From: Opitutus sp. GAS368
GTDB lineage: Bacteria > Verrucomicrobiota > Verrucomicrobiia > Chthoniobacterales > Chthoniobacteraceae
Length of the DNA: 38,803 nucleotides
Assembly: GCA_943329925.2 (NCBI GenBank)
Contig: CALQFT020000012.1
Coordinates: forward strand, 1-38,803
Reading direction: 5' to 3'
Shown: positions 1 to 38,803 of the stretch, one piece after another
Numbering within the stretch: the stretch's first letter is position 1
Layout: the number at the start of each line of letters is the position of its first letter
Notes under the pieces: model-generated
Databases searched by the model: none
Seen by the model: only the letters and a program-made list of their open reading frames with translations
Told to the model about the DNA's origin: nothing
Made by a program: the position numbers and the translations under genes

Positions 1-174
1 AGGTCCCCCAAGTGCGCACGAGTTACCAACGCGTTGCGGCCCCTCACAAAATAACTGCGCACCTCCAAGGGCGACTGTTCATCCAAAACATCCATTGGAG
101 CCACTGTAGGCAATGAAACGCCCGAGGAAAAAACTTTTGTCTCTTAAAGCAGCCTGTCACGGATTGTTTCCGTA

Positions 175-1212
175 ATGAAACACCTCCAGCACCGCCTCCT
201 TCTCGCCTCCACCATTTTGGCAGGCACCACCCTCCAACCCATTTCGCTTTTTGCTGCAGACGCAGCCCCAAAGCGAGTCGTCCTTGTCACTGTGACCACC
301 GGTTTCCGACACAGCTCCATCGCTACGGCGGAAAAAATCCTCCAAAAACTCGCCGAAGAGTCCAAGGCTTTCACCATCGTCGCGATGGTACAACAACCCG
401 ACATCGTTGTGCCGCGTAAACCAAATGCGCCCAAGCCACTAGCGGAAAACGCCGACGAGGGCGCAAAGAAGCGCTTCGAAGGCGACACCAAGCGCTTCGA
501 CGAGGCGATGACGAAATGGACGCCCGAGATCGAAGCCCAAGCCAAGGCGGCTCAACAGCAACTGAGTGAGCAAATTGTGACACGCCTTGCAGCCCTCGCC
601 CCGGCCGCCCTCGACGCCCTCAAAGTCGACGGAGTCATCTTCGCCAACACCACCGGCGACCTTCCCCTGCCAGATAAGGAAGGCTTTATCCAATGGGTTG
701 AAAATGGCCACGGCTTCATGGCAATGCACTCTGCCAGCGATACTTTCCACGGCTTCCGCCCCTACATCGAAATGCTTGGCGGCGAATTCGCAACCCACGG
801 CGGCCAGGCTCCTGTGGAATTAATCCCCTTGGACCCCGCCCATCCCGCTGCCGGTGGCCGCATCACCCCCTGGCCCATCGCCAAGGAAGAAATGTACCAC
901 ATCAAATCCTACGATCGCTCGCGTGTGCATGATATTTTCGCCTCCCCCACCGTCCCCATGGACGGCAGGCCTGAACAGGGGCAACCCCTGCACTTCCCCG
1001 TCTCCTGGGTGCGCAAACAAGGCCAAGGCCGCGTATTTTACACCAGCCTCGGCCACCGGGAGGACGTGTGGGATGACGACGCCAATCTCGCCAACCGGCT
1101 CAACTCCCCGGAAGTTTCCCAGCAATTTCAAAAGCACATTCTGGGCGGCATCCGCTGGGCGCTCGGCGTGGCAGAAGGCAGCGCCGAACCACAGCTTAAG
1201 GCGGCAAAATAG
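175..1212 (+). CDS. Secreted ThuA-like domain protein
   Basis: The 345-residue product starts with a basic stretch and hydrophobic core ending near AADA (about residue 30), a likely Sec signal peptide, so it should act outside the cytoplasm. The mature part matches the ThuA fold (trehalose-utilisation-like, glutamine-amidotransferase-like): a first strand VVLVTVTTGFRH at 35-46, the core strand VDGVIFANTTGDLP at 151-164, and GFMAMHSASDTFHGF at 180-194, where class I amidotransferases carry their nucleophile elbow. No catalytic cysteine is visible there, which is normal for ThuA proteins, whose biochemistry is poorly defined. Residues 85-135 form a charged, Ala/Lys/Glu-rich helical insertion. 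In PVC bacteria such genes commonly sit near the PVC-type cytochrome proteins, like the one at 7195. The ATG at 175 is chosen because it gives the signal peptide. Substrate unknown. Confidence 0.85.
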   Translation: MKHLQHRLLLASTILAGTTLQPISLFAADAAPKRVVLVTVTTGFRHSSIATAEKILQKLAEESKAFTIVAMVQQPDIVVPRKPNAPKPLAENADEGAKKRFEGDTKRFDEAMTKWTPEIEAQAKAAQQQLSEQIVTRLAALAPAALDALKVDGVIFANTTGDLPLPDKEGFIQWVENGHGFMAMHSASDTFHGFRPYIEMLGGEFATHGGQAPVELIPLDPAHPAAGGRITPWPIAKEEMYHIKSYDRSRVHDIFASPTVPMDGRPEQGQPLHFPVSWVRKQGQGRVFYTSLGHREDVWDDDANLANRLNSPEVSQQFQKHILGGIRWALGVAEGSAEPQLKAAK

Positions 1213-1259
1213 TTCTAGCCACTGGAGTTAAACAGCAGGAAACGACACTCCGCAAACCT

Positions 1260-1338
1260 CAGCGCCACCACAGTCTGTTGGGCAACTGCCGGGACTTCCC
1301 CCAGCAGGAGACACAACAGGTTGTGTGGCGCTGTTTTT
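1260..1338 (+). terminator. Possible rho-independent terminator after the ThuA-like gene
   Basis: CAGCGCCAC at 1260-1268 can pair perfectly with GTGGCGCTG at 1325-1333, and TTTTT follows at once (1334-1338). A competing inner hairpin pairs ACACAA (1311-1316) with TTGTGT (1321-1326). The 56-base gap between the long-range arms is large for a simple terminator, so a two-hairpin structure is also possible. Confidence 0.5.
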
Positions 1339-1341
1339 CTG

Positions 1342-1371
1342 TTGTCTAACTTAGATTCCTCTCTCTATTGT
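1342..1371 (+). promoter_or_regulatory. Candidate sigma-70 promoter for gyrB-gyrA
   Basis: TTGTCT (1342-1347) and TATTGT (1366-1371) are separated by 18 bases and lie 45 bases before the gyrB ATG, just beyond the preceding terminator. The match to consensus is partial, so this is a placement guess. Confidence 0.35.
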
Positions 1372-1373
1372 AA

Positions 1374-4034
<2,661 letters not shown>

Positions 4035-4103
4035 TCCGGCTCGCGACACCCAGCATTCGCTCCGCAGCCACACCCAGGCCAACAGCCTCCTTTCCACCTC
4101 ACG

Positions 4104-6686
4104 ATGTACTCGAAGAACGAAAAAATCGAAAAAGTGAACGTCGCCGACGAGATGTCCAAATCCTTTTTGGACTACTCCATGTCGGTGATCGTCTCCCGTG
4201 CGCTCCCCGATGCGCGCGACGGCCTCAAGCCCTCCCAGCGCCGCATCCTTTTCGCCATGAGCGAACTGGGCATCACCCCAACGCGCAAGCACTTAAAGTG
4301 CGCCAAGATCGTCGGGGAAACCATGGGCAACTACCACCCCCACGGTGACCAAGCCATCTACCCCACCCTCGTCCACATGGCCCAGTACTGGGCTATGCGC
4401 GAGATGCTCATCGAGGGCCAGGGCAACTTCGGCTCCGTCGAAGGTGATCCACCTGCGTCCATGCGTTACACCGAGGCACGCCTGCGCCACCTCGGCTCCT
4501 CGCTCATGGACGACATGGAAAAGGACACCGTTGATTTCGTCCCCAATTACGACGAAACCCGCGAAGAACCCACCGTCCTTCCCGCCGCCTGGCCCAACTT
4601 GCTCGTCAACGGCGGCACCGGTATCGCCGTAGGGATGGCCACCAACATTCCCCCGCACAACCTCGGGGAAATCCTCGACGCCATCTGCGCACAGATCGAC
4701 GATCCGGAAATCACCATCGAAGGGCTGATGGCCCATGTAAAAGGCCCCGATTTTCCAACCGGCTGTATCCTTCTGGGTACCAAGCCGATCCGCCAGTACT
4801 TTGAAACTGGTAAAGGCTCCCTGCGCGTGCGCGGCAAGGTTTGCACCGAGGAAATGAAGGGCAACCGGGAGGCGGTCATCGTCACCGAAATTCCCTACAA
4901 CGTAAACCGGGCAGAATTAATCAAGCGCATCGCCGACTTGGTCAATGAGAAGACGTTGACCGACATCAGCGCGGTGCGTGACGAATCCACCGAGGAAACC
5001 CGCGTCGTCATCGAACTGAAGCGCGACGCTAACCCGAAGGTGGTCATCAACAACCTCTTCAAGCACACTTCTCTGGAGACGACCTTCTCGGTGGCGATGC
5101 TGGCGATCGACCATGGGCGGCCCAAGTTGCTCTCACTCAAGGAAGCCATCTTCTGCTACATTGAGCACCGCCGCGAAGTGGTTTTGCGCCGGACTCGCTT
5201 CCTCTTGCGTCAAGCGGAGGAGTTGGCCGAGAAATTGGCCGGTTTCCTCATCGCGATCTCCAACATCGATGATTTTATCAGGATCATCAAAGATGAGTCC
5301 CGCGACCGCGATGACGCACGCACCCGACTCATGGCGCTCTCTTGGACCCGTGCCGCGGTGGAACAAATCGGCATTCTCATCCGCGACGAAGCCCGTCTGG
5401 TAAACGGCGGCTACAAGCTCTCGGAACGTCAGGCAAGCTCGATTGTCGACCTGCGTCTGTATCAGTTGACTGCCTTAGAGCGCGAGAGCATCCAAAAGGA
5501 ATACCAGACGCTCTTGGATACCATTAAGGATCTTATCGACATCCTAGGCAGCGAGTTCCGCGTCTTTGCAATCATCAAGAAGGAATTGGGTGACATTAAG
5601 GCGAAGTACGCCAACAAACGTCTTACCCAGATCGTCCCTGATGAAGGCGAGATTTCTATTGAAGATCTCATAGCCAACGAAAGTACCGTCATCACCCTCA
5701 CTCACCGCGGCTTCCTCAAACGCACCTCCATCGCCAGCTTCCCCGTGCGCAATCGCGGCGGCACCGGCATGAAGGGCATGCAGACCAGGGACGCCGTCAA
5801 CGCGGAGGATGAGGACGATTTCGTCGAGCATCTCTACACGGCCACCACGCACGATTACCTGATGTTCTTCACCCAGTCTGGGCGCTGCTACGTCGAGCGC
5901 GTGTTTGAGTTGCCGGAAATGGGGCGCGCCGCCAAAGGCCGCTCTATCGCCAACTTCCTCAACTTGCGGCCTGACGAAAAGATCGCGGCGACCATCCGCA
6001 TCACTGGGCGCAAGACGGATGAGGAGACCTTCACCGACCAGCTCAACATCGTATTCGCCACCAAAAACGGGATCGTCAAAAAGTCGAACTTGCGTGATTT
6101 CATCAACATGCGCAAAGGCGGGTTGATCGCGATCAAGATTGAGGAAGGCGACCAGCTCATCACGGCCAACGTCACCGACGGCAACAGCGAAATGGTGCTA
6201 ATTTCGCGCCACGGCATGAGCATCCGCTTCCAGGAAGAGGACGTCAAACGCCAGTCGCGCGACACCATCGGCGTCTGGGGCATCCGATTAGAGGAGGGCG
6301 ACACGGTGGTCGCAGCCGTCCTCGTGGACAACAACTGCACACTGCTAGTGGCGGGAGAAAACGGCGTAGGAAAACGCACAGCCTTCGAGGACTATCGCCT
6401 CCAGACCCGCGGGGGCAAGGGCATCATCACCATGAAGACCGGCGATAAAACCGGCGAAGTGGCAGGTGCCTTGGCCGTGCGGGACTCCGAAGAGATAATG
6501 CTCATCACGACCAAGGGCAAGATGGTTCGCATTCGTGCGCGCCAGATTCGCGAGACGGGACGCAATGCGATGGGCGTCAAGCTTATCGAGCTCAAACCTG
6601 GCTCCAAATTACAGGCCATTGCGCCAGTGGTTAGCGGCGAAGACGACCCCTCTGAAGAGGTGGAAGTCATCACGCCAGAGGAATAA
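4104..6686 (+). CDS. gyrA: DNA gyrase subunit A
   Basis: This is the DNA-cleaving and wrapping subunit of gyrase. The 860-residue protein aligns without gaps to E. coli numbering in the breakage-reunion domain: the active-site tyrosine lies in SMRYTEARL at exactly residue 122. The quinolone-determining region reads HPHGDQAIYPT, giving Gln at 83 and Pro at 87 where E. coli has Ser and Asp. The coiled-coil and tower region follows (about 360-490). The C-terminal beta-pinwheel has repeated GG-containing blade motifs and a canonical GyrA box QTRGGKG at 767-773, which marks gyrase rather than topoisomerase IV. The tail is acidic (GEDDPSEEVEVITPEE), as in many GyrA proteins. It is the second gene of the gyrB-gyrA operon and is followed by a strong terminator at 6765. 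No Shine-Dalgarno sequence precedes the ATG. Confidence 0.97.
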   Translation: MYSKNEKIEKVNVADEMSKSFLDYSMSVIVSRALPDARDGLKPSQRRILFAMSELGITPTRKHLKCAKIVGETMGNYHPHGDQAIYPTLVHMAQYWAMREMLIEGQGNFGSVEGDPPASMRYTEARLRHLGSSLMDDMEKDTVDFVPNYDETREEPTVLPAAWPNLLVNGGTGIAVGMATNIPPHNLGEILDAICAQIDDPEITIEGLMAHVKGPDFPTGCILLGTKPIRQYFETGKGSLRVRGKVCTEEMKGNREAVIVTEIPYNVNRAELIKRIADLVNEKTLTDISAVRDESTEETRVVIELKRDANPKVVINNLFKHTSLETTFSVAMLAIDHGRPKLLSLKEAIFCYIEHRREVVLRRTRFLLRQAEELAEKLAGFLIAISNIDDFIRIIKDESRDRDDARTRLMALSWTRAAVEQIGILIRDEARLVNGGYKLSERQASSIVDLRLYQLTALERESIQKEYQTLLDTIKDLIDILGSEFRVFAIIKKELGDIKAKYANKRLTQIVPDEGEISIEDLIANESTVITLTHRGFLKRTSIASFPVRNRGGTGMKGMQTRDAVNAEDEDDFVEHLYTATTHDYLMFFTQSGRCYVERVFELPEMGRAAKGRSIANFLNLRPDEKIAATIRITGRKTDEETFTDQLNIVFATKNGIVKKSNLRDFINMRKGGLIAIKIEEGDQLITANVTDGNSEMVLISRHGMSIRFQEEDVKRQSRDTIGVWGIRLEEGDTVVAAVLVDNNCTLLVAGENGVGKRTAFEDYRLQTRGGKGIITMKTGDKTGEVAGALAVRDSEEIMLITTKGKMVRIRARQIRETGRNAMGVKLIELKPGSKLQAIAPVVSGEDDPSEEVEVITPEE

Positions 6687-6764
6687 GCCCACTAGCGGGA
6701 AATACAGCGGAACGGATTGAATGGCGCGGGGCACTTGCCCTGCTTCCATTCGATAGCCAAAGGG

Positions 6765-6793
6765 AAGCCGAGCGAGTGCTCGGCTTTTCTTTT
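6765..6793 (+). terminator. Rho-independent terminator of gyrBA
   Basis: A perfect 9-bp stem AAGCCGAGC (6765-6773) / GCTCGGCTT (6778-6786) with loop GAGT is followed by a T-rich run (TTTTCTTTT, 6785-6793). It lies 79 bases after the gyrA stop. Confidence 0.88.
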
Positions 6794-7194
6794 GCCCGCA
6801 TTTGGCGCCATACGGCAATTCCCCTACCAGCGACTCGGAAAAAAGCACGCGCTTGCCCTCAAGCCTTCACCCGGTAATGGGAAGGCCTCGCATTTTCTTG
6901 CGGACCTGTTTTCCGAACTTACGCCGATTCATACCAAATAGAATCTCTGTTGAAGATCTCATACCAAATCTTGAAGAAAACTGGTCCTTCTCTCCCAGGT
7001 GCTGCGGTCTTTGAATCATCCATAAACCTAAAAGAGATGGCATCAGATAACCAATGAAGGCGGAGGGAACCACGAAAGTCCGATTTTTCACAAAAAATGT
7101 CAGAGTGAAAATTGCCCCATATCACTTATTCTGTAGAGCGGAGTACCTCACTCCCCATGGCCATCCCCCCCTACAACTCCACACCCCAAATCCC
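6794..7194. other. Intergenic region with short repeats before the PVC-type cytochrome gene
   Basis: No convincing gene is present. The stretch holds an 11-bp direct repeat TCATACCAAAT at 6929-6939 and 6959-6969, spaced 30 bases start to start, and one arm (7006-7040) of an inverted repeat whose partner lies at 10244-10278 beyond the next gene. An in-frame upstream extension of the next CDS from 7054 exists, but it reads as non-secretory sequence and is not accepted. Confidence 0.55.
7006..7040 (+). repeat. Inverted repeat, left arm
   Basis: These 35 bases match the reverse complement of 10244-10278 at 32 positions by eye. The core AATCATCCATAAACCT is identical in both arms. The arms bracket the cytochrome-domain gene at 7195-10116. 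Confidence 0.8.
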
Positions 7195-10116
7195 ATGAGC
7201 GACCGCTCCCATTTCCCCACTATCGGCCTCGCAATGCTTGTGCTCACCCACGCTGCACCCTCTTCCCAAGCCGCCCCTCGTCCCTTGCGTATTGCATACC
7301 TCGACGTAAAGGGAACCGAAAAAACCCAATCCGGCCCGCTTCATTCCGCCATGAAGGAAAACGGCAGAGATGCATTATTTTTTGACTATTACGGCGCAGC
7401 TCAAGACTTTACCCCTAAACTTGCCGCCCTTTACGACGCGGTATTGTTGCGAGGCGATGCCGGCGAAATTCCGAGCCTTGCCTCCTTCAAAGCACGAAAG
7501 CTCTTAATCCCCGTCAAAGAAGACCAAACCGGCGCACAATTGCGCGAAGCTGTGTTGAAAGCAATTCCAGCCCCTCTCCTCAAGGACTGGGAAACCTTTA
7601 CCGCCCAACGGGTCCCAGAGATTCGCGAGCCCAATCCAAATGTGGCCAACTACGAGAAACGCCCCGAAGCGTTGACCTTCCAGAAGCCCTATGACCTCAA
7701 AGGCTCCATGGAACGCATCCAAGTGCCCGCCGATATGCACCTCGAACTCTTCGCCGAGGCCCCGCAAATCGGCAAACCCATTGCCATGGCCTGGGACGCC
7801 CGCGGCCGTTGCTGGGTGGCCTGTACTTCCGATTATCCCCACGGCGTTTCTGCGGACAATGTTGGGAATGATAAAATCATTATCTGTGAAGATACAGACG
7901 GGGACGGCAAAGCAGATAAGTTCACCGTCTTCGCTGACAAACTAAACATCCCTACAGGCCTTTGTTTCACCAACGGCGGCCTTATTGTTTCTCAGCCTCC
8001 AAACTTTGTTTTCCTCAAAGATAGCACCGGAGGGGATCACGCGGATGTGCGCCAGGTTATCCTCAGTGGTTGGGGTGTGCAGGACACCCATGCGCAAGCG
8101 AGCAACCTGCACTACGGCTATGACAACTGGATCTGGGGCTCGGTCGGGTACTCCGGGTTTAAGGGTGAGGTAGGCGGCAAACCTCTCGACTTCCGAATGG
8201 GCACCTACCGCTTCAAAGCGGACGGCACGCAACTGGAATTCATGCATCAGTTTACCAACAACACCTGGGCCCAAAGCTACAACGAAGCGGGTGACGACTT
8301 CGGCGGAACAGCCAACGGGGCTCCGTTTTTCTACGGCGGCATCCCTGCAGGTGCGTTCCCTCAAGGGAAGTGGATGAGTGCGAAGAAAATAAACGTGGTT
8401 AGCGAGGCGCACACCATCACGCCGAATTACCGTCAGGTGGATGTTTTTAACGGCTATACGTCGGCGGCGGGCTCCTCCTTTGCGTATTCGGCGAGTCTAC
8501 CGGCGCGCTTTCAAGGCAAGGCGCTGGTGTGCGAACCGACCATGAAGCTCGTCGCGCTGATGGATGTGCAACCCGACGGCGCGGGCTACAAGGCCTTGGA
8601 CGGCATGAACCTCTTCGCGAGTTCCGATGAATGGACCTCCCCTGTTTACGCAGAAGTCGGCCCCGATGGAGCCGTGTGGATCGCCGACTGGCAGAATTTC
8701 ATCATCCAACACAACCCCACCCCCAGTGTGGAACGCGGTGGATACAAGGCCACCGTCGGCCCCGGCGGAGCGCATGAAAACGATCTGCGCGATCATGCCC
8801 GCGGCCGCATCTATCGCGTCGTGGCAAATGACGCAACCACTCGCCGCGCAGTGCCTTTGGAAAAGGCAGGCACGCAGATGCTCGTGGACGCCCTTGGGAG
8901 CGATGTGCAATACACTCGCCTCCAGGCGCAACGCTTTCTGGTGGAAGGAAAAAAACAGGACGCCATTCCTGCCCTCAAGGCCCTGGTCACCGCAAACAAC
9001 GGCAACATCGCCGCCCTCCACGCCCTCCATACCTTGCAGGGCCTCGGTGCACTCGACCTCGAAACCCACCGCGCCGCGCTCTACGCCACAGACGATAAAC
9101 TCCGCCGCAACGCCATCCGCGCCCTTGGCAATAACGAGGCCTCCCAAGCGTTGTTCTTTGGCTCGGGCGTCGTTACGGATCGCGAACCGCATACCAAACT
9201 CGCTGCTTGGGTCAAACTCGCGGATTTCCCCACCACGCCGCAAATCCAGCAACTCGTGCGGGGACTCACCCCGGACGCCGCCGGCAACCGCGACGAATGG
9301 TTGCAGGAAGCCGTCCGGATGTTGTCCAAACGCCACAACACCTCCATTTACACAGAAGGACCGAATCTGCTAACCAACGCCGGTCTTGAATCGCTCTCCC
9401 CTGAGGGCTTGCCGCAAGACTGGACTCGCCGCGACTACAACCCGAATTCGGGCCCGAATTTCGCCACTTGGAAGGTTGTTTCCGGCAAGGATGCTCATTC
9501 CGGCGAAAAGGCGCTGCGCGTCGCAGCCAAAGACAAGGTGGACACCAGCTTCCACCTGGAAGTGCCCGTCAAGGAGTCCACTCAATACAAACTAAGCGCC
9601 TGGATTCGCACCAAAGGAGTGGATGGCAATGTCAGTTTGAATGATCACATCGGACGAGCCCAAACCAACGGGATAAGCAAAAACAGCGACTGGACGGAGG
9701 TGGAAACCATTTTCAACAGCGGTAAAAAAACAAAGGCGAGTATCAACCTGCTTTTTGTGGGCAAGGGAGAGGCCACCTTTGATGACGTCAGTCTGGTGGA
9801 GCTCACCGCACTGAGCGAAGCGAAACTGCTGCCAGCGGATCCAGTCCGCGGAGAGGCTATTTTCAAGCGTCACCCCACCGCAGCCTGTGTGTTATGCCAC
9901 GCGCTGCAAGGCCAAGGCAGCAATGTGGGACCGGCGCTCGACGGGATAGCGATGCGCAAGGACGCGGCCTATATTAAGCAGAGCTTGCTGGAACCCAACG
10001 CTGTACTGGCGCAGGGATTTGAATACCTAAAGGTCTCCCCCATGCCCGCTATGGGGCTGATTTTGAGCACCCAAGAATTGGAAGACGTGCAAGCCTTCCT
10101 GCAAACATTAAAGTGA
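7195..10116 (+). CDS. PVC-type secreted propeller/HEAT/cytochrome c protein
   Basis: The start at 7195 gives 973 residues with a hydrophobic leader ending near SSQAA (about 27). Domains in order: an alpha/beta N-terminal domain resembling ThuA-like folds (about 30-140); a beta-propeller of the PVC-type membrane-bound dehydrogenase class (about 172-510) opening PADMHLELFAEAP and carrying a calcium-type loop DTDGDGKADKF near 233-243; a HEAT-like helical region (about 545-700); a beta-sandwich like carbohydrate-binding modules (about 720-875, starting NAGLESLSPEGLPQDW); and a C-terminal cytochrome c domain with CVLCH at 898-902 and a possible axial Met in SPMPAMG. Such proteins are thought to oxidise sugars or other alcohols outside the cytoplasm and pass electrons to haem, but substrates are mostly unproven. 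The gene stands alone. An upstream in-frame ATG at 7054 is rejected because it would bury the signal peptide. Confidence 0.88.
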   Translation: MSDRSHFPTIGLAMLVLTHAAPSSQAAPRPLRIAYLDVKGTEKTQSGPLHSAMKENGRDALFFDYYGAAQDFTPKLAALYDAVLLRGDAGEIPSLASFKARKLLIPVKEDQTGAQLREAVLKAIPAPLLKDWETFTAQRVPEIREPNPNVANYEKRPEALTFQKPYDLKGSMERIQVPADMHLELFAEAPQIGKPIAMAWDARGRCWVACTSDYPHGVSADNVGNDKIIICEDTDGDGKADKFTVFADKLNIPTGLCFTNGGLIVSQPPNFVFLKDSTGGDHADVRQVILSGWGVQDTHAQASNLHYGYDNWIWGSVGYSGFKGEVGGKPLDFRMGTYRFKADGTQLEFMHQFTNNTWAQSYNEAGDDFGGTANGAPFFYGGIPAGAFPQGKWMSAKKINVVSEAHTITPNYRQVDVFNGYTSAAGSSFAYSASLPARFQGKALVCEPTMKLVALMDVQPDGAGYKALDGMNLFASSDEWTSPVYAEVGPDGAVWIADWQNFIIQHNPTPSVERGGYKATVGPGGAHENDLRDHARGRIYRVVANDATTRRAVPLEKAGTQMLVDALGSDVQYTRLQAQRFLVEGKKQDAIPALKALVTANNGNIAALHALHTLQGLGALDLETHRAALYATDDKLRRNAIRALGNNEASQALFFGSGVVTDREPHTKLAAWVKLADFPTTPQIQQLVRGLTPDAAGNRDEWLQEAVRMLSKRHNTSIYTEGPNLLTNAGLESLSPEGLPQDWTRRDYNPNSGPNFATWKVVSGKDAHSGEKALRVAAKDKVDTSFHLEVPVKESTQYKLSAWIRTKGVDGNVSLNDHIGRAQTNGISKNSDWTEVETIFNSGKKTKASINLLFVGKGEATFDDVSLVELTALSEAKLLPADPVRGEAIFKRHPTAACVLCHALQGQGSNVGPALDGIAMRKDAAYIKQSLLEPNAVLAQGFEYLKVSPMPAMGLILSTQELEDVQAFLQTLK

Positions 10117-10177
10117 GCCCACAAATACCGGCAACATTTTCGTAACAAGAAGATAATACGCATTGCATCCCTAACGC

Positions 10178-10212
10178 TTGGTTGCCAGCACCAAAACGCC
10201 GCTGGCAACCAA
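10178..10212. terminator. Perfect 12-bp hairpin downstream of the cytochrome gene
   Basis: TTGGTTGCCAGC (10178-10189) pairs with GCTGGCAACCAA (10201-10212) around an 11-base loop, 62 bases after the gene stop. No T-run follows on either strand, so it is a transcript-end or processing hairpin at best, or a repeat-element palindrome. Confidence 0.5.
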
Positions 10213-10243
10213 CCCTATGCCCCTCCACAGGAAGCACCTTAGA

Positions 10244-10278
10244 CCATCTCTGGTAGGTTTATGGATGATTAAAAGACC
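10244..10278 (-). repeat. Inverted repeat, right arm
   Basis: Partner of 7006-7040 (32 of 35 matching after reverse complement). It ends four bases before the shared sequence of IS remnant A begins at 10282, so it marks the point where remnants A and B diverge. Confidence 0.8.
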
Positions 10279-10281
10279 TCG

Positions 10282-10496
10282 TTGTAGTCTTTGCAGCCGC
10301 GAATGACTGGCAGAACTGGACGAAGCTCGGGTTGGAGGGTAAAAGAGTTAGACATCGGTGGTGCTGGTTAGGCGTAGTAACTCAATCAGAACCCATCGAT
10401 TTTGGGCATGGCAGCGAAATTCGTGTGTCATGCCCTCTTTTTTTAAACGGTAAGGCGCTGCCTATTAGATGGTTCAGAAATCACGGACAGGCTCTA
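10282..10496 (-). mobile_element. Insertion-sequence end, remnant copy A
   Basis: The 215 bases are almost identical to 15750-15979 (four substitutions by eye, apart from a 15-base duplication in the other copy). On the minus strand it contains the end of an element, an untranslated segment, and the first codons of an open reading frame beginning MSNSFTLQPELR and continuing VLPVIRGCKDY, after which this copy stops within a few codons. The wording resembles the N-terminus of transposases, and copy B continues with a more transposase-like stretch. The outer end on the plus strand is GGACAGGCTCT. A plus-strand terminator-like hairpin lies at 10404-10444. Family assignment is not possible from this much sequence. 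Confidence 0.7.
10404..10444 (+). terminator. Terminator-like hairpin inside IS remnant A
   Basis: GGGCATGGCA (10404-10413) pairs with TGTCATGCCC (10426-10435) with one G-T pair, followed by TCTTTTTTT. It is oriented to stop plus-strand transcription, opposite to the transposase frame. The equivalent in copy B is 15872-15912, with changes only in the loop. Confidence 0.65.
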
Positions 10497-11060
10497 ACTA
10501 AGTGCCATTCGCATCTCTCCCGCAGCGACTTTCCGGGGGTGCAACCCCTGCAGTGTTGTCGCTCATTTTGTGAGCGTAACCCAGGGTAGCCCGCTGCGCG
10601 CAACCTGGGCTGAATCAGCGAACGCCCTTGGCGTTCATTTGGAGCACCTACCGTGCTACCACCAGAGACGCGGGGGACAGACGCTTTCCTTCTCTAGGGT
10701 AGCCCGCTGCGCGCAACCCGGGCTGAATCAGCGAACGCCCTTGGCGTTCATTTGGAGCACCTACCGTGCTGCCAACCCCCACAGCGTTCTCTCTCCACAG
10801 TCTCGGCTGGGCTCACAACGCCAACGGCGTTGCATCATCCAGCCCAGGGTTGGACCGACGCTGGCGGGCCTACCCTGGGTCACCAAAAACACAGCCAACC
10901 CTATAAGGGTTGCATCCGGAAACCCCCTCTCTCCCAATCGCCAGATGAAGGAGACAGGCGCGCTAAAAGCGCCTTAACTAAGTGCCATTCGGGACAGACT
11001 CTTTGCGCCGGAAACTCTATCCATTCAGAGAGACGCGGGGGACAGACACTTTCCTTCTCT
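10495..11060. repeat. Hairpin-rich repeat array
   Basis: This stretch has no credible gene but dense palindromes and direct repeats. A 75-base unit occurs at 10583-10657 and 10696-10770 with one mismatch. A 32-base unit containing CGGGGGACAGAC occurs at 10664-10695 and 11029-11060 with one mismatch. TAACTAAGTGCCATTCG is identical at 10495-10511 and 10975-10991. Short hairpins include GAACGCC-CTT-GGCGTTC (twice), AGCAC-CTACC-GTGCT (twice), CAACGCC-AAC-GGCGTTG, CAACCCT-ATA-AGGGTTG and GGGGTGCAACCCC. This resembles REP-like palindromic repeat clusters mobilised by RAYT-type transposases, but no such transposase is present here. Confidence 0.8.
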
Positions 11061-11116
11061 TGCTTTTGCGGGGCGAGGGTGGTATCAGTGACATTCCTCC
11101 CCGCACCGATTTTGCC

Positions 11117-11554
11117 ATGAGCCGAGCAACTCCCCAGATGCGGTACCTTGCCCAACAGATTCTCACCTACGAAGGCGGAGCCAATCCAGCATCCTTGGCG
11201 TCGAACACGCTCCACTTTAATGGGGTCAAGAAGCTCAGCCCCTATTTTGTGGCGCTTCTGGGCGCCTTTTCGTTCCGATTGATCTTGGAACGGGCGCTCG
11301 CCGCGGCCAGCGAAGAAGTCCCGTGGCTGAGCCAGATCTCCATCAATGACGATGACATGCTGCAAGGGTTTGACGGGCCCGGAGTGCCGATCGTGGCGGA
11401 AACCGTTTTGGCAGGATGGACTGTGCTGCTCGCCTGCCTGCTCGAACTGCTGATCACTTTCACCGGCGAAACCATGACGCTTCGCATGCTGCGCGATGTC
11501 TGGCCGCAAGTCTCGAAGAACGATTTGAATCTCCCCCCCCGAAGATCTCCATGA
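11117..11554 (+). CDS. Conserved kaiC-linked protein of unknown function
   Basis: The 145-residue product starts MSRATPQMRYLAQQ; an in-frame upstream start at 10982 would run through the repeat array and is rejected. It has a mainly helical N-terminal part, a hydrophobic amphipathic stretch LSPYFVALLGAFSFRLIL, an acidic middle, and a second hydrophobic stretch LLACLLELLITFTGE followed by MTLRMLRDVWPQV. From memory, proteins ending in similar (L/M)TLR-(R/E/D)VWP motifs sit directly upstream of kaiC-like genes in other bacteria; their role is unknown. The stop overlaps the kaiC start as ATGA (11551-11554), which implies translational coupling and a joint function. Membrane insertion is possible but not compelling. 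Confidence 0.7.
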   Translation: MSRATPQMRYLAQQILTYEGGANPASLASNTLHFNGVKKLSPYFVALLGAFSFRLILERALAAASEEVPWLSQISINDDDMLQGFDGPGVPIVAETVLAGWTVLLACLLELLITFTGETMTLRMLRDVWPQVSKNDLNLPPRRSP

Positions 11555-13119
11555 AAATTCCCCCAGTCACAGCTCCTGCCCATGAGCCGGAAACGGCGGC
11601 AACCGCGCCCGCAAAAATCGTGATCCGCAAGCTGCCCTCGGGCGTGCGCGGGCTTGACGAGATTTTGGGCGGCGGCATCCCCGAGTATTCCTTCAATCTC
11701 ATTGCGGGTATGCCCGGCTGTGGCAAAACCACGATGGCGCATCAGATCGCCTTTGCCACCGGGACGGAATCGCGGCCCGCGCTCTATTTCACCGTGCTCG
11801 GCGAGCCCGCCCTCAAAATGATCCGCTACCAGCAGCAGTTTTCGTTTTACGACCCCTGCAAGATGGGCGCAGCCGTGCGCTTCATCAGCCTGTCCGACAC
11901 GCTGATCGAGCGGGATTTGGATGCGGTGCTCGAGGAAATCGTCCGCCAAGTTAAGGCGCTCCAACCATCCACCGTGTTTGTCGATTCGTTCCGCGCGGTG
12001 GAGCGCGCCGCGCCCCTAACAATTTCCGAAGGCAAAATCCTCACGTTCATCCAGAAGCTCGGCCAGTTTCTGACCAGTTGGGAGGCCACCAGCTTTCTGG
12101 TCGGCGAGTACGACAGAGAAGAGATCCGCGAGCACTCGCTATTCAACGTGGTCGACGGGATTTTCTGGCTATCGCAGGAGGTGGAACGAAATTCGGTGGT
12201 CCGCAAATTGCAAATCGTCAAACTTCGGGGCCAAAAGTCGGTGCCGGGCTTGCACACCATGCGAATCGATGGCGACGGCGTGCAGGCCTTCTCGCGCACG
12301 CTGGGATTGCTCGGCCGACAGGCGGAATCGGCGACGGCGTTCTTGCGAAACAAAATTTCCATTGGTATCCCCAAGTTGGATCAAATGCTCAACGGCGGCG
12401 TCTACGAGGGCGACAGCGTGCTGCTTGCCGGGCCGTCCGGCTGTGGCAAATCCTCCTTGGCTACGCAGTTCATCGGCGAAGGCTTGCGCCAAGGGGAATC
12501 GGCCATCATGGCGATCTTTGAAGAGCGCGTGCAGGGCTACACCAATCGCGCCGACCGCTTCGGCTTGAAATTCGAAGCGTCGATTAATAATGGCAAACTC
12601 GAAGTCCTTTACCTGCGGCTGCTCGATCTATCGGTGGATGAAACGATGCAACAGATTCTCGATGCCATCGACCGGACGGGCGCCAAGCGACTGGTGATCG
12701 ACTCGTTGGGTGGCTTCGAGATGGCACTGGCACCGAGCTTCCGCTCAGACTACCGCGAATCGCTCTATCGAATGATCGGTGTCTTGACGCGGGCCGGAGT
12801 CACCATTCTCAGCACCGTCGAGGTGGAGGACAGCTTCTCGGCGCTGTCGTTCAGCAACTATTCGATCTCGTACCTGACGGACGACATTATCCGCATGCGC
12901 TACGTGGAGATCAGTGGCCAGCTCCGCAAAGTCATGGTCGTGATTAAAATGCGCGGTGGCAATCACAGCAAAGACATCCGCGAATACATCATTACAGACA
13001 AGGGCGTGGAGCTGGTCGCCCCGCGCAAGACCGACTATGCAGCGCTGACGAGCGGATTGCCGACACAAGGCCTCCAGCGTGAGGAGCTCCCGCCGGAGCC
13101 CAAAAGGGATGGCGCCTGA
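11551..13119 (+). CDS. KaiC-family double-domain ATPase
   Basis: Starting at 11551 (ATGA overlap with the upstream gene) the product has 522 residues, the length of circadian KaiC. Both RecA-like domains are present. CI has Walker A GMPGCGKTT at 53-61 and a Walker B-like VFVDSF. CII has Walker A GPSGCGKSS at 294-302 and LVIDSL. The catalytic Glu pair is intact in CII (Glu324-Glu325 in AIFEER), but CI has only one (Gly84-Glu85). At the CII autophosphorylation site the aligned residues are Ser440 and Tyr441, where cyanobacterial KaiC has Ser431 and Thr432. The C-terminal part keeps RYVEISGQLRKVMVVIKMRG and a short tail. No kaiA or kaiB lies in the window, so a signalling or ATPase-timer role outside the classical clock is more likely. 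It is the second gene of a two-gene operon in the island. Confidence 0.9.
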   Translation: MKIPPVTAPAHEPETAATAPAKIVIRKLPSGVRGLDEILGGGIPEYSFNLIAGMPGCGKTTMAHQIAFATGTESRPALYFTVLGEPALKMIRYQQQFSFYDPCKMGAAVRFISLSDTLIERDLDAVLEEIVRQVKALQPSTVFVDSFRAVERAAPLTISEGKILTFIQKLGQFLTSWEATSFLVGEYDREEIREHSLFNVVDGIFWLSQEVERNSVVRKLQIVKLRGQKSVPGLHTMRIDGDGVQAFSRTLGLLGRQAESATAFLRNKISIGIPKLDQMLNGGVYEGDSVLLAGPSGCGKSSLATQFIGEGLRQGESAIMAIFEERVQGYTNRADRFGLKFEASINNGKLEVLYLRLLDLSVDETMQQILDAIDRTGAKRLVIDSLGGFEMALAPSFRSDYRESLYRMIGVLTRAGVTILSTVEVEDSFSALSFSNYSISYLTDDIIRMRYVEISGQLRKVMVVIKMRGGNHSKDIREYIITDKGVELVAPRKTDYAALTSGLPTQGLQREELPPEPKRDGA

Positions 13120-13121
13120 TG

Positions 13122-13420
13122 ACAAAAACGATCGGCACCGAGGCGACGACGGGCGGCTTCGAGGGTGAAGGTATCGGTGATTTCGAGGCCGGAAGGAAGG
13201 TGGCCCGCATCGAGAATTGCTTGCACGGCGGCGGTGGCCATCGCGAACTCGGGGAAAATGGCGGCGCCGAGCATCGCGCGGCTGGCGGGCTTGGGGATCA
13301 GGCGAAGGGTGGCCTCGGTGACGACGCCTAACATCCCTTCGGAACCCATGAAGAGGCCGACGAGATCAAAGCCGGTTTTGTTTAACGTTCCCGCGTCCAG
13401 GCTGAAGAAATCGTGACGGG
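13122..13420 (-). pseudogene. Fragment of glycolate oxidase/D-lactate dehydrogenase-type FAD protein
   Basis: Read on the minus strand, this piece gives FFSLDAGTLNKTGFDLVGLF, then MGSEGMLGVVTEATLRLIP and LPSGLEITDTFTLEAARRR. These are the end of the PCMH-type FAD-binding domain and the start of the C-terminal domain in GlcD-type oxidases. About 95 codons remain of a protein usually near 460-490. Both the N-terminal FAD-binding part and the C-terminal remainder are missing, and the homology stops where kaiC ends. It lies in the same frame as the ATPase remnant at 13446 but is separated from it by two stop codons. It cannot be functional. Confidence 0.8.
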
Positions 13421-13445
13421 GGGCACAAAAAGCAAATGCCTATCC

Positions 13446-13853
13446 TTATCGATCGCCGAGTTCTGCCGCCATATACGGATGGAGGCGCTTCTGGGCGGCT
13501 CGTCCCCCAAGCAGGTTTACACCGGTGCGCCGGAGTTTGCGGGCGCTGGATCGGGTGAGGACAAACTGAATGCCCCGCTTTTCTTCAATGAGCGCATGGA
13601 TCACCTCGAGGAAATGCGGCAGCTTTTGAACCTCGTCGATCAGGACGGTTTTGAGACCTGGGCAGCCCTCGATGCGTTCGCGCAGGCGTTCGGGTTTCGC
13701 TGAGAGCGCGCGCAGGGTGGCGGGGTCGAGAAGATCGATGCGGAGGGCGTTTGAAAAAAGCGTCTGAGTCTAGGAAGTTTTACCGGTGCCTCTGGGACCG
13801 AGGAGGAAAAAATGATCGGCTGGAACAGTCAAAAAACGAGTGATAAATTCCAT
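13446..13853 (-). pseudogene. Truncated DUF4143-type AAA ATPase with an amber codon
   Basis: On the minus strand the frame starts MEFITRFLTVPADHFFLLG and reads Walker A GPRGTGKTS. TAG then falls at codon 28 (13770-13772), where relatives usually carry Trp. It resumes in the same frame with NALRIDLLDPATLRALS, Walker B VLIDEVQKLP, and FVLTRSSARKLRRTGVNLLG. It ends at TAA (13446-13448) after TAAELG-like AELGDR. About 135 codons remain of a family normally near 380-400, so the nuclease-like C-terminal DUF4143 region is lost. It is a dead gene: one nonsense mutation plus a 3' deletion. Confidence 0.82.
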
Positions 13854-14113
13854 TTTGACTCAAAATGGCGGAATGCATTTTCTTTTTGCAAGGTCTTGCT
13901 TCTGGGGACAGGCGCCAAAGACTCTGGCGCACACCTTGCGACGGCAACGAGTTCTGCCCGATCTCCGCCTCACTGGGTTCCACGCCGGCATTTGATTTGA
14001 ACGCCGTGCAAATGCTTGTGCCCCCACGTGAGGGCGCGGGACCGTAACCCCGCTGGAGGTGTCCGGACTAGTTTCGCCTTTCTGCCATAGCGCGCCTGCT
14101 GTACACTGTCCGT

Positions 14114-14413
14114 ATGTCACTTGCAGAGCTCAAAGAGGTCTTGTCCGGACCGTGCCGCCGTCATCCGGTTCGGAGCCTGCGAGTTTTTGGATCCGTGGCG
14201 CGCGGAGAGGCTTCACAGGGAAGCGACTTGGATTTGCTGGTTCAATTCGAGGACATGCCCCCTGCTGAGTATGCCACTCACTATTTCGGCCTGCTCCATG
14301 AACTGCAGGATGCCGTGGGAACCGAAGTGGATCTTCTGACGCCGGGCGGAGTGACCCGTCCTTCCCTCAAACGGAATATCCAAGAAGAAAGTGTCCTTGT
14401 TTATGAAGCCTGA
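14114..14413 (+). CDS. mntA: MntA-type nucleotidyltransferase antitoxin
   Basis: The 99-residue product has the minimal nucleotidyltransferase signature GS-X10-DXD: Gly26-Ser27, then Asp38 and Asp40 in GSDLDLLV, with a third acidic position in EVDLLTP. In characterised HepT/MntA pairs, the MntA enzyme transfers AMP to a tyrosine next to the HepT active site and so silences the toxin. Here the next gene, starting 11 bases inside this one at 14403, is a HepT homologue broken by a stop codon, so this antitoxin appears to be an orphan. Length and motif are complete and no frame damage is seen. The start at 14114 is the first ATG before the fold. Cytoplasmic. Confidence 0.85.
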   Translation: MSLAELKEVLSGPCRRHPVRSLRVFGSVARGEASQGSDLDLLVQFEDMPPAEYATHYFGLLHELQDAVGTEVDLLTPGGVTRPSLKRNIQEESVLVYEA

Positions 14414-14741
14414 GCTTCGGGAGCATCTTGAGGAGGCATTGCGGCGAGGACATGAAGTCTAAAAGTTCGTCGCCGGACTGACTATTGAACAATATTCAGC
14501 AGACGATAAGACTCGCCTGGCCGTGGAGCGGTCCTTTGAAATAATCGGGGAGGCGCTGAACCGCTCCTTCAAGATTGCTCCAGAACAGATCGATTCCATC
14601 CGGAATTACCGGCAAATCATTTCGTTCCGCAATATCCTCGCCCATTGCTACGATACGGTGGAGGACAGGATCGTTTGGGGGATCATCGAAGGATCCCTAC
14701 CCGAGCTGCTTGAGGATCTGCACAGCCTGCTCGGCTGCTGA
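14403..14741 (+). pseudogene. hepT: HepT-type HEPN toxin with an early stop codon
   Basis: From the ATG at 14403 the frame reads MKPELREHLEEALRRGHEV and meets TAA at codon 20 (14460-14462). It continues without further stops to 14741 with normal HepT sequence: KFVAGLTIEQYSADDKTR, ERSFEIIGEALNR, and the RX4HXY ribonuclease motif (Arg76, His81, with Tyr83 as the expected AMP acceptor of MntA). The only visible lesion is that stop. A GTG at 14523 could restart translation, but it would lose the first HEPN helix. I call it an inactivated toxin; a sequencing error or natural readthrough cannot be excluded from sequence alone. Confidence 0.82.
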
Positions 14742-14745
14742 TGGC

Positions 14746-15635
14746 TCCCGGATGACTCCTCAGACTGACCGGGCGGAGGATTTCATCCGGCGCCTCAAGA
14801 ATGGGCCTTTCTTTCTCTATCTCCCGCATTTCGGGGTTCATGCGCCGTGGGAGGCGAAGAAAGATTTGGTTGAAAAATTCGCCGCCAAACCGCCCGTGGG
14901 CGAGCAGAAGAATCCGGGGTATGCCGCGATGATTTACAGCGTGGATGAAAGTGTCGGTCGCATCATGGCCCTGCTCGACGAACTCCATCTTGCCGATAAC
15001 ACCGTCCTGATTTTTTCCAGCGATAACGGCGGGGTCGGCGGCTACGACCGCGAGGACGGCCTCATCCGGGACGGGGACTTCAAGGTGAAGAAATTCAAAC
15101 TCAAAAAAGCCGATGCTCCCGGTGATGACGAACATGGATCCGTCACCGACAACGCCCCGCTGCGCTCCGGCAAAGGCTCACTCTACGAAGGCGGCACGCG
15201 CGATCCGTTCATCGTCCGCTGGCCCGGCAAGGTGAAAGCCTCGTCCCGCTGTTCTGCGAAAGCAGCCCGAATCTGAAGCGCACCGCGATTTACCAACATT
15301 TCCCCGGCTACCTCAGCGCTGGTCCGCGTCAGTGGCGCACCACTCCGGTGACGACGATGATCTCCGGCGATTGGAAGCTTATGGAATATTTGGAGGACAA
15401 CCACTTCGAGATTTACAACCTGCACGACGACATCGGCGAAACAAAGAACCTCGCGGCGTCGATACCCGACAGGGCGAAGGAGATGCACGCGCAAATGCTC
15501 GCCTGGCGCACCGCCATCAAAGCGCCGATGCCAAAGCCGAACACAGACATTAAACCCGCATCCACTGGAGGAGGTGGCAAAGGTAAAAAAACTGACAAAC
15601 AAGAAAACGCCATCAAGCCGACGTCGAGCGAATGA
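14746..15635 (+). pseudogene. Arylsulfatase remnant with N-terminal loss and internal deletion
   Basis: The first part (to about 15240) reads sulfatase middle sequence: FFLYLPHFGVHAPWEAK, YSVDESVGRIMALLDEL, TVLIFSSDNGG (metal-binding Asp-Asn) and GSLYEGGTRDPFIVRWPG. At about 15237-15240 the frame changes and sequence is lost. The second part reads SSPNLKRTAIYQHFPGYL, ISGDWKLMEYLED and FEIYNLHDDIGETKNLA to the stop at 15635, the usual sulfatase C-terminus with a low-complexity Lys/Gly tail. The N-terminus with the CxPSR-type formylglycine motif is absent. It cannot be active, but it shows that a full S1-type sulfatase was once here or was imported as a fragment. Confidence 0.85.
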
Positions 15636-15639
15636 CCAA

Positions 15640-15979
15640 ATTCCACCGCCAGGCGCTGGCTAAGCCCGCGAAAATTGCAGAGCAAAAGGTTTTTAAGCAC
15701 TGTGCATCTGAGCGCCTTGATGCTTTCACGGGCTTGGCGGTGTTGTTCTTTGTAGTCTTTGCAGCCGCGAATGACTGGCAGAACTGCACGAAGCTCGGGT
15801 TGGAGGGTAAAAGAGTTAGACATCGGTGGTGCTGGTTAGGCGTAGTAACTCAATCATAACCCATCGATTTTGGGCATGGCAGCGAAACTCATGTGTCATG
15901 CCCTCTTTTTTTAAACGGTAAGGCGCTGCCTATTAGATGGTTAAGAAATAGATGGTTCAGAAATCACGGACAGGCTCTA
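15640..15979 (-). mobile_element. Insertion-sequence end, remnant copy B
   Basis: Positions 15750-15979 repeat remnant A at 10282-10496 in the same orientation. On the minus strand the frame starts MSNSFTLQPELRAVLPVIRG at about 15823. After KDYKEQHRQARESIK it passes into ALRCTVLKNLLLCNFRGLSQ, which looks like the N-terminal region of a transposase with an internal deletion. The frame then runs into antisense sulfatase sequence. It carries a 15-base tandem duplication (AGATGGTTAAGAAAT/AGATGGTTCAGAAAT, about 15936-15965) that copy A lacks. The terminator-like hairpin is at 15872-15912. The outer end GGACAGGCTCT sits right against the terminator of the minus-strand permease. Family unassigned. 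Confidence 0.7.
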
Positions 15980-15984
15980 GATAC

Positions 15985-16016
15985 AAAAGGGACTTCACCT
16001 GACTCACACAAGTCCC
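15985..16016 (-). terminator. Terminator of the GntP-type permease gene
   Basis: Read on the minus strand, GGGACTT pairs with AAGTCCC (16010-16016 with 15989-15995, 14-base loop) and is followed by TTTT. The first arm overlaps the last codons of the permease. Confidence 0.65.
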
Positions 16017-17407
16017 GTCGCATAAAAAACAGCGATCACCAAAAAGACCGCGAACGTCTTAATACAAGTTATCACAAAAATATCACGGTACGCTTCCCGG
16101 TGGGTCAGCCCAGTCACCGCAAGCAGCGTAATGACCGCGCCATTGTGCGGAAGCGTATCCATTCCGCCTGAAGCCATCGAGGCAACTCGGTGCAGAACCT
16201 CCAGCGGAATGCCTGCGCCCTGTGCCGCTGCACAAAAATGTTCAGCCATCGCGGCAAGCGCAATGCCAAGCCCACCGGAAGCGGATCCAGTCAGCCCGGC
16301 AAGCGTGGTGACCGTAACCGCCTCGTTAATGAGGACGTTGGGAATGGTCTTCAAGAAATCCGTAACCATCAAAAACCCAGGCAGCGCAGCAATCACAGCA
16401 CCGAAGCCGTACTCCGACGCGGTGTTCATTGTCGCCAGCAGCGCGCCGGCAATCGCGGTCTTGCTGCCCTCCGAGAAGCGGGGCAACAGAGTCTTCCACG
16501 CCAAAGCGAAAACAGTAACAATCCCCATCAGGAGCGCCCCTTCAATTGCCCAAATCGCAGTCACTGACTTCGTCTGCAGCACAATAGGCTCCGACTTTCC
16601 GGCGACGGCCGATATAAACGACACACTATCGCCATAAAAGGCGGGAATCGCATCGGAAAACACCCGGTTCAGGACCCCGACCACGACAAGCGGCAGCAGG
16701 GCGAGGGCCGGATGCACTAAACCCCCAGCAGGCAACACCGCGGGTTCATTTGAGTGCCCATCCCCATAGCCTTCGCCGGAGCTCAACGCACGTAACCGCA
16801 TGTGCTCAAGGTAGGTAATCCCACAAACCAGAACGAACAGCCCGCCGATACTGCCCAGCCAGGGTGCGGCATAAACGCTGGTTTTAAAAAACGCCGTCGG
16901 AATGATGTTCTGGATCTGTGGGGTACCCGGAAGCGAATCCATCGTGAAAGTAAACGCTCCCAGTGCGATGGTCGCAGGCATCAGGCGCTTGGGAATATTC
17001 CCCTGTCGAAACATCTCCGCAGCAAACGGATAAACCGCAAACACCACAACAAAGAGCGAAACCCCGCCGTACGTCAGCAGCGCGCCTACCAACACAATGG
17101 AGAGCATCGCCCGCCGATTGCCCAAAAAAGAGATCACCGAGGCAACAATCGACTTTGAAAAACCAGACAGCTCGATGACTTTTCCAAAAACAGCTCCCAG
17201 CAGAAAGATGGGAAAGAAGTTTTTCACGAAACCCACCATTCGATCCATGAAGAGGCCGGTGAAAAAGGGGGGCACCTGGGCAGGATGCGAGAGAAGCACC
17301 GCCCCCATGGCAACCAACGGGGCAAACAGGATCACGCTGTAGCCGCGATAGGCTGCGAGCATCAGGAAAACCAGAGCTGATAAAACAATAAGAAAGTCCA
17401 GAGCCAT
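16004..17407 (-). CDS. GntP-family organic acid permease
   Basis: The 467-residue protein is almost entirely hydrophobic, with about 12 predicted membrane segments from FLIVLSALVFLMLAAYRGYS at the N-terminus to the last helix VFLVIAVFYATGLV. It shows features of the gluconate:H+ symporter (GntP) family: the conserved glycine-rich stretch ALLTYGGVSLFVVVFAVYP, PGTPQIQNIIPT, and a C-terminal half with LTGSASGGLGIALAA and SGGMDTLPHNGAVI. Relatives carry gluconate, hydroxybutyrate or other small acids, and the substrate cannot be told here. The gene lies 115 bases downstream of the PAS-AraC regulator on the same strand, so the regulator may control it. The start at 17407 has no Shine-Dalgarno sequence, and a terminator overlaps its end. 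Confidence 0.85.
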   Translation of the reverse strand: MALDFLIVLSALVFLMLAAYRGYSVILFAPLVAMGAVLLSHPAQVPPFFTGLFMDRMVGFVKNFFPIFLLGAVFGKVIELSGFSKSIVASVISFLGNRRAMLSIVLVGALLTYGGVSLFVVVFAVYPFAAEMFRQGNIPKRLMPATIALGAFTFTMDSLPGTPQIQNIIPTAFFKTSVYAAPWLGSIGGLFVLVCGITYLEHMRLRALSSGEGYGDGHSNEPAVLPAGGLVHPALALLPLVVVGVLNRVFSDAIPAFYGDSVSFISAVAGKSEPIVLQTKSVTAIWAIEGALLMGIVTVFALAWKTLLPRFSEGSKTAIAGALLATMNTASEYGFGAVIAALPGFLMVTDFLKTIPNVLINEAVTVTTLAGLTGSASGGLGIALAAMAEHFCAAAQGAGIPLEVLHRVASMASGGMDTLPHNGAVITLLAVTGLTHREAYRDIFVITCIKTFAVFLVIAVFYATGLV

Positions 17408-17522
17408 TATCTTTTGGAATCAAACCGCTTGTAATCCAATAGGTTCACAATTGCCCATGAGTCGTGACATTGTCCAGCAGCGCGAAGGCGCCAATCCCAT
17501 CCACACCGCCGCCCATCCTGCC

Positions 17523-18272
17523 TCAACCAACCTCCTGCCGGTACCGCGTGCGATAGGCCCCCGGCGTGCTGCCGATAGATCGAGTGAATTCACGAGCCAA
17601 GTGGCTGTGATCCGTAAACCCCGTTTCCATCGCTATAGAGACGATGGTTTTGTCGGATTCAAGCAACATCTGGCAGGCCTTCCCAAGGCGGAACTGCCGA
17701 AGATAAGCCGTCGGTGTGATCTGAAACGCCTTCTTAAAGTGTCGCTGAAACCCGCGCTCTGACATCCCCGCCCGCTGTGCCAGCGCCTCAAGATCAAACG
17801 GCGAGGCAAACTGATCGCGAATAAATTCTAAAGCCGGCACCAGTTGGGTAAAGGGCGAGGCGAACCGAGCCGTCTTTTCAAGATCCCGTGACACCCCCGC
17901 CAAGCCGACGATTCGCCCTTCTTTGGACCTCAACGGGATCTTCGAGGTCACGTACCAATCGTGGCAGCGTGGATGGCGCATCACCATTTCCACCCGGCCC
18001 CAGATTTCACCCCCGGCGAGCACCTGGCGATCGTCCCTTGTGTAATGCTCAGCCAGATAAGCCGGGATGAATTCGTGGTCGGTGCGCCCCAAGATCGCCT
18101 TCTCATCCGTAAATCCGTGCGCCAAGTACATGCCCCGGCTGGCGTACATATAGACCCCGTGCGCGTCCTTTATAAAAAGCCGCGTATCAGGCAGAGCATC
18201 GAAAAGACGCAACCCCTGCTCCTCGCCCAGTTGGGCGAAAAAGAGGGAAACAAAAGCGGGGGTTTCGATCAT
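17523..18272 (-). CDS. PAS-domain AraC-family transcription regulator
   Basis: Starting at MIETPAFVSLFFAQ (18272) the protein has 249 residues; an in-frame extension to 18551 would overlap the divergent gene and reads as noise. The N-terminal PAS-like sensor (about 15-140) has LFDALPDTRLFIKDAHGVY, and the segment GRVEMVMRHPRCHDWYVTSKIPL leads to GLAGVSRDLE. The C-terminal AraC domain (about 150-249) has both helix-turn-helix motifs: FDLEALAQRAGMSERGFQRH and SIAMETGFTDHSHLAREF, ending in the usual GSTPGAYR. The PAS domain in place of a cupin sensor suggests it detects a small ligand or redox signal. It is divergent from the amidohydrolase operon at 18453 and upstream of the permease, so either could be its target. 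Confidence 0.88.
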   Translation of the reverse strand: MIETPAFVSLFFAQLGEEQGLRLFDALPDTRLFIKDAHGVYMYASRGMYLAHGFTDEKAILGRTDHEFIPAYLAEHYTRDDRQVLAGGEIWGRVEMVMRHPRCHDWYVTSKIPLRSKEGRIVGLAGVSRDLEKTARFASPFTQLVPALEFIRDQFASPFDLEALAQRAGMSERGFQRHFKKAFQITPTAYLRQFRLGKACQMLLESDKTIVSIAMETGFTDHSHLAREFTRSIGSTPGAYRTRYRQEVG

Positions 18273-18343
18273 AAAATTAGACGCCGGAGAAAGTCTCACG
18301 CGGAGGGGCGACGGAATAAACCATACGCCTTTTTGGGGCGGAG

Positions 18344-18359
18344 CAAAATTCCAATTTTG
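18344..18359. promoter_or_regulatory. Palindrome in the divergent intergenic region
   Basis: CAAAATTCCAATTTTG is a perfect 7-2-7 palindrome between the AraC-type regulator and the amidohydrolase operon, 94 bases before the latter's ATG. It is a reasonable operator candidate, but AraC proteins usually bind direct repeats, so the binding protein is unknown. Confidence 0.4.
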
Positions 18360-18452
18360 GCGCGGATATACACAAAGTAGACGTCTGAGTTCTAGCCGCC
18401 GCCTTTGGCACCTTCTAATCTGTGAAAGGTTCCCATCCCCAACTCCCCCCTG

Positions 18453-19748
18453 ATGAAACTCTCCAAAGGCACGATCCTCGTCCGCAACTGCCAACTCATC
18501 GACGGCACCGGCGCCGCCCCCATCCCTGACGGCGCTCTTGTCGCCCAGCACGGCCGCATCACGTATGCGGGTCCAGCGGCGGGCCTGCCGCCCATGGCTC
18601 CCGATGTTGAGATCCTAGACGCAGGCGGCGGCACGCTCCTGCCGGGACTGGTCGAGGCCCACTTTCACGCCACCTACTTCAACATCGCCGCACTTGAGGA
18701 TCTAGACATCAAATATCCCGTCGAATACGTCTCGATGCTCAGTAGCGTCAACGCCCGCCTCGCGCTGGAATGCGGCTACACCGCCGCACGTTCCGGCGGA
18801 TGCCTTTTTAATGTCGACGTGTGGCTCAAAAGGGCCATCGAAGAAGACCTCCTTCCCGGCCCGCGACTCGCCACCAGCGGCCGCGAAATTTGCTCTGCAG
18901 GAGGTTTAATGGATTGGAATCCCGAGTTTCGTAAAATCGGGATGGAAGGGCTTGTCTTTATCATCAACGGGGCTGAAGACGCTCGGCGGGCCGTGCGAGC
19001 GCTCGTCAAAGACGGCATCGAGTGGGTCAAAACCTACCCCACCGGGGACGCCGCCTCCCCCGACATCAACGACCACCACACGCTTTGTATGACCTTTGAG
19101 GAAATGCACGCGGTTGTCGCCACCGCACACAATCACAAGCTCAAGGTAACCGGCCATTGCAGGGCCACGCAAGGCATCAAAAATGCACTCCGCGCTGGGT
19201 ATGACACAATAGAACACGGCACCTTTATGGATGCCGAAGCTCTCGACCTGCTTCTGGAGCGCGACGTTCCCTGTATTCCCGCCCTTTATTTTGAAAAGGC
19301 CAGCATCGAACACGGCCCCACCTTCGGCCTTTCCCAAACCGTCATAGACGGCCACAAAGAAACCCTCGAAGGAGGCATCGAAAGCGCCAGGCTAATCCTT
19401 CGCGCAGGCGGTCGCCTCGGCATGGGGGGAGACTACGGTTTTGGCTGGAACCCGCACGGTGACTACGCCCGCGAACTGACCTTTTTTGTCAAAGACGTCG
19501 GCCTCACCCCGCTTGAAGTCATCACTTGCGCCACCAAAACGGGCGCGGAAATCATGGGGCGCTCTGCGGACTTCGGCACACTTGAAGTCGGCAAGCTCGC
19601 CGATCTGCTACTCGTGGACGGGGACGTTCTCGCCGACATCTCACTTCTGGAGGATCGGACAAAATTTCTCGCCGTGATTCAGGGCGGCGTCCTCAAGGCA
19701 GGGCGACTTGCGCCCCCCTTTCCCACCATCGTCAAAAGCGAGCTATGA
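18453..19748 (+). CDS. Metal-dependent amidohydrolase
   Basis: The 431-residue protein belongs to the amidohydrolase superfamily in the imidazolonepropionase/prolidase-like group. The short beta-sandwich ends at GGGTLLPGLVEAHFHAT with metal ligands His70 and His72. A lysine in GIEWVKTYPTG (Lys193) is a candidate bridging carboxylated Lys. Later ligands appear as His235 (KVTGHCRA), His255 (DTIEHGTFMD) and the catalytic Asp327 (GMGGDYGF). The C-terminal GTLEVGKLADLLLVDGD is typical of the family. Substrates in this group include cyclic imides and peptides with C-terminal Pro, Lys or Arg; the one here is unknown. No signal peptide, so it is cytoplasmic. It overlaps the next gene by ATGA (19745-19748), giving a tightly coupled pair with an alpha/beta hydrolase. 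Confidence 0.9.
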   Translation: MKLSKGTILVRNCQLIDGTGAAPIPDGALVAQHGRITYAGPAAGLPPMAPDVEILDAGGGTLLPGLVEAHFHATYFNIAALEDLDIKYPVEYVSMLSSVNARLALECGYTAARSGGCLFNVDVWLKRAIEEDLLPGPRLATSGREICSAGGLMDWNPEFRKIGMEGLVFIINGAEDARRAVRALVKDGIEWVKTYPTGDAASPDINDHHTLCMTFEEMHAVVATAHNHKLKVTGHCRATQGIKNALRAGYDTIEHGTFMDAEALDLLLERDVPCIPALYFEKASIEHGPTFGLSQTVIDGHKETLEGGIESARLILRAGGRLGMGGDYGFGWNPHGDYARELTFFVKDVGLTPLEVITCATKTGAEIMGRSADFGTLEVGKLADLLLVDGDVLADISLLEDRTKFLAVIQGGVLKAGRLAPPFPTIVKSEL

Positions 19749-20620
19749 CACCCAAACGTTGGGTTTCCCCCCACGGCCACGCTCTAGCATACACTGGGAG
19801 TCCCGGCGGTCCAAAACCCACGCTCCTCCTACTTCATGGAGTGGCCCGCTGCGGGGAAGACTGGGCGCCCCTGCTGCCCGCGCTCCAAGTCCACTGGAAT
19901 ATCGTCACACTGGACCACCGCGGTCACGGCGATTCCGAACGCGCCCAAACCTATTTCATCACCGATTACGCGGAGGACGCGACGGCCTTTCTTCGGGAAA
20001 TCGCCTCGGATCCCTGGGTGCTTCTCGGGCACTCCTTGGGCGCCATGGTGGCCGCCGCCGTCGCCGCGCGAGTCCCGGAATATGTGCGGGCCGTTATCCT
20101 CGAAGACCCTCCTTTCCACACCATGGGTAAACGTATCCATGGCACAGGCTGGCAGGCGCTTTTTAAGGGAATGCAGACCGTCGCGCTTGACGGCGGCACG
20201 CCCACTGAAATCACGGATAAACTCGCCCAGATTGAGATCCCGGGACCGGACGGCAAGGTCTCGCTCCTCGGAGCCTTGCGGACAAGGGACGCGCTGCAGT
20301 GGAGTGCCGAATGCCTCAATCGGGTGGACCCCGCGGTGTTCGCACCTTTGGTGGAAGGCCGCTGGCTGGAAGGCTTCCCGGTGGACGAAGTCTTGGCGCG
20401 GATCAACTGTCCCACTCTATTACTTCAAGCCGATCCCCACTCCGGCGGGGCTTGCTCAGATGCAGACGCCCTAGCGGCGCTTAACGCGCTGAACCTCGGC
20501 AGCCACCGCCGCTTCGAAGCCGCCGGCCACCAACTCCACCGCGAGCATCCTGATGCTGTGCTTAATGCGATCGCTGATTTCAGGCTCCAGACCAATCCCA
20601 CTTTTGCCCCCCATCACTGA
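19745..20620 (+). CDS. Alpha/beta-hydrolase
   Basis: The 291-residue cytoplasmic enzyme has the oxyanion motif LLLLHGVARCGEDW at 27-40, HRGHGDSER at 58-66, the nucleophile elbow GHSLG with Ser97 at 95-99, an acid residue likely in LLLQADPHSGG, and the catalytic His in FEAAGHQLHREHP near the C-terminus. The cap region lies between about 130 and 220. Family members are esterases, lactonases or C-C hydrolases, so the reaction cannot be named. Its ATG overlaps the amidohydrolase stop (ATGA), which suggests that the two act on one compound in sequence, for example ring opening and then ester or amide cleavage. The following fusion gene starts 67 bases downstream. Confidence 0.9.
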   Translation: MTPKRWVSPHGHALAYTGSPGGPKPTLLLLHGVARCGEDWAPLLPALQVHWNIVTLDHRGHGDSERAQTYFITDYAEDATAFLREIASDPWVLLGHSLGAMVAAAVAARVPEYVRAVILEDPPFHTMGKRIHGTGWQALFKGMQTVALDGGTPTEITDKLAQIEIPGPDGKVSLLGALRTRDALQWSAECLNRVDPAVFAPLVEGRWLEGFPVDEVLARINCPTLLLQADPHSGGACSDADALAALNALNLGSHRRFEAAGHQLHREHPDAVLNAIADFRLQTNPTFAPHH

Positions 20621-20687
20621 GAAGTCCTTTTTTTCGTCCCGCAGCCAGTCCCGTAGCCCACACAATAAACACCGCCCAATACCTCCC

Positions 20688-23600
20688 ATGAACCCGCCCT
20701 TTTTCTTAAAATACTCGCTCTTGGCACTTGGCGCCTTCGCGTTGAGCGCCCTTCCCCCGCCCGCACAAGCGGCAGCCCCGTCCTCCCCGCCAGCCAACGC
20801 CCTTTCCGAACAAAAAGCGCCCGAGCTGTTCCGCGGCCCGAACCTAGCCGCCTGGTGCATAGTCCCCTTCGACAAAGCCAAGCGCAACCCGGAACAACGC
20901 GCCGAGATGCTTGAAAAACTGGGCTTCACCAAGTTTGTCTATGATTACCGGAAGGAACACATTGTGGAATGGGACGACGAAATGACGGCCCTCAAACGCC
21001 ATCACGTCGAGCTCATGGGCTGGTGGTTTCCGGGCAGCCTCTCGCCCGAGGCCTTGACCGCTCTGGAACTGTTCCGCAAATACAAAGTAAAACCCCAACT
21101 TTGGGTCAGCGGTGGCGGTGGCTCGCTTAAGGCGGACTCCGCGGAGGAGCAGTCCCGCCGCGTGGCCAACGAGGTGCGCCGCATTAAACCCATCGCCGAA
21201 GCCGCAAAAGCCGACGGTCTCACCGTGGGCCTTTACAACCACGGCTCTTGGTTTGGGGAACCCGACAATCAGATCGAGATCCTCAACGCCCTCAAAGCCG
21301 AAGGCTGCTTAAACGTGGGGCTAGTCTACAACCAACACCACGGCCACGGCCACCTCGACGGCTTCAAGGAACTGCTGCAACGCATGTTACCACACCTCAT
21401 CTGTCTGAACTTAAACGGCATGGACATCAAGGGTGACGAAAATGGCCGCAAAATCCTCCCGCTCGGAACCGGCACAGAGGATCTGGGCCTGCTCAAAATC
21501 ATCGCCCAAAGCGGCTATAAAGGCCCCATCGGCATCCTCAACCACACAGGCGAAGACGCCGAGGGCCGTCTGCGGGACAATCTCGATGGCCTGCGCTGGT
21601 TGACGCCTCAAATTAAGGGAGAACCGACCGGTGCAAAACCTGTCCCACGCACCTTTGCCCCCGCTGTTGTCCCAACTGGCGCAAAACCCGGAGCGTCCAA
21701 CGTTCCCGCCGCGGGAGCGACCTCCCTCTCCCCTGCTTTTGGAAAGGCGCTTCAAGGCAGTCTGGCAATCGAGGGCAAAGCGGCTTACCGAACCCTTCCC
21801 CTCACCGTGGAGTGCAGGGCAAAACTCAACGCCGCCGCCGACTTCAATATCCTGGTGGCCTCCGACACGAAGGCGTCCGCAGACCATTGGGAACTTTACA
21901 CGTACGCAAAATCAGGGGTTCTCAGCCTCTATTTGCCGGGCCATGGCGGGGAAATCCGCAGCGAAGTCAACGTGTGCGACGGGACTTGGCACGCGTTGGC
22001 GGCGGTAATCGGCCCGGAAAAAGTGCGACTCTACGTCGATGGAAAATTAGTAAAGGAAGCGCCCTTGCTGCCGCGCTCAGGCAATCCCATCCCCGGCGGC
22101 CTCGCCCTAGGCGCGCTTGTAGAAGGCAAACACCGCTGCGAGGGCCTTCTAGACGACGTCCGCATTTCCGCTGGGCCACGCGAAATTGGCACCCCCTCCG
22201 CCGCGCCCCTAAAGACCGATGCAGCCACACTCGGCTTGTGGGATTTTGACGCACTCCCAACCCCAGCGCCCGCCCCAACCTCAGCCAGCGCCACCACCGC
22301 TCCGGTGGATCGAAGCCCGCTTTCCTCAAGTTTCGTCCTCCACGCGGCAGCTCCCGAGCGCCTCACTCCCACCAACGGTTGGCCCGCAACTGGCAACCAT
22401 GGCGACTGGGAACGTTCCTTGGGCGGCCCCACCTCCAACCGGTTTTCGAATCTGAGCCAGATCACCCGCGAAAACGTCACGCAACTTGAACCCGCATGGA
22501 TCTACCGTAGTGGAGACGGTTCGGGCAACATCCAGTGTAATCCCATCGTCGTGAAGGGGGTGATGTTCACCCCAACCCCAGGAAAAAACATCGTTGCCGT
22601 CAACGCCGCCACCGGAAAAGAACGCTGGCGTTTTGCACCCAAGAGTCTCATCGGCGCCCAATCTTCCTCTCCCGCCCGGCGCGGCCTGCTTTACTGGAAG
22701 GGCGACGAGAGGGCTTCCCCGCGCCTCCTTTTTGGGGACGGCAACTGGCTCATCGCGATCCATCCCGATACCGGACTTCCAGTAGAGGATTTCGGCGTCG
22801 GAGGCAAAACGCCCGTCCCCAACGGCACAACGGCGGTGGGGGCGATGCACGGGCACATTTTTGTCCTGCCGGGTTATAGCGGGGACGTTTACGGGTTCGA
22901 CGCGAGGGACGGCAAGTTGTTGTGGACCTTCAAAACAAAGCCTGAGGCGGGCGAGTTCGGACACGAGACTTGGAGCACCGTGGAAAGCGGGGCCAACTGC
23001 TGGGGAGGAATGGCCATGGACGAGTCCCGGGGAATCGCCTTCGTGAGCTTGGGTTCGCCCAAACCCAATTTCATCGGGATCAACCATCAAGGAGACAACC
23101 TTTTTGCCAACTGCGTTTTGGCCCTCGACGCCCTCAGCGGCAAACGACTTTGGCACTTTCAAGAACTGCGCCACGACATCTGGGACTGGGATATTCCCGC
23201 CCCCCCGAACCTTGTGACGGTGGAGCGCCACGGCCGCCGCGTTGATGCCCTCGCCCAAGTCACCAAACTGGGCAACACCCTCCTGCTCGACCGCGTTACC
23301 GGCGAGCCTTTGTACGATTTCCGCTTCGTCCGGGTCGACACCCATGGCCTTCCCGGCGACGTCACCGCCGTCTATCAACCCGCCCCCGAACTTCCCCAAC
23401 CCTTCGCCCGTCAGGCCTACACCCGTGCCGACATGCCAGCCCAACCCGAAGCACGCGCCGCCCTCCTGCCGCTGCTTGAGCGCGCCAACCTTGGCCCCTT
23501 TCCCTCCTTTGATGAAGCCCGTCCCACCCTCCTCTTCAACATCCACGGAGGCGCCGAGTGGACAGGGGCGGCAGCTGATCCCAAAGGCTTTTTATACGTC

Positions 23601-24356
23601 ACATCCAACGAGATCCCCTGGAGCATCACCTGCTTCCGTGACGACGATCCCGCCCCGCTAGTGCCCCCGAACGCAGGAGAACTCGTCTATCAGGCCAACT
23701 GCTCAGTTTGCCACGGACCCGACCGCAAGGGAATTGGCCATGCTCCGCCAATGCGCGGGGTCAGACACCGACTGGGCGAAGCGGAGGTACGGGCGCTTTT
23801 GAAGACGGGCCGCGCCACGATGCCCCCCATGGCGCACCTTTCCGAGGAACAGATCCAACCCCTGCTCGACTTTGTGCTCTGTCGCGACCGCCCTCAAAAA
23901 AACGAGGCAAAACAGAAGGGCAAAGACTGGACATTTTCCGGTTTCAACCGAGTGCTGGATCCCGAGGGTTACCCCGCCTGTTCCACTCCCTGGGGGACAC
24001 TCAACTGCATCAATCTTAACACCGGCAAAACCGCTTGGAGCGTGCCTTTGGGCGAGTATCCGGAGCTAACGGCAAAAGGGATTCCCAAAACCGGCCAGGA
24101 AAACTTTGGCGGCGCGATGGTCACCGATACAGGGCTTGTTTTTGCAAGCGGCACGCGGGACAAAAAGATCCGCGCCTTTGACGCAGCCACCGGCGCGGAG
24201 TTATGGAGTCATCCCCTGCCCTTGCACGGCACGGCACCGCCGGCTTGTTACGAAGCGGAAGGCCGACAGTTTATTTTGCAGCCTGCCACCGGCGGCGGAA
24301 AACTAGGCGGACCGGCCGGAGATGTCTGGGTGGCGTTTGCTCTGCCAAAGCGCTAG
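20688..24356 (+). CDS. Sugar-isomerase-like barrel / LamG / quinoprotein-cytochrome c fusion
   Basis: From the ATG at 20688 the protein has 1222 residues with a signal peptide ending near AQAAAPSS; an upstream in-frame start at 20553 lies inside the preceding gene. Domains: a xylose-isomerase-like TIM barrel (about 45-310; FVYDYRKEHIVEWDDEM, LTVGLYNHGSWFGEP, GLVYNQHHGHGHLDGF); a LamG-type concanavalin-like sandwich (about 355-510; WELYTYAKSGVLSLYLPGHG, RLYVDGKLVKEAPL); and a quinoprotein beta-propeller (about 560-1220; NGDWERSLGGPTSNRFS, FGHETWSTVESGANCWGG) with a cytochrome c domain inserted near 990-1065 (CSVCH at 1005-1009, axial Met likely in TMPPMAHL). Quinoproteins of this kind oxidise sugars or alcohols in the periplasm. 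The barrel suggests a sugar or polyol substrate that is bound or isomerised first. It is the third gene of a likely operon. Confidence 0.85.
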   Translation: MNPPFFLKYSLLALGAFALSALPPPAQAAAPSSPPANALSEQKAPELFRGPNLAAWCIVPFDKAKRNPEQRAEMLEKLGFTKFVYDYRKEHIVEWDDEMTALKRHHVELMGWWFPGSLSPEALTALELFRKYKVKPQLWVSGGGGSLKADSAEEQSRRVANEVRRIKPIAEAAKADGLTVGLYNHGSWFGEPDNQIEILNALKAEGCLNVGLVYNQHHGHGHLDGFKELLQRMLPHLICLNLNGMDIKGDENGRKILPLGTGTEDLGLLKIIAQSGYKGPIGILNHTGEDAEGRLRDNLDGLRWLTPQIKGEPTGAKPVPRTFAPAVVPTGAKPGASNVPAAGATSLSPAFGKALQGSLAIEGKAAYRTLPLTVECRAKLNAAADFNILVASDTKASADHWELYTYAKSGVLSLYLPGHGGEIRSEVNVCDGTWHALAAVIGPEKVRLYVDGKLVKEAPLLPRSGNPIPGGLALGALVEGKHRCEGLLDDVRISAGPREIGTPSAAPLKTDAATLGLWDFDALPTPAPAPTSASATTAPVDRSPLSSSFVLHAAAPERLTPTNGWPATGNHGDWERSLGGPTSNRFSNLSQITRENVTQLEPAWIYRSGDGSGNIQCNPIVVKGVMFTPTPGKNIVAVNAATGKERWRFAPKSLIGAQSSSPARRGLLYWKGDERASPRLLFGDGNWLIAIHPDTGLPVEDFGVGGKTPVPNGTTAVGAMHGHIFVLPGYSGDVYGFDARDGKLLWTFKTKPEAGEFGHETWSTVESGANCWGGMAMDESRGIAFVSLGSPKPNFIGINHQGDNLFANCVLALDALSGKRLWHFQELRHDIWDWDIPAPPNLVTVERHGRRVDALAQVTKLGNTLLLDRVTGEPLYDFRFVRVDTHGLPGDVTAVYQPAPELPQPFARQAYTRADMPAQPEARAALLPLLERANLGPFPSFDEARPTLLFNIHGGAEWTGAAADPKGFLYVTSNEIPWSITCFRDDDPAPLVPPNAGELVYQANCSVCHGPDRKGIGHAPPMRGVRHRLGEAEVRALLKTGRATMPPMAHLSEEQIQPLLDFVLCRDRPQKNEAKQKGKDWTFSGFNRVLDPEGYPACSTPWGTLNCINLNTGKTAWSVPLGEYPELTAKGIPKTGQENFGGAMVTDTGLVFASGTRDKKIRAFDAATGAELWSHPLPLHGTAPPACYEAEGRQFILQPATGGGKLGGPAGDVWVAFALPKR

Positions 24357-24401
24357 TAAACGGCGCCCCCCAGCTTCCTCACCAGCCAACGCGCACAATC
24401 C

Positions 24402-24464
24402 ATGAAACGCCTGACTTTCCCGCAGCAGGCGCGCTCCAGGCTCCTCGCACACAAGCTGAAATGA
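24402..24464 (+). CDS. Possible 20-codon upstream ORF coupled to the nitrilase gene
   Basis: An ATG at 24402 opens a short basic reading frame (MKRLTFPQQARSRLLAHKLK) whose TGA overlaps the nitrilase-family start codon as ATGA. It fills the 104-base gap after the fusion gene and could provide translational coupling. There is no other evidence that it is translated. Confidence 0.25.
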   Translation: MKRLTFPQQARSRLLAHKLK

Positions 24465-25321
24465 GCGCCACTTTACAGCAACTCCGCGTCTCCGCCGTGC
24501 AGATGAAGTTCACCACGGACAGGGACACAAACCTCGCGCATATCGAGGCGGCTTTGGCCGATGCCGTGCACGACAAGGCAGATGCGGTGCTCTTCCCCGA
24601 GTGCGCCACAACCGGTTACAATCGCGACTTCACCCAACTTTCGAGCAGCGAAATCCGCACTACACTGAAGCGCGTTGGCGCGCTTGCGGCAAAGTTCAAA
24701 GTCAACGTGCTCCTCGGCTCGCCGGTGTTCCGCCGCAGGTGCTGGCAAAACTGCCTGGTCGTCTTCAACCGGCGCGGGCGGGTCGTTCATTGCTACCCGA
24801 AGTGCCAGCTCACGGAACGCGACCGCCAGTTTTTCACCCCGGGTGATTCCGTTGCACTGTTCAAACTCGATGGGGTGCCCTGCACGGCGATCATCTGCCA
24901 CGAACGCCGTTACCCCGAACTGGTGCGACTGGGGGTGATGGCGGGCGCCCGCATCGTGTTCCATCCAAACGCCGGACTGGACACGCTCGCCGTCTCGCGA
25001 ACCAAGCGTGGCGGCCGCGACGGGATCGCGGTGCGGGCCTTTGAAAACGCAGTGTTCTACGTCTTCGCCAACTCCGTAGGCCCGCAGGGTGATGGCCTGT
25101 GGTCAGCGGGCGATTCCAAGATTGTCGCTCCGAACAGCCAAGTGCTGGCGCTGGCGAACAACCGCGAGGCAACCGTCATCACCGCCGATCTGGATTTGGC
25201 GCAGGCCACCGGCAGGTATGCCGCCGACAGCCTCTCCCACCCGCGCTTCCTGTCAGCCGATTGGCGACGAATGCTCCTCAAGGTACGGGAGCAGGCAAAG
25301 CGCAATTGCACACTCGAATGA
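24461..25321 (+). CDS. Carbon-nitrogen hydrolase (nitrilase superfamily)
   Basis: With the start at 24461 the product has 286 residues and the complete Glu-Lys-Cys triad of the nitrilase superfamily: Glu47 in AVLFPECATTGYN, Lys114 in CYPKCQLTERDRQFF, and Cys146 in CTAIICHERRYPE. The fold is alpha-beta-beta-alpha, and enzymes of this class cleave amides or N-carbamoyl compounds in the cytoplasm. Which branch applies is unclear; the ICHERRYPE motif differs from the common ICYDxRFPE of omega-amidases. It is the last gene of the 18453-25321 run, whose other members include an amidohydrolase and an alpha/beta-hydrolase, so together they look like a breakdown route for a nitrogen-containing compound. 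Upstream in-frame sequence to 24203 overlaps the preceding gene and is not used. Confidence 0.88.
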   Translation: MSATLQQLRVSAVQMKFTTDRDTNLAHIEAALADAVHDKADAVLFPECATTGYNRDFTQLSSSEIRTTLKRVGALAAKFKVNVLLGSPVFRRRCWQNCLVVFNRRGRVVHCYPKCQLTERDRQFFTPGDSVALFKLDGVPCTAIICHERRYPELVRLGVMAGARIVFHPNAGLDTLAVSRTKRGGRDGIAVRAFENAVFYVFANSVGPQGDGLWSAGDSKIVAPNSQVLALANNREATVITADLDLAQATGRYAADSLSHPRFLSADWRRMLLKVREQAKRNCTLE

Positions 25322-25369
25322 GTGTTTAACCCGAGACCGGCAAGGTGGTGCCGTTTATGCGCGTTGACA

Positions 25370-26542
25370 TCAGGGCAGCCACCGGATGCAGGAGGGGTGG
25401 GGCAAGGGAATGGGATCCCCTTTTGGGGTGAGCTGGCCGGAGTTGGAATCAAGGGCGAATACCGCGACATTGTTGCCTGCCATATTAGCGCAAAGCAGCC
25501 ACTTGCCATCGGGCGTGAGAAGCAGATTTTGTGGCCCCTTCCCAAGGCTCGGCTGCATTCCGGCCCGCTCTAGGGTGCCGTCGGGTGCAACACTGAAAAT
25601 ACAGATGCTGTCATGGCCACGATTGGTTCCGTACAAGAACTTACCGTTGGGGGTGAGCTTCAAATCCGCGCAGGCATTTTTGCCGGAGAAATCAGGCGGA
25701 ATGGTAGGGAGGGTCTGCACCGCTCTCAGCGTTCCTGCCGCGGGATCGAAGGCGAAAACCGAAAGAGTACTGTTGATCTCGTTGATCACATAAACATTTC
25801 GGCCTGAAGGCTCGAATAGGAGGTGTCTCGGGCCGGATCCCTGCGGCAAAACGGCAAACGGTTGCGCCGGGTTGGGCGTCAACGTGGCGTGGACCGGGTC
25901 GAGTTTGTAAATGAAGATCTTGTCCACGCCCAGATCCGCCGCGAGAGCGAAACGGTTGTCAGGACTCGGTACGATACTGTGGGCGTTTGGCAGCTTCTTC
26001 TTAGCCACTCCAGCCTCGGCAGAAGCCGCAGCGTCCTCGCTGGGGTGCTGAATAAAGGACGCGGCTTGCGCCAGATGGCCGTCTTTGGAGACAGGAAGTG
26101 AAGCGACGGTTCCGGAGGAATAATTCGCTGTCAAAACGACGGTTCCAGTCGCATCTACTTCCACATAACAGGTCGCCCGACCGTGGGAGGACTGGTTATT
26201 AATCCGTTGGAGGCGCCCCGAGCGACCATCTAGAGAGTAAGAGGCGATCTGCTCATCTTCTTTACCACCAAAACGTTCAGAGTAAGTGGCGTAAAGGAAT
26301 TTAGAATCCCTAGAGAGGGCCAGAAAGAAGGGACTTTTGACGTCCGTGGTGCGGCTCAGCGGACTGAGGGTGCCATTTGCGGAGTCGAATTCAAAAGCAT
26401 GGATGCCGCCGTCCGCCCCGGGAGCGAAGGCCGAGATAAAGAGCACCGGCGGCCCCGCGTGAACGGGTTGAACGGCGCAAAGCAATATAGAGGAGAGCAA
26501 CAACCAGCTCTTTAACAATGGGATGGATTGTGGGATTAACAT
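25370..26542 (-). CDS. Secreted YbhE-type lactonase-family beta-propeller
   Basis: The 390-residue protein begins with a signal peptide (KSWLLLSSILLCAVQPVHAG) and folds as a seven-bladed propeller of the 6-phosphogluconolactonase/3-carboxymuconate cyclase family. Repeated blade motifs are SPFFLALSRDSKFLYATYSE, NAHSIVPSPDNRFALAADLG, GPRHLLFEPSGRNVYVINE, CADLKLTPNGKFLYGTNRG and GPQNLLLTPDGKWLLCANM. Its export argues against the intracellular pentose-phosphate role and for hydrolysis of aldonolactones formed by periplasmic sugar oxidation, which would fit the nearby quinoprotein and Gfo/Idh/MocA proteins. It is convergent with the nitrilase gene (48 bases between). Two short Ala/Glu/Lys-rich insertions lie near residues 175-190. 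Confidence 0.87.
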   Translation of the reverse strand: MLIPQSIPLLKSWLLLSSILLCAVQPVHAGPPVLFISAFAPGADGGIHAFEFDSANGTLSPLSRTTDVKSPFFLALSRDSKFLYATYSERFGGKEDEQIASYSLDGRSGRLQRINNQSSHGRATCYVEVDATGTVVLTANYSSGTVASLPVSKDGHLAQAASFIQHPSEDAAASAEAGVAKKKLPNAHSIVPSPDNRFALAADLGVDKIFIYKLDPVHATLTPNPAQPFAVLPQGSGPRHLLFEPSGRNVYVINEINSTLSVFAFDPAAGTLRAVQTLPTIPPDFSGKNACADLKLTPNGKFLYGTNRGHDSICIFSVAPDGTLERAGMQPSLGKGPQNLLLTPDGKWLLCANMAGNNVAVFALDSNSGQLTPKGDPIPLPHPSCIRWLP

Positions 26543-26873
26543 GGGGGGATTTTGTGTGAGATAGGTTTACCAATTGGCGTTGAACGCCCTAAGGCTTCTA
26601 TCAGTAGCCTCCAAAGCCTGATCCGTATCAGCTTCGGTGAGCACGACGCTGATCATGTCTGCTTCGTTGGCGCGGGCAAGTTAAACGCCCAGCTTTCAGG
26701 CTGCCAAAAGTCTTATTGGAGGCAACTGACTTTTAGCTGCAAGGAAAAGCTTCGGGGGTGTGGCGGTGTGTGGCTATAGAGGGGGCTGCCGGCCGCTTGA
26801 CGTATACGGTATGCGAGCTAAGATCCGCCGCACCCCCCCTACCTCCCCAGGTTTCCGGGTCATCCCCCCTCCT
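26543..26873. other. Divergent intergenic region, largely empty
   Basis: This stretch separates the minus-strand lactonase from the DUF1080 operon. A minus-strand frame of about 36 codons ending just upstream of the lactonase (…MISVVLTEADTDQALEATDR…) reads somewhat protein-like and may be a gene scrap, but I cannot assign it. The right end holds a promoter candidate at 26797-26824. Confidence 0.4.
26797..26824 (+). promoter_or_regulatory. Sigma-70-type promoter candidate for the DUF1080 operon
   Basis: TTGACG (26797-26802) and TAAGAT (26819-26824) are separated by 16 bases, 49 bases before the ATG at 26874. The -35 box is near consensus and the -10 box matches four of six positions. Confidence 0.5.
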
Positions 26874-27599
26874 ATGAATATTCCAAAGTCTATCCTCTTC
26901 GGCTGCCTAACCGCCTTTTGCCTCGCCCCACTCCATGCCCAAGAACCTGCCCTTCCAAAGGGTTTTCGCGCGATTTTTAACGGCCGCGATCTCTCCGGTT
27001 GGTACGGACTCAATCCTCATTCCTCGGCCAAACTCGCTGGGGAGAAACTCCAGGAAAACCTCGTAAAACAGCGGGCTGATTTCCCAAATTCTTGGCGGGT
27101 GGAAACCGGGGAACTTGTCAACGATGGGACCGGTCCATACGCAACCAGCGAGGAAGAATTCGGGGACATTGAGCTGCGCCTGGAATACAAAACTGTCGCA
27201 AAGGCAGATAGCGGCATTTATCTGCGGGGTACGCCTCAGGTGCAGATTTGGGATATCAACCAACTGGATGACCCCACAAAACCCGACCGGCATCCGCGCC
27301 TAGGATCGGGCGGGCTTTTTAACAACACCCCCAACACCCCTGGGCGGGATCCGCTGGTTCTCGCGGACAAACCCTTTGGCGAGTGGAACAGTTTTCGTAT
27401 CAGGCAGATTGGCGCCCGCACCTGGGTCTGGCTCAACGACAAGCTCGTGGTCGACGGCGCTCCTTTGGAAAACTTCTGGGACCGCTCCAAGCCGCTTCCG
27501 GCTAAGGGCTCCCTCATGCTGCAGACCCACGGCGGGGAAATTCGTTGGAGGAACATCATTGTGCACGAAATCACGGCGGAGGAAGCCGGCGCGAAGTAA
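26874..27599 (+). CDS. Secreted DUF1080 / 3-keto-disaccharide hydrolase-like protein
   Basis: The start at 26874 gives 241 residues with a signal peptide ending at PLHAQ. The rest is a concanavalin-like jelly roll of the DUF1080 family (PF06439): FRAIFNGRDLSGWYG, WRVETGELVNDG, FGDIELRLEYKTVAKADSGI, YLRGTPQVQIWD, GGLFNN, WNSFRIRQIGARTWVWLND and a final EIRWRNIIVHE. Members of this family were shown to cleave 3-keto-glycosides. The two exported Gfo/Idh/MocA proteins that follow within 22 and 40 bases are natural partners to form or process the 3-keto group. A longer frame from 26760 is rejected because it lacks a signal peptide. Enzymatic activity here is inferred from family and context. Confidence 0.88.
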   Translation: MNIPKSILFGCLTAFCLAPLHAQEPALPKGFRAIFNGRDLSGWYGLNPHSSAKLAGEKLQENLVKQRADFPNSWRVETGELVNDGTGPYATSEEEFGDIELRLEYKTVAKADSGIYLRGTPQVQIWDINQLDDPTKPDRHPRLGSGGLFNNTPNTPGRDPLVLADKPFGEWNSFRIRQIGARTWVWLNDKLVVDGAPLENFWDRSKPLPAKGSLMLQTHGGEIRWRNIIVHEITAEEAGAK

Positions 27600-27620
27600 T
27601 CCACAAGAAATAAGCCACTT

Positions 27621-28640
27621 ATGAAACTACTTCTTTCCATCGCAGCGGCCGCCGTGCTTTTAGCCCCACTGACCCGCGCCCAAGAGACGCTCAAACCACT
27701 TCGGGCCGGGATCGTCGGACTGGACACCTCTCACGTGCCGGCCTTCACCAAGCTCTTCAACAACCCAAAGTCCGATGGCGAGCTGGCCGGGATCACCGTG
27801 GTGGCGGGTTATCCTGGGGGCACCGACATGCCCGCCAGCCGCGATCGCGTGGCTAAATTCACCGAGCAAGTCAAAGGAATGGGCGTGGAAATCGTCGATA
27901 GCATTCCCGCGCTGCTCGAAAAAGTAGACGTGGTCCTGCTAGAGAGCGTCGACGGTCGCATTCACCTTCAAGAGGCCCGCGAAATCTTCAAGGCGGGCAA
28001 ACCTGTGTTCATCGACAAGCCGGTGGCCGCCTCGCTGCCCGAGGCCATCGCCATGTTTGATCTAGCCAAAAAACATAAGGTCGCCTTCTTTTCCAGCTCC
28101 TCCTCCCGCTTTAGCGCCGATCTGCGCAAACTCATGGATAACGAAGAGGTCGGCGACATTCTCGGCGCCACCACTTGGGGCCCTTGCTCCTACCAAAGCG
28201 GCACACCAGACCTCTTCTTTTACGCCATCCACGGGGTGGAATCCCTCTTCACCCTGATGGGCCCCGGTTGTGAAACCGTTTCCCGCGTCAAGGCCGCCAC
28301 AAACGACCAAACCACCGGCGTCTGGAAAACCGGGAGGATCGGCACCTACCGCGGCATCCTTAAGGGCAAGCCTGAGTTCGGCGCCACAGCCTTTGGGAGC
28401 AAGGGCGTTCTTTCTGGTGGAAAGTCCGTCAGTTACGAGGCGCTCTGCCGCCAGATAGGAAAGTTCTTCCGCACCGGACAAACGCCCGTGAGCGCAGAGG
28501 AAACCCTCGAAATTTTCGCCTTCATGGAAGCTGCCGATGAAAGCCAACGGCAGGGAGGCCGCCCCGTCTCGATCGCTGAAGTCCTCGCCAAGGCCCGCGT
28601 CGAAGCCGCCATACTCACAGAGCAAGCCGCCAAGCCCTGA
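27621..28640 (+). CDS. Secreted Gfo/Idh/MocA-family oxidoreductase (atypical)
   Basis: The 339-residue protein has a Sec-type signal peptide (KLLLSIAAAAVLLAPLTRAQ). The Rossmann start reads LRAGIVGLDTSHVPAF and lacks the full GxGxxG loop, so nucleotide binding may be altered. The family's catalytic-type Lys sits in FIDKPVAAS (Lys133), and the C-terminal half carries YAIHGVESLFTLMGPG, in which His can serve catalysis. Secreted members of this family need their cofactor bound before or during export, or else act as non-redox proteins. It sits between the DUF1080 gene and a second Gfo/Idh/MocA gene with very short gaps, so one operon is likely. Role inferred: modification of a 3-keto sugar. Confidence 0.86.
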   Translation: MKLLLSIAAAAVLLAPLTRAQETLKPLRAGIVGLDTSHVPAFTKLFNNPKSDGELAGITVVAGYPGGTDMPASRDRVAKFTEQVKGMGVEIVDSIPALLEKVDVVLLESVDGRIHLQEAREIFKAGKPVFIDKPVAASLPEAIAMFDLAKKHKVAFFSSSSSRFSADLRKLMDNEEVGDILGATTWGPCSYQSGTPDLFFYAIHGVESLFTLMGPGCETVSRVKAATNDQTTGVWKTGRIGTYRGILKGKPEFGATAFGSKGVLSGGKSVSYEALCRQIGKFFRTGQTPVSAEETLEIFAFMEAADESQRQGGRPVSIAEVLAKARVEAAILTEQAAKP

Positions 28641-28679
28641 TATTAATCCCGTCCTTTTATATCCCCTCCCCCCAAACAA

Positions 28680-30119
28680 ATGCAGACCCTCACACGCCGA
28701 CGCTTTTTCGAAGACTCCCTGATGGCCGCGGCCGCCATCGCCCTTCCCGCTCCGCTCTTTGCCGCAGAGACAGGACCGAAAGTCGCCGCCAACTCCCGCC
28801 TCACCGCCGCGATCATCGGCTGCGGGATCCGAGGCAAAGCCCATGCCCGTGAACTGGCGCGTCTGCCCGATTGCGACATCGCCTACGTGTGCGACCCCGA
28901 TTTGGACCGCACCGAGGAACTCGGGGCGCTGCTGCTGGAACTCAACCGCCCCATGCCCAAAAAAGTGGCCGACATGCGCGCCGTCTTTGAGGACCGTTCC
29001 GTGGACGTGGTCTTTATTGCAACGCCCAACCACTGGCACGCCCTCGCCGCGATTTGGGCCATGCAATCCGGCAAGGACGCCTACGTGGAGAAGCCCGTCA
29101 GTCACAACATCGCCGAAGGGCGCCGCATCGTGCAGGTGGCCCGCAAGCTCGGACGCATCTGCCAGTCCGGCACGCAGAACCGCTCGCGGGGCGGCCTCGC
29201 GGAGGCGGTGGAATTCATGCGCTCAGGCAAACTCGGGGAGGTCAAACTCGCCCGGAGCATCATTTATAGCGGCCGCGGCTCGATCGGCGGCCCGGCTGAA
29301 TGCGCCATTCCGCCCCGCTGCGATTACAACCTGTGGGCGGGCCCGGCTCCGCTTGCAAAACTCAACCGCCCCAAGTTCCACTACGACTGGCATTGGGCGT
29401 GGGATACTGGCAGCGGGGAGATCGGAAACAACAACGTCCATTCCCTGGACATTTGCCGTTGGGGCCTCGGGGTGGAAGGCTTGGGCCAAAGCGTGCTCAG
29501 TTACGGAGCGCGGCTTGGATACAGCGATGTGGGAGAGACTCCGAACACGCAGGTGGCCATCTTTGATTTTGGCAGCAAAACAATAGTCTCCGAAACCCGC
29601 GGACTCAAAACCGCCCCCTTTCATCCCACAATCAAGTCGATGTGGTTCTTTTACGGAAGTGAGGGGATCATTGCCGACAGCCATCTTTTCGACCCGGCGG
29701 GAAACCTTGTCCGGGCGTTTGAAGCGAAGTCCCAAAACCATTTCGCCAACTTCTTAAACGCAGTACGCAGCCGCAAACACGTCGAACTTAATGCGGACAT
29801 TCTAGAGGGGCACCAGTCCACTGCACTCTGCCACCTCGCCAACATTTCCTACAGGCTTGGACAGGCGACTGCTCCCAGCGAGATCAAGAAGCAGCTAAGC
29901 GGCCTCCGGGTTCAGGACGATGTCGGCGGGACGTTTGAGAAAACGCGCGAACATCTGAGCGGGCTGGGGATCGACTTGGAAAAGACGAGGCTAACCCTCG
30001 GGCGACATCTTAAAATGGAGGCGGGACGGGAGAATTTTTTGGCCAACCCGGATGCAGATGCCCTCTTGAGCCGTGAATATCGGGGACCGTTTGTGGTGCC
30101 ACAAGAGAGCCAGATTTAG
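28680..30119 (+). CDS. Tat-exported Gfo/Idh/MocA-family oxidoreductase
   Basis: The 479-residue protein starts with a Tat-like signal: RRRFFED at 6-12 followed by a hydrophobic stretch and an Ala-rich cleavage region near PLFAAETG. Tat export would carry it folded with its nucleotide cofactor. The Rossmann fold begins AAIIGCGIRGKAHARELARL, keeping GxGxxG, with CDPD at the end of strand two. The EKP motif has Lys138 in YVEKPVSHN. The catalytic half shows YDWHWAWDTGSGEIGNNNVH and a long C-terminal extension. Relatives include exported glucose-fructose oxidoreductase and glucoside 3-dehydrogenase-like enzymes. As the last gene of the DUF1080 operon it is the best candidate for oxidising the sugar at C3. 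Confidence 0.9.
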   Translation: MQTLTRRRFFEDSLMAAAAIALPAPLFAAETGPKVAANSRLTAAIIGCGIRGKAHARELARLPDCDIAYVCDPDLDRTEELGALLLELNRPMPKKVADMRAVFEDRSVDVVFIATPNHWHALAAIWAMQSGKDAYVEKPVSHNIAEGRRIVQVARKLGRICQSGTQNRSRGGLAEAVEFMRSGKLGEVKLARSIIYSGRGSIGGPAECAIPPRCDYNLWAGPAPLAKLNRPKFHYDWHWAWDTGSGEIGNNNVHSLDICRWGLGVEGLGQSVLSYGARLGYSDVGETPNTQVAIFDFGSKTIVSETRGLKTAPFHPTIKSMWFFYGSEGIIADSHLFDPAGNLVRAFEAKSQNHFANFLNAVRSRKHVELNADILEGHQSTALCHLANISYRLGQATAPSEIKKQLSGLRVQDDVGGTFEKTREHLSGLGIDLEKTRLTLGRHLKMEAGRENFLANPDADALLSREYRGPFVVPQESQI

Positions 30120-30286
30120 CCGAAGCTTTCCGCAGTTAAGTGGCAGATCGGATTGTTTTTCGCATGCGCTCTAAAGTGAGCTCGCGGAGCGAAACTGATG
30201 TTGACGGGGCGGATTATGTAAAACGCGACGAAGCAGCAGGCCCGTTTCGTATTGGGAAATACACTTGCCATTTGTGGAACGCTCGT

Positions 30287-30688
30287 ATGTGTTTCCAATC
30301 CGTGAAGTCCACCTTCCACAAACTGCTCATTCTATGCTGCGCGCTGTATCTCAGCGGCGCACACTGGATGATTTTGCAGAGCAGCGCGTGGACTGGGATG
30401 CTTATTTCGCGCTCCATAAGTACTTCGGTTGCAAAAGCACTTGAGACAACCCTCGATGGCAAGCACCCCTGTGCACTGTGCTCCGCCATTGCGGATGGCA
30501 AGCAGACGGAAAAACAGTCCGAACAGAATTTTGAGCTTTTGAAGAAAGCGGGAGACCTCAAGTTCCTCGCACTGACTTCCCTCGAAACCACTCCTTGCGT
30601 CAATGTTGGCACGGCCCATTGGCCTGCGTTGTTGATCCGAGGCTTAGCGCGGTTCGTCGCACCACCGACCCCACCACCGCTCGCCTAA
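30287..30688 (+). CDS. Small exported CxxC protein upstream of a TonB receptor
   Basis: With the ATG at 30287 the product has 133 residues and a hydrophobic N-terminal segment (HKLLILCCALYLSGAHWMIL) that acts as a signal or membrane anchor. The body has DGKHPCALCSAIADGKQTEK, a CxxC pair in a HPCxLC setting, and a Pro-rich tail ending PPTPPPLA. I recognise this shape from unnamed short proteins that sit in front of TonB-dependent receptor genes in related bacteria. The CxxC and flanking His suggest metal binding or thiol chemistry, but no function is established. A longer in-frame start at 30140 is possible but would hide the signal. It is followed by a terminator-like hairpin and then the receptor gene. 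Confidence 0.7.
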   Translation: MCFQSVKSTFHKLLILCCALYLSGAHWMILQSSAWTGMLISRSISTSVAKALETTLDGKHPCALCSAIADGKQTEKQSEQNFELLKKAGDLKFLALTSLETTPCVNVGTAHWPALLIRGLARFVAPPTPPPLA

Positions 30689-31060
30689 CTGGGCGAACGG
30701 AAAGTAGTGCACGCGCGCTGCTCGCGTTGTGTAAACCCGCCCGTCTTAGGGTGAGGGTTTTATTTTGTTCGTCCCCACTCATTGACTGCCTGAACCGCGT
30801 CATGCCGGTTGGTTAACCGGTCAAATTTACCGCATACAGCGGTTGATTGTCTGTCACGCGAAAGAGGGGTCCTGAGCGAGGCGCTTCCATTCAGCCCCTC
30901 AGAAGAGCGCCGACTTAAGCGCCCATTTAAAGCGGCGCGGCTACTTCGATGGAACGCACTCCGAAACCCCGGAAGCAGTTCTAAAACTTCTTAAAACGCT
31001 TAAGAGGGAACCCTTTCCCCTCTTCCCCAAAACACAAACCCAAAAAACCGAAATCAACCC
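30689..31060. other. Leader region of the TonB receptor operon
   Basis: No gene is seen. The region holds the hairpin at 30733-30760; a palindrome CCGGTT-GGTT-AACCGG (30805-30820); a pairing of GCGCCG (30907-30912) with CGGCGC (30933-30938); and a 7-bp hairpin AAGAGGG/CCCTCTT (31002-31008 with 31018-31024) 37 bases before the receptor ATG. It is long enough to carry an operator or an RNA switch, but none is recognised. Confidence 0.45.
30733..30766 (+). terminator. Probable terminator after the small CxxC gene
   Basis: AAACCC-G-CCC pairs with GGG-TGA-GGGTTT (30733-30760) around GTCTTA, followed by TATTTT. The stem is interrupted by unpaired bases. Confidence 0.5.
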
Positions 31061-33403
31061 ATGAACCCAAACAAAATCATCCTGCTTTCCGCCGCACTCG
31101 GCGTGAGTGCAGTAGCCGTTTACGCGGCGAACGATAAGCCTCCGACTCCGAGCGCGCAGCTCCCTGAAGTTGAGGTTACTGCAAAGTCGTACACCTTCGA
31201 CAACACCCCTCCCATAAAGGAAAAGTATGACCTGCCTCAAACCTCCCAAAGTACAACGGCGGAGCGCATTCAAGAAACCGTCAACGTCGTGGATACGGAA
31301 GACGCCATTAAATATTTTCCGAGTCTCTTTGTCCGTAAACGCAATTACGGCGACACCCAGCCCGTCCTCGCGACGCGCACTTGGGGACTCGGATCCAGCG
31401 CCCGCAGTTTAGTTTACGCTGATGACATTCTTCTCACCGCGCTCATCGCCAACAATAACACGCTTGGTGCCCCTCGCTGGGGACTGGTCACGCCTGAGGA
31501 AATAGAGCGAATCGACTTTTTGTACGGCCCATTTGCAGCCGCCTATCCCGGCAATTCCGCTGGGGGCGTCCTGCAAATATCCACGAAAATGCCCGAGAAG
31601 TTTTCAGGAAGCCTTTCCCAGACCGAGGCGTTTCAGAAGTTCAACCGTTATGGGACGAAGGACACGTATCAAACCGATCAAACCAACCTGTCCCTTGGTG
31701 GGAAAAACGGGCCGGTTGCTTGGCTTTTTACCGGTGCATTCCAAAACAGCTACAGTCAGCCGCTGTCGTTTGTGACCAACGGCTCCGTGCCCGCGGGCAC
31801 AAAAGGGGCTTTCATTGATAAAAACAAAACCGGGGGTGTCGCTGATGTCGTCGGTGCGAGCGGACTGTTGCACACCGAGATGACGAACCTTAAAGGCAAG
31901 TTTGTTTGGGATGTTACGGACTGGTTGAAAGCTACTTATCAAGTTGGCATTTGGAACAACCATGCGACTTCGGATGCGCAGACGTATCTCCGGGACACCA
32001 CCACAGGCAATCAAACGTTTGGTGGAGTGGGTGCCGTTACTGCAACTGGCGGTGGCGGCGGTTTTGCAAACGGCTTTTACACCCTCGATCAAACCCATCT
32101 TGCGAACGCCCTCTCTATCAAGACTGATACTAAAGGGCTTTTCGATTGGGACTTTGCCATTTCCAACTACTACTATTTGGAAGACATTCAAAGGAACCCT
32201 TTTGGGGTCGGCGCTGGAACAACCTATACTAGTTACGGCAAAATCGCGCGCCTCGACGGGACCAACTGGACCAATGGTGACCTCAAGGGAATCTGGCGCC
32301 CCACCGGGCCTGGCGGCGCGCACGAAGTCAGCTTCGGCCTCCATGCCGACCGGTATTACCTTACGAATCCAACCTACAGAACAGACTCGTGGAATGGAGG
32401 ACCGGACTCGACATCGCAGTTATACACCAACAGCAAAGGCACTACCGAAACTAGGGCCCTTTGGTTACAGGAAACATGGCGTTTTGCTCCCCAGTTTAAG
32501 TTAACCGCCGGCGGCCGCTTGGAGACTTGGGAGGCTCGAAACGGGTTCAACTTAATTACACGGACCTACGGCGCTAACGGGACTATTGGTACGGCGGCCA
32601 ACTCGCAGACCTCGCTGAATCAGCCGAAGCTCGATGCCACTCGGTTCTCTCCGAAAATCTCGCTGAACTGGACGCCTTCTTCCGCGTGGGAAATCACCGG
32701 TTCCTTTGGGCAGGCTTACCGATTCCCAACGGTCGGAGAGCTTTACCAGATCACCACCGGGACAAATCCCTTTAATCCCAATCCGAATCTGAAGCCGGAA
32801 AACATCTTGAGCTCGGAGCTGGCGATACAACGCAAATTCCAAGACGGGCAGGTGCGCGTTTCGCTGTTCAACGAGAACGTACGGCAGGCGTTGATTTCGC
32901 AATACTACAATGGCAGCACCACCACGTCCTTTGTGGATAACGTCGATCAAGTTCGCAACACGGGCATTGAACTCGCTAGTCAGAAGGATAATGCGGGCAT
33001 CAAAGGTCTGAGCCTGTTTGGAAGCGTAACCTACGTGGATTCACGGATTGAGAAAGACTCCAATTGGAAGGGGGCGACTTCTGTGCTGCATAAGCATGCC
33101 CCTTATGTCCCAGACTGGCGCGCGACGGTGGGCGCGACAATGCATCTGGCGGACAAGTGGGCGATCACCGGAGCGATGCGGTACAGCGGCCGGCAGTATT
33201 CAACACTGGATAACACCGATAATACACCAAACGTATTCGGAGCCTTCGATCGGTTCCTCGTCGTAGACACACGCGTTCAATACAAAGTCTGCAAAAATGC
33301 GACGCTCAATGTCGGCATCGATAATCTCACCGACACCAAATTCACCCTGTACCATCCGTTTCCGGGCCGGACATTTACGACCGGAATCAAACTGGACTTC
33401 TAA
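31061..33403 (+). CDS. TonB-dependent outer-membrane receptor
   Basis: The 780-residue protein has a signal peptide ending near AVYAAND. A TonB-box-like PEVEVTAKS follows at 35-43, then a plug domain (about 60-180) with VNVVDTEDAIKYFPSLFVRK, GLGSSARSLVYADDI, IERIDFLYGPFAAAYPGNSA and GGVLQIST. The 22-strand barrel follows, with the late motifs YRFPTVGELYQ, NPNLKPENILSSELAIQ, VGIDNLTDTKFTLYHPFPG, and the terminal Phe in GIKLDF required for outer-membrane assembly. It carries a ligand across the outer membrane using TonB energy. The ligand is not evident; metal chelates are likely given the PepSY-type neighbour. It leads a run with its own exbB, exbD and tonB genes. Confidence 0.93.
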   Translation: MNPNKIILLSAALGVSAVAVYAANDKPPTPSAQLPEVEVTAKSYTFDNTPPIKEKYDLPQTSQSTTAERIQETVNVVDTEDAIKYFPSLFVRKRNYGDTQPVLATRTWGLGSSARSLVYADDILLTALIANNNTLGAPRWGLVTPEEIERIDFLYGPFAAAYPGNSAGGVLQISTKMPEKFSGSLSQTEAFQKFNRYGTKDTYQTDQTNLSLGGKNGPVAWLFTGAFQNSYSQPLSFVTNGSVPAGTKGAFIDKNKTGGVADVVGASGLLHTEMTNLKGKFVWDVTDWLKATYQVGIWNNHATSDAQTYLRDTTTGNQTFGGVGAVTATGGGGGFANGFYTLDQTHLANALSIKTDTKGLFDWDFAISNYYYLEDIQRNPFGVGAGTTYTSYGKIARLDGTNWTNGDLKGIWRPTGPGGAHEVSFGLHADRYYLTNPTYRTDSWNGGPDSTSQLYTNSKGTTETRALWLQETWRFAPQFKLTAGGRLETWEARNGFNLITRTYGANGTIGTAANSQTSLNQPKLDATRFSPKISLNWTPSSAWEITGSFGQAYRFPTVGELYQITTGTNPFNPNPNLKPENILSSELAIQRKFQDGQVRVSLFNENVRQALISQYYNGSTTTSFVDNVDQVRNTGIELASQKDNAGIKGLSLFGSVTYVDSRIEKDSNWKGATSVLHKHAPYVPDWRATVGATMHLADKWAITGAMRYSGRQYSTLDNTDNTPNVFGAFDRFLVVDTRVQYKVCKNATLNVGIDNLTDTKFTLYHPFPGRTFTTGIKLDF

Positions 33404-33436
33404 CCCCGAAAATCTAGTTCACTCCGCTCTAAGGAC

Positions 33437-33476
33437 AGGGGCTCTCACCCGCCATCAAGGTTGCCGCCCCCTTTTT
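33437..33476 (+). terminator. Possible intra-operon terminator after the receptor gene
   Basis: AGGGGC (33437-33442) pairs with GCCCCCT (33466-33472, one bulged C), followed by TTTTT. It could reduce readthrough into the PepSY-exbBD-tonB genes, so that the receptor is made in excess. Confidence 0.5.
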
Positions 33477-33496
33477 ATCTATTCTTCTGCATTTTT

Positions 33497-34213
33497 ATGA
33501 AACCTTCTACTCTTCGACTCCTGCACCGCTGGCTCGGCCTTGCATTTAGCTTGAGCATCCTCATGTCCACGCTCAGCGGCGTGCTGCACACCGTGATGAC
33601 TCGCACCCAACCGCCGCCGCCGCAGGCCAGACCCAGCGGCGGCGCGTTGGCTCCCTCTGGCATCACCTGTTCTGTAGCCGAGGCTATTGCCAAACTGGGC
33701 GCTGATGCAGCCGATGTCAGGGCGGTGAACGTGCGCGGCATTGGCGGCGAGCCCTGGTATCAGATCTACACAGCCAAGGGCATCCCCCGTTACCTGAGCG
33801 CCAAAGACGGCCGCGAAGACGCCTCGCAGGACGAGCGCTACGCCGCCGAAATCGCCACAGGGTTCCTAGGCGGCGCCGCAATTGAAAAGAGCAATTTCCT
33901 GACGGCTTTCACAGGAGAATACATCAATATTTTCCGCATCCTGCCTGTGTACCGCTTCGACTCCCCCGACGGCAAAGGCACGCGTGTCTACGTGAGCACA
34001 ACCACCGGCAGCGTGACTCGGCACACCGACAATCGGCGACAGTTTGAGGCTGATGTCTTCAGCAATTTCCACAAGCTGGCCTTCATTCCCAATAAGCTCG
34101 TACGAGACTGGGTGTTGGTGGGCCTCACCGCCGCCGCCGCTCTGGTGGCGCTGGCAGGGGTCGCTCTGTTTTTTGTAACCCGACCCAAAAAACGGCAAAC
34201 GTTGGAGCTCTAA
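33497..34213 (+). CDS. PepSY-associated membrane protein
   Basis: The 238-residue protein starts MKPSTLRLLHRWLGLAFSL, the typical opening of PepSY-associated TM proteins (a Arg-x-x-H-R-W-x-G helix). A Pro-rich linker and a periplasmic PepSY-like part follow (about 55-190; WYQIYTAKGIPRYLSAKDG, GTRVYVSTTTGSVTRH), and the second membrane segment LVGLTAAAALVALAGVALFF is near the C-terminus. Next to TonB receptors such proteins are linked with siderophore or haem-iron uptake and reduction in the inner membrane. It lies 93 bases after the receptor gene and just before exbB. A frame beginning at 33461 adds only a short hydrophobic extension; 33497 places the conserved RLLHRW motif at the usual distance from the start. 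Confidence 0.82.
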   Translation: MKPSTLRLLHRWLGLAFSLSILMSTLSGVLHTVMTRTQPPPPQARPSGGALAPSGITCSVAEAIAKLGADAADVRAVNVRGIGGEPWYQIYTAKGIPRYLSAKDGREDASQDERYAAEIATGFLGGAAIEKSNFLTAFTGEYINIFRILPVYRFDSPDGKGTRVYVSTTTGSVTRHTDNRRQFEADVFSNFHKLAFIPNKLVRDWVLVGLTAAAALVALAGVALFFVTRPKKRQTLEL

Positions 34214-34220
34214 TTTCCTC

Positions 34221-34820
34221 ATGATTGAGCTCTTTCTTAAAGGCGGGCCCATTATGTGGCCCATTCTCGTCGCCTCTATCGTGGCGCTGACCGTGACGAT
34301 GGAACGTGCGCTGTTTCTGCTGCTGGAATCCTCTCGGCGCAACCCTCGACAGGTGCGCGACATTGTAGTCTGGGTGGAGCGCGGTGACATTCCCGCCGCC
34401 ATCCAAATCGGGGCAAACAGCACCGATTTTGTCGCGCGCGCCCTAGTGGAAGCGCTCAGGCACCCTAAGGCGTTTCCCGAGGCAATGCTGGCGGCGGCCA
34501 GTATGGAACTGCGCCGTTTTTCGCGAGGATTAGGCGTGCTAGATACGCTCATCACGCTTTCCCCGTTGCTGGGGTTGTTGGGGACAGTGACCGGAATGAT
34601 CCGAAGCTTCGGCATGATCGGAGGCGCGGAGCTCGGAGCTCCCTCGGCAATCACGGGCGGCATTGCCGAGGCGTTGCTGGCGACTGCCTTCGGCTTGGGC
34701 GTAGCGATCACGGCGCTGCTGCCCTTCAATTATCTAAACTCGCACGAGGAGAAGGCCCGCCAGGCGCTTCAAGATGCCGCCAACCAGATCGAACTTCTGC
34801 TCAAGGAGGAAGTGCGTTGA
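34221..34820 (+). CDS. exbB: ExbB/TolQ/MotA-family proton channel protein
   Basis: The 199-residue inner-membrane protein has three membrane segments: WPILVASIVALTVTMERALF at about 12-31, LSPLLGLLGTVTGMIRSFG near 113-131, and ALLATAFGLGVAITALLPF near 148-166. The glycine-rich GLLGTVTGMI motif is the family signature. With ExbD it forms the proton-driven motor that energises TonB. It begins 7 bases after the PepSY gene, and its stop TGA overlaps the exbD start. The dedicated copy next to a receptor and tonB suggests a private energy-coupling set, though general use cannot be excluded. Confidence 0.9.
   Translation: MIELFLKGGPIMWPILVASIVALTVTMERALFLLLESSRRNPRQVRDIVVWVERGDIPAAIQIGANSTDFVARALVEALRHPKAFPEAMLAAASMELRRFSRGLGVLDTLITLSPLLGLLGTVTGMIRSFGMIGGAELGAPSAITGGIAEALLATAFGLGVAITALLPFNYLNSHEEKARQALQDAANQIELLLKEEVR
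34803..34809 (+). promoter_or_regulatory. Strong ribosome binding site for exbD
   Basis: AAGGAGG lies seven bases before a TTG codon at 34817. It fixes a rare TTG start, overlapping the exbB stop as TTGA. Most other starts in this window have no such site. Confidence 0.8.
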
Positions 34821-35233
34821 ATATCCCAAGCAGCCGGCCCAAAAAGCACGCGCGTATAGAGATCATCCCGCTCATCGACATCATGTTCTTTCTGTTGGCC
34901 ACCTTTGTCATGGTGTCGCTTTCCATGGTAAAAAACCGTGGAATCACGGTGGTCGTGCCTCAGGCGGCGAGCGGCACGCCGGAGGACCGGAAGGACCATG
35001 TGTCCATCAGTCTGAGCGAGACGGGCCAACTCTATCTCGATAAACAGGAACTCTCCCAGGAGCAGTTGGTTGGAGCCCTGCGCAAACGCAAGGAGCAGAA
35101 TACCGAGTTAAAGGTGTTTATCAACGGCGACCAGAACGCCCGCTTGGGGCTGGCCATCGCAGTGCTGGACGAAACGCGCAAGCTTGGAATCTCAAAGGTC
35201 GCATTTGAAACCCGTACTCCCGTGGCTCAATGA
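34817..35233 (+). CDS. exbD: ExbD/TolR-family biopolymer transport protein
   Basis: The 138-residue protein starts at TTG (34817) behind an AAGGAGG site. It has a short cytoplasmic basic stretch and then one membrane segment, IIPLIDIMFFLLATFVMVSL, with the conserved membrane Asp21 that carries protons through the ExbB-ExbD motor. The periplasmic domain (about 45-138) has the usual ISLSETGQLYLDKQEL and VFINGDQNARLGLAIAVLDE. Start and stop overlap with exbB (TTGA) and tonB (ATGA), so the three are translationally coupled. Confidence 0.92.
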   Translation: MNIPSSRPKKHARIEIIPLIDIMFFLLATFVMVSLSMVKNRGITVVVPQAASGTPEDRKDHVSISLSETGQLYLDKQELSQEQLVGALRKRKEQNTELKVFINGDQNARLGLAIAVLDETRKLGISKVAFETRTPVAQ

Positions 35234-36024
35234 GCGAAGGTATCCATTTTGCCAATCATCCAAACCAAGGAGCCGGAAGTACTGCCTCCTTGCTATTCTG
35301 CGCGGCGCTCGCGGTAGGCCTCCATGCTGGGATGCTCTTCGCGTGGAAATATCAGCCTCAGGAAACGGGCCTGATTCAGGTGCTTGGCGATTCAGTGGAA
35401 GTGGCGCTCGTGGAGTCCGCAAGCGCCGTTCAGGAGCCACCTCCCGAGGAAGCGCCCGCTCCCGCAGTGCCCCAGCCGGTGCCACCGCGTCCAGAGCCCC
35501 CGCCAACTCCCCCGCCCGTACAGCCGTCGCCCCCGAAGCCCGCACCCGTTCCCGATGCGCCAGCTCCGGTCCGCGTTCCGGATCCCGTGCCTCCGCCAAA
35601 AGAGGACAGCCCTCCTCCACCTCCCCGAGAGGCGGCGCCCCAAATTCCAAAGACGAAGCCTCCGGTGGCCGCCACAAAAGCGCCACAGTCCGGCAAACCG
35701 GCCGACGGCACTCCAACAAAGGGGGCGACGACGGGAACCGTGGGGGATTCCTTGGGCAAGCTTCTGGGGAAGCCTCTATATCTCGTTCGGCCGCAGGTGA
35801 ACTATCCCTCCGAATCCCGGGCCGCAGGTGAACAGGGAGTCGTTCTGCTCCGGATCACGGTGAATGCAGGCGGGCGTCCCACCGCAGTGAATGTGGCCAA
35901 CAGCAGCGGTTTTTCACGACTCGACCGCGCAGCGGTAGAAGGCGGTTGGCGTTGCCGCGTAAGCAATGCCTTTGAGGGAGCGCAGTTTGAAGCGCCCCTC
36001 CGGTTCAGCCTGCGAGACAGGTGA
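35230..36024 (+). CDS. tonB: TonB energy transducer
   Basis: The 264-residue protein has one N-terminal membrane segment (ASLLFCAALAVGLHAGMLFA). A long Pro-rich, Glu/Lys-poor periplasmic spacer (about 68-145, runs such as EPPPTPPPVQPSPPKP) spans to the outer membrane. The C-terminal TonB domain (about 180-264) includes NYPSESRAAGEQGVVLLRIT, GRPTAVNVANSSGFSRLDRA and AVEGGWRCRV. It couples the ExbB-ExbD motor to the receptor at 31061. The start overlaps the exbD stop by ATGA. It is convergent with the DUF4838 gene 14 bases downstream, with no obvious terminator between. Confidence 0.9.
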   Translation: MSEGIHFANHPNQGAGSTASLLFCAALAVGLHAGMLFAWKYQPQETGLIQVLGDSVEVALVESASAVQEPPPEEAPAPAVPQPVPPRPEPPPTPPPVQPSPPKPAPVPDAPAPVRVPDPVPPPKEDSPPPPPREAAPQIPKTKPPVAATKAPQSGKPADGTPTKGATTGTVGDSLGKLLGKPLYLVRPQVNYPSESRAAGEQGVVLLRITVNAGGRPTAVNVANSSGFSRLDRAAVEGGWRCRVSNAFEGAQFEAPLRFSLRDR

Positions 36025-36038
36025 GATTTTTTCCTCCA

Positions 36039-38474
36039 TCACCGCCGCATGATGAGATTCCCCATCGCTTTCGGGTCTTTAAATTTCGTGCCGCTGGGAA
36101 AGAGCATGTAGAACTCAGGAACGTTGCCGGCCATGCGTTGGCGGCAGATGTTCACGCCCCAGGGGTAGGCTTTGCTGGGGACTTCGCCTTCGATGGGCTT
36201 CGCCTCAATGAGGGCCTCGACGAACCACCGATCGGCTGCCTTTTTGACGACGATGTTTTTCACGGTGTAAAAGTTGGCCAGGTCTTCGGAGCGTGTGGTG
36301 ATGCATTCATCAAGCACTGTGCCGTTGGGATTGATCACGATGAAGGGGCGGATGCCCTTGGCGGTTTCGAGTCGGATCTCGACGGTGTCGTCATTGAAGA
36401 TGGCATAGCTGTCGCGGTCTTTGCAGGCGGCGCGGAGCTTGTCCATCTTGGGCTCCATGCACTCGATGGCGACAACGAGACCGCTATCATCGGGCAGCCA
36501 GCGGAATGCAACTTTGGTGGAAACGTGATGCGGTGTCTCGCCTGTGAACATCTCGCTCAAGGGTGTAACGGCGCGGTTGTCAGGATCGGTCCAGAAGGGC
36601 TTGCTGAGGTCTCCGTCGATCTTGTGCGGATGCCGCGCGTAGTAGCCGGTGATCCCGCCGTTGCTGCGTTGGAGGTTGGCGAAGAGTCCCGTCAGCGGCT
36701 GCATCTCGGCTTCGAGCAAAGCGATGCGCCTGGTGTAAATGCTGTCGCCTGTCTTGGCTTTGGCCGCGGTGAGGAGCGCGAAGAATTGGTCGATGTCGGC
36801 TTGCTTGAGGAAGCCACCATTGGCCGTGACTTCACGTGCTTCGGGTCGCGACCACACGGCCTCCCCGAACTCATGGAACTGCTTCATTTCGGCCTGCGCG
36901 GGGCCGAAGAACACTCGGTAGTATTCGTCCAGCGTGGCCTGCATGTCGAGGTGGCGATCCCACATCATGCGGGCATGGAGGTAGATCATGAGGTGCGACA
37001 AACCTGGGCGACGCAGGTTGTGGGTCGCGTCGGGTTTGATCTCATTGCTGGGAATCCACGGCACTTCGATGTCGTAGCCGACGGCGTGGTCATAGGCAGC
37101 ATTGAGATTGGCCTGCATGATCTTGGTGAAGAACACGGGCACGGGCGGCGCGTTGCGGATGACCGCCTGCTGCAGGTAGTGGTCCATGATGAGGAGTTGC
37201 TCGCGGCCGTCCTTCATGCGCTTGAGCCATTCTTTGCGCAGCTCGAGATTGCCATTCCATGGCGGCAGCATCCAGGCGGTGCTGTGCTGCATGAGGCCGA
37301 CGAGGACGCTGTCGGGAATTTTGTCGATGGTGGTCGGCGGCATCGTGGTGCCGCTGTAGGCCATGACTGTGAACTTGCGCTCCGGGAGCTTGGCGCTGAT
37401 GCGCTTTACGATGTCGAGATTGAAGTCCCAAGCGTAGTTGGCGAAGTTGCCGTAGATGCCGCGCTCGGCTTGGTCCCAGCCTGCGGCGACGTCGGCGCTG
37501 TCAATAGACGACCAGCCATCGGGCTGCCCGAGACTGTCGTATTCGATGCCAGGATAGACTTGCCGAGTGAAGTCGAGCGAGGTGATGAAATCGGCGCGCA
37601 GCTTTTCGCTGTTGAGCTTGGGTGAGTTATAGTTGGGCTTGCCATTGATGATGCCGAAGTAAGCGGGGTCAGCCTCTTTGCCAAAGTAGGTGAGGCGGCC
37701 CACTGCATGGTAGATGGGGATGACCTTGCTGGTGCCGACGCCCATGGATTTATACCACATCATCTCCTGCCTGTAGGTGCCAGGCTGGTTGTTAGCGAAG
37801 ATGCGCTGACCGAACTCCGGCTCCTTCTTCACCGACTGCTCGGCGATGCTGATGCTATCGTGATGCGGGCGGATCAGCCCGAGTTCTTCATCCGGCATAT
37901 ACCAGCGCATCCCGAGCTGCTCCAGCAAGCCGAACACGGCATACAGCGTGCCGGTGGCATCATACAAATAGAAGCCGCACGCCTTGTTGAATGCGCCCCC
38001 GCCATAGAATGCAGGCGTGCGCCACTTATGACCGGTTAACTTTTCCCAAGTAGTTTGCGAGAGGTCATGCGCGCGGTCGGTGTATGTTGCGAAGTGGTTC
38101 TGCGAGTGAAACACGTCCCGCCCGACGAGCACGACGTGGTGGTCTCTCGCGATGATCTTGTAACCATCGAGCTTCACATCATCGACGCTGATGCCGAGCT
38201 TCTGCGTGTGCTCGCTCGCGCCGACAAAGATGTGATTTGGCGCATCGCCCGGCTTGTCCACGATGGCGAGGGTCGCACCGGACATCGCGAGTAAATGGCG
38301 CTGGAGTTCCTCGGCAGCGGTGCGCGTGGCCTTGATTGCATCGGCAGAGATGACGATATCGGCGACAGGCTTGCCTTTAGTGACGAGATCAACGGCTTGA
38401 ACTGGCAGCGCGATAAGGATGCTGATCGCAGTCAGCAGGATAGTACGAAGGGTAGTTGGAGAGTGGGTGTGCAT
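36039..38474 (-). CDS. Secreted DUF4838-domain protein with C-terminal sugar-binding-like domain
   Basis: The 811-residue protein has a signal peptide (ILLTAISILIALPVQAVDLV). An N-terminal alpha/beta domain like the GH20 N-terminal domain follows (about 35-140; TAAEELQRHLLAMSGATLAI, HIFVGASEHTQKLG). The DUF4838 barrel region spans about 220-540 (QPGTYRQEMMWYKSMGVGTS, GNFANYAWDFNLDIVKRIS, YSGTTMPPT, LLIMDHYLQQAV). A beta-sandwich similar to CBM9 sits at the C-terminus (about 650-805; FNDDTVEIRLETAKGIRPF, GVNICRQR). DUF4838 proteins are predicted glycoside hydrolase-like enzymes of polysaccharide-using bacteria; no activity is proven. The partial TPR-like gene lies 26 bases upstream on the same strand. 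A 534-codon antisense frame across it is a coding shadow. Confidence 0.85.
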   Translation of the reverse strand: MHTHSPTTLRTILLTAISILIALPVQAVDLVTKGKPVADIVISADAIKATRTAAEELQRHLLAMSGATLAIVDKPGDAPNHIFVGASEHTQKLGISVDDVKLDGYKIIARDHHVVLVGRDVFHSQNHFATYTDRAHDLSQTTWEKLTGHKWRTPAFYGGGAFNKACGFYLYDATGTLYAVFGLLEQLGMRWYMPDEELGLIRPHHDSISIAEQSVKKEPEFGQRIFANNQPGTYRQEMMWYKSMGVGTSKVIPIYHAVGRLTYFGKEADPAYFGIINGKPNYNSPKLNSEKLRADFITSLDFTRQVYPGIEYDSLGQPDGWSSIDSADVAAGWDQAERGIYGNFANYAWDFNLDIVKRISAKLPERKFTVMAYSGTTMPPTTIDKIPDSVLVGLMQHSTAWMLPPWNGNLELRKEWLKRMKDGREQLLIMDHYLQQAVIRNAPPVPVFFTKIMQANLNAAYDHAVGYDIEVPWIPSNEIKPDATHNLRRPGLSHLMIYLHARMMWDRHLDMQATLDEYYRVFFGPAQAEMKQFHEFGEAVWSRPEAREVTANGGFLKQADIDQFFALLTAAKAKTGDSIYTRRIALLEAEMQPLTGLFANLQRSNGGITGYYARHPHKIDGDLSKPFWTDPDNRAVTPLSEMFTGETPHHVSTKVAFRWLPDDSGLVVAIECMEPKMDKLRAACKDRDSYAIFNDDTVEIRLETAKGIRPFIVINPNGTVLDECITTRSEDLANFYTVKNIVVKKAADRWFVEALIEAKPIEGEVPSKAYPWGVNICRQRMAGNVPEFYMLFPSGTKFKDPKAMGNLIMRR

Positions 38475-38500
38475 GAAGATGTTCCTCGGTTAGCAATGGT

Positions 38501-38803
38501 TCAGCGTTTGGCAGCCAGCTTGGTTTTGGCAATCGAGAGCGAGTCTGCAGGCGGATTACTCGATGCCACGACGGCCTCGTAGCATACCCGCGCCTTATCC
38601 GATTCACCCAGCGCTTCGTGTGTCGCCGCGCGGGCCATTTGCACCATGGTCCAGTGCGGTTGTTTAGTGAGGTCGTTGATCCGGTCAAACTCCCCGATGG
38701 CGAGCGCCCCCTTGCCTTCACCTGCGAGGATACGCGCCCGAGAGGCTATGGCCTGATAACGCATGGTTTGGCCAGGCTCCTTGAGTTGCATCACGTCTTC
38801 GAG
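38501..38803 (-). CDS. 3' part of a TPR-like protein gene (cut by window end)
   Basis: About 100 codons of the C-terminal end are visible; the frame is open to the window edge, so the start lies outside. The sequence is helical with paired-helix spacing typical of tetratricopeptide repeats: YQAIASRARILAGEGKGALA, MVQMARAATHEALGESDKAR, VCYEAVVASSNPPADSL, ending KTKLAAKR. Such proteins act as scaffolds. It is probably co-transcribed with the DUF4838 gene that starts 26 bases downstream. Confidence 0.65.
   Translation of the reverse strand, partial: LEDVMQLKEPGQTMRYQAIASRARILAGEGKGALAIGEFDRINDLTKQPHWTMVQMARAATHEALGESDKARVCYEAVVASSNPPADSLSIAKTKLAAKR

Follow-up and report, generated by a model that had tools for sequence, protein, structure and literature searches.

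A candidate dedicated partner of KaiC, encoded directly upstream of a distinct KaiC type in many phyla

The cyanobacterial clock runs on a CI-driven KaiB cycle. KaiC proteins are also widespread outside cyanobacteria, where their function is described as mostly unclear (PMC5520375, PMC11832031). For residues and gene contexts, the relevant background is provided by a 2017 survey (PMC5520375), a myxobacterial study (PMC11832031), and work on the Rhodobacter KaiBC system (PMC10076222), and the first of these includes some KaiC3 homologues that carry a tyrosine at the Thr432 position (PMC5520375). Non-cyanobacterial kaiC contexts were also presented in the Ramlibacter genome paper (PLoS One 2011, PMC3164672), one of them a kaiC that lacks a kaiB neighbor and precedes a gene for a specific kinase, i.e., KaiC–kinase pairs lacking KaiB are already known. 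In the open-access literature, as covered by titles and abstract openings and with subscription papers mostly outside this scope, we found no report naming a KaiC partner such as the one described here.

We analyzed a 38,803-nucleotide stretch of Opitutus sp. GAS368 (contig CALQFT020000012.1, positions 1 to 38,803; hereafter "the window"), in which a double-domain kaiC is directly preceded by a small gene, referred to here as the partner. The features of this locus, all in window coordinates, are:

11117–11554, + strand: partner, 145 aa, mostly alpha-helical, member of an unnamed KaiC-linked family (open reading frame, relatives, family alignments, AlphaFold model)
11551–11554, + strand: ATGA start/stop overlap of partner and kaiC (sequence; recurs in relatives)
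11551–13119, + strand: double-domain KaiC of 522 aa (two PF06745 stretches, E 3.7e-68; top PDB matches are KaiC chains)
11635–12291, + strand: KaiC CI domain (PF06745 match)
11800–11805, + strand: CI catalytic-pair position, Gly84-Glu85 replacing Glu-Glu (residue comparison)
12358–13020, + strand: KaiC CII domain, catalytic Glu pair retained as FEE (PF06745 match, motif)
12868–12873, + strand: CII phosphosite position, Ser440-Tyr441, equivalent to Ser431-Thr432 of cyanobacterial KaiC (aligned to PDB KaiC)
13128–13751, − strand: gene remnants downstream of kaiC (FAD-oxidase piece and AAA_14 ATPase piece)

The partner frame stops at the TGA within the ATGA at 11551–11554, and the ATG of the same four bases starts kaiC; the partner start (ATG, 11117) is backed by an identical MSRATPQ start in homologues from two same-family genomes (L014 and L015). 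Open reading frames and the two PF06745 stretches together confirm what a sequence-only reading of this DNA had described, namely a 145-residue protein joined by an ATGA overlap to a full-length double-domain KaiC, and both RecA-like domains of the latter have a Walker A lysine. Upstream of the partner gene, positions 10570–11060 contain repeated short stretches, with the peptide RRGGQTLSF encoded in two different ORFs, and are perhaps an intergenic repeat element lying over the promoter region. Across the genome (3.8 Mb, 287 contigs, 93.5% complete), the partner is the sole match to its own family profile up to E = 1, and the two stretches of this KaiC are the sole PF06745 matches at E ≤ 0.001. 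KaiA gave no match up to E = 10, and for KaiB nothing exceeded the cut-off in this genome, the best candidates being two short stop-containing pieces (best E 0.34). The absence of kaiA and kaiB first seen in the window hence extends to the whole 93.5%-complete assembly, with neither of these two proteins, by which KaiABC and KaiBC systems are recognized, found elsewhere to act on this KaiC.

Next, we evaluated how often the same gene order occurs around related kaiC genes. The genome_contigs collection was scanned with a KaiC alignment, yielding at least 511 confirmed relatives, and the best 80 of these 511, chosen via two KaiC motifs of the partner-linked clade, were used. According to a partner profile iterated on these loci, the partner lies directly upstream of KaiC in 78 of the 80, and the first round of this profile, based on 11 earlier sequences, gave the same 78. 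The two exceptions, L029 and L089, have KaiC frames that start 110 and 2 bases from the contig end, and among the 78 the partner is partial at the contig start in L097 and divided over two frames in L055. Given this recurrence, the pair layout is more than chance. Phylum labels, taken as in the records and mostly from metagenome bins for which misbinning is possible, place the 80 loci in ten phyla: Acidobacteriota (24), Verrucomicrobiota (20), Pseudomonadota (18), Planctomycetota (8), Myxococcota (3), Bacteroidota (2), and single loci from Fibrobacterota, Nitrospirota, Thermodesulfobacteriota, and Bdellovibrionota, plus one without a phylum label. Named species are included as well, from Sphingomonas, Edaphobacter, Zavarzinella, Limnoglobus, and Polaromonas. 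The partner/kaiC junction was scored in 75 loci: 39 displayed a 4-bp overlap (ATGA, GTGA, or TTGA), a count biased upward since the script picks the start codon closest to the partner stop, another 15 had other overlap lengths, and 21 had none, with a gap of ≤25 bp. The five unscored loci are L029 and L089, along with L066, L076, and L088, which fell under a distance rule and do have the partner upstream.

The same arrangement was detected on plasmids. The window partner as query retrieved a single record, from Paracoccus liaowanqingii, where partner, KaiC, HWE histidine kinase, and response regulator are consecutive, and queries with the partners of L014 and L005 gave no plasmid other than this one. 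A KaiC query led to three places in Caballeronia with a partner-like gene before kaiC, followed in two of them by a diguanylate cyclase gene and showing a broken KaiC frame in the third; a fourth plasmid match, from Cupriavidus at 31% identity, had no partner. Partner and KaiC distances are correlated (r = 0.70, permutation maximum 0.22, n = 81), a pattern that shared ancestry and joint transfer alone can produce, and the partner diverges 2.7 times as much as KaiC, which would fit an adaptor and also weak constraint.

We then considered whether the partner occurs away from kaiC. A single-sequence search with the window partner across 38 related genomes recovered relatives (best E 4e-29), with the partner present in 7 of these genomes, its own counted, and the best match adjoining KaiC in all 7. 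The same sequence used alone against the genome_contigs collection gave 24 pattern matches and no confirmed relative. Phylum-wide scans, each including the center genome, scored 10 to 13 first-look candidates per genome, so that the following counts are lower bounds and copies away from kaiC may be missed: partners were found in 3 of 288 Verrucomicrobiota genomes (the phylum of the window), all 3 adjoining KaiC; in 11 of 297 Acidobacteriota genomes, all 11 with a copy adjoining KaiC, although partner and KaiC share one frame in L192 and the KaiC frame is broken in L197; and in 7 of 398 Pseudomonadota genomes, 4 of which adjoin KaiC and 3 of which are marginal matches (E 2.6e-4 to 9.7e-4). These last three (L156, L157, and L158) showed no KaiC in the 10 kb fetched and were judged chance or unrelated; by motif, we take their sequences to be permease-like and receiver/GGDEF-like. 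The family is thus sparse, occurring in roughly 1 to 4% of genomes across these three phyla. When all candidates were scored in 50 genomes from the 80 loci, 63 partner places were obtained, i.e., the 50 known ones, 6 second copies adjoining them, and 7 more. Among the latter, L139, L142, and L144 precede a KaiC, and two sit at a contig edge beyond which any KaiC would lie (L141). The remaining ones are a second, orphan partner gene without kaiC in Zavarzinella formosa, near kinase-like pieces (L140:5974-6381), and a paralogue some 10 kb from the main locus of its genome and away from kaiC (L143). Orphan partner copies therefore exist but are rare, and the pairing is near-exclusive in the genomes scanned, so that the scenario that would have undone the proposed link, a partner gene as frequent away from kaiC as beside it, does not apply there. 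A second weak match in G009 (L013), with no KaiC adjoining, was discarded as unmatched by the later partner profile. The in-frame partner–KaiC fusion of L192 was likewise set aside as evidence for binding, because the other frame ends at the usual ATGA behind a G run, and a one-base change or error may have fused the frames.

The partner itself is unannotated. The window copy had no match among Pfam, NCBIfam, PADLOC, or PHROGs models, and none of 84 family members matched Pfam; one of the 84 matched the NCBIfam streptophobe model at E 0.001, which was taken as a chance match on a hydrophobic helix. Against PDB sequences, the family profile retrieved two unrelated chains only, up to E 1, and no KaiA or KaiB. 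AlphaFold models of the window partner (mean pLDDT 80.1, pTM 0.75) and of the L031 partner (mean pLDDT 81.5, pTM 0.75) both consist mostly of helices, plus two short strands. The best Foldseek match of either model in PDB was no better than E 1.4, with KaiA and KaiB absent among the 50 matches listed of 82 and of 88 for the two models. As nothing convincing was matched in Pfam, NCBIfam, PHROGs, PADLOC, or PDB, the partner would represent a new family. A first alignment of 11 sequences has six invariant residues in common, and in an 81-row alignment two glycines are invariant and 16 positions nearly so. We also considered and rejected a role in phages or anti-phage defense, with PADLOC matching 0 of 3 partners and PHROGs 0 of 4; PADLOC matches of KaiC were weak (best mad8, 39.4 bits) and located on ATP-binding stretches.

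Downstream of kaiC, 52 of the 80 loci encode the N-terminus of a PAS-type histidine kinase, immediately in 49 and slightly further in 3; it is absent in 28, 6 of which have <1,100 bases after kaiC. A profile of this N-terminus places it immediately downstream in 54 of 89 loci, counting L019 and L052 separately, 49 of these being among the 80. A first downstream frame of ≥200 aa was called by script in 65 of 87 loci, and Pfam assigned HATPase_c to 46 of these frames, PAS_4 to 49, HisKA to 39, HWE_HK to 11, Response_reg to 21, and GGDEF to 5. The cognate kinases have a common N-terminal region followed by a conserved linker near MNEALLLGSVRQHELTEAAE (e.g., L014:8929-9498), and this may be the part that reads KaiC. 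The initial description of a stand-alone KaiC thus holds for the window pair but not for the many relatives that have such a kinase N-terminus.

In the window, gene remnants rather than a kinase come after kaiC: a weak match to the C-terminal piece of an FAD-oxidase (13128–13349, − strand; E 0.0018, under the Pfam cut-off) and an incomplete AAA_14 ATPase piece (13461–13751, − strand), making 13128–13751 a rearranged spot, and the locus shows no output gene. No cognate kinase N-terminus was found by profile in the genome (best E 0.016). Three genomes of the same genus (G001, G006, and G009) do have it after kaiC, and G001 carries the KaiC closest to that of the window on a 52-sequence tree, making loss of the kinase in this lineage the simplest account; the locus of another same-genus genome (G011) is cut at the contig end, and seven further ones have no partner match. 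The window partner also deviates at 13 of the 45 family positions conserved at ≥70%, including Gly52 (Ser) and Gly80 (Asp), which together with the missing kinase suggests that this copy may be drifting. Further downstream, a nucleotidyltransferase-domain gene (PF01909; 14114–14470) is followed by a short, early-stopping frame, presumably a nucleotidyltransferase/HEPN-type pair with a shortened second gene, and positions 16004–17407 encode a 467-aa protein that is hydrophobic and transporter-like and matched no Pfam model at E 0.001.

Taken together, we consider it probable (roughly 0.6) that partner and KaiC form the core of a KaiA-/KaiB-independent signaling module in which the partner is a dedicated regulator or adaptor. 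The position of this small family directly before one KaiC type in many phyla makes such a dedicated role very probable, as read from linkage, and the strict order, the frequent overlap, and the persistence of the pairing even without the kinase suggest that the partner acts on KaiC itself. From this we infer binding between the two proteins, the direction of regulation, and the function of the pair. Translational coupling would produce the partner in step with KaiC; the partner would then probably bind the KaiC ring and set its ATPase activity, the phosphorylation of its single serine, or the way it docks onto an output protein. The KaiC state would be read, in about two thirds of related loci, by a PAS histidine kinase from the next gene, with a shared linker near MNEALLLGSVRQHEL, and output would pass through this kinase, sometimes with a receiver, or through a GGDEF protein in a few loci. 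The window copy would act via an output protein encoded elsewhere, or would have become an orphan core.

Partner-linked KaiCs can also be told apart by their residues. We compared 94 distinct partner-linked KaiCs, after merging the duplicates L019/L052 and L039/L163, with a group of 17 others, of which 15 came from KaiB loci in these genomes; L029 and L089 were excluded from the latter group because they group within the partner clade. Walker A lysines are present at both sites in all 94. The CI catalytic pair is Gly-Glu in 93 of them and Ser-Glu in one (L144), with a glutamate at the first place in 16 of the 17 others, and the CII pair retains its first glutamate in 93 and its second in 86. 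At the Ser431 position, serine is found in 87, alanine in 6, and cysteine in 1. The Thr432 position is occupied by phenylalanine in 93 of the 94, with tyrosine in the window KaiC alone, as opposed to serine (13), threonine (2), tyrosine (1), and methionine (1) in the other group. The window KaiC accordingly lacks the Glu-Glu of clock-type CI domains (Gly84-Glu85) and has that of clock-type CII domains; it carries Ser-Tyr at the phosphosite where most relatives carry Ser-Phe, and Tyr441 (12871–12873) might be a second phosphorylatable residue regained. It also scores far below the NCBIfam cut-offs of clock-type KaiC models (TIGR02655, 150.9 vs 546.25 bits; NF006799, 241.9 vs 408). Overall, the clade is conserved at 105 positions where KaiB-linked KaiC differs, 63 in CI and 42 in CII; these include a stretch around KMLRYQQQ adjacent to the CI catalytic site, where conservation is partly selected since one of the two KaiC search patterns lay there. 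By profile match and by its place directly upstream of a KaiC of this Gly-Glu / Ser-Phe(Tyr) clade, the window partner fits the family definition. In a tree of 52 of 115 KaiC sequences, partner-linked KaiCs, L029 and L089 included, fall on one side of a branch (SH-aLRT 98) and KaiB-linked KaiCs are on one side of another (SH-aLRT 100), although three long branches (L024, L079, and L144) make the deepest joins unsure. Phyla are intermixed within the clade, which along with the plasmid copies suggests horizontal spread.

These residues bear on the suggestion, made in the sequence-only reading, that the partner may replace KaiA/KaiB as an input or output factor. In a timer of this kind, the partner would work on the KaiC tail or on CI and drive a phosphorylation cycle at Ser440. 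This would be consistent with a partner that goes with this KaiC and not with KaiB loci, with a tail motif, which we take to lie near the A-loop, whose Gly and Pro are mostly retained (89 and 91 of 96 rows), and with the one serine site kept in 87 of 94 partner-linked KaiCs. According to work cited in a myxobacterial study, Ser431 as the only site can be enough to give a circadian period (PMC11832031). However, the partner resembles neither KaiA nor KaiB in sequence or predicted fold, and the CI catalytic pair is altered in all 94 partner-linked KaiCs. Replacement is therefore not borne out, a different mechanism being at least as likely given these differences, and we regard such a timer as unlikely. 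Of 50 genomes that carry the pair, 13 have a KaiB scoring over the cut-off and 37 do not, and in all 15 stretches fetched around those KaiBs, a KaiC of another kind adjoins KaiB, without the partner; one such stretch (L163) holds both a KaiB locus and a partner pair about 10 kb away. KaiB, where present, thus appears to belong to another system, and with an altered CI pair and no KaiB, the cyanobacterial CI-driven KaiB cycle would not be operating here.

The partner could also be a membrane anchor, its hydrophobic helix (about residues 94–116) inserting into the membrane and holding KaiC and the kinase there. The best 19-residue Kyte-Doolittle mean is indeed 2.22 in the window partner and >1.6 in 73 of 81 members, but AlphaFold packs this helix within the bundle (pTM 0.75), the stretch after it contains a conserved Glu118 (72%) and Trp129 (93%), and just one such helix is evident, which makes anchoring quite improbable. 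Finally, a KaiC stability or assembly factor, i.e., a co-translational chaperone without a signaling role, would explain why the partner lies upstream of KaiC with frequent overlaps and why the pairing persists where the kinase is absent, yet it is very improbable, as the KaiB-linked KaiCs that occur in the same genomes lack a partner, and as 13 loci carry a duplicated partner with a longer tail, which hints at a role beyond assisting folding. In these loci (L067, L069-L071, L073, L074, L077, and L079-L084; 12 of 13 labelled acidobacterial), a longer partner copy with a C-terminal extension is found upstream of the normal partner. Eleven of the 13 have no kinase N-terminus downstream, one of these with 224 bases after kaiC, and the paralogues look as if a regulator had been duplicated and then specialized.

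We therefore favor a dedicated regulator or adaptor that would bind KaiC and set the nucleotide or phosphoserine state of CII, or its docking, with the PAS kinase, receiver, or GGDEF protein as the predicted output. More tentatively, the partner may be a third kind of KaiC regulator, with an unmatched fold, in a widespread and horizontally spread switch or timer, mostly of bacteria from soil and freshwater, that has altered CI catalysis and signals through a single CII serine. A dedicated, unannotated partner in loci of ten labelled phyla offers a concrete handle on KaiC outside cyanobacteria, and with a residue signature separating partner-linked from KaiB-linked KaiC, the role of KaiC without KaiA and KaiB becomes directly testable.

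Compared with described systems, the window KaiC has in common with cyanobacterial KaiABC (BMC Evol Biol 2017, PMC5520375) two PF06745 domains, both Walker A lysines, the CII glutamate pair, and a serine at the Ser431 position, and differs in the KaiA and KaiB not found in its genome, the Gly-Glu CI pair, and the tyrosine at the Thr432 position. The Rhodobacter sphaeroides KaiBC hourglass (Nature 2023, PMC10076222) likewise relies on a double-domain KaiC working without KaiA; that system, however, uses KaiB and has two Ser sites as well as a coiled coil of about 50 residues at the C-terminus, whereas the window genome has no detected KaiB and its KaiC has Ser-Tyr at these sites. At the Rta_04330/Rta_04340 locus of Ramlibacter tataouinensis, kaiC is likewise without kaiB and precedes a kinase gene whose product has a characteristic N-terminal domain (PMC3164672). 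The legend of Figure S6 of that paper lists SY, TY, and SF as phosphosite types; the section on kaiC contexts describes no small upstream gene, but the figure key includes "HP, Hypothetical Protein", so that the small gene may be drawn there (PMC3164672). The Ramlibacter kinase N-terminus was likened to KaiB/SasA (PMC3164672), whereas the kinases of the partner loci match PAS domains.
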